49,517 nucleotides of DNA from Gammaproteobacteria bacterium (GTDB lineage Bacteria > Pseudomonadota > Gammaproteobacteria > S012-40), in contig JAOUHV010000015.1 in NCBI GenBank assembly GCA_029884425.1, positions 1-49,517 on the forward strand, written 5' to 3'. The notes under the pieces were generated by a model, which was not told where the DNA came from, did not search any database, and saw nothing but the letters and a program-made list of their open reading frames with translations. This document shows, one piece after another, positions 1-49,517 of this stretch. Every line of letters starts with the position of its first letter. The stretch's first letter is position 1. Made by a program: the position numbers and the translations under genes.

Positions 1-1
1 G

Positions 2-739
2 CGGGTCGAATCACCGTTGGACGAACAGCACGCCGTATTGATGCGTAAAGATCCACCGTTCGACATGGAATACATCAATACCACCTATCTGCTGGAACTG
101 GCCGAACAGCGCGGTACCTTGGTGGTCAACAAGGCGCAAAGTCTACGCGACGCCAACGAAAAATTATTTATTACCCATTTCCCGCAATGTTGTGCGCCAA
201 CGTTGGTGACGGCCAGTCGCGAGCGTTTACGCGCATTCATTCACGAACAGCAGGATGTGGTGATCAAGCCGCTGGGATTGATGGGCGGCGCATCGATTTT
301 TCGTGTGCGTCCCGATGATGGCAATCTCAGCGTGATTTTGGAAACCATGACGCAGTTCGATCAAGTGATGGTGATGGCGCAGCGCTATTTGCCGGAAATT
401 CTGCAGGGCGATAAGCGCATTTTGCTGGTCGATGGTAAACCGGTGCCTTACGCGCTGGCGCGTATTCCCGCCAAGGGCGAATTGCGTGGCAACCTGGCGG
501 CCGGTGGGCGTGGTGAAGGCGTGCCACTGACTACGCGTGATTACTGGTTGTGTGAACAGATCGCGCCAGAGTTGAAAAAACGCGGCCTGCTGTTTGTGGG
601 GCTGGATGTGATCGGCGATTACGTCACCGAAATCAATGTGACCAGTCCGACCTGTATTCGTGAGTTGGATGCGCAGTATCAGCTCGACATCGCCGGTGAT
701 TTGATGGATGTGATTGCCGCGAGACTGGCAACGCAATGA
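2..739 (+). CDS. gshB: Glutathione synthetase, 5'-truncated by window edge
   Basis: This is the C-terminal 245 residues of glutathione synthetase, the ATP-grasp ligase that joins glycine to gamma-glutamylcysteine in the cytoplasm. The reading frame is open to the window edge, so the N-terminal part (about 70 residues of a family near 315) lies outside. Visible family landmarks are LMRKDPPFD near the start, VIKPLGLMGGASIFRV (ATP-grasp lysine and glycine-rich loop), RGNLAAGGRGE, and the C-terminal EINVTSPTCIREL metal/substrate segment. It closely follows the E. coli GshB pattern. Its stop overlaps the ATG of the next gene by 4 bases, so it is the visible head of a compact operon. Glutathione supply fits a sulfane-sulfur metabolising cell, but gshB is generally conserved. 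Confidence 0.97.
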   Translation, partial: RVESPLDEQHAVLMRKDPPFDMEYINTTYLLELAEQRGTLVVNKAQSLRDANEKLFITHFPQCCAPTLVTASRERLRAFIHEQQDVVIKPLGLMGGASIFRVRPDDGNLSVILETMTQFDQVMVMAQRYLPEILQGDKRILLVDGKPVPYALARIPAKGELRGNLAAGGRGEGVPLTTRDYWLCEQIAPELKKRGLLFVGLDVIGDYVTEINVTSPTCIRELDAQYQLDIAGDLMDVIAARLATQ

Positions 740-1761
740 TGCGTGGCGCGCTGCTGTTCCTGGTGCTCTGGATGTTGTCAGGTTGTGGCGATGATGCGCC
801 GCAGCGTGAAGAATTTTATGCCATGGGCACGGTGATCAATTTAAGTTTCTACGGCGTAACCCCTGAGCGTAGCAAGCAATTAAGCGAACAAGTGCAGCAG
901 GAATTCAAACGTCTGCATGCGCAATGGCAGCCCTGGCAGAATGGTGAATTGGCCGATATCAATCGCGCCTTGGCAGCGGGTCAGGCCGCCAGCGTGTCGC
1001 CAGCGATTCAACAATTGATCGAGCAGTCGGCGGTTTTGTCTGATCGCAGTGATGGCTTGTTTAATCCGGCGATTGGCAGTCTGGTGAAGTTGTGGGGATT
1101 TCATCAAGACGTGCGAGGTGATGTTCCGCCGCCGTCGTTGGAATCCATACAGTTGCTGCTGCAGCAAAATCTGAGCATGCATCAACTGCATCTGCAGGGT
1201 GATCAGTTGCGCAGCGATAATCCAGCGCTGCAGCTGGACTTTGGTGGGTTTGCCAAAGGCGTGGCAGTGGACGCGGCGATTGCGAAATTGCGTGCGGCAG
1301 GTGTGAAGGATGCGATCGTTAATGCCGGTGGTGATTTGCGCGCCATAGGCAGCAAAGGCAAACAGGCATGGACCATCGGCGTGCGTGATCCGCGCAGTCC
1401 TGGGGTGTTGGCCAGTATCGCAGTTCGTGGCGATGAATCGGTGGTGACGTCCGGCGATTATGAGCGATTTTTTGAATATCAGGGCCAACGCTATCATCAC
1501 ATTCTGGACCCGCGCAGCGGTTACCCGGCCAAGGGTTTGACCTCGGTGACAGTGATGTATCCGCAGGCCAGCGTGGCGGATGCGGCGGCAACCGCATTGC
1601 TGGTGGCGGGGCCTAATGATTGGCTACGCATTGCCAAGCAGTTGGGTTTACAGCAGGTGATGGTGATTGATTCGCAAGGGCGGATTTTTCTAACGCCAGC
1701 GATGCAGTCGCGGGTGGAATTTGTGAATGCCAAAACGGCAGTGACGGTGGTGTCGCTGTGA
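736..1761 (+). CDS. apbE: FAD:protein FMN transferase (ApbE family lipoprotein)
   Basis: ApbE enzymes covalently attach FMN from FAD to a threonine of exported flavoproteins such as NqrC, RnfG and FMN-binding-domain proteins. The 341-residue product starts with a lipoprotein signal (hydrophobic residues 4-14, lipobox LSGC at about 14-17), so it should be anchored on the periplasmic side. Family landmarks are FYAMGTVINLSFYG at the start of the mature part, the LDFGGFAKGVAVDAA segment, VNAGGDLRAIG and HHILDPRSGYPA. It overlaps gshB by 4 bases and the following NusG-II gene by 4 bases. No obvious flavinylation target gene (FMN-binding domain) is in the window, so its substrate is unknown. Family assignment is secure; the partner is inference. 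Confidence 0.93.
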   Translation: MMRGALLFLVLWMLSGCGDDAPQREEFYAMGTVINLSFYGVTPERSKQLSEQVQQEFKRLHAQWQPWQNGELADINRALAAGQAASVSPAIQQLIEQSAVLSDRSDGLFNPAIGSLVKLWGFHQDVRGDVPPPSLESIQLLLQQNLSMHQLHLQGDQLRSDNPALQLDFGGFAKGVAVDAAIAKLRAAGVKDAIVNAGGDLRAIGSKGKQAWTIGVRDPRSPGVLASIAVRGDESVVTSGDYERFFEYQGQRYHHILDPRSGYPAKGLTSVTVMYPQASVADAAATALLVAGPNDWLRIAKQLGLQQVMVIDSQGRIFLTPAMQSRVEFVNAKTAVTVVSL

Positions 1762-2114
1762 CCAAAGGCGATCGTGTGGTGATCGCTGTGGTGACGCTGC
1801 TGGTGGCCTTGCTGTACGGATTGTTGTGGAATCGCGGCGAAGGCCAGTGGCTGGAAGTGGCGCGTGGCGGTGAAGTGGTCGCGCGGCTGGATTTAACCCA
1901 GAACCAGGAGTTTCACGTGCGTGGCTTGTTGGGCGAATCGGTGATTCAGATACGCGATGGCAACGCGGCGTTTGTTGATTCACCCTGCCCGGAAAAATTA
2001 TGTGTTCGCACCGGGCATCTGCACCATGCGGGCGAAACCAGTGTGTGTCTGCCCAACGGAATTAGCCTGCGCGTGGTGGCGGAAAACACAGTTTACGATG
2101 CAATGAATTTTTGA
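1758..2114 (+). CDS. NusG domain II-containing small membrane-anchored protein
   Basis: The 118-residue protein has one N-terminal transmembrane segment (about residues 6-24) followed by an exported beta-rich domain. The pattern SPCPEKLCVRTG followed by a later cysteine in TSVCLPNG matches stand-alone NusG domain II proteins, which carry conserved cysteines and often sit beside ApbE and Gx-transporter genes. Function of the family is not established; an extracytoplasmic redox role with flavinylated partners is inference from context. The GTG start overlaps the apbE stop (GTGA), and its own TGA overlaps the ATG of the next gene, so translation of the three is probably coupled. Confidence 0.85.
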   Translation: MTKGDRVVIAVVTLLVALLYGLLWNRGEGQWLEVARGGEVVARLDLTQNQEFHVRGLLGESVIQIRDGNAAFVDSPCPEKLCVRTGHLHHAGETSVCLPNGISLRVVAENTVYDAMNF

Positions 2115-2656
2115 TGGCAACAACGCAGGTAACCGTCAGCGCCGAAGACTGGCGCATAGCGCAACTCGCCGCTTTGGGCATTGCCATTCACGTGCTCGAA
2201 GGCGCGTTTCCGTCGTTGCTGCCGGGAGTGAAGCCCGGACTGGCGAACGTGATTACGCTGACGGTGTGTTTTTTGTACGGCTGGAAAGCGGCCGTGTGGG
2301 TCAGCATGCTGCGGGTGTTGGGCGGCAGCCTGCTGGCGGGCACGTTCATGACGCCGACTTTTTTTCTGAGTCTGGGTGGCGCGGTGGCGATGCTGATGGC
2401 GATGGCGTTGCTGTTGTGGTTGGGGCGGGGCCGGTTTGCCGGGCTGACGCCCATCGGTGTGGGCGTGCTGGCGGCGGTGGCGCATATGCTGGGGCAGTTT
2501 GTGCTGGCCTGGGCGTTGTTTGTGCCGCATCCGGCGCTGCTGGGATTGTTGCCGGTGTTGCTGACCGCTGCCTTGGTGTTTGGCATCATCAACGGTTGGA
2601 TTTGTCACTATTTGTTGAAGCGATTGAAAACAGATGACGTCGTCACTGCACTATAA
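2114..2656 (+). CDS. Gx transporter family membrane protein (heptaprenyl diphosphate synthase component I-like)
   Basis: The 180-residue protein is very hydrophobic with about five membrane segments. It resembles the Gx transporter / Hpre_diP_synt_I family: an early PSLLPGVKPGLANVITL segment, then FLYGWKAAVWVSMLRVLGGSLLAGTF. The family looks like S-components of ECF-type uptake systems and is repeatedly found with ApbE and NusG-II proteins, so import of a small substrate connected with flavin modification or quinone chemistry is possible but unproven. ATG at 2114 overlaps the previous stop as TGATG; a TTG at 2111 in the same frame is a less likely start. The 3' end overlaps the next gene by 23 bases. 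Confidence 0.85.
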   Translation: MATTQVTVSAEDWRIAQLAALGIAIHVLEGAFPSLLPGVKPGLANVITLTVCFLYGWKAAVWVSMLRVLGGSLLAGTFMTPTFFLSLGGAVAMLMAMALLLWLGRGRFAGLTPIGVGVLAAVAHMLGQFVLAWALFVPHPALLGLLPVLLTAALVFGIINGWICHYLLKRLKTDDVVTAL

Positions 2657-3527
2657 CTGGGAGGCATTGGAGCTGCCGCGAGACCGTTTGGGATTAATGA
2701 TCCTGGCGGCGACAGCGTTGCACGCCCTGGTGATTTTCGGTGTGAGCTTTGGCATCAATCAGGAAGAAAGCAAAACGCCGCAGGTACCCAGCATCGAAGT
2801 GACATTGGTGAACAGCCAAAGCAAAAATGCGCCGGAGAATGCGCACTACGTTGCTCAGGCCAATCAGGAAGGCGGCGGCAATACCGATGAAAAAGTCCGG
2901 CCAGAAACCATGTTTCCCAGCTTGCTGCCCAAAGACAGTGCGGAATTAACCTCGCCCAATCCACCCGCCATGTCGCCACCTTCGCCCAGCAATCCACGGG
3001 TGGAAGTGATGACGGTGGCGAAGGCACCGCACAAGTGGACATCGGAAGTTTCACCGCAGAAAAAAGTTGAATCGAAGGAAGTGAATGCCGCGCAGTTGAT
3101 CAGTCGCAGCATGGACATTGCCAGTCTGGAAGTGGAAATTGGCGATTCGATTCGCGCCTATGCAGAAATGCCACGGCGGACATTTATTTCCGCCACTACG
3201 CGTGAACACAAATACGCGGCCTACATGGACGGCTGGCGCCGCAAGGTAGAAACGCTGGGGAACTTGCACTATCCCGGCGAAGCCCAGCGTCAGCATTTGA
3301 CTGGCAGTTTGCTGATGGAAGTGGCGCTGAACGCCAATGGCACGATTTATAGCGTGGAGATTAAACGCTCTTCGGGGTACAAAATTTTGGATGATTATGC
3401 CATTCAGGTAGTGCGTGATGCGTCGCCCTATCTGCCATTCCCCGAAGCCATACGCAAGGACACCGATGTGCTGCATATTACTCGCACTTGGAAATTTTTG
3501 GGTGACAGCAATGTCGTCAGCCAATGA
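2634..3527 (+). CDS. TonB family energy-transducing protein
   Basis: The 297-residue protein has a short cytoplasmic N-terminus, one membrane segment (about residues 20-40), a Pro/Ser-rich periplasmic spacer (residues about 50-135) and a C-terminal TonB domain (about 205-290) containing GSLLMEVALNANGTIYSVEI and SSGYKILDDYAIQVVRDASPY. TonB proteins couple the proton motive force from ExbB-ExbD to outer-membrane receptors. No exbBD is adjacent. In Pseudomonas the TonB3-type gene occupies the same position between gshB and yqgE, a paralogue linked there to twitching motility; whether this copy serves receptors or cell-surface functions cannot be told from sequence. Confidence 0.9.
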   Translation: MTSSLHYNWEALELPRDRLGLMILAATALHALVIFGVSFGINQEESKTPQVPSIEVTLVNSQSKNAPENAHYVAQANQEGGGNTDEKVRPETMFPSLLPKDSAELTSPNPPAMSPPSPSNPRVEVMTVAKAPHKWTSEVSPQKKVESKEVNAAQLISRSMDIASLEVEIGDSIRAYAEMPRRTFISATTREHKYAAYMDGWRRKVETLGNLHYPGEAQRQHLTGSLLMEVALNANGTIYSVEIKRSSGYKILDDYAIQVVRDASPYLPFPEAIRKDTDVLHITRTWKFLGDSNVVSQ

Positions 3528-3572
3528 GCTTACGACTTGCTGTTTACTAGGGACTCCCTGATACTTAACCTC

Positions 3573-4136
3573 ATGACGGATACTGTGAATTTAACTAACC
3601 ATTTTTTAATCGCGATGCCATCGCTGGATGACCCGAATTTCTATCACAGCGTGACGTATATTTGTGAACACAGCGAACAAGGCGCGTTGGGGCTGGTGAT
3701 CAACCGGCAAACCGACATCAGCCTGGGTGAGGTGTTGTCGCAAATGGATCTGGAATGGCCGGAGCAATCGCTGGCAGATCAGATCGTGTTGCTGGGCGGG
3801 CCGATCGAGCAGGAGCGCGGTTTCATTCTGCACTCGCCGGCGGGCGATTGGGATTCCAGCATTCGCATCACCGATGACCTGGCCTTGACTACCTCGCTGG
3901 ATATTCTCGAAGCGATTTCTGAAGGCTATCGGCCGGACCGGTTGCTGATTACCCTGGGCTATGCCGGTTGGACAGCGGGACAACTGGAGCAGGAAATGGT
4001 GGCCAATGCCTGGCTGACCGGCCCGGCGGACCCGAAGATTTTGTTTGATCTGCCCATTGAGCAGCGCTGGGAAGCGGCTGCGCGCAGTGTGGGTGTGGAT
4101 CTGTCCCGTTTGTCCAGCGATGCTGGTCATGACTGA
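3573..4136 (+). CDS. yqgE: YqgE/AlgH family protein
   Basis: The 187-residue cytoplasmic protein belongs to the YqgE/AlgH (DUF179) family, recognised from LTNHFLIAMPSLDDPNF at the N-terminus, GALGLVINR, the GGPIEQERGFILH segment and LGYAGWTAGQLEQE. The function is not established; in Pseudomonas the gene is called algH for a suggested alginate-regulation effect. The start chosen is the ATG at 3573, which gives the usual family N-terminus. A start at 3537 would add 12 unconserved residues. It is followed closely by ruvX, a pairing conserved throughout Gammaproteobacteria. Confidence 0.93.
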   Translation: MTDTVNLTNHFLIAMPSLDDPNFYHSVTYICEHSEQGALGLVINRQTDISLGEVLSQMDLEWPEQSLADQIVLLGGPIEQERGFILHSPAGDWDSSIRITDDLALTTSLDILEAISEGYRPDRLLITLGYAGWTAGQLEQEMVANAWLTGPADPKILFDLPIEQRWEAAARSVGVDLSRLSSDAGHD

Positions 4137-4150
4137 GTTTGCTGTCAGGC

Positions 4151-4594
4151 ATGTCAAAAAAACCAATCCACCGTGTTCTCGGATTTGACTATGGCCGGTT
4201 GCGCATCGGCGTGGCGGTGGGGCAGACCCTGACGGCGAGCGCCAGTCCGCTGTGTGTGCTCAAGGCACGTGACGGCCAGCCAGTGTGGGACGAAGTCGAA
4301 GCGCTGCTCAAACAATGGCAACCCGATGCGTTGATTGTCGGCAAGCCCATGCACATGGATGGCAATCCGCACGAGGTCACTGTCGCCGCCACCAAGTTTG
4401 GCAATCGGCTGCATGGGCGTTACGGCCTGCCGGTGTTCATGGTCGATGAGCGCCTGAGTTCGGTGGAGGCCGAGGAACAACTGCGTGATTTGTCAGACCG
4501 CAAACGCAGTGGAAAAATAGAACTCGATAGTATGGCCGCCAAGGTGATTGTAGAAACCTGGCTGGCACAGCAACAAGGAAATGAATCAGCATGA
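4151..4594 (+). CDS. ruvX: Putative pre-16S rRNA nuclease RuvX/YqgF
   Basis: A 147-residue RNase H-fold nuclease of the YqgF family, implicated in maturing the 5' end of 16S rRNA and essential in E. coli. Typical segments are VLGFDYGRLRIGVAVG near the N-terminus (first catalytic Asp), VGKPMHMDGN, and VDERLSSVEAEEQL (catalytic Glu), with a late Asp in IELDSMAA. The ATG at 4151 gives the canonical start; a TTG at 4139 would add four residues. The gene overlaps pyrR by 4 bases (ATGA), indicating co-translation with the pyrimidine genes. Confidence 0.94.
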   Translation: MSKKPIHRVLGFDYGRLRIGVAVGQTLTASASPLCVLKARDGQPVWDEVEALLKQWQPDALIVGKPMHMDGNPHEVTVAATKFGNRLHGRYGLPVFMVDERLSSVEAEEQLRDLSDRKRSGKIELDSMAAKVIVETWLAQQQGNESA

Positions 4595-5106
4595 CACAAC
4601 AATACGACGTTGAAGCGCTGCTTCGGCAAATGACCGTTGAACTGAAATCACTGTGCAGTGATGTGTGTGAGCACGAGCCAGTGATGATAGGCATACACAC
4701 TGGTGGCGTGTGGGTGGCTGAACGGCTGCATGAAGCGCTGGGTTTGAACCAGCCCTTGGGCAAACTCAACATCTCGTTTTATCGTGATGACTTTACCCGT
4801 ATCGGCGTGCATCCGCAGGTTAGTCCGTCCAATTTGCCATTTTCGGTGGAAGACCGCTGCATCATTCTGGTGGACGATGTGCTCTACACTGGCCGCACCA
4901 TTCGGGCGGCGCTCAATGAAATTTACGATTACGGTCGTCCGGCGCGAGTGATTTTGGCGACGCTGGTGGATCGGGGTGGCCGTGAATTGCCCATTCAAGC
5001 CGATGTGGTCGGTGCGCGTATGGTATTGGGTGCGCATGAGCAGGTAAAATTGTCCGGTCCTGAACCGCTACAACTGGCGGTCGTCACCAAACCTAACTCC
5101 AATTGA
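4591..5106 (+). CDS. pyrR: PyrR-type uracil phosphoribosyltransferase / pyr operon regulator
   Basis: A 171-residue type I phosphoribosyltransferase. The PRPP-binding motif is [17 protein letters not shown] (about residues 90-106), preceded by [15 protein letters not shown]. PyrR proteins have uracil phosphoribosyltransferase activity; in Bacillus they also bind pyr mRNA to cause attenuation. In Pseudomonas-type operons (ruvX–pyrR–pyrB–pyrC') PyrR regulates pyr genes, and the same order is present here. There is no long leader with attenuator hairpins ahead of pyrR or pyrB (only about 10 bases separate pyrR and pyrB), so a Bacillus-like antiterminator in this interval is not supported. Confidence 0.95.
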
Positions 5107-5116
5107 AGGTCCTTGC

Positions 5117-6094
5117 ATGAGCTACAGGCATAACATCCAGCTGAACGAGGATAAAAAGCTCAGGCATTTTCTCTCCATCGAAGGACTCAAGCGTCAGCAT
5201 TTGGTGGAGATCATGGACACGGCCGAGGGGTTTAGCTCGGTTGCCGAGCAGTCGGTCAAAAAGGTGCCGCTGCTGCGCGGAAAAACCATCGTTAACTTGT
5301 TTTTTGAAAACAGCACCCGTACTCGCTCAACCTTCGAGCTGGCTGCCAACCGTCTTTCCGCCGACGTGCTGAATCTGGATATCAGCACCTCAGCGACCTC
5401 TAAGGGCGAATCCCTGCTTGATACCCTGGCCAACATGGAAGCGATGCAGGTCGACATGTTCGTTGTGCGTCATTCCACCAGCGGTGCGGCGCACTTTATT
5501 GCCCAGCACGTGCCCAAGCACGTCAGCGTAATCAATGCCGGCGACGGCGCACACGCCCATCCCACCCAGGCGATGCTGGACATGTTCACCATTCGTCGCC
5601 ATTTCGGTGAATTTGCACCGCTGAACGTGGCCATCATTGGCGACATTTTGCACTCACGAGTGGCGCGTTCGCAGATTCATGCGCTGACCACGCTGGGGGT
5701 GAACGAAGTGCGGGTGGTTGGACCAAAAACCCTGATGCCGCGCGGCATTGAGCAAATGGGTGTGCACGTGTATCACGATCTGCGCGCCGGCCTGAAAGAT
5801 GTCGATGTGGTGATTGCGCTGCGTCTGCAAAAAGAGCGCATGAGCGGCGCGTTTATTCCCAGCGAAAAAGAATTTTACAACTCCTACGGTCTGACCGACG
5901 AAACCATGACCTACGCCAAGCCGACCGCCATTGTGATGCACCCTGGGCCGATTAATCGTGGGGTGGAAATCGCCTCCTCGGTGGCCGATGGTCCGCAATC
6001 GGTGATTTTGAAACAGGTGACCAACGGTGTCGCGGTGCGCATGGCGGTGATGTCCATGTGCATGGGCAATGTCGCGGCGAGAGGGGCGGTGTAA
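5117..6094 (+). CDS. pyrB: Aspartate carbamoyltransferase catalytic subunit
   Basis: A 325-residue catalytic chain of aspartate transcarbamylase, which condenses carbamoyl phosphate and aspartate in de novo pyrimidine synthesis. The carbamoyl-phosphate motif [14 protein letters not shown] is at about residues 63-76, followed by [18 protein letters not shown]-like [25 protein letters not shown] and the C-terminal [13 protein letters not shown] Shine-Dalgarno-like AAGG lies about 7 bases before the ATG. The N-terminal extension of about 15 residues ahead of the core is characteristic of the Pseudomonas-type enzyme that assembles with an inactive dihydroorotase-like PyrC', encoded immediately downstream. 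No pyrI regulatory-chain gene is present. Confidence 0.97.
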
Positions 6095-7377
6095 TGAAAA
6101 TTGCGATTTTGGGTGGCCATCTGCTGGACCCCGCCAATGGCGTGGATGGGTTGCTGGATCTGTACGTTGCCGAAGGCAAAGTGGTGGCGGTGGGCGCGAA
6201 GCCCGATGGTTTTGTTGCCGATCAGACCATTAACGCCAAAGGGCGGGTGGTGTGTCCGGGTCTGATTGATTTGCAGGCACGTTTGCGCGAACCGGGTCAG
6301 GAAGTCAAAGGCACCATCGCCAGCGAAACTGCCGCAGCGGCCAAGGGCGGAATTACGACGGTGGTGTGCGCGCCGGATACGTCGCCCATCGTTGAAGGGC
6401 GTGCAGTGGTGGAATCCATTCTGGCCCGTGCAGCACAGGCTGGCCAGGCGCGAGTACACGTGGTGGGCGCGTTGACCCTGGGGCTGAAAGGCGAACAGCT
6501 GGCGCCGATGATCGGCCTGAAAAAAGCCGGTTGTGTCGCGGTCAGCAATGGCTTGAAGCAAGTGACCAACACCGAAGTGATGCGCCGGGCGATGGAGTAT
6601 GCAGCCAGCGTTGATATGCCGGTGATGCTGTTTTCCGAAGACCCCTGGTTGCGTGGTTCCGGTGTGGCTCACGAAGGCTCAGTGAGCTCACGACTGGGGT
6701 TGACCGGTATTCCGGTGATTGCCGAAACCATCGGTGTGTCGCGCGACTTGGCGTTGATTGAACAAACCGGCGTACGCGCGCATTTTCTGCATATTTCCGG
6801 TGACAAGGCGGCGCGCAAAATTGCGCGGGCTAAGCACGATGGTCTGCCAGTGACTGCCAGCGTGACCGCGCATCATCTGCACATGACGGAAATGGATTTA
6901 GGGGACTTTAACGTCAACGCCCACGTTCGTCCGCCACTGCGCAGTGAGCGTGATCGTGATGGTTTGCGCCAGCGTTTGGCCGAGGGGGTGATTTCGGCGA
7001 TTTGCTCGGATCATCAGCCGCACGATTCAGACGCCAAGCTGGCACCGTTTGCCGAAACCGAACCGGGCATTTCCTCGCTGGAAACCTTGCTGCCACTGAG
7101 TTTGCGTTTGGTGCACGAAGAAGTGCTGAGTCTGTCGCAGATGGTTGCCAAGCTGACGGCAGAACCGGCCCGCATTTTGGGGCTGGACTCCGGGCATCTG
7201 GCAGTTGGCGCCTGTGCCGATGTGTGCGTGTTTGATCCCGAAAGCTACTGGACGTTTGATCTGGCGCAACTGCGCAGTCGCGGTAAGAACTCGCCGTTTT
7301 TGGGCTGGGAATTCCGTGGCGGTCAGGTGCATGCGACCCTGCTGGCGGGCAACGTGGTTTACCAGCATTCGGCGTGA
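6094..7377 (+). CDS. pyrC: Dihydroorotase-like protein PyrC' (probably non-catalytic)
   Basis: A 427-residue member of the dihydroorotase family. Active enzymes have the metal-binding motif D-x-H-x-H-LREPG; here it reads LIDLQARLREPG, so both first histidine ligands are replaced (Gln and Arg). Later landmarks remain: VTAHHLHM, AHVRPPLRSE and CSDHQPHD. This loss is the hallmark of the Pseudomonas PyrC' protein, which has no dihydroorotase activity and is needed as a structural partner of PyrB; adjacency to pyrB supports that. A separate active dihydroorotase must be encoded elsewhere. The ATG at 6094 overlaps the pyrB stop (TAATG); an upstream in-frame start at 6058 would lie inside pyrB. Confidence 0.93.
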   Translation: MKIAILGGHLLDPANGVDGLLDLYVAEGKVVAVGAKPDGFVADQTINAKGRVVCPGLIDLQARLREPGQEVKGTIASETAAAAKGGITTVVCAPDTSPIVEGRAVVESILARAAQAGQARVHVVGALTLGLKGEQLAPMIGLKKAGCVAVSNGLKQVTNTEVMRRAMEYAASVDMPVMLFSEDPWLRGSGVAHEGSVSSRLGLTGIPVIAETIGVSRDLALIEQTGVRAHFLHISGDKAARKIARAKHDGLPVTASVTAHHLHMTEMDLGDFNVNAHVRPPLRSERDRDGLRQRLAEGVISAICSDHQPHDSDAKLAPFAETEPGISSLETLLPLSLRLVHEEVLSLSQMVAKLTAEPARILGLDSGHLAVGACADVCVFDPESYWTFDLAQLRSRGKNSPFLGWEFRGGQVHATLLAGNVVYQHSA

Positions 7378-8024
7378 TGATGCAGCTGACTTGGCAATCC
7401 ACCCAAACGCTGGCCAATGGTGCCAGCGTTTTGCGTTTTAATACGGCGACAGACACCTTGTGGCAGCCAGGCGATCGCCTGCGTTTTGCCGGTTGTGATT
7501 GGGCCCTGCCGGTGATGCGCTCGGCGGCTCGCTGGGTGGAGTGCCTGTCGCGCCAGGCCGTTCCGCCGTCACTGTCCTCGAATTTACCCCAAGCAGTGGA
7601 GCTGCTGGCCGCGCAGCGCTGGCAGCAGCCGACGACCGGCGCGGTCCTGGTGCTGGCCGACGAGGCCGGCATGGCGACGGCGATACACGCGGCGCAATGC
7701 TGGTTCCATGGTCAGCGCCAGGCATTGGTGCTGTTGCAGTTGTCTGCGGCAACGCCGTTTTCGTTGCGGCCTTCCCAGTTCATGGTGCAGGGACTGCCAC
7801 CGGGGGTGATTGCGGCGGCGCCGCTGCTGGAGGATTGGGGGATCGCCTCGCGCATTGCGAGCGAGGACGACTTGCCGGGATGTTTTTCTGGATCGGTGTT
7901 GGGCCTGGCACAGCATTGGCTGGGCAACCAGCGCGGAGATGTCCATGTGTTGGCGGCCGGCGGTGAGGAATTACGAACTGCACTGGAGGGGATTGGCGAA
8001 TGGCAATATTCACATCAGGACTGA
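7377..8024 (+). CDS. Unrecognised protein, possible ferredoxin-reductase/PyrK-like
   Basis: A 215-residue soluble protein I do not firmly recognise. The layout resembles a flavin/NAD reductase-like fold: an N-terminal beta-rich part with WQPGDRLRFAG (compare the start of ferredoxin-reductase FAD domains), and a C-terminal Rossmann-like part starting at VLVLADEAGMATAIHAAQ and ending with DVHVLAAGGEELRTAL, which is reminiscent of the ACGPE-type motif. No [2Fe-2S] cysteine cluster of the PyrK type is present. Its ATG overlaps the pyrC' stop (TGATG), so it is the last gene of the pyr operon. A role as an electron-transfer accessory to dihydroorotate oxidation is speculation. Confidence 0.75.
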   Translation: MMQLTWQSTQTLANGASVLRFNTATDTLWQPGDRLRFAGCDWALPVMRSAARWVECLSRQAVPPSLSSNLPQAVELLAAQRWQQPTTGAVLVLADEAGMATAIHAAQCWFHGQRQALVLLQLSAATPFSLRPSQFMVQGLPPGVIAAAPLLEDWGIASRIASEDDLPGCFSGSVLGLAQHWLGNQRGDVHVLAAGGEELRTALEGIGEWQYSHQD

Positions 8025-8066
8025 TCTGCCGATATGGTTGAACAACAGCAGGTCGAGGGTACAGAG

Positions 8067-8753
8067 ATGAGTGAGCTGGTTCTGCGTTGGTTGCGAACAC
8101 AGGCACGCTTGCGCCAGGCATTGGCGGTCGCAGGTCGTGGTGCCGAAGATGCGATGTTGTTGGCGGTAAGCAAGCGCCATCCCGCCAGTGCCATTGCTGA
8201 ATTGTTTGAGGCGGGGCAAGCCTGTTTCGGCGAAAGCTATTTACAGGAAGCCCTGGACAAACAGGCCGAGTTGGCCGATTTGCCGATTGAGTGGCATTTC
8301 ATCGGCCCCATACAGTCGAATAAAACCCGCGCCATTGCCAGTCAGTTCACCTGGGTGCACAGCGTAGAGCGGGTCAAAATTGCGCAGCGTTTGAGCGAAC
8401 AGCGCCCAGTGGACATGGGCGAACTGAATATTTGTTTGCAGGTGAACATTAGCCGCGAAGCGAGCAAATCCGGCTTTCTCCCCGAGGAATTGATGGCGGC
8501 GGCAGAAAAAATCAGCAAACTGCCGCGACTGAAAATGCGTGGTCTGATGGCAATCCCGCGTGACGAAGATGATTATCAGCGCCAACGGGAACCCTTTCGG
8601 CAGTTGGCCGAGTTGCAGCAGCAACTGAATGACGAGCTGGGTTTGCAGCTGGATACCTTGTCGATGGGTATGTCTGGCGACCTGGAGGCGGCGGTGAAGG
8701 AAGGAGCGGCCATCGTGCGGGTGGGGACGGATATTTTTGGGGCTCGCCAATAA
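8067..8753 (+). CDS. yggS: PLP homeostasis protein YggS
   Basis: A 228-residue single-domain protein of the YggS/PROSC family that binds pyridoxal phosphate and maintains PLP and amino-acid homeostasis. The PLP-lysine segment is LLAVSKRHPA (about residues 31-40). Other signatures are CFGESYLQEA, WHFIGPIQSNKTRAIA and the C-terminal LSMGMSGDLEAAVKEGAAIVRVGTDIFG, with the last part binding the phosphate. A start at 8067 is preferred because a GAGGG box lies about 9 bases upstream; an ATG at 8034 would add 11 unconserved residues. proC follows, as in most gammaproteobacteria, but the usual divergent pilT is not here. Confidence 0.95.
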   Translation: MSELVLRWLRTQARLRQALAVAGRGAEDAMLLAVSKRHPASAIAELFEAGQACFGESYLQEALDKQAELADLPIEWHFIGPIQSNKTRAIASQFTWVHSVERVKIAQRLSEQRPVDMGELNICLQVNISREASKSGFLPEELMAAAEKISKLPRLKMRGLMAIPRDEDDYQRQREPFRQLAELQQQLNDELGLQLDTLSMGMSGDLEAAVKEGAAIVRVGTDIFGARQ

Positions 8754-8797
8754 TTGCGTTAGACTTTATTTTTCAACGCATTTTTGGGTGAACGGCA

Positions 8798-9625
8798 ATG
8801 CAGATAGGCAAAATTGGATTCATTGGCGCGGGTAACATGGCCTCGGCGATTATTGGTGGCTTGATCGCCTCCGGTTGCAAGCCGACGGACATTTGGGTCA
8901 GTGATGTCGATGAGCGCAAGCTGCAGGATCTGCAGCAGCGCCATGGTCTGCATGTGGCCAATGACAACGCGCAGTTGCTGGAAAAAGTGGACGTGCTGCT
9001 GCTGGCGGTCAAGCCGCAGATCATGAAGTCCGTCCTCAAGCCGCTGGCGCCACAGGTGCAGCAGCGCAAGCCGCTGGTGATCTCGGTCGCGGCAGGCTTG
9101 CCGACGGCGGATTTGTCGCGCTGGTTGGGCGGAGAGGTGGCGCTGGTGCGCACCATGCCCAATACGCCAGCCCTGGTTCGCAGCGGGGCGACGGCATTGT
9201 TTGCCAACGAGCGGGTGACAGCGCATCAGCATGAAGTGGCCGAGAGCATTATGCGCGCCACTGGCTTGGCGCTATGGGTTGAGCAGGAATCGCAGATGGA
9301 TGCGGTGACGGCGTTGTCGGGCAGCGGTCCGGCGTACTTTTTCCTGTTGATCGAAAGCATGCAGAAAGCCGGCGAACAGTTGGGGCTGGAGGCCGAGACC
9401 GCACGTCTGCTGGCGCTTCAGACAGCCTTTGGTGCGGCGAAGCTGGCGCTGGAGGCGGACGACGGCGCAGCGGCGTTGCGCGCCAAGGTGACTTCGCCAG
9501 GTGGAACCACCGAGCAGGCGATTAACGTGTTCATGCAGCGCGGTATGCCGGAGATGGTCGCGGCAGCGATGACGGCGGCGGATCAACGGGCACAGGAACT
9601 GGCCAAACAATTAGGAGCAGACTAA
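8798..9625 (+). CDS. proC: Pyrroline-5-carboxylate reductase
   Basis: A 275-residue enzyme catalysing the last step of proline synthesis, NAD(P)H-dependent reduction of pyrroline-5-carboxylate. The N-terminal Rossmann motif is IGFIGAGNMASAIIGGL (residues 5-21). The catalytic-domain signatures AVTALSGSGPAYFFLLIES and the family-defining KVTSPGGTTEQAINVF near residue 230 are intact. The stop overlaps the start of yggT by one base (TAATG), indicating translational coupling. The yggS–proC–yggT order is widely conserved. Confidence 0.97.
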   Translation: MQIGKIGFIGAGNMASAIIGGLIASGCKPTDIWVSDVDERKLQDLQQRHGLHVANDNAQLLEKVDVLLLAVKPQIMKSVLKPLAPQVQQRKPLVISVAAGLPTADLSRWLGGEVALVRTMPNTPALVRSGATALFANERVTAHQHEVAESIMRATGLALWVEQESQMDAVTALSGSGPAYFFLLIESMQKAGEQLGLEAETARLLALQTAFGAAKLALEADDGAAALRAKVTSPGGTTEQAINVFMQRGMPEMVAAAMTAADQRAQELAKQLGAD

Positions 9626-10200
9626 TGGGTGGAGGTTATGTCAGTAACGCAGGAACCTTTCTGATCCAGACCATTTTTGGTTTGATCATGCTGGTGTTTA
9701 TGCTGCGGTTTTTGATGCAGCTGGTGCGGGCGGATTTTTACAACCCGGTGTCGCAGTTTATTGTCAAAGTGACCAATCCGGTTCTGGTGCCGATGCGCCG
9801 ATTCATTCCCGGCCTGTTTGGCATCGACATGGCCAGCGTGGTGACGCTGATTTTGCTGCAAATGGCGGAACTGTTTCTGGTGGCGCTGGTACTGGGACAC
9901 ATGCCGCAGCCCATGGGGCTGGTGGTGTTGTCGATGGCCGAACTTCTTGATTTGCTGATTAATATTTATATTTTTGGGATTTTAATCCAGGTCATACTCA
10001 GCTGGGTGAATCCGGGGGCGTATAACCCTGCTGTCAGTATTCTTTACAGTATCAACAATCCGTTGCTGTACCGGGCGCGTAATCTGTTGCCGCCGGTGTC
10101 TGGTTTTGATTTATCGCCGATTTTGGTGATGATTGGCTTGCAGTTGATCTCGATGCTGGTGGTGGCGCCGATCACGGACTTTGGTCGTAGCATGTTTTAA
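9625..10200 (+). CDS. yggT: YggT family integral membrane protein
   Basis: A 191-residue protein made of two copies of the YggT repeat, each with two transmembrane segments. The repeats are marked by FMLRFLMQLVRADFYNPVSQFIVKVTNP-like and WVNPGAYNPAVSILYSINNPLL-like sequence, with the shared pattern NP-(x)n-NPVL. Function is not well established; homologues are linked to osmotic stress tolerance and to membrane division or thylakoid proteins in other lineages. The position directly after proC is conserved. No clear terminator follows. Confidence 0.9.
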   Translation: MGGGYVSNAGTFLIQTIFGLIMLVFMLRFLMQLVRADFYNPVSQFIVKVTNPVLVPMRRFIPGLFGIDMASVVTLILLQMAELFLVALVLGHMPQPMGLVVLSMAELLDLLINIYIFGILIQVILSWVNPGAYNPAVSILYSINNPLLYRARNLLPPVSGFDLSPILVMIGLQLISMLVVAPITDFGRSMF

Positions 10201-10512
10201 CCTACTGATTTTGTAGTGTAAGGTGCGAGTGGCGAGTTCCGCTGCATGGGTTTGTTGATAGCGTGTAGACATTTGATTTTGTGGAATGAATGGCCCGATT
10301 ATACCAATAAAATTTATAGGTGTTTTGTGTGTCCTGACTATTGACAGGGCTATGGGGTCAGCGTCTAATTTGCGCTGGGTGTCGAAGTACTTTACAAAAA
10401 CAAACTATTCACGTTAAGTTGTTTTCGTAATTGGCTGTATTTAATGGAAATAATGCAGTTGGCCCGAGGTGTGCATTAGATGTTTGGAGCGTTTCCTAAG
10501 AGGATGGATGAT
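10201..10512. other. 312-base intergenic gap without a recognisable gene
   Basis: No plausible coding frame, tRNA or repeat was seen here. The middle is AT-rich and the tail holds the ribosome-binding site (AGAGG at about 10499-10503) of the next small gene. A leader for that gene or an unrecognised small RNA cannot be excluded. Confidence 0.5.
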
Positions 10513-10710
10513 ATGAAGAAACAAATGTTAGCCGCTGGTTTTGTTGCGTTGATGACGCTGACAAGCTCTGCGTTTGCCGTCGTGGCAGATAGCGAGTCCA
10601 CCAACAACAACAATGAAGTTAACATGACTCACAAAGTACCCGCGCCTGCTGCGCTGATTTGCTTGGCAGTAGGTATTGCCGGTCTGGTAGTGAGCCGTCG
10701 TCGCCGTTAA
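10513..10710 (+). CDS. Small secreted protein with PEP-CTERM-like C-terminal sorting tail
   Basis: A predicted 65-residue protein with three parts. Residues 1-22 form a signal peptide (MKKQMLAAGF...SSAFA). Residues 23-41 are a polar Asn/Ser/Thr-rich segment. Residues 42-65 are a VPAP motif, one hydrophobic helix and a terminal RRRR. Proline motif + helix + basic tail is the tripartite architecture of PEP-CTERM/exosortase substrates, although the canonical VPEP is VPAP here. The start at 10513 is preferred because AGAGG lies 9 bases upstream and it gives a clean signal peptide; starts at 10480 or 10504 add hydrophilic residues. The gene is followed by a strong hairpin terminator. No exosortase gene is in the window. 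Confidence 0.65.
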   Translation: MKKQMLAAGFVALMTLTSSAFAVVADSESTNNNNEVNMTHKVPAPAALICLAVGIAGLVVSRRRR

Positions 10711-10734
10711 TTTTTTTATATGGTTGTATGCGCC

Positions 10735-10765
10735 AAAAACCCCAGCCTAGGCTGGGGTTTTTGTT
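10735..10765. terminator. Bidirectional rho-independent terminator
   Basis: A near-perfect palindrome, AAAAACCCCAGCC followed by TAGGCTGGGGTTTTT, lies between the small PEP-CTERM-like gene (+) and the convergent lipoprotein gene (-). A-run and T-run on the two sides let it work in both directions. Confidence 0.85.
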
Positions 10766-10787
10766 TGTTGGGGCTGTGGCTGTTGAC

Positions 10788-12296
10788 TTAGTTCGTTTCG
10801 CCGGCTTCGACCGCATTTTCCGAATCAGGCGTTTCGTCGGTCTCGTCAGTACCGTTATCGTCGTCGAATGCTGGATCGTCAGGCAGGGTTCCTGATGCGC
10901 AGCCCTCAATTTCCACGCTGCTGGGTTGCAGGCCCGTGGGTGTGCCGACGATTTCCACACCTTTGACCTCAACATTCGCGCCGACGATCAGGCAGGTATT
11001 GTTGCCCTGCTTGAACCAAGCATTGGTGAGATCTACTGCCAAGGGGCCGCTGAGCAAGTTGAAATGTTCGCTGCTGGTGATGTTAAGCGTCACTTGGTAA
11101 CCGTTGACGACAGTCAGATTGCCTTTGACTTCCGCCAACTCCGTAGCGTTGTCACTTAGACCCAAGGCAGGAGCATCGTCAATTTCGGCGATTTCTGCGT
11201 TCAGGTTGCTGCAATTCCAGCTACCGCGAACTTCAACTTCCTGGCCGACAGTCAGCATGTTGGCGTTGCCGCGCAGGAAGGTTGCGCCGGCTAGGCCAAT
11301 GACATTAAGCGTGTCGCCATTGGGCAGGAAGGAGGCTTCCTCCATGTCCAGCACCAAGGTGTTGCCATCATAACTGACCACGTAGCCTTCGGCGCGCACT
11401 CTGGTGTTGGCGCCGACGCAGGCCTGGGTTTCGGTGCCTTGATTCACTGTCTGCGGATTAACCAACAGCGAGAGGATTTCCATCCGCAACTGGTTGGCGT
11501 TGTAGTTGCCGAAGAACTGCACTACGTCGCCCACCTTGAGCTCTGCAAGTGCTAGCTGCGCCTTGGTGGCCTCATCAAGCAGAGTGGCGAAGCTCGGAAT
11601 TTGCAGTTTGACCACGGTGCCGTTGCTCAGTTTGACGGCGACTACCCGACCAACCAGGTCGATGGCGGTGATGGTGCCGTTTAGCTCGCCGTACAACCGC
11701 TGGAAGGTGGTGGTGTTGGTGACGACGCGGATCAGCGGATCGAGGATCTGGTTGCCCTGAGGGGCGAAGCTGGCCAAGTCAAACTCCAGTGCCAGGCCGC
11801 TGGAAACGTCTTGCGCCAGGTTGAGGATCTGGTCGAGAGTGATGGTGATGTCGTAGGTTGAGGTTGGATTGCTGCCGAAAGTGGGGCTGAGGGTGGAGCC
11901 GTCGTTCAGCACGATTTTGGCGCTGTTGCCCAAGGTGATGATCAGGGTGTCATAGCTGCCGCTGGGAACCGGTGCCAGCGAGAGCAGTTCAGCCACGCCA
12001 CTGCGGCGGGTAATGTTGATGCTCTTGCCGACGTCATCTTTAAATAGGACGCTGCTGGCGTTGGTCGTGCTGTTGCGAACCTCGACCTTGTGCAGCGTGA
12101 CCCAAGCCTCGCTGTAGTTGTAGTTGGCCAGCTGCGCCAGCGGGCTGTTGGTCAGGTAAGTGTGCAGTTTGTTCAGGCCGGCGATGGCTTTTTTAGCTTT
12201 GTCGACGCTCTGTTCAGTCTGGTCAAACGGATTGGGGCAACCTGCCAAGGCCAGCGAAACGGCGGCGACTAGGGCGGTTTTGGCGGTCGTGTTCAT
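10788..12296 (-). CDS. DUF4382-type lipoprotein (paralogue 1)
   Basis: A 502-residue predicted lipoprotein: hydrophobic signal with lipobox LAGC (about residues 17-20). The first half resembles DUF4382 domains (EAWVTLHKVEV, LLSLAPVPSGSYDTLIITLG). The second half carries repeated small beta-rich units with Thr/Val/Gly patterns such as LYGELNGTITAIDLVGRVVAVKLSNG, resembling DUF5666 repeats. The C-terminus is acidic (Asp/Glu/Thr-rich). Function is unknown; these families are envelope proteins of sulfur- and metal-metabolising bacteria among others. CAGGAGA precedes the ATG by about 9 bases. It shares organisation and many motifs with the next gene on the same strand and likely arose by tandem duplication. 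Confidence 0.85.
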   Translation of the reverse strand: MNTTAKTALVAAVSLALAGCPNPFDQTEQSVDKAKKAIAGLNKLHTYLTNSPLAQLANYNYSEAWVTLHKVEVRNSTTNASSVLFKDDVGKSINITRRSGVAELLSLAPVPSGSYDTLIITLGNSAKIVLNDGSTLSPTFGSNPTSTYDITITLDQILNLAQDVSSGLALEFDLASFAPQGNQILDPLIRVVTNTTTFQRLYGELNGTITAIDLVGRVVAVKLSNGTVVKLQIPSFATLLDEATKAQLALAELKVGDVVQFFGNYNANQLRMEILSLLVNPQTVNQGTETQACVGANTRVRAEGYVVSYDGNTLVLDMEEASFLPNGDTLNVIGLAGATFLRGNANMLTVGQEVEVRGSWNCSNLNAEIAEIDDAPALGLSDNATELAEVKGNLTVVNGYQVTLNITSSEHFNLLSGPLAVDLTNAWFKQGNNTCLIVGANVEVKGVEIVGTPTGLQPSSVEIEGCASGTLPDDPAFDDDNGTDETDETPDSENAVEAGETN

Positions 12297-12419
12297 GAGT
12301 TTGTCTCCTGTGTGGGGCTGGAAGGAGCCAGCCGGTCAAGTACGTACTGCTCATGAACTGACTATAGAAACGAAAAGTGAATTGGACCTGAATCAATGCT
12401 GAACTGCGACGGAGTTTAA

Positions 12420-12447
12420 AAAAAAGCCTCTGTTTTTGGCAGAGGCT
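12420..12447 (-). terminator. Rho-independent terminator downstream of paralogue 2
   Basis: Read on the - strand: AGCCTCTG, loop CCAAAAA, CAGAGGCT and a run of eight T. It lies just after the 12,509-13,990 gene and ahead of paralogue 1, so the two lipoprotein genes are probably separate transcription units. A second inverted repeat, GGAAACCACG (12454-12463) with CGTGGTTTCC (12488-12497), lies between the stop codon and this terminator. Confidence 0.8.
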
Positions 12448-12508
12448 GAAATTGGAAACCACGCAGCAAGGTGAAAAAGGGGGGACTCGTGGTTTCCTGG
12501 GCTGGGGG

Positions 12509-13990
12509 TTAGGCAGCAGCAGGTGGTAGTTGTGCAGGAGGCTCGGTTGCCGGTGCCGAATTTTCCTCGTCATGGTCGGCATCAGCCTGATCGGCACTGT
12601 CTTCGGTTGAGCAGGTTTGCTCATCAAACACGATGCTGCTGGCGTCAATGCTGCCAGCGTGCGCACTTGGGGTGCCATACAGCTGAATGCTTGCTCCCGG
12701 CTGCAGACAGTCACTGTCGCCGTTCTGGAACCAGGTGTCATCTAGATCAATGGCGATTTCCATCGGTACACTGCTGCCCGGCGTGGTGATTTCGATAGTG
12801 CCCTGTTGCAGGTTTACCAGGGTGACGACGGCGGCCAGGGTGTTCAGTGACTCACGATGACCCTCCTCTTCCAATTTGTGGCTATCAGCCGCCGCATCGA
12901 TTTTGATGACATTGGCGTCTAACTGGCTGCCATCCCAGTGGCCACTGATGCGCACTTCAACATCAGCGGCCAGCATGTCGATGGTGCCGCGCACGAACAA
13001 GGCGTTGTTCAGATCGATGACGCTGATGTGGTCGCTGCCAGGAACGAAGGACGCTTTCTTCACATCGAGAACCAAGGTGCCGTTGTTCAGGTCAACACTG
13101 ACAACTTCGCCTTTCACCTCTGCGGTGGTTGACGTGTTGCTGGGTTGATCATCTTCGTTCAGCTCCAGCGCCAAGGTCAGGGCTTCGAGGATGATTTCGT
13201 CACCGTTGCGTACCAGCTTGCCGAAAATACGCACCAACTGGCCATTTTGCAGCGCGGTCAGGTTCAGGCCGGTTTCACTGCGATGCTCGTTGTAAATGCT
13301 GGCAAAGCCGGGAATGACCACTTTGACGCGCACGCCGTGGTCGGTTTGAATCCAGACCGTGCTGCCTTTGATTTCAACCACGGTACCTTCCAGTTCGGTG
13401 GTAATCTGCTGGTACAGCTCGCTGTCCTTGATTTCCTCGATCGCTGCCTTGATTTCATCCTGGTAGGGTGCGAGAGCGTTTTGAGCATCGACGATGAACT
13501 GATCAGGATCAATGTTGACGATGAAATGAGCAATCTGATCCACAGAAACCGACAGCAGGCCAGACAAGGTCAGGCGGTAGGTACTGTCCTCGGTGGGGAA
13601 GTGGGTGTCGATTTCTTTTTGATCCGGCGTGACGATGTGAACGTTACGGCCAACGGTCAGTGTCAGACTTTGGTAGTCGCCGACAGGCAGTTTGGCCAGG
13701 GTCAGCAGCTCATCAAGACCGTCGTGGCTGATCAGATTGATAGCTTTGCCTTCGGGGGCATCGAACAGCACATGCGCTTGACCGTCGCTGTCAGTACCTT
13801 CCAGTCGATGGACGGTAATCCAGAACTCCGCATATTTCAGTGACGCCTTTAATTCTTTCAGATAAACGTACAAGGACGCGTAGCGTTCCTTGGCGGACTC
13901 GAGTTGCGCCAATTTGTCTTCCGCGCTTTGGGGTAGCTGACAGGCGGTCAGAGACAGGCCACACAGCAGTGTAATGAGCCATTTTTTCAT
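12509..13990 (-). CDS. DUF4382-type lipoprotein (paralogue 2)
   Basis: A 493-residue predicted lipoprotein with signal MKKWLITLLCGLSLTAC (lipobox LTAC). It parallels the neighbouring paralogue throughout: EFWITVHRLEG matches EAWVTLHKVEV, LLTLAKLPVGDYQSLTLTVG matches LLSLAPVPSGSYDTLIITLG, and ELEGTVVEIKGSTVWIQTDHG matches the first DUF5666-like unit. Several further beta repeats follow, then an acidic, then Pro/Ala-rich tail. The ATG at 13990 is chosen since a GGAGA box lies 8 bases upstream and the signal peptide starts there; an extension to 14035 is not supported. Function unknown; probably an outer-membrane or periplasmic surface lipoprotein. Confidence 0.85.
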   Translation of the reverse strand: MKKWLITLLCGLSLTACQLPQSAEDKLAQLESAKERYASLYVYLKELKASLKYAEFWITVHRLEGTDSDGQAHVLFDAPEGKAINLISHDGLDELLTLAKLPVGDYQSLTLTVGRNVHIVTPDQKEIDTHFPTEDSTYRLTLSGLLSVSVDQIAHFIVNIDPDQFIVDAQNALAPYQDEIKAAIEEIKDSELYQQITTELEGTVVEIKGSTVWIQTDHGVRVKVVIPGFASIYNEHRSETGLNLTALQNGQLVRIFGKLVRNGDEIILEALTLALELNEDDQPSNTSTTAEVKGEVVSVDLNNGTLVLDVKKASFVPGSDHISVIDLNNALFVRGTIDMLAADVEVRISGHWDGSQLDANVIKIDAAADSHKLEEEGHRESLNTLAAVVTLVNLQQGTIEITTPGSSVPMEIAIDLDDTWFQNGDSDCLQPGASIQLYGTPSAHAGSIDASSIVFDEQTCSTEDSADQADADHDEENSAPATEPPAQLPPAAA

Positions 13991-14072
13991 GGGTATCTCC
14001 TGTAGCAAGGTAATTTTGTCGGCATTGTAGAGCAAATTTCTTAAACGCAGCAGAGTGGGTAATCCACGACAG

Positions 14073-14852
14073 TTAGAGCGTGCCCTGATAGTCCAAGGTC
14101 AAAGGTGCGTGATCGGAAAATCGCTGTTCCTTGTAGATGGACGCGGCGATGATTTTGGCAGCCAGACTGGGGCTAACTACCTGATAATCAATGCGCCACC
14201 CCACGTTTTTGGCCCAGGCCTGACCGCGATTGGACCACCAGGTGTACTGGTCTTTTTCCTGGTTGACCACACGAAAGCCATCCACCCAGCCTTGTTTGTC
14301 GAACAGCAGGTCCAGCCAGGCGCGCTCTTCGGGCAAGCAGCCGGAGGTTTTCTGGTTGCTTTTCCAATTCTTGATGTCGATTTCTTTGTGGACGATGTTC
14401 CAGTCGCCGCAAATGATGTAGTCGCGGCCGTCGTTGCGCATGGCCTCCAGACGGGAGGTGAAGCGTTCCATGAAGCTGAATTTGACCTGCTGGCGTTCTT
14501 CTTTGGCGGAGCCGGAAGGTAAATACAGGGAAATGATACTCAAATTGCCGAAGTCGGCCTGGATATAGCGGCCTTCGGCGTCCATATCCTCAAAACCTGC
14601 CCCCAGGCCGCGAATAACCCGGTCTGGTTCGCGCTTGCTGAAAATTGCCACGCCGCTATAGCCCTTTTGCTGGGCATCGAAGAAGAAGGTGTGGTAACCC
14701 GCGGGGTGGTGTTCTGCCGGGTTGAGCTGGTCTTCCTGGGCCTTGGTTTCCTGCAGGCAAACGACATCAGCATCTAGCTGTAACATCCAGTCAATAAAGC
14801 CTTTTTTGCTGGCAGAACGAATACCATTGAGGTTGGCGCTGGTCACTCTCAT
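14073..14852 (-). CDS. xthA: Exodeoxyribonuclease III
   Basis: A 259-residue AP endonuclease/3'-5' exonuclease for base-excision repair. The endonuclease/exonuclease/phosphatase fold is shown by TSANLNGIRSASKKGF at the N-terminus, the metal-binding LQETKAQ, the ICGDWNIVHKEIDIKN segment (catalytic Asp and Asn), and the C-terminal RIDYQVVS and SDHAPL (catalytic Asp-His). All catalytic positions are intact. In Pseudomonas the related crc gene sits next to pyrE at the equivalent place; the intact catalytic residues here favour a true nuclease. Confidence 0.95.
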   Translation of the reverse strand: MRVTSANLNGIRSASKKGFIDWMLQLDADVVCLQETKAQEDQLNPAEHHPAGYHTFFFDAQQKGYSGVAIFSKREPDRVIRGLGAGFEDMDAEGRYIQADFGNLSIISLYLPSGSAKEERQQVKFSFMERFTSRLEAMRNDGRDYIICGDWNIVHKEIDIKNWKSNQKTSGCLPEERAWLDLLFDKQGWVDGFRVVNQEKDQYTWWSNRGQAWAKNVGWRIDYQVVSPSLAAKIIAASIYKEQRFSDHAPLTLDYQGTL

Positions 14853-14960
14853 CTAATTTCTCGCTAGGACGATAAAACGGATAATATTGGGGATTAGCTG
14901 GAACCGGTCACTATACCGGATTACGGGCGGTTTTTCAGTGAGTTGGCGCAAGGGGGATGT

Positions 14961-15989
14961 GTGGTAAATAGTCCGTTGGGGCGTATTGTGAGGGGCGTAC
15001 TGTGGTTGGGGTTGGTGTCCCTGGCTGCGTGCGGTACTGGTGAGTACGTTCATCAACTGCCTGACGGCACACCTACCGGTAGCGCTATTGGGGTAGTGCG
15101 TCACGTGACCAGTGGTTTGCCGTTGGCCGGCGTCAAGGTGACCTTGTCGCGTGATGGTAAAAATCTGGTGTCCGGTTATACCGATGAGCGGGGTTTGTAT
15201 CAATTCCTGCTTGAATCTGGTGTTGACTATGCCCTGCGGTTTGAAACGCCTTATTTCCTTGGCGTCAGCTACAAAGAAATCAACGTCAAAACGGACGAAT
15301 TACAGGCATTGCAGCCCGTGGTGATGGTGCCCAATCGTGGCGAAGGTAATGCCGCGATTTTGCAGGGCAGTGTCAGGGCGGCCAGCGGCGGGGCGCAGGC
15401 CTTGCCCGATGTGGCAGTGTCGTTGCGACCCGGGATGAATAACACTCAGGATGAGCCATTGGTCACCGCGGCGACGGACAGCGATGGCAATTATTATTTC
15501 GATAATCTGCCCAATGGCAGTTATACCCTGGAGCTGCAGGGTTTGGGCTTTGCGCCTGCGTTTTATTCATTGGTGGCAGTAAGCGGTGGCTTGGATCGGG
15601 ATGGTGAGCTATGGTTGTCGCCGGAAGATTTATCTACGGGGCAGGCGCGGATTGTGTTGAGCTGGGAGACGGCTACGCGTGATTTGGATGCTTATGTGAG
15701 TGGTCCGGTGGCCGAAAAAAATCAGCGATTTATGATTTTTTACAGCCAATACAATAGCCCACAAGCCCAGCTGGATTTGCAACAGACAACGGTGGAAACG
15801 GCCCAATTGTACGGACAAACTACCGGCAGTTATTATTTTGCAGTGGGTGATTTTACTGTTCAGCAGGGGCACCGGCGGCGCATTCACAGGTGGGCGCGCG
15901 GGTGGATGTGTATCGGGATGATCATCGGCACGAGGTATTTTTTGCCCCGCCGCATGAGTCGGGAATGTGCTGGCTGGTTTTTGAGCTGA
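14961..15989 (+). CDS. Carboxypeptidase-regulatory-like lipoprotein, C-terminus frameshifted
   Basis: A predicted lipoprotein (lipobox LAAC at about residues 21-24 from the chosen GTG) with two beta-sandwich repeats of the carboxypeptidase-regulatory/CarboxypepD_reg type. These are marked by GVKVTLSRDGKNLVSGYTDERG and VAVSLRPG...DSDGNYYFDNLPNGSYTLEL. Then comes a domain starting ARIVLSWETATRDLDAYV, reminiscent of the DUF2135-like segment. After about position 15,866 the frame turns into Arg/Trp-rich nonsense and stops at 15,989, while a sensible continuation lies in another frame (separate entry). The GTG at 14961 has an AAGGGGG box a few bases upstream; a TTG at 14943 is the alternative. Function unknown. 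Confidence 0.75.
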   Translation: MVNSPLGRIVRGVLWLGLVSLAACGTGEYVHQLPDGTPTGSAIGVVRHVTSGLPLAGVKVTLSRDGKNLVSGYTDERGLYQFLLESGVDYALRFETPYFLGVSYKEINVKTDELQALQPVVMVPNRGEGNAAILQGSVRAASGGAQALPDVAVSLRPGMNNTQDEPLVTAATDSDGNYYFDNLPNGSYTLELQGLGFAPAFYSLVAVSGGLDRDGELWLSPEDLSTGQARIVLSWETATRDLDAYVSGPVAEKNQRFMIFYSQYNSPQAQLDLQQTTVETAQLYGQTTGSYYFAVGDFTVQQGHRRRIHRWARGWMCIGMIIGTRYFLPRRMSRECAGWFLS

Positions 15990-16078
15990 GCGGTGCACAG
16001 ATCAAGGAATTGGCCGAATATCGCGATCAATCTTGTGAACTGGCGCTGAGCGCGATGCCGTTGACTGTTTCACCCTAG
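15866..16078 (+). pseudogene. Displaced C-terminal part of the preceding lipoprotein
   Basis: In the frame one base back from the preceding gene, the sequence reads GAPAAHSQVGARVDVYRDDH and continues with HEVFFAPPHESGMCWLVFEL to a stop at 16,078. This is well-composed protein with no start of its own and joins naturally to DFTVQQ of the upstream frame. The slip occurs at a GGGG run (15866-15869); one additional G would restore a protein of about 373 residues. Either a sequencing/assembly indel, a real inactivating mutation or, less likely, programmed slippage. Confidence 0.7.
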
Positions 16079-16120
16079 CAAGCAAGTCGCTAGAATAGCC
16101 TCTTTTTTCGAGGCGGCCCC

Positions 16121-16768
16121 ATGCGTGACTATCAACGAGAGTTTTTGGATTTTGCCATTCAAACCGGCGTACTGCGCTTTGGCCAGTTCACGCTCAAATC
16201 GGGGCGCATCAGTCCTTACTTTTTCAACAGCGGCTTGTTTAATACCGGTCGATCGCTGGCGCGGTTGGGGCGGTTTTATGCGGCTGCGCTGCAAAACTCT
16301 GGCATAGAATACGACTTGCTGTTCGGTCCCGCCTACAAGGGAATTCCGCTGGTATCGACCATAGGCGTAGCCCTGGCGGATCACTACGACATGGATGTGC
16401 CGTATGCATTTAACCGTAAAGAAGCCAAGGATCACGGCGAGGGTGGCACCATTGTGGGCTCTGCGCTGGCCGGGCGGGTGCTGATTGTGGACGACGTGAT
16501 TTCTGCCGGCACTTCGGTGCGTGAATCGGTGGACATGATTCGTGCGGCGGGAGCCACACCAACTGGCGTGCTGATTGCGCTTAATCGTCAGGAACGCGGC
16601 AAGGGTGAGTTGTCAGCCATTCAGGAAGTGGAACGCGACTACGCCATGCCGGTGGCGAGCATCGTGAATCTGGACGATCTATTCAGTTACATCAAAGACC
16701 ATCCCGAGTTGGCGGTACATGCTGATGCGGTGGCGGCGTACCGTCGTCAATACGGTGTTCAGGCTTAA
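16121..16768 (+). CDS. pyrE: Orotate phosphoribosyltransferase
   Basis: A 215-residue type I phosphoribosyltransferase converting orotate and PRPP to OMP. Landmarks are [20 protein letters not shown] at residues about 19-38, [12 protein letters not shown], the [14 protein letters not shown] flexible loop and the PRPP motif [17 protein letters not shown]. The Shine-Dalgarno GAGG (16110-16113) lies 7 bases upstream of the ATG and forms the 3' arm of a small hairpin. pyrE stands apart from the pyrRBC' cluster, as in most gammaproteobacteria. Confidence 0.97.
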
Positions 16769-16783
16769 CTGACTTCAAAAGGT

Positions 16784-16801
16784 CCGCCCCTGTCGGGGCG
16801 G
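16784..16801 (+). terminator. Hairpin after pyrE
   Basis: CCGCCCC-TGTC-GGGGCGG forms a 7-bp GC-rich stem with a 4-base loop between the convergent pyrE and soxA genes. It lacks a proper T-run, so it is a terminator of modest quality. Confidence 0.55.
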
Positions 16802-16807
16802 CTTGAT

Positions 16808-17617
16808 CTATTTGCGCACGGCAGGCCCGTTGAGCTGGATGCCGTTGTTCATGTAGCTGAGAAAATATTCCAGATTGCGGTATTCGCGGCTTTGCGCCTC
16901 AAACGGCGTGGAGCGAGTCTGCTCGTTGCACACCGCAAAGCGGCGGTGCAGTGTTCCCAGGCCATTCCACTTTTCACGATATACCGGGAAGTGCGAGACA
17001 TGACCCAGCGCGGGGCTGATGATGTCCGAGCGTACCCGCTTGCCGGCGTTGTCGACATGGCAGTGGGCGCAGGACAGGTTGAGCTGGCCGCGACGGGCAT
17101 AGAAAAGATGTTTGCCTTCTTGGTAGGCTTGCAACGCCGCTGCATTGGGCACTTTCACATTGATGACTTTGCCGCGTGAGCGGAAGGCGAAGTAGGCCGT
17201 GAGTTGAGCTATTTTGCCACGCTTGTAACTGAATGGCTGCTCGCCGGCGGCGGAGAGGCATTTGTTGACGGCCAGAGGCAGGGTGATGACCTGCTGAGCG
17301 GCGGTGTCAAAGTAGGGATAGTTTTGCGTAATGCCTTTTTCCGCATCAGGAAAACACTTTTGCAAGGTCGCGCTGCCCTGATAGATGGCTTTGCCGGCAT
17401 CCACATCGGTTTCGTAAGGCGGAAATTCTTCCAGTGACTCCCATTGGTCACGGGAGGGAGGATCAATTCCGTAAACGCCATTGGCGAAATCCTGCAGAGC
17501 CACCCGAGGGAACATGGTTTTGTAATAACTTTGGAACGCCTTTTTGTCGGCTTCCGGGTCGGCGACTGCTGCGCCGGCCAAGCTGATGCTGAGCATAAAG
17601 GCGAACAATTTGTGCAT
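16808..17617 (-). CDS. soxA: SoxA, c-type cytochrome subunit of the thiosulfate-conjugating SoxXA complex
   Basis: SoxXA (L-cysteine S-thiosulfotransferase) oxidatively couples thiosulfate to the SoxY cysteine in the periplasm. The 269-residue product has a signal peptide (cleavage near residue 19). It has a heme-free N-terminal half in which two cysteines (88 and 120) remain, and a C-terminal half with the single heme motif CAHCH (183-187). The active-site cysteine ligand is in FAVCNEQTRSTPF (Cys230). It is therefore a mono-heme SoxA rather than a di-heme form. It is the last gene of soxX-Y-Z-A on the - strand. soxB and soxCD are not in the window. Confidence 0.95.
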   Translation of the reverse strand: MHKLFAFMLSISLAGAAVADPEADKKAFQSYYKTMFPRVALQDFANGVYGIDPPSRDQWESLEEFPPYETDVDAGKAIYQGSATLQKCFPDAEKGITQNYPYFDTAAQQVITLPLAVNKCLSAAGEQPFSYKRGKIAQLTAYFAFRSRGKVINVKVPNAAALQAYQEGKHLFYARRGQLNLSCAHCHVDNAGKRVRSDIISPALGHVSHFPVYREKWNGLGTLHRRFAVCNEQTRSTPFEAQSREYRNLEYFLSYMNNGIQLNGPAVRK

Positions 17618-17649
17618 TACGTTGGCTCCTCCCGTGCCGAGTTTGCGGA

Positions 17650-17967
17650 TTATTTAATTTTTATCGCCGCTGAGTCACGTTCACCCAAATTGTCGACCCA
17701 GCTGATTTTGAGTGTGTCGCCCTTGTCGCCCTTGTTGAGGCGAAACGAAAGATACGGATTTTTTGACACGGTCATGTTCATGTTGGCAACGAGTACGACC
17801 TTGCCATTGAGTTCGCATTTTACTTCCTGGATGAAGTGCGCAGGAATTTTTGTTTTGGTTTCCGGATCAATGCTCAACCCGGTTTCCATCGGGTGCTGAA
17901 TCATGGTTCTGACTTCGACGAAGTCTTCTTTTTTTTCCGCTTTGATCTTGATGGTGTTTTGAGCCAT
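17650..17967 (-). CDS. soxZ: SoxZ, sulfur carrier subunit
   Basis: A 105-residue SoxZ that dimerises with SoxY to carry covalently bound sulfur intermediates in the periplasm. Family features are VEVRTMIQHPMETG, IPAHFIQEVKCELNGK and NPYLSFRLNKGDKGDTLKISWVDN in order. There is no signal peptide, as expected because SoxZ is exported with Tat-dependent SoxY. It lies 27 bases after soxY. Confidence 0.95.
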   Translation of the reverse strand: MAQNTIKIKAEKKEDFVEVRTMIQHPMETGLSIDPETKTKIPAHFIQEVKCELNGKVVLVANMNMTVSKNPYLSFRLNKGDKGDTLKISWVDNLGERDSAAIKIK

Positions 17968-17994
17968 ATGCTTGTCCTGTGTGGATGACGGCGG

Positions 17995-18462
17995 TTAGCC
18001 GCCGCAACCGCCGTTGATGACATTGACCGTTTGGGTGGCACTGTACAAATCACCGTCGGCACGAACAACCACGATAACTTCGGAGGTCTGTGCCATTTTA
18101 ATCCGGGTGGAAATGTAATTTTGCAGATCGCCTTTAAAGTCAAAACTGCATGCCAGTGGCTGCGCATTTTTCGCGACAAAAATGCTGATGCTTTCAATGT
18201 CTTCCAACGTGCTGGTGACGGTGATGGGAACCAGTGCGCCCATCTCGGCAGTTTCAGGAAGTTTGACGGTGATGTTGCCGACCTCCATGCGCGTGTCATC
18301 CAGTAGTGCCTTTAGCGCGTCCTGCATGTTGGTGGCGGTGAATGCTTTTTGTGGCCACGCGGCCAAAACCTGGGCGGGCGTTAGCAGCCCAATGCTGGTT
18401 GCCACGAGCAATGCACCGCTGGCGGCGCTGCCCTTGATGAATGTTCGACGTTTGATGCTCAT
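17995..18462 (-). CDS. soxY: SoxY, covalent sulfur carrier
   Basis: A 155-residue SoxY. The N-terminus has a twin-arginine signal (RRTFIKGSA followed by a hydrophobic stretch, cleavage near 34). The C-terminus ends in the diagnostic swinging arm GGCGG, whose cysteine (Cys153) carries thiosulfate-derived sulfur adducts. The immunoglobulin-like core includes GNITVKLPETAEMGALVPI. It precedes soxZ and follows soxX on the - strand, a normal Sox arrangement. Confidence 0.96.
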   Translation of the reverse strand: MSIKRRTFIKGSAASGALLVATSIGLLTPAQVLAAWPQKAFTATNMQDALKALLDDTRMEVGNITVKLPETAEMGALVPITVTSTLEDIESISIFVAKNAQPLACSFDFKGDLQNYISTRIKMAQTSEVIVVVRADGDLYSATQTVNVINGGCGG

Positions 18463-18486
18463 GAAATTAACCTCAGCGCAACGGCT

Positions 18487-18852
18487 CTACAGGGTATGGA
18501 TAAAATCCACGACTTTGTTCAGTTCGTCCTCAGTCAGAATGAGGTGCCGGCCATAGGGGGGCATGATGGTGTTGGGGTTTTTCAGAGTGGCATCCCAGAT
18601 TTGCGCGCGCAGGCGTTGTTTGTTGGGATAGCGTTCCTTCATGTTGACCAGCGGCGGGCCAATGTTGCCGGGGTGCTCACCGCTCTCAATGGCGTGACAA
18701 GCCAGACAATTGCCGCGTTGCGGATCAAATGAAATGGACTTTCCTTCGCTGAGAACATCGGCGGCACCAGGCTCGGAACCGTTGTTGGCAAGGCTTGCCG
18801 CAGCAGGAAGCAGTAAAGCAAAACCGAACAGATATGGGCTAAACCGGATCAT
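18487..18852 (-). CDS. soxX: SoxX, small c-type cytochrome subunit of SoxXA
   Basis: A 121-residue monoheme cytochrome c. It has a signal peptide (residues 1 to about 22), the heme motif CLACH (49-53), and a probable distal methionine ligand in NTIMPPYGRH (Met97), as expected for SoxX. GNIGPPLVNMKERYP is a typical SoxX region. The ATG at 18852 is preferred because the signal peptide begins there; an upstream in-frame start at 18900 would add 16 polar residues. It is the first gene of soxXYZA. Confidence 0.94.
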   Translation of the reverse strand: MIRFSPYLFGFALLLPAAASLANNGSEPGAADVLSEGKSISFDPQRGNCLACHAIESGEHPGNIGPPLVNMKERYPNKQRLRAQIWDATLKNPNTIMPPYGRHLILTEDELNKVVDFIHTL

Positions 18853-18961
18853 GGTTATTCCTAGAAAACGGTGATGGCCACGATGAAATCGAGGCAGCAT
18901 CTAACTTTTTACGTATTTGATCCGGCAGTGTCAATTGCGCAAGCGATGCCTGAATTTGAAA

Positions 18962-20413
18962 TTATTGATTGGCTTGCTGGCGTTCCTGACGAACCAGATC
19001 TTTAAGTTCATCGATACGTGCACGGATGGTGCCGGCCTCGGCAGTTTCAATGTCTTTTTCCCGCAAGGCCAGATTGAGCTGGTCAATGGCGGTGCGGGTA
19101 TAGCCCATCTGGTAATAATATTCCGCGAGCAATTGGTGAGACCGGCCAGGAAAGCCTGAGTCACGCTCGGCCTGGGCATGCAGCTTCAAAAAATTGGCGG
19201 TGCGGCGCTCAGGGGGGACGGTGAGCAGGATTTGTTTGGCTTTGTGTGGCTGTTCATTGCGCAACAAGGCAGTGGCGTACAATTGCGCCAGCACCGGATT
19301 GCTTGGGCTGAGGACGAGCGCATCGTCGAGCTTGCGCAAGCCCTGGGCAACCCGCCCTGATGCCAATTCAATCTGGGCGAACAGAATATCGTAAGTGATT
19401 TTTTCGCCGTCTTTTTTGATCAGTAATGAGGCTTGTTCGCGAGCGCGATCAAAATCATTATTGGCCAGTAATGCCTGTGCATAGCCGTAACGATGCGCGA
19501 TTTCGTTGCGGAAGGTCCCGGCTTTGAGCTCTTGTTCATAGGCGCGAATCAGTTGCGGCAAATTCTGCGAGGCCATGACTTGCAGTTTGGCGCGCATCAG
19601 GTGGAACATTTGGCTGTCATTGTCTGTTTTGATTTGGTACTGGTTGGCGCGGTTTTTTGACTCGGCAATCCGGTTGATGGTGACCGGGTGCGTTCGCAAA
19701 AACTCGGGCGCGGAGTCGCTCAGGCTTTCACCCTGCTGCATGCGTTCAAAGAAAGCAGGCATGCTTTGTGGGTCATAGCTGGATTGCACCAAAATGCGCA
19801 TGCCGATTTGGTCGGCCTCGCGTTCGTGGCTGCGAGAAAAATTAAGCCTGCTTTGAACGTTGGCAGCAATGCCGGTCACAATCGCGGCTTCGGCAATGTT
19901 GCTATTTTGGCTGCCCAAAATGATGGCAGCAGCGATAGCGGCGGCCAGCGGCAGATCCATCTTGCCTTCGGCCTCCATGGCACGATCCAGATGGTGCTGG
20001 GTCACGTGAGCAATTTCGTGAGCGAGAACCGCAGCGAGCTCACCCTCGTTTTCAGCCGTTAAAATCAGGCCGGAATGCACGCCAATGTAGCCGCCAGGGC
20101 CGGCAAAGGCGTTAATGCTGTTGTCCTGAACCATGAAGAAAGAAAAATTGGTGCCGCGAAAATCACTGTTGGCTACCAGTTTGTAGCCCAGGTTCCAGAT
20201 GTATTCGCTAAGCTCAGGGTCATTGATGACAGCGACTTCCTGACGAACGATGCGCATGAAGGCTTCGCCCAGGCGTCGTTCCTCATCCGGGGTGCGAGCG
20301 TTCGGCCCGATATCCGGCAGGCTGATGTCAGTCGTGCTGCCCATGGCGGGAGTCAGTGACACCGAGATGGCAAGTAGGCAGGCTTGGGCGATACGACGCA
20401 AGGCAAAATCCAT
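18962..20413 (-). CDS. bepA: M48 family metalloprotease, BepA-like, with TPR domain
   Basis: A 483-residue periplasmic protein. It has a signal peptide (residues 1 to about 25), an M48 peptidase domain with the zinc motif HEIAH (132-136) and the following helix ending in SRSHEREADQIG (third ligand Glu). The C-terminal half is tetratricopeptide-like (about residues 300-470). BepA (YfgC) assists LptD/BAM assembly and degrades stalled outer-membrane proteins. Relation to sulfur oxidation is not evident; it lies between the sox genes and the sHdr cluster. Confidence 0.93.
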   Translation of the reverse strand: MDFALRRIAQACLLAISVSLTPAMGSTTDISLPDIGPNARTPDEERRLGEAFMRIVRQEVAVINDPELSEYIWNLGYKLVANSDFRGTNFSFFMVQDNSINAFAGPGGYIGVHSGLILTAENEGELAAVLAHEIAHVTQHHLDRAMEAEGKMDLPLAAAIAAAIILGSQNSNIAEAAIVTGIAANVQSRLNFSRSHEREADQIGMRILVQSSYDPQSMPAFFERMQQGESLSDSAPEFLRTHPVTINRIAESKNRANQYQIKTDNDSQMFHLMRAKLQVMASQNLPQLIRAYEQELKAGTFRNEIAHRYGYAQALLANNDFDRAREQASLLIKKDGEKITYDILFAQIELASGRVAQGLRKLDDALVLSPSNPVLAQLYATALLRNEQPHKAKQILLTVPPERRTANFLKLHAQAERDSGFPGRSHQLLAEYYYQMGYTRTAIDQLNLALREKDIETAEAGTIRARIDELKDLVRQERQQANQ

Positions 20414-20479
20414 TTAAGTAATGGGGAGTGTGTGGGTCAGTAATTTTATGGGGTATACGCCGGTCGCGACAGTTGTCAT

Positions 20480-20785
20480 TTATTTTCCCATGTGCGGAGA
20501 ACTGGAATAATGCTGGATTTCCTTGCGATTTGTCCAATGTTTGGCGGTCAGCAGTGCGCCAGGAACGCAATAACGGTTCTGTGCAGATACACTTTGCTGG
20601 CTGACGATTTTGATGACGTCGCTGTAAGTAATTTTACGCAGAATGCCTTCGCGCTCAGTTAAGCGCACGACCATGCCATCGTCATGCAGGGCCAGCACAT
20701 AAAAATTCGAAGGTCTCAGTTTGCCCTCACTATCGCGCAATGTGGCGGAATATCGGGTATCTTGTTGAAAGTTAGATTTATCCAT
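20480..20785 (-). CDS. Small conserved-looking protein of unknown function
   Basis: A 101-residue soluble protein that I do not recognise. The first 65 residues form a compact beta-rich stretch (YSATLRDSEGKLRPSNFYVLALHDDG, then MVVRLTEREGILRKITYSDV), reminiscent of a small SH3/PilZ-size domain. The rest is basic and probably disordered. The ATG at 20785 has GAGGG 8 bases upstream on the - strand; a start at 20821 is less likely. It lies upstream of bepA on the same strand. Confidence 0.6.
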   Translation of the reverse strand: MDKSNFQQDTRYSATLRDSEGKLRPSNFYVLALHDDGMVVRLTEREGILRKITYSDVIKIVSQQSVSAQNRYCVPGALLTAKHWTNRKEIQHYSSSPHMGK

Positions 20786-21088
20786 GATCATTCCCTCATA
20801 TGGAGTGGCGAAAAAGAACATAGTATTTCCATCAAATATACATCGGTCTGTGTGGAAAGTTTCTGCAGCTAATAGACGATAAGCTGTTTGAACTGTTTTA
20901 TATTAGATGATATTAATATAGTTTTTAACTAGGTATTAATACTTTCTATTCGTGGCCGCTAGCGGGGTTGCCGCTATAGATAGCAACCGGTAGCATCTCG
21001 CAAATAAATTTGGTTGCAGACAAAGTGTGTTTTGTCGACTAGGTTTTTAGAGATTGGCGACGATATAAAATTTTCGAGGAATGGAACC
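20786..21088. other. AT-rich divergent intergenic region between the small gene and tusA
   Basis: About 300 bases with no coding frame of interest; composition is markedly more AT-rich than neighbouring genes. It separates the leftward bepA side from the rightward sulfur cluster, so promoters for both directions should be here. Confidence 0.6.
20888..20916 (+). promoter_or_regulatory. Candidate sigma-70-like promoter of the tusA–sHdr cluster
   Basis: TTGAAC and TATTAA are separated by 17 bases, each matching 4 of 6 consensus positions, within the AT-rich gap upstream of tusA. No operator or regulator gene (such as an ArsR-type repressor) is visible in the window, so regulation is unknown. 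Confidence 0.3.
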
Positions 21089-21319
21089 ATGGCTAACTTT
21101 GATCAAGAATTGGACGCATCGGGTTTGAATTGTCCGCTGCCAATTTTGCGTGCAAAAAAAGCACTGTCAGCGCTGTCTTCGGGACAGGTTTTGCATGTGA
21201 TTGCTACCGATCCTGGTGCATTGAAGGATTTCGAAGCGTTTGCCAAGCAGACTGGCAATCAGCTGATTGAGGCTAAGGAGAATGGCGGCAAGTTTTACTT
21301 TCTCATCAAAAAGTCGTAA
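21089..21319 (+). CDS. tusA: TusA sulfurtransferase
   Basis: A 76-residue cytoplasmic sulfur carrier. The active cysteine is in the canonical LNCPLPILRAKKAL motif (CPxP; about residues 15-28), and the C-terminal FYFLIKKS is typical. In sulfur oxidizers TusA accepts sulfane sulfur as persulfide and passes it on to DsrE-type proteins. The start at 21089 has GAGGA about 8 bases upstream; an upstream in-frame start at 21014 would add an unconserved 25 residues. It heads the co-directional sulfur cluster. Confidence 0.95.
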   Translation: MANFDQELDASGLNCPLPILRAKKALSALSSGQVLHVIATDPGALKDFEAFAKQTGNQLIEAKENGGKFYFLIKKS

Positions 21320-21382
21320 TCGCAGTGAGAAATTAAAACTGGCAGTGGTCGACTTGGCTGGTTTGAAGTAAAGGGTGAGTTT

Positions 21383-21850
21383 ATGTCAGAGAAAAAATTA
21401 GCCATTATCGCTACCAAGGGCACGTTGGACTGGGGGTATCCGCCCTTCATTCTGGCGTCGACTGCGGCAGCGTTAGGTTATCAGGTACAGATTTTCTTCA
21501 CGTTTTACGGCTTGCAGCTGCTGAAGAAAGACTTGGATCTGAAAATGAGCTCGCTGGGTAATCCCGCGATGCCCATGCCCATGCCTGTGCCAGTTCTGAT
21601 GCAGGCAATGCCGGGTATGGAGGCGATGATGACCTCCATGATGAAGGCAAAAATGAAGAAAAAGGGCGTAGCCGATCTGGCCGAATTGCGCGAGTTGTGT
21701 CTAGAGGCGGAAGTAAAATTCATCGCCTGCCAGATGACGGTTGATCTGTTCGAGTTCAGCCACAGCGAACTGCTGGATGGTGTTGAGTACGGCGGTGCGG
21801 CCACGTTCTTTGAGTTCGCTGGCGAATCTGACGTCAGTTTGTATATGTGA
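21383..21850 (+). CDS. DsrE/DsrF-like sulfur carrier protein (DsrE3 type)
   Basis: A 155-residue member of the DsrE/DsrF/DrsH-like (COG2210-type) family. N-terminal KLAIIATKGTLDWGYPPFILAS, a Met/Pro-rich loop at residues 55-95, and FIACQMTVDLF with the likely sulfur-binding cysteine at about residue 112 support this. In sHdr-containing oxidizers DsrE3 proteins exchange sulfur with TusA upstream of the sHdr complex. It is 64 bases after tusA and 124 bases before hdrC1, in the standard tusA–dsrE–sHdr order. Exact DsrE3 subtype is not certain. Confidence 0.9.
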   Translation: MSEKKLAIIATKGTLDWGYPPFILASTAAALGYQVQIFFTFYGLQLLKKDLDLKMSSLGNPAMPMPMPVPVLMQAMPGMEAMMTSMMKAKMKKKGVADLAELRELCLEAEVKFIACQMTVDLFEFSHSELLDGVEYGGAATFFEFAGESDVSLYM

Positions 21851-21973
21851 TTAAGAGAAAGGGTGCATTGCGCCCTTTTTCTTTGCCACCTATATTAAAA
21901 TATAACAATATGATTGTGGATGTTATGTGAGCTAAGCTTACGAGGGTGAGCTTAAACGAAGAGGGTGCTGGAC

Positions 21974-22669
21974 ATGGCGACTTATGCAGAAATGCAGGAA
22001 ATCTTCGAAGATATTCGCAGTGATTTTCGTTACGAGCACGAGCTAAACGGCTGTTTAAATTGTGGGATTTGTACTGCCACTTGTCCTTCGGCGCAGTTCT
22101 ACGATTACTCCCCCCGCGAAATCGTCCAGTTGCTCTGGACCGAAAACGTGGATCAGATTTACGACGCCATGCAGGAGAAAATTTGGGCCTGTGCTCAATG
22201 CATGACTTGTGCGGCGCGTTGTCCGTTTAAAAACTCCCCTGGTGGTCTGGTGGCCATCATGCGCGAAGTGGCAATCAAACACGGCATGGACTCTGCCAAA
22301 GAAGTGTTGCGTCCTTTTGGTCGTGTCATGCTTAAGCTGATTACTACGGGTAATCAATTGTCACCCGACATGATACAGCCTGATCATTTTCCCGATTGGG
22401 GCCCCAATATTCAAAAAGTCGAAGGTAATCTGAAAACCTTGCGCAAGGCTATTCCGGTCAAAACGTTGCAGACAACAGATACCGCCTGGGAAGTGAGTTT
22501 AAAAACCTCGGTTGAAATGTACACCATTTGGGAAATGACAGGCGTTTTGACTCAACTGGAAACCATGGACGAGAACCTCTTTGACGTTATCGAAGATTTC
22601 ATCGATGAGAAAAAAGAGGAATACGATGACTGGTTGGAAGAACAGGAAGACAAAGACGACGATGATTGA
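21974..22669 (+). CDS. hdrC1: sHdrC1, iron-sulfur subunit of sulfur-oxidizing heterodisulfide reductase-like complex
   Basis: A 231-residue soluble ferredoxin-type subunit. Two [4Fe-4S] motifs are seen: CLNCGICTATCP (Cys27/30/33/37) and CAQCMTCAARCP (Cys73/76/79/83). The C-terminus is acidic and Lys/Asp-rich. HdrC subunits transfer electrons between HdrA flavin and HdrB. The ATG at 21974 is preferred (GAGGG 8 bases upstream); the in-frame GTG at 21965 overlaps that box. The gene begins the hdrC1-B1-A-hyp-C2-B2 order that distinguishes the sulfur-oxidizing sHdr complex from methanogen Hdr. Confidence 0.93.
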   Translation: MATYAEMQEIFEDIRSDFRYEHELNGCLNCGICTATCPSAQFYDYSPREIVQLLWTENVDQIYDAMQEKIWACAQCMTCAARCPFKNSPGGLVAIMREVAIKHGMDSAKEVLRPFGRVMLKLITTGNQLSPDMIQPDHFPDWGPNIQKVEGNLKTLRKAIPVKTLQTTDTAWEVSLKTSVEMYTIWEMTGVLTQLETMDENLFDVIEDFIDEKKEEYDDWLEEQEDKDDDD

Positions 22670-22707
22670 TCATCGGCAATTTTAACTCCAGTTGGAGGTC
22701 GCGACTT

Positions 22708-24111
22708 ATGAGTAATGATCACAAACCCGGACATCACAACACGTCCTCCCAGGGGGCAGGTCCCGGCACCATGAAGCCTGGTTTTCACAACACCGATGGT
22801 CAAGGGGTTGCGGGACATGGTTCGTTTTTCCAGCAGACCAATCTGTCGGAAGCGGATGCTATCGCCGCCACTGATTGGGTTCGCAAGCATGTGGACAAGC
22901 GCAGCATTGATCTGGGCGAACGCATGGATGATGTGCGCGAGCACATGTGGCACCTGGAAAAAGAAGGCGAGATTATTGTTCATCGCATCACCGATGATCA
23001 TAAACCGATCATGACCAAAACGCTGTTTGGTTGGGACAAGAAAATTCCCACCACCCAGTTATGGCATCACAAATCCTGTGGTCAGTGCGGCAACATTCCT
23101 GGCTATCCCACGTCGCTGATGTGGTTCATGAATAAGTTTGGCTATGTGCCGGGCAAGGATTACCTGGACGAAACCGATCAGACCTCATGCACGGCCTGGA
23201 ATTATCACGGTTCGGGCATTGGTAATGTGGAATCGTTGGCGGCGGTATTCCTTCGCAACTTCCATCAAGCCTATGTTTCGGGCAAACAGCATGGCCACGG
23301 TGCTGGGCACTTTTATCCCTTGGTGCATTGCGGAACATCGTTTGGTAACTACAAAGAAATTCGCAAATATCTGATCGAATCGCCACAGTTGCGCGAGAAA
23401 GTGAAAAAAATTCTCGGCAAGCTTGGACGCTTGGTGGATGGAAAACTGGTTATTCCCGAGGAAATCATTCACTACTCTGAATGGGTGCATGTGATGCGCA
23501 ATCGCATGGCCAACGAGCTACAGACCATCGATATTTCAAACTTGCGCGTGACAGTACATGCGGCATGTCACTATTACAAAATGGTTCACGAAGACGCGAT
23601 TTATGATCCGACTGTTCTGGGCGGTAATCGTGCTGCGCCAGGAACCTCGGTAGCGCAAGCCCTAGGTGCGCAAGTGATCGATTATTCCACCTGGTATGAC
23701 TGCTGCGGTTTTGGTTTCCGCCACATTATTTCCGAGCGCGAGTTCACTCGTTCATTCACGATGGATCGCAAAATCCGCGTGGCGCGTGAAGAGGCCAATG
23801 CCGACGTGATGCTGGGTATCGACACCGGCTGTATTACCACCATGGATAAAAATCAGTGGATCGGTCAGGCTCACGGTCAAAACTTCAGTATGCCTATCAT
23901 GGCGGATGTACAGTTGGCGGCGCTGGCTTGTGGCGCTGACCCCTTCAAGATTGTCCAGTTGCAATGGCACGCTTCTCCCTGTGAAGAAGTTGTTGAAAAA
24001 ATGGGCATCAGTTGGGCTGACGCGAAGAAGAGCTTCCAGGCTTACCTCAAAGAGGTTGAGGCAGGAAAAATTGAGTATTTATACGATCCAAAACTGGCAG
24101 TGGGGGGTTAA
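22708..24111 (+). CDS. hdrB1: sHdrB1, CCG-domain subunit
   Basis: A 467-residue protein of the HdrB/CCG-domain family. Cysteine regions are CGQCGNIPGYP, SCTAWNYHGSG, HAACHYYKMVHEDA and DCCGFGFRH, which in Hdr proteins hold noncubane iron-sulfur clusters at the active site. The first domain reads SCTAW where HdrB has CC, while the second CCG motif is intact. The N-terminal 35 residues are Gly/His-rich with a short repeat (KPGHHNT and KPGFHNT). The start at 22708 has GGAGG upstream; a frame extension to 22666 overlaps hdrC1 and lacks a ribosome-binding site. Confidence 0.92.
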   Translation: MSNDHKPGHHNTSSQGAGPGTMKPGFHNTDGQGVAGHGSFFQQTNLSEADAIAATDWVRKHVDKRSIDLGERMDDVREHMWHLEKEGEIIVHRITDDHKPIMTKTLFGWDKKIPTTQLWHHKSCGQCGNIPGYPTSLMWFMNKFGYVPGKDYLDETDQTSCTAWNYHGSGIGNVESLAAVFLRNFHQAYVSGKQHGHGAGHFYPLVHCGTSFGNYKEIRKYLIESPQLREKVKKILGKLGRLVDGKLVIPEEIIHYSEWVHVMRNRMANELQTIDISNLRVTVHAACHYYKMVHEDAIYDPTVLGGNRAAPGTSVAQALGAQVIDYSTWYDCCGFGFRHIISEREFTRSFTMDRKIRVAREEANADVMLGIDTGCITTMDKNQWIGQAHGQNFSMPIMADVQLAALACGADPFKIVQLQWHASPCEEVVEKMGISWADAKKSFQAYLKEVEAGKIEYLYDPKLAVGG

Positions 24112-24117
24112 ACGAAC

Positions 24118-25146
24118 ATGACGGACACAGTACTAATCGTTGGCGGCGGACCCGCTGGTCTTTCCGCTGCAGCTGGGGTTTCTGCCGCAGGTAAAAAAGC
24201 GATACTGGTGGAAAAGGAAGATCGCTTGGGCGGTGCGCCGATTTTGTCGGGGTACGCCAAGCTGGTGCCTTCTGGCGAATGGGCCAAGGATGCTATTGGT
24301 CGCATGGTCAGCGCCGTTGAAGGCGACAAAAATATTACGGTAAACAAAGGTGTCAAAATCACCAAGCTGGACGGAGACGTGGGGAATTTTAGTGCCACGC
24401 TGTCCAATGGCTCAACGGTGAAAGCCGCGTCAGTGGTGCTGGCAACGGGATTCACTCATTTTGATTCCATCAACAAACCCGAATGGGGTTTTGGCACTTT
24501 CCCTGATGTGGTAACGACCACCCAGGTGGAGCAAATGGTGGGTGCTGGCAAGGTCGTCTGTCCGTCCGATGGGCGCGTGCCGCAGCGCGTGGCGATTTTG
24601 CTTTGTGTGGGTTCACGTGACCGCCAGATTGGGCGCGAGTGGTGTTCGAAAATTTGTTGTACGGTGTCCGCTAACCTGGCGATGGAAATTCGCGAGATGT
24701 CACCGCAGACCGAAGTGTTCATCTACTACATGGATATTCGCACCTTCGGTTTGTACGAAGACAAGTTTTACTGGCAGTCGCAGGAAGAATTCAAAGTCAA
24801 ATACGTCAAGGCGCGTATCGCTGAAGTCACCAAGTCGCCCGATGGTCGCTTGCTGGTGAAAGGCGAGGACACGCTGGTGAAACGCCCTATCGTGATTCCA
24901 TTTGATCTGGTGGTGCATGCGGTGGGCATGGACCCCAACGAAGACAATCCGGAAATTTCTCGGGCGTTTGGCGTTAATTTGGAAAAACATGGTTACATCG
25001 AGCGCTCTGAGCACTACACCAATACGTGCGGGACATCGCGCAAAGGTGTTTATTCTTGTGGCTCAGCGTATGGTCCAGAGACTATCGATGATTCCATTTC
25101 GCAGGGCAAGGCTGCGGCTTTGCGTGCTATTTCGCACCTAAAATAA
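24118..25146 (+). CDS. hdrA: sHdrA, FAD- and Fe-S-binding subunit
   Basis: A 342-residue flavoprotein, much shorter than methanogen HdrA. The FAD-binding Rossmann motif is VLIVGGGPAGLSAAAG (residues 5-20), followed by a flavin-contact EKEDRLGG. The middle contains LCVGSRDRQIGREWCSKICC (cluster ligands typical of sHdrA), and the C-terminus contains GVYSCGSAYGPETIDDSI. In the sHdr complex it is thought to be the electron-bifurcating or transfer core. It sits 6 bases after hdrB1 and 9 bases before the hyp gene. Confidence 0.93.
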   Translation: MTDTVLIVGGGPAGLSAAAGVSAAGKKAILVEKEDRLGGAPILSGYAKLVPSGEWAKDAIGRMVSAVEGDKNITVNKGVKITKLDGDVGNFSATLSNGSTVKAASVVLATGFTHFDSINKPEWGFGTFPDVVTTTQVEQMVGAGKVVCPSDGRVPQRVAILLCVGSRDRQIGREWCSKICCTVSANLAMEIREMSPQTEVFIYYMDIRTFGLYEDKFYWQSQEEFKVKYVKARIAEVTKSPDGRLLVKGEDTLVKRPIVIPFDLVVHAVGMDPNEDNPEISRAFGVNLEKHGYIERSEHYTNTCGTSRKGVYSCGSAYGPETIDDSISQGKAAALRAISHLK

Positions 25147-25155
25147 CGAGGCGAT

Positions 25156-25989
25156 ATGCTCTGGTTTAAACGCGAACCTTTGCAGCGAGTTGATCACCTT
25201 GAGCCCGCTGAGCTCAGGGTGTCATTTGATGCGGGAATTCTCGAATCCAAACTGGAGCGACTGTTGGATGCAACGGCGGAGCGTGGCGGCATCGATGTTT
25301 TTCTTGATGCGTTGCGCGGCAAGCAAACGCTTTTTACCGAAGCATTGCGAACCGATGTCTTGTTGCAGATGGATGCCCAGTCTTTTCAGGCGGTGCTGGA
25401 TACGGTGTTTCCCGCACGTCGCCGATTGGGTGATGTCGTTTCTTCGTTGTCGATGGATGACTGGCGTCAGCGAACCGAGTTGCTGCTTCGCGGCAAGCAG
25501 TCGTTAAGCGAACGATTGGATAACTTTGTTTCCGTGGCGGCGGCCAGCAATAAAAAACAGCAGCGAGCACTGTGGGATTTTGCGGTGGAACTAGTTCATT
25601 TTAATGATCCTGAGCACTACCCGCTGATGACTCGCTGGATTTGGGATGCAAAGACCCAGAGCGGTTCATTGCGCGAGTTTATTCGCGCCAATGACACGAT
25701 GCAAACGGTGGACATGGGTGTTGCTCCTGAAGATTTTGAGGCAGCCAGGCTCTGGATAATTGGGCAACTGAGTGAAAAGGGTTTCTACCGTGATTTGCCA
25801 TTGCTGGTGGATCTGGTGAAGGCCCAGGCTTATGCGGATTACGTGCTGGCCATGTCCAGTGGCATGGGCATGATGGGCTCGGAGTTTGGCGGGCGAATGG
25901 AGCCGCTGGATTTTGTGGTGAAACTGTTAGGTATAGAACCGGCGAGGAACGGCGGTCGGTCGCGTCTAAAGGCGGCTACTGTCCATTAA
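25156..25989 (+). CDS. sHdr-associated protein of unknown function (Hyp)
   Basis: A 277-residue soluble protein in the fixed slot between hdrA and hdrC2 that is occupied by a 'hyp' gene in bacterial sHdr clusters. It is helix-rich with no cysteines forming clusters and no signal or membrane segment. Notable are SLSERLDNFVSVAAASNKKQ and the C-terminal AMSSGMGMMGSEFGG. I recognise no domain. Position between essential subunits suggests a structural or assembly role in the complex; this is inference only. Confidence 0.85.
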   Translation: MLWFKREPLQRVDHLEPAELRVSFDAGILESKLERLLDATAERGGIDVFLDALRGKQTLFTEALRTDVLLQMDAQSFQAVLDTVFPARRRLGDVVSSLSMDDWRQRTELLLRGKQSLSERLDNFVSVAAASNKKQQRALWDFAVELVHFNDPEHYPLMTRWIWDAKTQSGSLREFIRANDTMQTVDMGVAPEDFEAARLWIIGQLSEKGFYRDLPLLVDLVKAQAYADYVLAMSSGMGMMGSEFGGRMEPLDFVVKLLGIEPARNGGRSRLKAATVH

Positions 25990-26016
25990 CACGTTTGAGG
26001 AAAGACGGAGAGAACC

Positions 26017-26733
26017 ATGGCTATCCATGAAAAATCGCTGATTGATGCTGACCGATTAAAGACTGCCGAATCACTGGTGATAGATGGCGTGGACGTGTCT
26101 GGTCACTGGAATACAATGATTACGCCGCGCACCCTCCGCGATTACGATGAGCATTTTGAAAAAACGATCATGAAGTACGGCGGTGGTGATTACGTCTACC
26201 GCTGCTGGCAGTGTGGTTCCTGTACCAACTCTTGTACGATGTATGCGCAGAACGTTAACTTTAATCCTCGCTACTGGATTTACCTCACTCGCCTTGGTTT
26301 AAAGGATGAGTTGATCAAGGACAAAGACATTATTTGGCAATGCGTATCCTGTAACAAATGCACCAATATTTGTCCCAAGGATGTTAAGCCAGAGGGTGTG
26401 ATGAAGGCGCTGGCGCACTGGATGGAAGAGGAAGGCATTACTGAAAAAACGCCGTCCACCAAATTTGATGAAGAATTTTGGGATCAGATTTCGGCACGTG
26501 GTCGGATAGAGGATAGCGCGGTACTACAAAATTTCTTCAAGAAAACCGGGCAAAGTTTGACGCAGGACTGGCTGGTGGAAATGATCAAACGCATGATTAA
26601 GCATCTGCCACTGAAACACTTGATTCGTTCCGGCATGAATACAGTGTTTCATCCGAAAACCAAGTCCTGGGGTAAAACGGGTGATGTGCTAAAAGAATAT
26701 GTGAAGCAGCAGAAGGAGGCAGCTCATGGCTAA
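26017..26733 (+). CDS. hdrC2: sHdrC2, iron-sulfur subunit
   Basis: A 238-residue protein with two ferredoxin-like [4Fe-4S] motifs: CWQCGSCTNSCT (Cys63/66/69/73) and CVSCNKCTNICP (Cys109/112/115/119). It differs from HdrC1 in sequence but has the same cluster spacing, as expected for the second HdrC. GGAAAGACGGAGAG precedes the ATG. It overlaps hdrB2 by 8 bases, implying translational coupling of the C2-B2 pair. Confidence 0.93.
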   Translation: MAIHEKSLIDADRLKTAESLVIDGVDVSGHWNTMITPRTLRDYDEHFEKTIMKYGGGDYVYRCWQCGSCTNSCTMYAQNVNFNPRYWIYLTRLGLKDELIKDKDIIWQCVSCNKCTNICPKDVKPEGVMKALAHWMEEEGITEKTPSTKFDEEFWDQISARGRIEDSAVLQNFFKKTGQSLTQDWLVEMIKRMIKHLPLKHLIRSGMNTVFHPKTKSWGKTGDVLKEYVKQQKEAAHG

Positions 26734-27637
26734 GGTGGCGTATTATCCTGGTTGTGCGCTGGAAGGCAGTGGTGGTCCGTATGATCGCTCGACACGAGCC
26801 ATTGTGGGCGCACTGAATCTGCAGATGGAAAATTTGCGCGACTACAATTGCTGTGGCGCGATGGAAGTTAAAAACGTTCACCCGATGCTGCAGACGTATT
26901 TGTCTGCGCGCAACTTGGCGATTGCCGCCGAGCAAATGGGGTTGGATACGGTGATGGCGCCGTGCAACGGCTGTTATCACAATTTGAAAAAAGCGGAATA
27001 CGAGTTGGCAACCTCCAGCGATTCCTTGGCAACGGTGCAGGATTTGGCGAAGAAGGCAGATGATCCTGTCTACAACGGCAATGTGCGCACCGTGCACCTG
27101 TTGGAGTGGTTGATGGAAGAAGTGGGCGTGGACGGCATCAAGGAGCGCATTAGCAAAAATCTGCAAGGCATCAAGATTGCGAACTACTATGGGTGCATGT
27201 ACACACGTCCGCGTCAGATTTATCCAGAAAAAGATAAAGGCCCTGGTTCCGAGTCCACCTACAAGCCGCACTTTATGGACGATTTGCTGGGTGCGGCGGG
27301 TGCGCAAAATGTCGATTTCCCGCTGAAAACGGCCTGCTGTGGTGGCGCGCACACCTTGTCCGACGCGGATACCTCTACGCAGCTGGTGCTTAATCTGCTG
27401 CAGGCGGCGGAAGACTGTGGTGCCGAGGTGATTGCGACCGAGTGCCCGACCTGCCATTCTGGTCTGGAAATGCACCAGGTGCGTGCTGAAAAAGTATTCG
27501 GTATCAAGACAAATGTAAAAATCATCTATTTCACCCAGCTGTTGGGCTTGGCTTTGGGCTTATCTCCCCGTAAGCTCGGTATACATGAGAACATCAGCGA
27601 CTCGATCGATTTTCTAAAACAAAAAGGCGTGATTTAA
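26726..27637 (+). CDS. hdrB2: sHdrB2, CCG-domain subunit
   Basis: A 303-residue HdrB-type protein with two CCG domains: YYPGCALEGSG and NCCGAMEVKN in the first, and YYGCMYTRP with TACCGGAHTLSD in the second, followed by CPTCHSGLE. These ligands bind the noncubane clusters at the heterodisulfide/sulfur-substrate site. Unlike HdrB1 both CCG motifs are intact. It overlaps hdrC2 by 8 bases and is the last complex subunit before the lipoate-binding protein genes. Confidence 0.93.
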   Translation: MAKVAYYPGCALEGSGGPYDRSTRAIVGALNLQMENLRDYNCCGAMEVKNVHPMLQTYLSARNLAIAAEQMGLDTVMAPCNGCYHNLKKAEYELATSSDSLATVQDLAKKADDPVYNGNVRTVHLLEWLMEEVGVDGIKERISKNLQGIKIANYYGCMYTRPRQIYPEKDKGPGSESTYKPHFMDDLLGAAGAQNVDFPLKTACCGGAHTLSDADTSTQLVLNLLQAAEDCGAEVIATECPTCHSGLEMHQVRAEKVFGIKTNVKIIYFTQLLGLALGLSPRKLGIHENISDSIDFLKQKGVI

Positions 27638-27645
27638 AAAAATAG

Positions 27646-27667
27646 CCCCGGTGCCATGTCGCCGGGG
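27646..27667 (+). other. Intercistronic hairpin between hdrB2 and lbpA
   Basis: CCCCGG (27646-27651) and CCGGGG (27662-27667) form a 6-bp stem with a 10-base loop just after the hdrB2 stop. It has no T-run and is followed at once by the ribosome-binding site of the next gene. It may mark an mRNA processing or stability point, or partial termination. Confidence 0.45.
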
Positions 27668-27684
27668 TATTTGAGGGAAGGGGC

Positions 27685-28125
27685 ATGACCTGTAACGGCT
27701 GCGAGTTTCATCCAGAGCTGTATTACGATAAAGATTTTCAGATTTGGATGGCGCAGGATGCTGACGGTTGCCTGAGGGTGGGAATGACCGATATCTCCCA
27801 AACCATCGCAGGTCGAATTTTGCATGTGCGGGTACGCAAACCCGGCACGCAGCGCACTGCGGGCAAGCCCATTGCGACGCTAGAGAGTGGAAAGTGGGCG
27901 GGTCCTGTCCCCAATCTGATTGACTGTGTTATCGAAGAGGGAAATCTGGCGGTTTTGCAAAAACCTGCGCTTCTGAATCAGGATCCCTTTGGTGCCTGGA
28001 TTGCGAGGGTTCGACCAGCCGATCCCTCTGCCGATGTCTTTGCGCTGTTTGTGACGGGCGAGGAAGCGCAGCGCGGCTATTGCCTGCGAGCGCAGCGCGA
28101 AAATATTCATTGTGAGCGGAAATAA
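27685..28125 (+). CDS. lbpA: Lipoate-binding protein LbpA (GcvH-like), first copy
   Basis: A 146-residue GcvH-like carrier. The lipoylated lysine is expected in TLESGKWAGPVP (Lys70), the ESGKW version characteristic of sHdr-associated LbpA rather than the glycine-cleavage protein. The N-terminus has an unusual CxxC (Cys3 and Cys6). The lipoyl arm is thought to bring sulfur intermediates to and from the sHdr complex. It is 47 bases after hdrB2 with the hairpin between, and directly precedes a dsrE-like gene (3 bases apart). The second lbpA is about 470 bases further on. Confidence 0.92.
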   Translation: MTCNGCEFHPELYYDKDFQIWMAQDADGCLRVGMTDISQTIAGRILHVRVRKPGTQRTAGKPIATLESGKWAGPVPNLIDCVIEEGNLAVLQKPALLNQDPFGAWIARVRPADPSADVFALFVTGEEAQRGYCLRAQRENIHCERK

Positions 28126-28128
28126 AGA

Positions 28129-28527
28129 GTGAATCCTGATCACTATTTGGACAATGACGAGCAAACTGTTCTGATCATCATGACTAGCGGCCCCAGCACA
28201 CCGAAGCGTTGCGCGACGCCCTTCTTTCTGGGTTCTATCCTGGCGGCAATGGATGCTGATGTGAAGATTTTTTTCACTATGGAAGCGGTGAATTTGCTGA
28301 AAAAGGGTGTGGCCGAGAACCTGGTGGCGATGGAAGGCGGCAAGGTGATTATCGATTTCATTCGGGAATCCAAGCAGGCAGGCGTTAAACTGGTCTGTTG
28401 TTTGCCAGCGTTGCCAGGTTATGAAATCGATCCGGAAAAAGATCTGATTGACGAAGTGGATGACGTGGTTGGCGGCGGCGCACTGGCTGATTTGATCCTG
28501 AGTTCGGATAAGGTAATATCGTTTTAG
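28129..28527 (+). CDS. DsrE/DsrF-like family protein between the two lbpA genes
   Basis: A 132-residue protein of the DsrE/DsrF-like fold. VLIIMTSGPSTPKRCATPFF and DADVKIFFTMEAVNLLKKG near the N-terminus are typical, with candidate reactive cysteines in PKRCATP and VCCLPALPGYE. It is distinct from the DsrE3 protein after tusA (no Met-rich loop). The GTG start lies 3 bases after lbpA, so the two are probably co-translated. It may shuttle sulfur between the carriers and LbpA or support lipoyl sulfur insertion; role not shown. Confidence 0.88.
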   Translation: MNPDHYLDNDEQTVLIIMTSGPSTPKRCATPFFLGSILAAMDADVKIFFTMEAVNLLKKGVAENLVAMEGGKVIIDFIRESKQAGVKLVCCLPALPGYEIDPEKDLIDEVDDVVGGGALADLILSSDKVISF

Positions 28528-28540
28528 GAATTCGAGTAGC

Positions 28541-28571
28541 GGACCTGGCGAATTTGTCCGGTCCAGTTTTT
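28541..28571 (+). terminator. Internal hairpin with T-run before the second lbpA
   Basis: GGACC-T-GG ... CC-GGTCC forms a 7-bp stem with one bulged T, followed within 2 bases by five T. It resembles a weak rho-independent terminator in the 70-base gap ahead of the second lbpA. It could lower read-through into the lipoate part of the cluster or mark a separate transcription unit. Confidence 0.5.
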
Positions 28572-28597
28572 ATAAAAAGCAAATTGGGAGGCAATCC

Positions 28598-29038
28598 ATG
28601 GGTGATGTGCGCGGCTGTAAAATTCCAGACGATCTGAGCTACAGCGTTGATAACAACGTGTGGGTGCGCAAAGAGGCAGACGGCAACGTCACTGTTGGTA
28701 TGACCTCGTATGCGGCATCGCTGGCAGGACAAATCGTCTCTTACACGCCTAAAAAAGTGGGCAAGGATGTCAAAAAAGACAAATCCTGCGCCACGGTGGA
28801 ATCTGGCAAGTGGGTTGGTCCCGCCAAGTCTCCGGTGTCTGGCGAAGTAACTGCGGTCAATGATGCGGTATCTGCCAGTCCAGGCACCATCAATGCTGAT
28901 CCATACGGAGCTGGCTGGTTGGTGAAAATCAAGCCTGAAAACTGGGATGGTGACTCCGCTGATCTGGTAACCGGTGCTGCGGCATTGGCTGCTTTTGAAG
29001 CGAAAATGAACGCCGACGGTTTCGCAGGCTGCAACTGA
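28598..29038 (+). CDS. lbpA: Lipoate-binding protein LbpA (GcvH-like), second copy
   Basis: A 146-residue LbpA with the lipoylation site VESGKWVGPAKSPVSG (Lys71), a better match to typical LbpA than the first copy. N-terminal MGDVRGCKIPDDLSYSVDNN and the C-terminal WLVKIKPENWDGD agree with the GcvH fold. A strong GGGAGG lies 9 bases upstream. It starts the second half of the cluster, which contains the lipoate-assembly genes, and is the likely main partner for them. Confidence 0.93.
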   Translation: MGDVRGCKIPDDLSYSVDNNVWVRKEADGNVTVGMTSYAASLAGQIVSYTPKKVGKDVKKDKSCATVESGKWVGPAKSPVSGEVTAVNDAVSASPGTINADPYGAGWLVKIKPENWDGDSADLVTGAAALAAFEAKMNADGFAGCN

Positions 29039-29155
29039 TCAGCTCTGCGGGGCGGCTGGCCTAGCGCTGCCGCCCTCGTGTATCCGTTCAATCAAATCTG
29101 CGAAGGTGTTCGTTGTGTGCCTCGGCACCTTGGCGGTACGACATCAGGGTGATTT

Positions 29156-30304
29156 ATGCTGGACTGGTCTGGTGCCATAGAGCGCGTCGAAGCGCTGGAA
29201 GATATTGAGTTCGATCGGAACCTCATTCAGCACATGCAAGACACCTGGGCCGGATTGCAAAATCATGGTCAGGCGCGGGTAAATTTCTATACCCCCAATT
29301 TTAAAAATTACGCCAGCAACGAAATCAGCAGTTGTGGCAGCAGTAGCTGGCCAGCAGTTTCGATTACCGGCAGTGATTGCAAATTGCAGTGTGATCACTG
29401 CAAGGCAAAAATTCTTGAGCCAATGATCCCTGCGCGCACGCCGGAAGATTTATGGCGCGTGGTCAATCAGCAGATTGAGATGGGGGCCGGTGGGATGTTG
29501 TTGACCGGTGGCTCAAATCATCAAAATATTGTCGAATACGACCCTTACTATTCCACCATTCGCCGCATTAAAGACGAGTTTCCTCAATTCAAAATCGCGC
29601 TGCATACCGCGCTGGTGGACGAAGATATCGCGCTGAAAATGGAGCAGTCCGGCATTGATGCCGCGATGATGGATGTGATTGGCGCGCAGGAAACCATTAC
29701 CCAGGTTTATCATTTGAAGCGCAGCGTGGATGATTTTGAACGCACGCTTGAATGTTTGGTCAATAGCAAAATGAAAGTGGTGCCGCACATCGTTGTTGGC
29801 TTGCATTATGGCAAACTGCTGGGTGAATGGAATGCGCTGAGAATGTTGCAGCGCCATGTACCTGATGCGGTGGTGTTGGTGGTGGTCATGCCGCAATACG
29901 CGCCGGCGAAAAAGCCGTTTGCCACACCCAATCCGCATGAAGTAGGACGTTTTTTCATGGATGCACGCGAGGCATTGCCGCAAACGCCGCTGCTGCTGGG
30001 TTGCGCGCGTCCGTCGGGAATTGCCAAAGTACAAATTGATGCCTACGCAGTGATGGCGGGTGTTAGCGGCGTTGCTCATCCGGCGGATGGTGTGGTCGAA
30101 CTGGCTGCGCGTCTGGAGCGAAAAGTCAAAATCACTCCGGCATGCTGTTCAATTGCGGTCGGTGATGAAGTCATGGCAATGCAGGACAACGACGAAAGCT
30201 TGGAACTGGATCTGCAGGAAATCATCGAACATGAACGTCGTAATCGACGTCCCGTTTTTACCCCCAGTGCGGCATTCGCTGGCATTAAGGTCGTTGGCGC
30301 ATAA
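29156..30304 (+). CDS. lipS1: Radical SAM lipoyl synthase component (LipS1-like)
   Basis: A 382-residue radical SAM protein. The cluster motif is CKLQCDHC (Cys75/79/82, CxxxCxxC spacing), preceded by PAVSITGSDC. LLTGGSNHQNIVEYDPYY, HIVVGLHYGK and C-terminal GCARPSG with ACCSIAVG are family-like, with extra cysteines that may bind an auxiliary cluster. In sHdr clusters a pair of such enzymes (LipS1 and LipS2) inserts the two sulfurs into octanoyl-LbpA in a pathway distinct from LipA. Which of the two radical SAM genes is LipS1 is assigned from gene order. AGGG lies upstream of the ATG. Confidence 0.85.
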   Translation: MLDWSGAIERVEALEDIEFDRNLIQHMQDTWAGLQNHGQARVNFYTPNFKNYASNEISSCGSSSWPAVSITGSDCKLQCDHCKAKILEPMIPARTPEDLWRVVNQQIEMGAGGMLLTGGSNHQNIVEYDPYYSTIRRIKDEFPQFKIALHTALVDEDIALKMEQSGIDAAMMDVIGAQETITQVYHLKRSVDDFERTLECLVNSKMKVVPHIVVGLHYGKLLGEWNALRMLQRHVPDAVVLVVVMPQYAPAKKPFATPNPHEVGRFFMDAREALPQTPLLLGCARPSGIAKVQIDAYAVMAGVSGVAHPADGVVELAARLERKVKITPACCSIAVGDEVMAMQDNDESLELDLQEIIEHERRNRRPVFTPSAAFAGIKVVGA

Positions 30305-30322
30305 CCAAGGAGAAAACTGAAC

Positions 30323-31411
30323 ATGAGTCGTAGTGAGAATAAATGGCGCCTGCTGGATACCGGTCTTCGTCGTGCTGCAGAAAACATGGCGATGAATCGT
30401 GCCCTGCTGGAGGGGCATCAACAGGGAGTGACGCCGCATACGCTGCGCTTTCTGCAATTTACGCCTTGTGCGCTGCTGGGATTTCATCAGAGTGCTGAAC
30501 AGGAATTGAAAACAGATTATTGCCAGGCCAATGGCATTGACATTCAACGACGCATGACCGGTGGTGGCGCAATTTATTTTGATCAAACCCAAATCGGCTG
30601 GGAGCTGTATCTCGACAAGAAAGTGCTGGGCACGGCGGATATGGGCGCGATTGCCAAGCGTATTTGTGAGGCTGCTGCACGTGCGATCAGCAAGCTGGGC
30701 GTTGATGCTAAATTCCGTCCGCGCAATGACATCGAAGTGGATGGCAAGAAAATTTCGGGCACTGGCGGCGCGTTTGACGGTGATTCGATTTTGTATCAGG
30801 GCACCTTGTTGCTCGATTTTGATGTGGGCCGCATGATGCGCGTGCTCAATATTCCTGCAGAAAAACTTTCCGACAAAGCTATCGCTTCGGCACAAGAGCG
30901 TGTTGCCAACCTGAAAGACCTGCTTGGCAAACTGCCTGACATGGCGAGCGTCAAGCAAACCATCGCCGCAGAATTTGCGGCAGAGTTTGGTATTGAATTT
31001 GAACCCAGCAGCGAGCTGAATGCCGACGAGGTGAAGCTCTACAATCAGGCGCTGGCGGAAATGGATACGGCGGATTGGGTCTATCAACACAATCGTCCTG
31101 CTGCCGAAGCGCCGACTCTGAGCAGTATTATCAAATTTGATGGAGGCCTGGTACGCACCAATGTGCTGTTGGATGCCAGTAAAAACCGCATCAAACAGGT
31201 CTGGCTGACCGGCGACTTTTTTGTCAAACCGCGTCGATTGGTCGCGGATCTTGAAGCGGCGCTGCGTGACTCGGCGGTAGTGGATTTGCAGCGCAATGTT
31301 GAGACATTTTTTGCAAGCTACGGCGCAGAAATGTTGCTGCTCAAACCGGAAAATTTTGTAACTGCGATCCAGGCTGCGTTGGATACAGTGAATCAGGCGG
31401 AATCAGTCTAG
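30323..31411 (+). CDS. Lipoate–protein ligase dedicated to LbpA (sLpl(AB)-like)
   Basis: A 362-residue lipoate/octanoate protein ligase. The substrate loop is RRMTGGGAIYF (about residues 76-86), the adenylate lysine and neighbours are GKKISGTGG (141-149), and ILYQGTLLLD follows. The C-terminal part resembles an LplB-type accessory domain fused to the catalytic LplA domain. It would attach octanoate or lipoate to LbpA. It is 18 bases after the radical SAM gene with AAGGAGA upstream, and its stop overlaps the GTG of the next gene by one base. Confidence 0.9.
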   Translation: MSRSENKWRLLDTGLRRAAENMAMNRALLEGHQQGVTPHTLRFLQFTPCALLGFHQSAEQELKTDYCQANGIDIQRRMTGGGAIYFDQTQIGWELYLDKKVLGTADMGAIAKRICEAAARAISKLGVDAKFRPRNDIEVDGKKISGTGGAFDGDSILYQGTLLLDFDVGRMMRVLNIPAEKLSDKAIASAQERVANLKDLLGKLPDMASVKQTIAAEFAAEFGIEFEPSSELNADEVKLYNQALAEMDTADWVYQHNRPAAEAPTLSSIIKFDGGLVRTNVLLDASKNRIKQVWLTGDFFVKPRRLVADLEAALRDSAVVDLQRNVETFFASYGAEMLLLKPENFVTAIQAALDTVNQAESV

Positions 31412-32493
31412 TGAACGTCGATGTACTGGTCATCGGCTTGGGGCCGGCAGGCGGACGCGCTGCGGCGGTGGCTGCTCGTGCCGGCTTGAGCGTGTTGGCG
31501 GTGGAGAAAAAACGCCAGCTCGGCGTGCCGGTGCAGTGCGCTGAATTTGTGCCGCTGCCCATGAGTCGTTTGGCCAGCAGTGAACCGGTGCGGGTGCAAA
31601 CCATCAGCGGAATGAAAAGTTTTTTACCCTCCGGCGAGGTTGATCAAACTGCTTTTCCTGGCTTGATGATTAACCGCGACGAATTTGATGCCGCCATTGC
31701 GCGTGATGCCCAAGCGGTTGGCGCGCAGATCTGGTTGCAGTCGCGTTTGCAGACGCTGGATGCTGCGCGTCGCGTTGCAACGATTGTCACCCCTGAGGGC
31801 GAGCAGCAGGTTCACTACAAATTGCTGGTGGCTGCGGATGGTCCTCATTCTGCGGTTGCCAGGCAGTTGGGCTTGGCAGAATTGCAGACGGTAAACACGC
31901 GACAGTACAGCGTTGATTTGCTGCAACCATTTACGGATACCGATATCTGGTTGAGTGATGATTTTCCCGGTGGCTATGGCTGGTTGTTTCCCAAGGGAAA
32001 TAAAGCCAACCTGGGCATGGGGTCGGACAAACGTTTCGGCGAGGATTTGAAAACGCCGCTGGATCGACTGCATCGTGTGTTGATCGAAAGTGGTCGGGTT
32101 GGCGCCACTATTCATGGACGCACTGGCGGATCGATTCCGGTAGGCGGGTTACGTCAATCACTGGTGGTTGGGGATGTGATGTTTGTCGGTGATGCCGGTG
32201 GCTTTACCCATCCCATTACCGGTGCAGGAATTTCTGCGGCCGTGCTCAGTGGCGAGGCAGCGGGGCAGGCCGCCGTGGATTATTTGCAGGGCGATCGCGA
32301 TGCCCTGCAGGATTATCAGGACGAAATGCGCGACCAGTATCAGGACACACTGCAGCGTGCGGTGAACCGTCGCAAGGAATTGCTGACAGTGTGGCATACG
32401 CCGGCGGCGCAGCGTGATGATGTCATGCGTCGTGGCTGGATTGCATTTGATGAATATTTTTTCGAGCCGCAGCAGCAGGCTGTGGCCGTTTAA
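31411..32493 (+). CDS. lipT: FAD-dependent oxidoreductase of the geranylgeranyl-reductase type (LipT-like)
   Basis: A 360-residue FAD protein. The dinucleotide motif is VLVIGLGPAGGRAAAVAARA (residues 5-24), QCAEFVP carries a cysteine near residue 38, and the second FAD motif VMFVGDAGGFTHPITGAGIS lies in the C-terminal half. This matches the geranylgeranyl reductase-like family. In sHdr-linked lipoate clusters such a gene (LipT) sits between the ligase and the second radical SAM gene; an electron-transfer or redox role for lipoyl synthesis is suggested but not proven. GTG start overlapping the ligase stop. Confidence 0.85.
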   Translation: MNVDVLVIGLGPAGGRAAAVAARAGLSVLAVEKKRQLGVPVQCAEFVPLPMSRLASSEPVRVQTISGMKSFLPSGEVDQTAFPGLMINRDEFDAAIARDAQAVGAQIWLQSRLQTLDAARRVATIVTPEGEQQVHYKLLVAADGPHSAVARQLGLAELQTVNTRQYSVDLLQPFTDTDIWLSDDFPGGYGWLFPKGNKANLGMGSDKRFGEDLKTPLDRLHRVLIESGRVGATIHGRTGGSIPVGGLRQSLVVGDVMFVGDAGGFTHPITGAGISAAVLSGEAAGQAAVDYLQGDRDALQDYQDEMRDQYQDTLQRAVNRRKELLTVWHTPAAQRDDVMRRGWIAFDEYFFEPQQQAVAV

Positions 32494-32508
32494 CAGAGGA
32501 AGCGGAAG

Positions 32509-33651
32509 ATGAGCGTCACCAAAGAAGCGATGACAGTGCCGTTGAATTTTTACAAACCGGATTACTATGTCAAAACCCCGAAAATGCGCTCGCCCGACTA
32601 TGTGCAGATGTCGACTGCCGCAGCCATTACGCTGGGACTGGTGGAAGGTGCGATGCATCGCACTTCGTGTACTCACTGTTTGAATTTGTTGGTGACTTAT
32701 CCCGAAGGTTGTCGCGCCAACTGCAGTTATTGCGGCCTGGCGCGCCACCGCGAAGAGTCGCGCGATTACGCCGATCGCAATTTCATTCGTGTTGACTGGC
32801 CGACCGCGCGTTACGATGACGTGATTGAAAAGGTCAAGGCCGGCAAGGATAAAGCGGCCTTCGAGCGCATGTGTATTTCCATGATCACCCATCCGAACTC
32901 TGATGATGACACCATGGTGTTGTTGAAAAAATGGGTGAAGGAAGTGCCACACGTACCTGTGTCCATTCTTTCCAATCCGACCACCATGAGCTACGACGAT
33001 CTGGTCGCGCTGCGTGATGCTGGCGCTGATATTTTTACCGTAGCGCTGGATGCGGTGACGCCGAACATTTTTGAACGTACCCGAGGCAAGACCGTTGACA
33101 GTCCGCATACCTGGGAAAAGTATTGGCAGGCGATTGAGTGGGCGGCAGAAATTTTTGGCCCGGAAAAATTTGGTGCGCATCTGATTTGTGGCATGGGCGA
33201 GACTGAACAGGAAATGCTGCAGGTTTGTCAGAAAATCCGCGATATGGGTGGTCACAATCACATGTTTGCGTTCTTCCCCGAGCGTGGTTCGATGATGGAA
33301 GACTGGGCTGCGGTGTCGCGTGATCAGTGGCGTCGTGTGCAGCTGGGCCGCTATCTGATCGATTATGCCGGCGGACACGTCGACAATATGAAATTCAATG
33401 CTGAAGGCCAGGTGATCGACTTTGGCATGCCGCAGGCCGAGTTGGAAGCGCTGATTGCCACCGGCAAACCTTTCCAAACTTCAGGATGTCCAGGCAAGGA
33501 AGATGATGTTTCTGCCTGCAATCGTCCGTATGGCGATTCCACTCCCACTGACATCTTGTCATTCCCGTTTGCGCTCAATGCCCGCGATGTAGGTGTGGTA
33601 CGGCGGCAGATGGCCGGTGAAAATGTGGGTACCTATCACGACGAAGATTAA
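32509..33651 (+). CDS. lipS2: Radical SAM lipoyl synthase component (LipS2-like)
   Basis: A 380-residue radical SAM enzyme with cluster motif CRANCSYC (Cys68/72/75) preceded by extra cysteines in SCTHCLNL (54, 57) that may bind a second, sulfur-donating cluster. FAFFPERGSMMEDW and SGCPGKEDDVSACNRP are notable segments. It resembles biotin-synthase-type proteins. Together with the upstream radical SAM gene it would convert octanoyl-LbpA to lipoyl-LbpA. It is the last gene of the co-directional cluster and is followed after 25 bases by a strong terminator. LipS2 naming rests on order. Confidence 0.85.
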   Translation: MSVTKEAMTVPLNFYKPDYYVKTPKMRSPDYVQMSTAAAITLGLVEGAMHRTSCTHCLNLLVTYPEGCRANCSYCGLARHREESRDYADRNFIRVDWPTARYDDVIEKVKAGKDKAAFERMCISMITHPNSDDDTMVLLKKWVKEVPHVPVSILSNPTTMSYDDLVALRDAGADIFTVALDAVTPNIFERTRGKTVDSPHTWEKYWQAIEWAAEIFGPEKFGAHLICGMGETEQEMLQVCQKIRDMGGHNHMFAFFPERGSMMEDWAAVSRDQWRRVQLGRYLIDYAGGHVDNMKFNAEGQVIDFGMPQAELEALIATGKPFQTSGCPGKEDDVSACNRPYGDSTPTDILSFPFALNARDVGVVRRQMAGENVGTYHDED

Positions 33652-33676
33652 CTGAAAAAGTTAAACGTTGTTTCTC

Positions 33677-33705
33677 AAAGCCTCCTTTCGGAGGCTTTTT
33701 TATTT
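33677..33705 (+). terminator. Terminator of the sHdr–lipoate cluster
   Basis: AAAGCCTCC-TTTC-GGAGGCTTTTTT forms a 9-bp stem with a tetraloop and T-run, 25 bases after the last lip gene. A clear rho-independent terminator. Confidence 0.9.
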
Positions 33706-33906
33706 CCTCAATATTTGCCGAGAAAAGCTGGTATGTGACTGGTCGCTAACTGTTTGTGTGAACTCGTTCTAAAAAACCTAGTTTTTTTAAGAGGAAGTTC
33801 GACGCTTTGTACGATCTTGTATTTATGAAAGTACAAAAAAGCATGTAGGCAGGATGGCGTGCGCATTTGAAAGGTGCGTGAGGCTGGGCACAGTTAGGAG
33901 GTCAGT

Positions 33907-35397
33907 ATGAAACGACTGAATCAAAAAACAGCATTGGCGGCAGCGATGGCAATGGTTTTCAGTGCGCCAGCCTTGGCAACCAATGGCATGAATATGGAAG
34001 GCTATGGGCCGATTGCTACCAGTATGGGTGGGGCATCCATGGCATATGATAACGGAACTGCGGCGGTGATGAATAATCCGGCAACGTTATCAATGATGAA
34101 CAGTGAGCATCGTTTTGATGTTGCGGTTGGTGTACTTGGTCCACGTGTTGATGCGACCGTGGATGCTGGTGCAATGACCATGACCAGTGATTCCACTGGC
34201 CGTTCCTACATGATGCCAGCCATGGGCTGGGCGAAAAAATCAGGAACGCTGATCTATGGTGTAGGTGTTTTTGCTCAAGGTGGTATGGGTACCGAGTTTG
34301 GTTCCAATTCCTGGATGGCTGATCCCAGCATGGGCACCAATACTGCGTTGACCGCAGGTTTGGTGAATCGCTCTGAAGTCAGTGTAGGGCGTGCGATTTT
34401 GCCACTTTCATTCAGCGTCAATGATAGCTTGAGTGTGGCAGCGACCCTGGATTATGTCTGGGCCGGTATGGATTTACAGATGGCCATGAGCGAAGCGCAG
34501 TTCCAGGATCTGGCCAATCCAGCGGCCCAGAATATTGGTGAGGCATCTGGAACATTGGTGCAGGGTTTTGGCCTGATGTATGAACCATTTGGCGGAACCG
34601 GCGTACAGAAATTGCACCATGCCTATTTTGATTTTTCCAATGACGACAAATATTCCGGCAAGGCACAGGCGACCGGCTACGGCGGCAAGATTGGTTTGGC
34701 CTACAAGATCAATCGCAAATTAAATGTAGGTGCGACATATCATGCCAAAACCAGTCTCAGCGACATGACTACCTCTGATGCGGTGATGAGCATGGGGGTA
34801 CTTGCGGACACTGGAGTGATGTCAGGCGGTGCGCCGTCGGGCACCTATGTGGACATGAATATTCCTGTGAGTGGTAAAATCACCGTCAAGAATTTCCAGT
34901 GGCCTGCAACCTATGCGTTTGGTGCTGCTTATCAGGCCAGCGACAAGCTGATGGTGGTGGCAGATGTGAAGCAAATCGCCTGGTCAGACGTGATGAAAGA
35001 TTTCAGCATGTCCTTTGAGGCAGACAATGTTGCAGCCAATGGTGGTTTTGCGGGCGCGAAAATGGATATGGCGCTGTATCAAAACTGGGATGACCAAACC
35101 GTGATTTCCTTGGGCGGTGCGTATCAGGTGAAAAATGATCTGGTGCTGCGTGCTGGTTACAACCATGCAAACAACCCTGTGCCAGAAAAATACCTCAACG
35201 CGCTGTTTCCAGCGATTGTTGAATCACATCTGACACTGGGTTTGGGCATGGGTAGTGGTGCACAGCAAGTGGATTTGTCTTTCACCAAGGCGCTGAATGT
35301 GGAATCCACTAACCCAGGCAATGGCAGCACCATTCCTGCGGTTACCAGCAGTCACTCACAATTTAGCTGGCAGTTGATGTACAGCTATCGCTATTAG
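33907..35397 (+). CDS. OmpP1/FadL-family outer membrane porin
   Basis: A 496-residue outer-membrane beta-barrel with a signal peptide (cleavage after about residue 24, ALA). The start of the mature part, NGMNMEGYGPIATSMGGAS, and NNPATLSMM are the FadL/OmpP1 N-terminal hatch features. Alternating strands follow, and the protein ends with LMYSYRY (aromatic C-terminus for BAM insertion). FadL-type channels import hydrophobic molecules. Because it follows the sulfur cluster it might take up hydrophobic sulfur compounds, but this is a guess. AGGAGG lies 8 bases upstream; the gap to the upstream terminator points to its own promoter. Confidence 0.93.
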   Translation: MKRLNQKTALAAAMAMVFSAPALATNGMNMEGYGPIATSMGGASMAYDNGTAAVMNNPATLSMMNSEHRFDVAVGVLGPRVDATVDAGAMTMTSDSTGRSYMMPAMGWAKKSGTLIYGVGVFAQGGMGTEFGSNSWMADPSMGTNTALTAGLVNRSEVSVGRAILPLSFSVNDSLSVAATLDYVWAGMDLQMAMSEAQFQDLANPAAQNIGEASGTLVQGFGLMYEPFGGTGVQKLHHAYFDFSNDDKYSGKAQATGYGGKIGLAYKINRKLNVGATYHAKTSLSDMTTSDAVMSMGVLADTGVMSGGAPSGTYVDMNIPVSGKITVKNFQWPATYAFGAAYQASDKLMVVADVKQIAWSDVMKDFSMSFEADNVAANGGFAGAKMDMALYQNWDDQTVISLGGAYQVKNDLVLRAGYNHANNPVPEKYLNALFPAIVESHLTLGLGMGSGAQQVDLSFTKALNVESTNPGNGSTIPAVTSSHSQFSWQLMYSYRY

Positions 35398-35491
35398 TCG
35401 ACGCGAATCAATGGGCGGGGAACAGTGAACTGTTTCCCGCTTTTTGTTTTTCTGGGATACTGAAACGACGTCTGTAGGCAAAGGTAGTCAT

Positions 35492-35890
35492 GTGAAAAAG
35501 CCCATCAAGATCACCAGCGTTGGTGATATCAAAAACGAGCTGCGCAAATATAAGGCCGGCAAAAAACTCGACATTAATCAATTCAATCAGGTAGCGCGTC
35601 TGGCGTGGCTGGGAAAAATCGTTCTGCAGCCGTTGGACCCAAGTGATCCCGAATGCAAATCCTGGCTGCTGTATGCCGACTATCCGGAGGCGATGCCTGA
35701 GCATGTGCTCGATACCGATCAGGATTTGATTGGTCAGATTCATATTCTGGATGCTTTGCAAGGCCAGGCGCTGGCCAAGGTGTTTGAGCAAGGAATGAAG
35801 GAGCGACAAAGTCTGTATCTGGATCTGAAACTGCGCGATTTTTATTTTGATTATTTTTACGAAGGCGATGATGCTGGCGATGAAACCTAA
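35492..35890 (+). CDS. Unknown soluble protein
   Basis: A protein of about 132 residues from a GTG at 35492 (AAAGG upstream). Basic N-terminus (VKKPIKITSVGDIKNELRKY), central WLLYADYPEAMPEHVL and an acidic C-terminus. No motif, membrane segment or cysteine cluster; the family is not recognised. It overlaps the following gene by about 20 bases, so the two are probably translated together. Confidence 0.6.
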   Translation: MKKPIKITSVGDIKNELRKYKAGKKLDINQFNQVARLAWLGKIVLQPLDPSDPECKSWLLYADYPEAMPEHVLDTDQDLIGQIHILDALQGQALAKVFEQGMKERQSLYLDLKLRDFYFDYFYEGDDAGDET

Positions 35891-36275
35891 CCCATCTGTG
35901 CCCACCATCGAAGCGCGTTTGCAAAAACGCCAGATTTTGATGACTACCGACGCGTCGATGATCGCTGCCGTCGAAAAGCTACTGCCGGCCGATTGGCAGT
36001 TGACGATTGTGACCGATCTTGAGCAGATTGGTGACTGGAATGATGTGTTGCTCTACCGATTTTTGCTGATGGATTTGAATGAAGTCGATGCGTTTGATCC
36101 GATTGATGTCATTCGCCAGATTCGAATGCAATTTCAGATCAATATTCCGGTGTTTTGCTTTGGTGGCGATGCTGACGTTCAGGACGAAATGCGTCTGGCG
36201 CGTGCAGACCGTTTTTTTAGTCGCGAGGAAATGCTGCAGATGTTGCCGACGTTTTATCAGCAATACGAGTGGTAA
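35871..36275 (+). CDS. Unknown protein with degenerate response-regulator-like fold
   Basis: A protein of about 134 residues. The order RQILMTTDASMIAAVEKLL, LTIVTDLE, FLLMDLNEVDAFDPIDVI and IPVFCFGGD matches the strand/helix pattern of a receiver domain, with a candidate Asp in LLMDLNE. The acidic pair at the end of strand 1 is not clearly present (TTD only) and no output domain follows. Homology is therefore tentative; it could instead be a stand-alone regulator or unrelated Rossmann-like protein. Start among ATGs at 35868, 35871 or 35880; 35871 has GAAGG five bases upstream. Confidence 0.6.
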   Translation: MLAMKPNPSVPTIEARLQKRQILMTTDASMIAAVEKLLPADWQLTIVTDLEQIGDWNDVLLYRFLLMDLNEVDAFDPIDVIRQIRMQFQINIPVFCFGGDADVQDEMRLARADRFFSREEMLQMLPTFYQQYEW

Positions 36276-36290
36276 TTTGGCGCAGAAACA

Positions 36291-36325
36291 AAAAAGCCCG
36301 CAGCAATTACTGCGGGCTTTTTTTA
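36291..36325. terminator. Bidirectional terminator
   Basis: AAAAAGCCCGCAG-CAATTA-CTGCGGGCTTTTTTT is a 9-bp stem with A- and T-runs, between the convergent unknown gene and ppnP. Confidence 0.9.
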
Positions 36326-36637
36326 TTACAGAAACGAACAGCAGTAATCGGTAACTTCGCGGATCTTCAACTGGAAGCGGGCGTTGCCGGCAACATTGAA
36401 CGACTGGCCGCCTTTGATGGTTTTCCACTCGGTTTCGCCGGGCAGCAATACGTCCAGGTCGCCACGATAGATTTCCATCAACTCAGGGGCGTCGGTGCCA
36501 AAATCGTATTCGCCGGGCAGCATTATGCCCAGGGTTTTTTTGCTGCCATCAGCAAACGTTAGGGTGCGGCTGGTGACTTTGCCATCAAAATAGATGTTGG
36601 CGGCTTGGGTCACGCTGACGTGGTCGAATTTAGACAT
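36326..36637 (-). CDS. ppnP: Pyrimidine/purine nucleoside phosphorylase
   Basis: A 103-residue cupin-fold enzyme of the PpnP (YaiE, DUF1255) family, which phosphorolyses purine and pyrimidine nucleosides. Diagnostic segments are ANIYFDGKVTSRTL, GIMLPGEYDFGTDAPELMEI and GETEWKTIKGGQSFNVAGNARFQLK. Length and sequence match the family. It is a single-gene unit between a terminator and the divergent CheX-like gene. Confidence 0.93.
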   Translation of the reverse strand: MSKFDHVSVTQAANIYFDGKVTSRTLTFADGSKKTLGIMLPGEYDFGTDAPELMEIYRGDLDVLLPGETEWKTIKGGQSFNVAGNARFQLKIREVTDYCCSFL

Positions 36638-36805
36638 GATCTACTCTCTTGGGTTATTCACAGTGCAAACTGGCCGGTTTTATAGCACATGGCTGCGGCG
36701 GATAGAAGTCGTCTGCGGCGATGATGGATTGCCAACAACCACACTCAAGAACAGGAATAGTGCGCCGATCAATTATTGAACTAATTTTCTGATGGGCGGC
36801 TAGGC

Positions 36806-37312
36806 ATGAATGTCGAGTTGGTCAATCCGGTACTAAAAAACGTGGTCGATATGCTGGGTTTGATGGCGCGGTTGGAGCTGGCGCCAGGCAAGCCGCAGCT
36901 GAAGAAAGGCGACAAATCCCTGGGCGAGGTCACAGGGATGTTGCGCATCAATGGCGAGGGAATCATGGGGTCGGTGGCGATTTCATTTTCCCGATCGCTG
37001 ATTTTGGCGCTGTGCCGGCGCATGCTACGGCGTCAACCATCGGCCATTGACCCTTGGGTGCTTGATCTGGCCGGCGAGATTGCCAACATGGTGACTGGCA
37101 GCACCAAGGTGCTGCTGGAAGAAAAAGGCTACCGATTGACCATGAGCTTGCCTGAGGTGCTGAATGGTGCTGGGCACGTGATCAAGCATCATGCGCCGAT
37201 GAAGGTCATCGTCGTGCCGTTTCGCTGCCAGGAAGGTGAGCTGTACGTGGAAATGTGCATTGATTACGACCCGCAGGCCTGTCCGGTGGCCCGCAAGGCG
37301 ACAACCGGTTAA
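36806..37312 (+). CDS. CheX-like chemotaxis phosphatase domain protein
   Basis: A 168-residue protein of the CheX/CheC-like family. The signature helix DLAGEIANMVTGSTKVLLEE (about residues 88-107) contains the paired Glu and Asn used in CheY-phosphate dephosphorylation, and SVAISFSRSLILALCRRMLR is typical. There are no chemotaxis genes nearby, so it probably acts on a response regulator encoded elsewhere. Confidence 0.85.
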   Translation: MNVELVNPVLKNVVDMLGLMARLELAPGKPQLKKGDKSLGEVTGMLRINGEGIMGSVAISFSRSLILALCRRMLRRQPSAIDPWVLDLAGEIANMVTGSTKVLLEEKGYRLTMSLPEVLNGAGHVIKHHAPMKVIVVPFRCQEGELYVEMCIDYDPQACPVARKATTG

Positions 37313-38068
37313 TCAGCTCAGGATGAGCTTTAGTCCCACCGTCAGCGTGACAACTTCGTAAATCCGCTTGATCCATTTGTTGCCTTTGGCAATGGCCAGG
37401 TGGGCCCCCAAATAGCCGCCAATCAGCGATCCCAGAATCAGCGCCGGCAACCAATCCCAGGCAATGCTGCCCTGCAATCCCAAGGTCACGGCCCCAGTGC
37501 CATTCCAGAATAAACCGACCAGTACCAGCGTATAACTGACGGCGGTTTTGTAATCCAGTCCAAACCAGCGCACTAGCCACAGGGTGACGAACAGGCCGGT
37601 GCCTGAGGTCAGCGAGCCGTTGAGCACGCCGATGAAAAACAGCAGCCCGCCACCAATCAGATAGCCGCGCCGGTCGCGATGTTGTGGCTGGCTGTGCTGA
37701 CCGAGATTGGGTTTGAAAATCGAATACAGCCCCAGGCTGATGGTCAGCACGCCCAGCGCCACCTGGGCGACATGGTCAGGAATGCTGAGGATGATGTTGG
37801 CACCAAGGATCACGCCGGGCAGGCCGCTGGCCAGAATCAGCGAAGCAAATTTCCAGTCCAGGGGTTTTTCCCGCAGGTTGCGCACGGTGGCGCCAATGCC
37901 GAGAAACACACTGGCGACTTTGTGGGTGGCCAGCGCCAGGCTGAATGGCAGGCCGAGGAAAATCAGCGCAGGCAGCTGAATCAGACCGGCACCGCCGCCG
38001 GCAAACGCCGACAACAGGTTGGCCAGCAGCGAAATCAGAAACAGCAGGATTTGATCAAACCAGGACAC
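37313..38068 (-). CDS. TauE/SafE family sulfite/anion exporter
   Basis: A 251-residue integral membrane protein of the TauE/SafE (DUF81) family with about seven to eight hydrophobic segments. The duplicated family motif appears as GGGAGLIQLPAL near residue 24 and GSLTSGTGLFVTLWL in the second half. Members move sulfite, sulfoacetate or related organosulfur anions across the membrane. Proximity to sox and sHdr genes makes export of sulfite from sulfur oxidation plausible, but substrate cannot be read from sequence. It converges on the CheX-like gene with no gap. Confidence 0.88.
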   Translation of the reverse strand: MSWFDQILLFLISLLANLLSAFAGGGAGLIQLPALIFLGLPFSLALATHKVASVFLGIGATVRNLREKPLDWKFASLILASGLPGVILGANIILSIPDHVAQVALGVLTISLGLYSIFKPNLGQHSQPQHRDRRGYLIGGGLLFFIGVLNGSLTSGTGLFVTLWLVRWFGLDYKTAVSYTLVLVGLFWNGTGAVTLGLQGSIAWDWLPALILGSLIGGYLGAHLAIAKGNKWIKRIYEVVTLTVGLKLILS

Positions 38069-38099
38069 GGGCGACGCCTAAAGATGGGGAATGGCAATG

Positions 38100-38129
38100 G
38101 CCACGGCTCGCAGTGAGATGAGCCGTGGC
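38100..38129. terminator. Hairpin between slmA and the TauE/SafE gene
   Basis: GCCACGGCTC (38100-38109) and GAGCCGTGGC (38120-38129) form a perfect 10-bp stem with a 10-base loop. It lies directly after slmA on the - strand. No T-run; probable terminator of modest quality. Confidence 0.5.
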
Positions 38130-38143
38130 ACAGAGCAGAACAA

Positions 38144-38755
38144 TTATGCGGGTTCGATCTGGCTGGCGAACAGGGTTTCGGACAATAGCAGCCACTGTTG
38201 TTCCCAGTGTTCGGTGGGGCGCTTGCTAAAGCCGCTGCGGGCAAACTGGCTGATCCGACCCTCAACCGTGGCCAGCATCAGGTTGGCGGCGGCATTGATC
38301 GGGAAATTGTCCGGCAACTCGTTGCGCATACTGCCTTCACGCAATATTTGCTTGAGCTGGGTGTCCAGGCGCTCGTAGAACTGGTTGATGCGACCACGCA
38401 GACGTTCGTGTTCACCGACCAGTGCGTCACCCAGCAGGATGCGGGTGATGCCCGGGTTGCGCTCGGAGAAACCCAACAGCAGTTTCAGCAAGGCAGCACT
38501 GCGGTTTTGTGCATCGGCGTGGTCGGCCTGGATGCGATTGATCAGACTGAAAACCGTGTCTTCGGTGAATTCAATTAGGCCCTCAAACATCTTGGCCTTG
38601 CTGGGAAAGTGACGATAGAGAGCGGCTTCGGAAATGCCCACGGCCTTGGCCAGACTGGCGGTGGTGATGCGCGTGCCCGGATTGGTTTCCAGCTCGCGCG
38701 CCAGGGCTTCGAGAATTTCCTGTTTGCGCGACGATTTCGCTTTGTTAGTACTCAC
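38144..38755 (-). CDS. slmA: Nucleoid occlusion factor SlmA (TetR family)
   Basis: A 203-residue TetR-type DNA-binding protein that binds SlmA sites and blocks FtsZ ring assembly over the nucleoid. The helix-turn-helix is ITTASLAKAVGISEAALYRHFPSKAKMFEGL-like (about residues 30-60), matching SlmA, and the ligand-binding domain ends with the typical SlmA LFASQIEPA tail. In E. coli slmA lies beside dut and pyrE; here argB and algC separate it from dut, and pyrE is 21 kb away across the sulfur block. Confidence 0.92.
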   Translation of the reverse strand: MSTNKAKSSRKQEILEALARELETNPGTRITTASLAKAVGISEAALYRHFPSKAKMFEGLIEFTEDTVFSLINRIQADHADAQNRSAALLKLLLGFSERNPGITRILLGDALVGEHERLRGRINQFYERLDTQLKQILREGSMRNELPDNFPINAAANLMLATVEGRISQFARSGFSKRPTEHWEQQWLLLSETLFASQIEPA

Positions 38756-38775
38756 TGCGTCTACTCCGTTTACGT

Positions 38776-41123
<2,348 letters not shown>

Positions 41124-41155
41124 GCGATGCGCTTGTCCTTGATTGATTTTGATTT

Positions 41156-41611
41156 TTACTTGCGACCGGAGGAGCCGAAGCCGCCTTCGCCGCGTTCGGA
41201 GGCGCCGAATTCCTTGACGATTTCAAAGCTCGCCTGTACCACCGGAACGAACACCAGTTGCGCCAGGCGTTCGCCCACTTCCAGTTCAAACGGTTTGTTG
41301 CCACGGTTCCAGCAGGACACCATCAGCGGCCCCTGATAATCGGAGTCGATCAGGCCCACCAGATTGCCCAGCACGATACCGTGTTTGTGGCCCAGGCCGG
41401 AGCGCGGCAGAATCACCGCCGCCAGACTCGGGTCTTCGACGTGGATGGCCAGGCCGGTAGGAATCAGCACGGTCTCGCCGGGGGCGATGGTCAGTTTGAC
41501 GTCGATCATGGCGCGCAAATCCATGCCGGCACTGCCGGGCGTGGCGTAGGTGGGCAGCGGGAACTCACTGCCCATGCGAGGATCAAGAATTTTTAGCTGG
41601 ATTTGCTTCAT
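41156..41611 (-). CDS. dut: dUTP diphosphatase
   Basis: A 151-residue trimeric dUTPase hydrolysing dUTP to dUMP and PPi. The five motifs are present in order: [43 protein letters not shown] and the C-terminal P-loop-like [10 protein letters not shown]. The ATG at 41611 lies inside the 3' end of coaBC (29-base overlap). A longer reading to 41758 is a shadow of coaBC. Confidence 0.97.
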
Positions 41612-42809
41612 GGTATTTCTCGGCGATAAGTTGCAGTAACTGCTGGGCCAGACGCTGTTTGCTGGTCTTGCGCAACAGGGTGTCAGAATTTTTGCTGTAG
41701 ACATGCAGGGCGTTGTCGTCGCTGTCAAAGCCGGTTTGTTCAGTTTCGGCGCTGGCACCCACCCAATTGGCGGCGATCATGTCCAGTTGCTTGCGCTGCA
41801 GTTTGGCCTGGGCGTTGGCCTGCAAATTTTCGGTCTCGGCGGCAAAGCCAACGCAGAAGGGGCGATGTGGGTGGGTAGATACTTCGGTGAGAATGTCGCG
41901 ATTACGCACCAGTTCCAGTCGCATTTCGCTGTCGTTCTTTTTGATTTTTTGTTCAGCCTGTTGTGCCGGGCGGTAGTCAGCTACGGCAGCTGCGGCGATG
42001 AAAATATCACAACCGGGTAGGGTTTGCAGTACGGCCTGGGCCATGTCATCGGCGCTGGTGACGCGGAGGGTGGTTACGCCGGCGGGCGCAGGCAGATTAA
42101 CCGGGCCGCTGACCAGAGTGACTTCGGCACCGGCCGCGCGCGCGGCCTGGGCCAGGGCATAGCCCATCTTGCCGGAGCTGCGATTGCTGATGAAGCGAAC
42201 CGGGTCCAGCGCCTCGCGGGTCGGGCCAGCGGTAATGGTGACGCGCTTTCCGGCCAGACAGGGCGGAGTGAAACAGCTTTCCAGGGCCTCGACCAGTTGC
42301 AGTGGTTCCAGCATGCGACCGGTGCCCACGTCGCCACAGGCCTGGCTGCCCGAAGCAGGGCCGAAAATCTGCACGCCACGCTGGCGCAGGGTTTCGATGT
42401 TGGTTTGTACGGCTGGGTGAGCCCACATCTGTTGATTCATTGCTGGCGCTACGGCCAACGGCGCGCGACTGGCGAGCACGACGGTACTGAGCAGGTCGTC
42501 GGCCAGGCCGTGGGCCAGTCGGGCCAGGGTGTTGGCGCTGGCTGGCGCGATCAGGATGGCGTCGGCCCAACGGGCCAGTTCAATGTGTTCCATGGCGCCG
42601 GTGCCGGTCTCGAACAATTCCACATGCACCGGATGACCACTGAGGGCCTCGAAGGTCATGGGGGTGACGAACTCGGTGGCGGCGCGGCTCATGATGACGC
42701 GCACGACCGCCCCCTGGTCTTGCAGGCGGCGGACAAGGTCGGCGGATTTGTAGGCGGCAATGCCGCCACTGACGCCGAGCAGGATTTGTTTCTGGGCAAG
42801 TTGGCTCAT
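41583..42809 (-). CDS. coaBC: Bifunctional phosphopantothenoylcysteine decarboxylase / phosphopantothenate–cysteine ligase
   Basis: A 408-residue fusion enzyme for two steps of coenzyme A synthesis. The N-terminal CoaC flavodoxin-like decarboxylase has [27 protein letters not shown] and [13 protein letters not shown] (catalytic Cys). The C-terminal CoaB domain begins at [22 protein letters not shown] and contains AAVADYRPA and KIKKND. All key motifs are intact. It heads the leftward coaBC–dut–algC–argB–slmA series, diverging from radC. Confidence 0.97.
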
Positions 42810-42862
42810 AGGCGCTAGAGTTTACCTTTTGTGAATGGATTCTGCACGAAAAGGAAGGGGTT

Positions 42863-43540
42863 ATGGCCATTACGGATTGGCCGGTCATGGAACGGCCGAG
42901 AGAAAAACTGTTACATAAGGGGGCGAGCGCCCTGTCGGATGCCGAGCTGCTGGCGATTTTTTTACGCACCGGAGTGAAGGGCAAGACGGCGCTGGATCTG
43001 GCGCGGGAGCTGTTACATGAGTTTGGCAGTCTGCGGGCGTTGTTGCGAGCCGAGCAGGCGCAGTTTTGTCGCGGTCTGGGGCTGGGCGAGGCCAAGTACG
43101 TACAGTTGCAGGCGGTGCTGGAGATGGGACGGCGCCATCTGGAAGCCGAAATGCTGCGCGAAGACGTGATGAGCAGTCCGGCGGTGACGCAGCGCTATCT
43201 CAAAAACCGCTTGCGCGACTACGAACACGAGGTGTTCGCGGTGCTGTTTCTGGATAATCGCCACCGGATGATTCGCTTTGAGGAGATGTTTCGTGGCACC
43301 ATCGACGGCGCCAGCGTGCATCCCCGCGAGGTGGTGAAGCGCGCACTGGCCTTGAATGCCGCGGCGGTCATCTTGGCGCACAACCACCCGTCGGGTGTAT
43401 GTGAACCGTCCCAGGCGGATCGCGCCATTACCCGGCGATTGGTTCAGGCGCTGGCGCTGGTGGACATCCGGGTGCTGGATCATGTGGTGGTCGGAGAAGG
43501 CGCGGGATATTCTTTTGCCGAGGCGGGTGAGTTACAATAA
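42863..43540 (+). CDS. radC: RadC/YicR family JAB1/MPN domain protein
   Basis: A 225-residue protein with helix-hairpin-helix-like N-terminal region ([14 protein letters not shown]) and a C-terminal MPN+/JAMM metal site: [16 protein letters not shown] (H-x-H-x(n)-D). The family is annotated RadC although its role in DNA repair is disputed. The divergent orientation from coaBC is conserved across gammaproteobacteria. Confidence 0.94.
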
Positions 43541-43576
43541 CTGCGCGTTTACAAAGAGATAATTTGAGGTTTCTAG

Positions 43577-44098
43577 GTGCCATTGGTAAAACAATTGATC
43601 TCCACGGTGCTGCTGGGAGTGCTGGCAATGCCGGTGTGGGCGGCTGAGTCAGACGAATTCTGGTTTGCGCGAGCCGGAATATTGGCGGAAAATAAGCCGC
43701 AGATGGAGCCGCTGAAGATAATATCGCTGACCTATGGGCATAATGTGTCACGGGATACGTCGTTCGAGCTGGACGCGTTTAGCGGTATAGGCAGTAGCGT
43801 CGCCTCCAAGGGCGATGGCACCATGAGCGTGTCCGGTGTGTCGGGGTTTATAACCAAACGAGTGGTGTTGTCCCAGGCCGCCTACCTCAAGGGCAAGCTT
43901 GGCGGGGCGATGCTGGATAAGCGCTTTTCGGCGAGCCTGAACGACTACAGTGGCACGAAGTTTAGCTTTATTCCCGGGGTGGGAGCGGGCACGGTGTACC
44001 ACGGCGGCCAGTTTCGGCGCCTGATCGTCGAGGCGGAGATAAGTCGGTTAGATGCCGACAGTTTCATAGCTACACTGGGCGTTCATCTGAAATTCTAG
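43577..44098 (+). CDS. Small outer-membrane beta-barrel protein, unknown function
   Basis: A 173-residue protein with a signal peptide (cleaved after about residue 22, VWA) and alternating hydrophobic strands throughout, ending in GVHLKF with a terminal Phe, the outer-membrane insertion signal. It looks like an eight-stranded beta-barrel of the OmpA/OmpW size class but no family is recognised. The GTG start at 43577 has GAGG 8 bases upstream; 36 bases separate it from radC. Confidence 0.75.
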
Positions 44099-44119
44099 CT
44101 AGGGGAATTGCGGAAAGGC

Positions 44120-44155
44120 TGTACAAACCGGCATGGGTTTGGTATAAAGTGCGGC
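44120..44155 (+). promoter_or_regulatory. Probable promoter of rpmB–rpmG
   Basis: TGTACA (44120-44125) and TATAAA (44143-44148) are spaced by 17 bases, followed by a GC-rich discriminator GTGCGGCCC, the usual form of growth-rate/stringently controlled ribosomal promoters. Confidence 0.6.
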
Positions 44156-44202
44156 CCTTCGCAAAGAGTGAATTGCGCCAAGGTTTTTTGGAGAAGATTA
44201 CA

Positions 44203-44439
44203 ATGTCAAGAGTTTGTCAGGTTACAGGTAAACGCCCAATTACTGGGAACAACGTTTCGCACGCGAACAACAAGACCAAGCGTCGCTTTCTGCCGAATCT
44301 CCAGACTCACCGTTTTTGGGTTGAGAGTGAGAATCGTTGGGTGAAACTGCGTACTTCTACTAAGGGTATGCGCATCATCGACAAGAAGGGCATCGATCAG
44401 GTTCTGGTTGATATGCGTGCCCGTGGCGAGCAGATCTAA
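44203..44439 (+). CDS. rpmB: 50S ribosomal protein L28
   Basis: A 78-residue L28, identical in layout to the E. coli protein: [20 protein letters not shown] at the N-terminus, then [19 protein letters not shown] and a C-terminal basic/alpha segment. The start at 44203 is canonical; an upstream in-frame GTG is not used. It is 11 bases before rpmG, as always in this class. Confidence 0.97.
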
Positions 44440-44450
44440 GGAGTTGCACC

Positions 44451-44606
44451 ATGCGTGATAAAATTCGTTTGGTTTCTTCCGCTGGTACCGGTCATTTTTA
44501 CACAACGACCAAGAACAAGCGTACTATGCCTGAAAAAATGGAAATCAAAAAATACGACCCGGTTGTGCGTAAGCACGTGGTTTATAAAGAAGCTAAAATT
44601 AAATAA
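44451..44606 (+). CDS. rpmG: 50S ribosomal protein L33
   Basis: A 51-residue L33: [20 protein letters not shown] then [20 protein letters not shown] and [11 protein letters not shown]. It has no zinc cysteines, so it is the C-minus form. AAGGAG precedes the ATG by about 7 bases. It is coupled with rpmB. Confidence 0.97.
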
Positions 44607-44632
44607 GCTTCTTTTGCCGGTAACGTATTTGT

Positions 44633-44660
44633 AAAAAAACCCGCCTATGCGGGTTTTTTG
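44633..44660 (+). terminator. Terminator of rpmB–rpmG
   Basis: AAAAAACCCGC-CTAT-GCGGGTTTTTT, a short stem with strong A/T flanks, directly after rpmG. Confidence 0.9.
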
Positions 44661-44718
44661 CATTTTGGGCTTGTCATCAGCGTGTTGGCCGATGCTTGAA
44701 GGATGCTTCGCAGCATAA

Positions 44719-45300
44719 ATGGAAAAATATCTACAATCCTCGAAATATATCGATTGGAAGTCTCCTCATGTTTTTTCTCTGGCGCAGAAGCTGGTTCAGG
44801 GGAAAAGTGATGAACTGGAAATAGCCAGAACCTGTTTTGAGTGGGTTCGCGACAACATAAAGCACAGTTCGGATTATCAGCTAAATCCAGTTACCTGTAT
44901 TGCCTCCGACGTGTTGGAGCAGGGCACGGGATTTTGCTACGCGAAAAGTCACTTGTTGGCGGCATTGCTGAGAGCCAACAATATTCCTGCAGGGCTTTGT
45001 TATCAGCGACTGAGTCTTCATGAGAATGGTGCGCCGTATTGCCTGCATGGTTTGAATGCAATTTATCTGCGTCAATTTGGCTGGTATCGAGTGGATGCGC
45101 GAGGGAATAAGCCGGGCGTAGATGCGCAGTTTTCGCCTCCCCGCGAAAAGTTGGCATTTCCGGTGTTGGGCGAAAATGAGTCGGATTTTAAGGAAATATG
45201 GCATTCGCCACTTCCTGTTGTCGTCGATGTCCTGGAGCGATGCCAAACCTACAGTGAAGTCTTGGATAATTTGCCGGACATTGAGATTGTAAGACTATAG
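44719..45300 (+). CDS. Transglutaminase-like domain protein
   Basis: A 193-residue cytoplasmic protein with a transglutaminase-like (papain-fold) core. The catalytic triad is Cys in TGFCYAKSHLLAALLR, His in CLHGLNAIYL and Asp in WYRVDARGNKPGV. It is most like the short bacterial proteins annotated as transglutaminase-like, probably proteases or amidases rather than crosslinkers. It stands alone between rpmG and the YfaZ-type gene. Confidence 0.88.
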   Translation: MEKYLQSSKYIDWKSPHVFSLAQKLVQGKSDELEIARTCFEWVRDNIKHSSDYQLNPVTCIASDVLEQGTGFCYAKSHLLAALLRANNIPAGLCYQRLSLHENGAPYCLHGLNAIYLRQFGWYRVDARGNKPGVDAQFSPPREKLAFPVLGENESDFKEIWHSPLPVVVDVLERCQTYSEVLDNLPDIEIVRL

Positions 45301-45369
45301 AATTGTGCGCAGCGACGTGCTTGGGTTGGTGGGGGCGGAATGGGGTGTTTGATGCATGCGCTGCTCTGC

Positions 45370-45375
45370 TACAAT
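45370..45375 (+). promoter_or_regulatory. Candidate -10 box of the YfaZ-type gene
   Basis: TACAAT followed by a GC-rich discriminator GAGGCCCC lies 80 bases before the start codon. A TTGATG 15 bases upstream is a poorly spaced -35. Confidence 0.35.
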
Positions 45376-45454
45376 GAGGCCCCGACTAAAGCGGCAGTCG
45401 AATGATTGCAAGTCTTACGCGTATTGCAGATTCAGAAAATTGAGGAGAAAGAGC

Positions 45455-46030
45455 GTGTTCCGATTCATATTTGTGTTGCTGGCATCATTGGTGACGTGGA
45501 ATGCTCAGGCGCAAACGGCGTCGGCTAGTTTGAGTGAAACCAGCGCGCAGTTGAAGTATGGCTTGCTGGTGGGTGGCGCGAGCTACGGTCGCAGCGAAAT
45601 GGTGATGGGTCTGTTGTTTAATGAAAAAGATGACTACGTTGCCGAGCTGGGTTTGCATGTGGTAGATGAGGCTGGTAGTCGCGCTCGCGGTTTGAAAATT
45701 GGCGTAGGTGGTAAAGTATTTGCCACGACCATGCCCGCATCATCACGCGATGTCGATTTGTTGGCGCTGGGTTTGGGGATGCAGATGATGTATTCCTTGC
45801 CGGGTGCAGATCGCATCAGTGTGGGCGGAACCTTTTATTATGCACCACCGATTGTATCGTTTATGGATGCAGAGCGTTTTCGTGAAGGCGCGTTGCGTTT
45901 GCAGTTTGCGCTGTTCCCAGAGGCGGCAGTCTATGTTGAAGCACATCAATTTCACGTGACGTTGAGCGATGGTCGCGGCAGCTTCAGTATTGAAAAAGGC
46001 GCTCGTGTTGGTTTGCAGGTGGAATTTTAA
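45455..46030 (+). CDS. YfaZ-type outer membrane protein
   Basis: A 191-residue outer-membrane protein from a GTG at 45455 (GAGGAG upstream). Signal peptide cleaves near residue 19 (AQA). The mature part is a beta-barrel with VGGASYGRSEMVMGLLFNEKD, RGLKIGVGGKVFA and LGLGMQMMY segments, ending in VGLQVEF (aromatic C-terminus). It resembles the YfaZ family, whose function is unknown. A longer reading to 45356 contains no signal peptide at its start and is not preferred. Confidence 0.82.
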   Translation: MFRFIFVLLASLVTWNAQAQTASASLSETSAQLKYGLLVGGASYGRSEMVMGLLFNEKDDYVAELGLHVVDEAGSRARGLKIGVGGKVFATTMPASSRDVDLLALGLGMQMMYSLPGADRISVGGTFYYAPPIVSFMDAERFREGALRLQFALFPEAAVYVEAHQFHVTLSDGRGSFSIEKGARVGLQVEF

Positions 46031-46198
46031 GATTCATTAAGTTTGCTTTAAGCCTAGAACTTTAGTCTTAGCCCTGTATTCGCTGAGCACACAATACGAA
46101 AAATAAGAAAAATTTGTGCTGTTCGTGATTATCGACCTGCGCACCAAGACGCAGGAGTGAAAAAGTGGGGGGAGGGCATGTCACCTAGGCGTGTCATT

Positions 46199-46230
46199 AT
46201 GCCGGCAGTGGTTTTCTACTGTCGGCATTG
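46199..46230 (+). terminator. Hairpin downstream of the YfaZ-type gene
   Basis: ATGCCGGCAGT and ACTGTCGGCAT pair over 11 bases (one G·T) with an 8-base loop, followed by TTGTTGTTT. Probably a terminator; the 220-base gap otherwise shows no gene. Confidence 0.5.
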
Positions 46231-46253
46231 TTGTTTCTGGGGTGTCATGAGCG

Positions 46254-46898
46254 ATGGATAGCGCAAATTCTCGACCCGCTGTGGTGCTGGTGCACGGCAT
46301 CTGGATGAATTCCTGGTTTGTTTTTTTGCTTGGGCGACGTCTGCGTGCTCAAGGTTTTTGTGTCTACTACTTTTCCTATTGGCCGGTATTTCGCGGCCTT
46401 TCCCGTTGTGTCGCTGAATTTCAGCATTTCGTTCAAGCGTTACCTCATCATTCGCAACTGCATTTCGTCGGTCACAGTCTCGGTGGCAAATTAATTTGGT
46501 GTTGGATTGATCAGTATCATGTACGGCCATTGGGGCGGGTGGTGACTTTAGGTTCGCCACATCAGGATTGCGCAGTGGCGGCCCAGTTGGTTCGCCATCG
46601 CTGGGGGCGGTGGCTGCTGGGGCGGGCGCAAACGTTATTGTTCCAGTCGCAGCGACAAGTGCCACCGGGGTGGCAATGGGGAGGAATTGCTGGCAATCAT
46701 GCGCTTGGGTTGGGGCGGTTGCTGGGTTCGCGTTTGCCTGCGGGGGATAGCGCGGTGTTGGTGGAAGAAACAAGGATGAGCGGCATGGCGGATCATCAGG
46801 TGTTGGCGGTGTCGCATTCGGGATTACTGCTGTCGCCCTCGGTATTTGCGCAGGTTGAAAGCTTCTTGCGGACAGGGGCTTTTTATAGGGAGTCTTAA
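46254..46898 (+). CDS. Alpha/beta-hydrolase (lipase/esterase-like)
   Basis: A 214-residue serine hydrolase without signal peptide. The oxyanion-hole segment is VVLVHGIWMNSW (residues 10-21), the nucleophile elbow is GHSLGG (about 73-78), followed by VVTLGSPHQ. A late His in AVSHSGLLLSP would complete the triad. It resembles the PGAP1/triacylglycerol-lipase-like group. The substrate is unknown. Its ATG follows a weak ribosome-binding site. Confidence 0.85.
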   Translation: MDSANSRPAVVLVHGIWMNSWFVFLLGRRLRAQGFCVYYFSYWPVFRGLSRCVAEFQHFVQALPHHSQLHFVGHSLGGKLIWCWIDQYHVRPLGRVVTLGSPHQDCAVAAQLVRHRWGRWLLGRAQTLLFQSQRQVPPGWQWGGIAGNHALGLGRLLGSRLPAGDSAVLVEETRMSGMADHQVLAVSHSGLLLSPSVFAQVESFLRTGAFYRES

Positions 46899-47062
46899 AC
46901 TTGCGCTGAGGGGGTGGTAAACTGTTGTGTCGCACGGCAGTTTGCCGTTTTGTGCGGAAAAATGCCTAAAAAACAGGCGATGCCAAGCATTTTTCGGAAA
47001 AGCGCCGTATGTGCGTTGCTCGAATTGAGCAACCGGGTTTGTCTAGTTGGAGCGGGCTATTG

Positions 47063-47560
47063 ATGCGTATTCTCGGGATTGATCCCGGCTCGCGAATTAC
47101 CGGTTTTGGGGTGGTTGAGCTGAACCAGGGGCGGCTGCGGTATGTGGCCAGTGGTTGTATTCGCACCCAGGAAAAAGAGTTTCCGTTGCGCCTGAAAGTG
47201 ATTTTTGAAGAGTTGGGCTGCGTGATTCGTCAGTATCAGCCCGACGTGATGGCGATAGAGCAGGTGTTTGTGAAGAATAATGTGGCCTCGGCGTTGAAGT
47301 TGGGGCAGGCGCGCGGTGCGGCGATTTGTGCCGGAGTAACCTTGGGGTTGCCTGTGAGTGAGTATGCGCCAACGCGCGTTAAGCAGGCGGTGGTCGGGAC
47401 CGGGCGGGCGGCGAAGGATCAGGTGCAGCACATGGTTGCGGCGTTGTTGCAGTTGTCGGGTTTGCCGCAACAGGATGCGGCAGATGCGTTGGCGATCGCA
47501 GTTTGCCATGGCCACAGTGTGAAATATGCGTCGAGTACTGTGCGTGGAGTATTGGCATGA
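47063..47560 (+). CDS. ruvC: Holliday junction endonuclease RuvC
   Basis: A 165-residue resolvase that cuts Holliday junctions. The N-terminal [15 protein letters not shown] carries the first catalytic Asp; [20 protein letters not shown] holds the catalytic Glu; [15 protein letters not shown] holds the last Asp pair. The start at 47063 is canonical; an upstream in-frame start at 47009 is not supported. It overlaps ruvA by 4 bases (ATGA). Confidence 0.96.
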
Positions 47561-48171
47561 TCGGTCGTTTGCAGGGCGTGTTGCTGGAAAAACAGCCGCC
47601 GCATTTGTTGGTGGACGTCGGCGGGGTCGGCTACGAAGTCGATGCGCCGATGAGTACGTTCTATGTCTTGCCCTCGCTGGGCGAAAAAGTGATGTTGTTT
47701 ACTCACATGGTGGTGCGCGATGATGCGCATTTGCTGTACGGCTTTGCGCGGCGTGAAGAACGCACCATGTTCCGTCATTTGATCAAAGCCAATGGCGTAG
47801 GTCCCAAATTGGCGCTGACCATTTTGTCAGGAATCTCCACCGAAGAGCTGGTGCAGGTGCTGCACGATAATGACGTCAACCGCTTGGTCAGTTTGCCAGG
47901 CATTGGCAAAAAAACCGCTGAACGGTTAATTGTTGAACTGCGCGATCGGCTCAAGGACATGGCGGTTGGTGACGGTGCGGGAACATTGTTGCCGACACTG
48001 GGAGCGGTGCCCGTTAGCAGTGAGGTAGGGGATGCCCAAAGCGCATTGATCGCCTTGGGTTACAAACCACAGGATGCCGCCCGCATGGTCAAGGCAGTGG
48101 CGGTTGATGGTATGGGAAGTGAAGAAATTATTCGTGCGGCGCTGCAAAGTGTCGCCAAGGCCAAAGCATGA
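47557..48171 (+). CDS. ruvA: Holliday junction branch-migration protein RuvA
   Basis: A 204-residue Ruv[21 protein letters not shown] starts the OB fold, [12 protein letters not shown] and [18 protein letters not shown] are the two helix-hairpin-helix motifs, and the C-terminal domain III (about residues 155-204) ends in LQSVAKAKA. It targets RuvB to the junction. It overlaps ruvC and ruvB by 4 bases each. Confidence 0.96.
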
Positions 48172-49214
48172 TAGAGCAAGATCGTTTGGTGGCTGCCGTG
48201 GCTGCCGTGGCAGACGGCCGTGATGAAGCCCTGGATCGGGCCATCCGGCCAAAAAGTCTGGCTGACTATGTTGGTCAGCAGCCGGTGCGTGAGCAATTGG
48301 ATATTTTCATTGGTGCGGCGCGGGCCCGGCGCGATGCGCTGGATCACGTGCTGATTTATGGTCCGCCAGGCCTGGGGAAAACCACTCTGGCGAACATTAT
48401 TGCTGCCGAAATGGGTGTCAATATTCGCCAAACCTCGGGGCCTGTGCTGGAAAAAGCCGGCGATTTGGCGGCGATGCTGACCAATCTTGAGCCGCACGAC
48501 GTGCTTTTTATCGACGAAATCCATCGACTGAGCCCGGCAGTGGAGGAAGTACTTTATCCCGCGATGGAAGATTACCAGATCGACATTATGATCGGCGAAG
48601 GACCGGCGGCGCGTTCCATCAAGCTGGATTTGCCACCGTTTACCCTGATTGGCGCGACGACCCGAGCTGGCTTGCTGACCTCGCCGTTGCGCGATCGGTT
48701 TGGCATTGTGCAGCGCCTCGAGTTCTACAATAACCAGGATTTGCAGCGCATAGTGACGCGTTCTGCGCAAATTTTGGGCGTGGGGATGGATGCCACGGGG
48801 GCGGGTGAAATTGCGCGCCGTTCGCGGGGTACGCCGCGCATCGCCAACCGGCTGCTGCGTCGGGTGCGGGACTTTGCCCAGGTGCGTGCCGATGGACATA
48901 TTTCTGCCGAAGTGGCCGATGCGGCATTAAGTATGCTTGATGTTGACCCGCTCGGATTCGATCAAAACGATCGGCGGCTGCTGCGTGCCATGATTGACAA
49001 GTTTTCCGGTGGTCCGGTGGGCTTGGATAACCTGGCGGCGGCGATTGGTGAAGAACGCGACACTATTGAAGATGTATTGGAACCGTATCTGATCCAGCAG
49101 GGATTTTTAATGCGTACGCCACGTGGTCGGGTGGCAACGGCGCATGCCTACGCGCATTTTGGTTTGCCCGCCCCCGGGGATCGTGGTTCAGTGATCGAGT
49201 CGATGGATGATTAA
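48168..49214 (+). CDS. ruvB: Holliday junction ATP-dependent helicase RuvB
   Basis: A 348-residue AAA+ motor. [11 protein letters not shown] at about residue 26, Walker [10 protein letters not shown], Walker [10 protein letters not shown], sensor GATTRAG, arginine finger region PLRDRFGI and the C-terminal winged-helix segment [15 protein letters not shown] are all present. It drives branch migration with RuvA. 12 bases separate it from ybgC. Confidence 0.97.
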
Positions 49215-49226
49215 CGGGAATGTCGT

Positions 49227-49517
49227 GTGAGTGAGACAAAAGCATTTTACTGGCCCGTTCGTGTTTATTACGAAGATACTGATTGCGGCGGAGTGGTGTA
49301 TCATTCCAACTATTTGGCGTACATGGAGCGGGCGCGTACAGAGGCTTTGCGCCAGCGGGGTATTTGGCAGGCAAAGTGGGTGGCGCAACATTCCCTGTTG
49401 TTTGCAGTGCGTCATGCGTCGCTAGAATTTAAACGTACGGCAAAATACGATGATTTGCTGGCGGTTAAAACCGAATTGATCTCTTCCAATCGTTTAAGTT
49501 TACATTTCCGCCAAGAA
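49227..49517 (+). CDS. ybgC: Acyl-CoA thioesterase YbgC (tol–pal associated), 3'-truncated by window edge
   Basis: The first 97 residues of a hot-dog-fold thioesterase. VRVYYEDTDCGGVVYHSNYL with the catalytic Asp in DTDxGGVVYH, then RARTEALRQ, are diagnostic of YbgC. The GTG start at 49227 reads straight into this motif; the ribosome-binding site is weak. YbgC normally precedes tolQ-tolR-tolA-tolB-pal, directly after ruvB, so the Tol genes are expected beyond the edge. The gene continues to the window end without a stop. Confidence 0.93.
   Translation, partial: MSETKAFYWPVRVYYEDTDCGGVVYHSNYLAYMERARTEALRQRGIWQAKWVAQHSLLFAVRHASLEFKRTAKYDDLLAVKTELISSNRLSLHFRQE

Follow-up and report, generated by a model that had tools for sequence, protein, structure and literature searches.

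The four genes at positions 29156–33651 of the window, i.e., the whole 49,517-nucleotide stretch of gammaproteobacterial DNA that was analyzed, were assigned with a probability of roughly 95% to the published bacterial sLpl(AB)-LipS1/LipS2 operon, which is dedicated to LbpA1 and LbpA2 of the sHdr sulfur-oxidation system. The order lipS1-slpl(AB)-lipT-lipS2 in sulfur oxidizers was described in 2018 and 2023 (eLife 7:e37439; PLoS Biol 21:e3002177). The system, LipT included, is already known, and the window is a good but ordinary example of it. It adds a clean further case of an LbpA-dedicated lipoate route beside the canonical route in one bacterium, together with two testable loose ends, namely, the role of LipT and the reason why proteobacterial LipS2 carries two invariant cysteines beyond those of the archaeal enzyme. 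The initial annotation had suspected a non-canonical lipoate module likely dedicated to LbpA, and by analogy with the published operon this suspicion appears well founded.

Gene content and neighbourhood of the operon

Open reading frame calls and family searches revealed four co-directional forward-strand genes, whose products are LipS1, a lipoate ligase with fused domains, a flavoprotein resembling geranylgeranyl reductases, and LipS2, with shdr-lbpA1-dsrE-lbpA2 directly on the 5′ side (Table 1). The features that mark the operon, namely, LipS1 and LipS2 together, a ligase with catalytic and LplB domains, linkage to shdr and lbpA genes, and LipT, were present, LipT being a frequent rather than a universal criterion. 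The position directly behind lbpA, as initially annotated, was confirmed, and a second lbpA gene was found farther upstream. Both encoded proteins showed the features of LbpA, i.e., a GcvH-like domain, a conserved lysine, and N- and C-terminal cysteines, the latter being absent from GcvH. K70, C6, and C143 of LbpA1 were invariant in 60 sequences, while K71, C7, and C145 of LbpA2 were conserved at 99–100% in 74 sequences.

Table 1. Features of the operon and its surroundings (window positions).
Feature	Position	Strand	Evidence or remark
tusA, sulfur carrier, start of shdr region	21014–21319	+	Pfam TusA, E 7e-24
dsrE-like sulfurtransferase (DrsE_2)	21383–21850	+	Pfam PF13686, E 3e-53
shdr genes: hdrC1, hdrB1, hdrA-like, gene without family name, hdrC2, hdrB2	21965–27637	+	Pfam Fer4, CCG, Pyr_redox_2; same order in relatives
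lbpA1, lipoate-binding protein, lysine in ESGKWAGP	27685–28125	+	Pfam GCV_H, E 5e-26
DsrE-like protein, between lbpA1 and lbpA2	28129–28527	+	Pfam DsrE, E 3e-17
lbpA2, lipoate-binding protein, lysine in ESGKWVGP, C-terminal Cys	28598–29038	+	Pfam GCV_H, E 2e-37
lipS1, radical SAM lipoyl synthase (second sulfur, C6)	29156–30304	+	NCBIfam LipS1, 198.6 bits, E 1.5e-58; invariant cysteines; tree
slpl(AB), LbpA-specific lipoate/octanoate:protein ligase, fused LplB domain	30323–31411	+	Pfam LplA-B_cat; NCBIfam LplB
lipT, FAD oxidoreductase, geranylgeranyl reductase superfamily, GTG start	31411–32493	+	TIGR02032, E 1.2e-57; AlphaFold model
lipS2, radical SAM lipoyl synthase (first sulfur, C8)	32509–33651	+	NCBIfam LipS2, 202.3 bits, E 1.1e-59; conserved cysteines
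Intrinsic-terminator-like hairpin, 9 pairs then T-rich tail	33677–33698	+	25 bases past the lipS2 stop
FadL/OMPP1-family outer-membrane protein, past the terminator	33907–35397	+	Pfam PF03349, E 1.2e-28; adjoins lipS2 in many relatives

Because the nine-pair hairpin and its T-rich tail follow the lipS2 stop, the operon probably ends there, before the FadL-family gene, which is likely the neighbour published as lipY. Within the operon, the stop codon of the ligase gene and the GTG start of lipT share one base (TAGTG at 31409–31413). The one-base overlap noted in the initial annotation is thus real, but it joins genes two and three of the interval, which become genes three and four only when lbpA2 is counted. 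As relatives most often show a 4-base overlap at this junction (30 loci), the overlap was regarded as ordinary translational coupling and rejected as a special feature. Two further genes of the surroundings were recorded. A 277-aa gene at 25156–25989 keeps its position within the shdr cluster across relatives, and its product had no Pfam or NCBIfam match; a gene for a TauE/SafE-type sulfite exporter lies on the reverse strand at 37313–38068, near the sulfur-oxidation cluster.

The arrangement was compared with 80 related loci obtained from a LipS1-seeded scan, which favours close relatives. The order lipS1-lpl-lipT-lipS2 was found in 72 loci, and the other eight, which end early, agreed as far as visible; lbpA2 preceded lipS1 in 74 of the 80. 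Across the phylum, LipS1 was present in 5 of the 299 genomes sampled, this genome included. In Thioalkalivibrio sp. K90mix (TK90_0641–0644; PMC10332631, PMC6067878), gene content, order, and the shdr-lbpA1-dsrE-lbpA2 neighbourhood are the same as in the window, and both have a FadL-like neighbour, published as lipY, a putative fatty acid transporter. The window differs from Thioalkalivibrio only in sequence divergence (about 59–81% identity, measured on proteins other than those of K90mix; approximately 70% for LipS1 and 81% for LipS2) and in the terminator-like hairpin before the FadL gene. The six loci without lbpA2 before lipS1 are metagenome loci labelled Thioalkalivibrio (L079, L085, L091, L107, L108, and L113). 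They carry lipS1-lpl(-lipT-lipS2) and, upstream of it, an opposed, divergent lpl, while the sequence stretch examined contained neither lbpA nor shdr genes.

The radical SAM pair and the ligase

LipS1 and LipS2 were the best curated models for the radical SAM pair, at the scores given in Table 1, and the next best models reached 26 and 47 bits, respectively. Both scores are below the NCBIfam cut-offs of 230 (LipS1) and 270 (LipS2). Since the same shortfall was seen for the LipS1 of Thioalkalivibrio and for all other Pseudomonadota members tested, this reflects the setting of the models, and the low scores were rejected as evidence against membership. A quick maximum-likelihood tree, built with non-archaeal LipS1 and LipS2, separated LipS1, LipS2, and a BioB-type set into three groups with support of 99, 98, and 97, where the BioB-type set contained three rows from weak radical SAM hits that were not individually identified (L010, L013, and L015), and LipA was a very long branch. 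The window LipS2 was closest to that of Thioalkalivibrio. Accordingly, with a lead of more than 150 bits for the LipS1/LipS2 models and separation from BioB in the tree, the grouping with non-lipoate families that the initial annotation had considered was not observed. The PDB contained no relatives of LipS1 or LipS2 at the cut-offs used in single-sequence and profile searches, and a search for plasmid-borne LipS2 relatives returned only one distant radical SAM protein.

The CxxxCxxC motifs and extra cysteines that had been noticed in both proteins were verified as real and conserved, and the motifs are shared with LipS1 and LipS2 of Thermococcus kodakarensis (PMC9585515). In the case of LipS1, C75/C79/C82, C283, C330, and C331 were invariant in 81 sequences. 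Their spacing and the adjoining CC pair match them to C27/C31/C34, C230, C276, and C277 of the T. kodakarensis enzyme, in which C230, C276, and C277 are the ligands of the auxiliary cluster (PMC9585515). In the case of LipS2, C68/C72/C75 together with C122, C327, and C337 were conserved at 99–100%. The auxiliary ligands of T. kodakarensis LipS2 are C85, C276, and C279 (PMC9585515); the comparison was made by spacing only, and the last two cysteines are arranged as Cx9C in the window and as Cx2C in T. kodakarensis.

The proteobacterial LipS2 differs further in a C54xxC57 pair (32668–32679), which precedes the radical SAM motif by ten residues and was invariant in all Pseudomonadota LipS2 examined, including three clusters that belong to other families within the phylum. 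The T. kodakarensis enzyme is without this pair, having only three cysteines outside the radical SAM motif (PMC9585515). A mechanism unlike that of the archaeal enzyme, in which C54xxC57 would form a further metal or persulfide site, e.g., for reloading the auxiliary cluster with sulfur from the shdr carriers, is considered quite improbable. The AlphaFold model of LipS2 was too moderate in confidence (pLDDT 73, low at residues 65–96) for placing C54 and C57 relative to the clusters. In a fold search, the predicted structure matched a broad range of radical SAM enzymes, including lipoyl and biotin synthases.

The fused-domain lipoate ligase of the initial annotation was also recovered, with a catalytic domain (PF21948, E 1.5e-50) followed by a C-terminal LplB-like domain at residues 271–353 (51.6 bits, below the cut-off of 65). 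K143 was invariant in 79 sequences. A second, divergent ligase-like gene that keeps the catalytic-lysine segment was observed on a contig of this genome other than that of the operon (C24, L136:5727–6836, reverse strand), beside ABC1-kinase and ABC-F genes. Divergent ligase genes also occur 4–7.6 kb downstream of lipS1 in about 20 of the 52 relatives with enough flank, e.g., at L052:16633–17673 and L056:17939–18724.

Probable dedication to LbpA beside the canonical route

In the mechanism proposed for the operon, sLpl(AB) would activate free octanoate (or lipoate) with ATP and attach it to K70 of LbpA1 or K71 of LbpA2, after which LipS2 would insert sulfur at C8 and LipS1 at C6. For both synthases, a [4Fe-4S]-SAM cluster is expected together with an auxiliary cluster that serves as the sulfur source, and LipT, as the FAD protein, would most likely supply electrons for the reductive chemistry. 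Ligase specificity and LbpA modification have been shown in relatives (PMC6067878, PMC10332631). The Thioalkalivibrio operon expressed in E. coli modifies LbpA, the product being mercaptooctanoyl-LbpA, with no fully lipoylated form observed in that host (PMC10332631). By analogy, we infer that the window proteins probably do the same job in this organism.

The initial annotation had stated that no LipA or LipB gene is present. This is correct for the locus, where neither radical SAM protein matched the LipA model and the family search did not place sLpl(AB) as LipB, but not for the genome (2.9 Mb, 98% complete), in which searches by protein family located adjacent lipB and lipA genes on contig C13. 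As these genes match their curated models far above cut-off and gcvH lies on the same contig, LbpA might be lipoylated by the canonical enzymes, with the operon serving as a backup or acting on another target. The canonical route would give the same chemical product, although LipA has a Cx4Cx5C auxiliary motif and inserts both sulfurs alone, while LipB uses octanoyl-ACP. Against this explanation, the linkage of the operon to lbpA in the related loci described above speaks for LbpA as the target, the lipoylation machineries of E. coli and B. subtilis leave LbpA unmodified, and deletion of slpl(AB) in Hyphomicrobium results in unmodified LbpA2 (PMC6067878, PMC10332631). Moreover, all eight relative genomes with a strong LipS1 match also carry lipB, and canonical lipoylation enzymes occur in virtually all such organisms (eLife 2018, PMC6067878); the two routes normally exist side by side. 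Lipoylation of LbpA by LipB and LipA is thus barely plausible. Because LbpA is left unmodified by the canonical enzymes of the published work, the lipB-lipA pair found in the rest of the genome does not refute the dedication of the operon to LbpA, which, judged by these relatives, appears to stand.

LipT and its probable role

The geranylgeranyl-reductase-like flavoprotein was correctly recognized at the outset. The initial annotation regarded the LipS1/LipS2 route as known, which it is, and the FAD protein as less settled; its role is indeed still a proposal, but the protein has already been published as LipT. According to the published proposal, LipT passes electrons from NAD(P)H (PMC10332631), and a role as electron donor for the reductive chemistry is the most likely one, as a proposal only. 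The present data neither prove nor exclude electron delivery from NAD(P)H.

Rather than being a general electron donor, LipT may have a reductase-like pocket in which it acts on the acyl chain itself or on a precursor of it, for instance a C8 acyl group that is unsaturated or oxidised, with the ligase and the radical SAM pair working as published. The protein keeps the geranylgeranyl reductase signature, as the cysteine of PVQCAE, invariant in 37 LipT sequences, aligns with that of PVRCGE in the archaeal reductase, with which a GGYxWLFPKG segment was also aligned. The AlphaFold model was confident (pLDDT 90.5), and its fold matched geranylgeranyl reductases best, with 3oz2 as the top PDB hit (E 5e-30); Pfam recognized no separate NAD(P)H-binding domain beyond FAD-type matches. 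However, flavoproteins of this type include electron-transfer members, and FixC (7koe_C) ranked eighth in the same search. A one-contig genome with shdr-lipS1-lipS2-slpl and no lipT hit is at least equally compatible with a replaceable donor. A reductase acting on the acyl chain is therefore regarded as unlikely, and the electron donor is preferred.

LipT at 40% identity or more was found in four of the five LipS1-positive genomes and in none of the 294 others sampled. Five genomes of another family, which are without LipS1, gave LipT matches at 28–32% identity. The fifth LipS1-positive genome, the one with shdr-linked lipS1-lipS2-slpl and no lipT hit (G283, L134), offers a natural experiment on the need for LipT.
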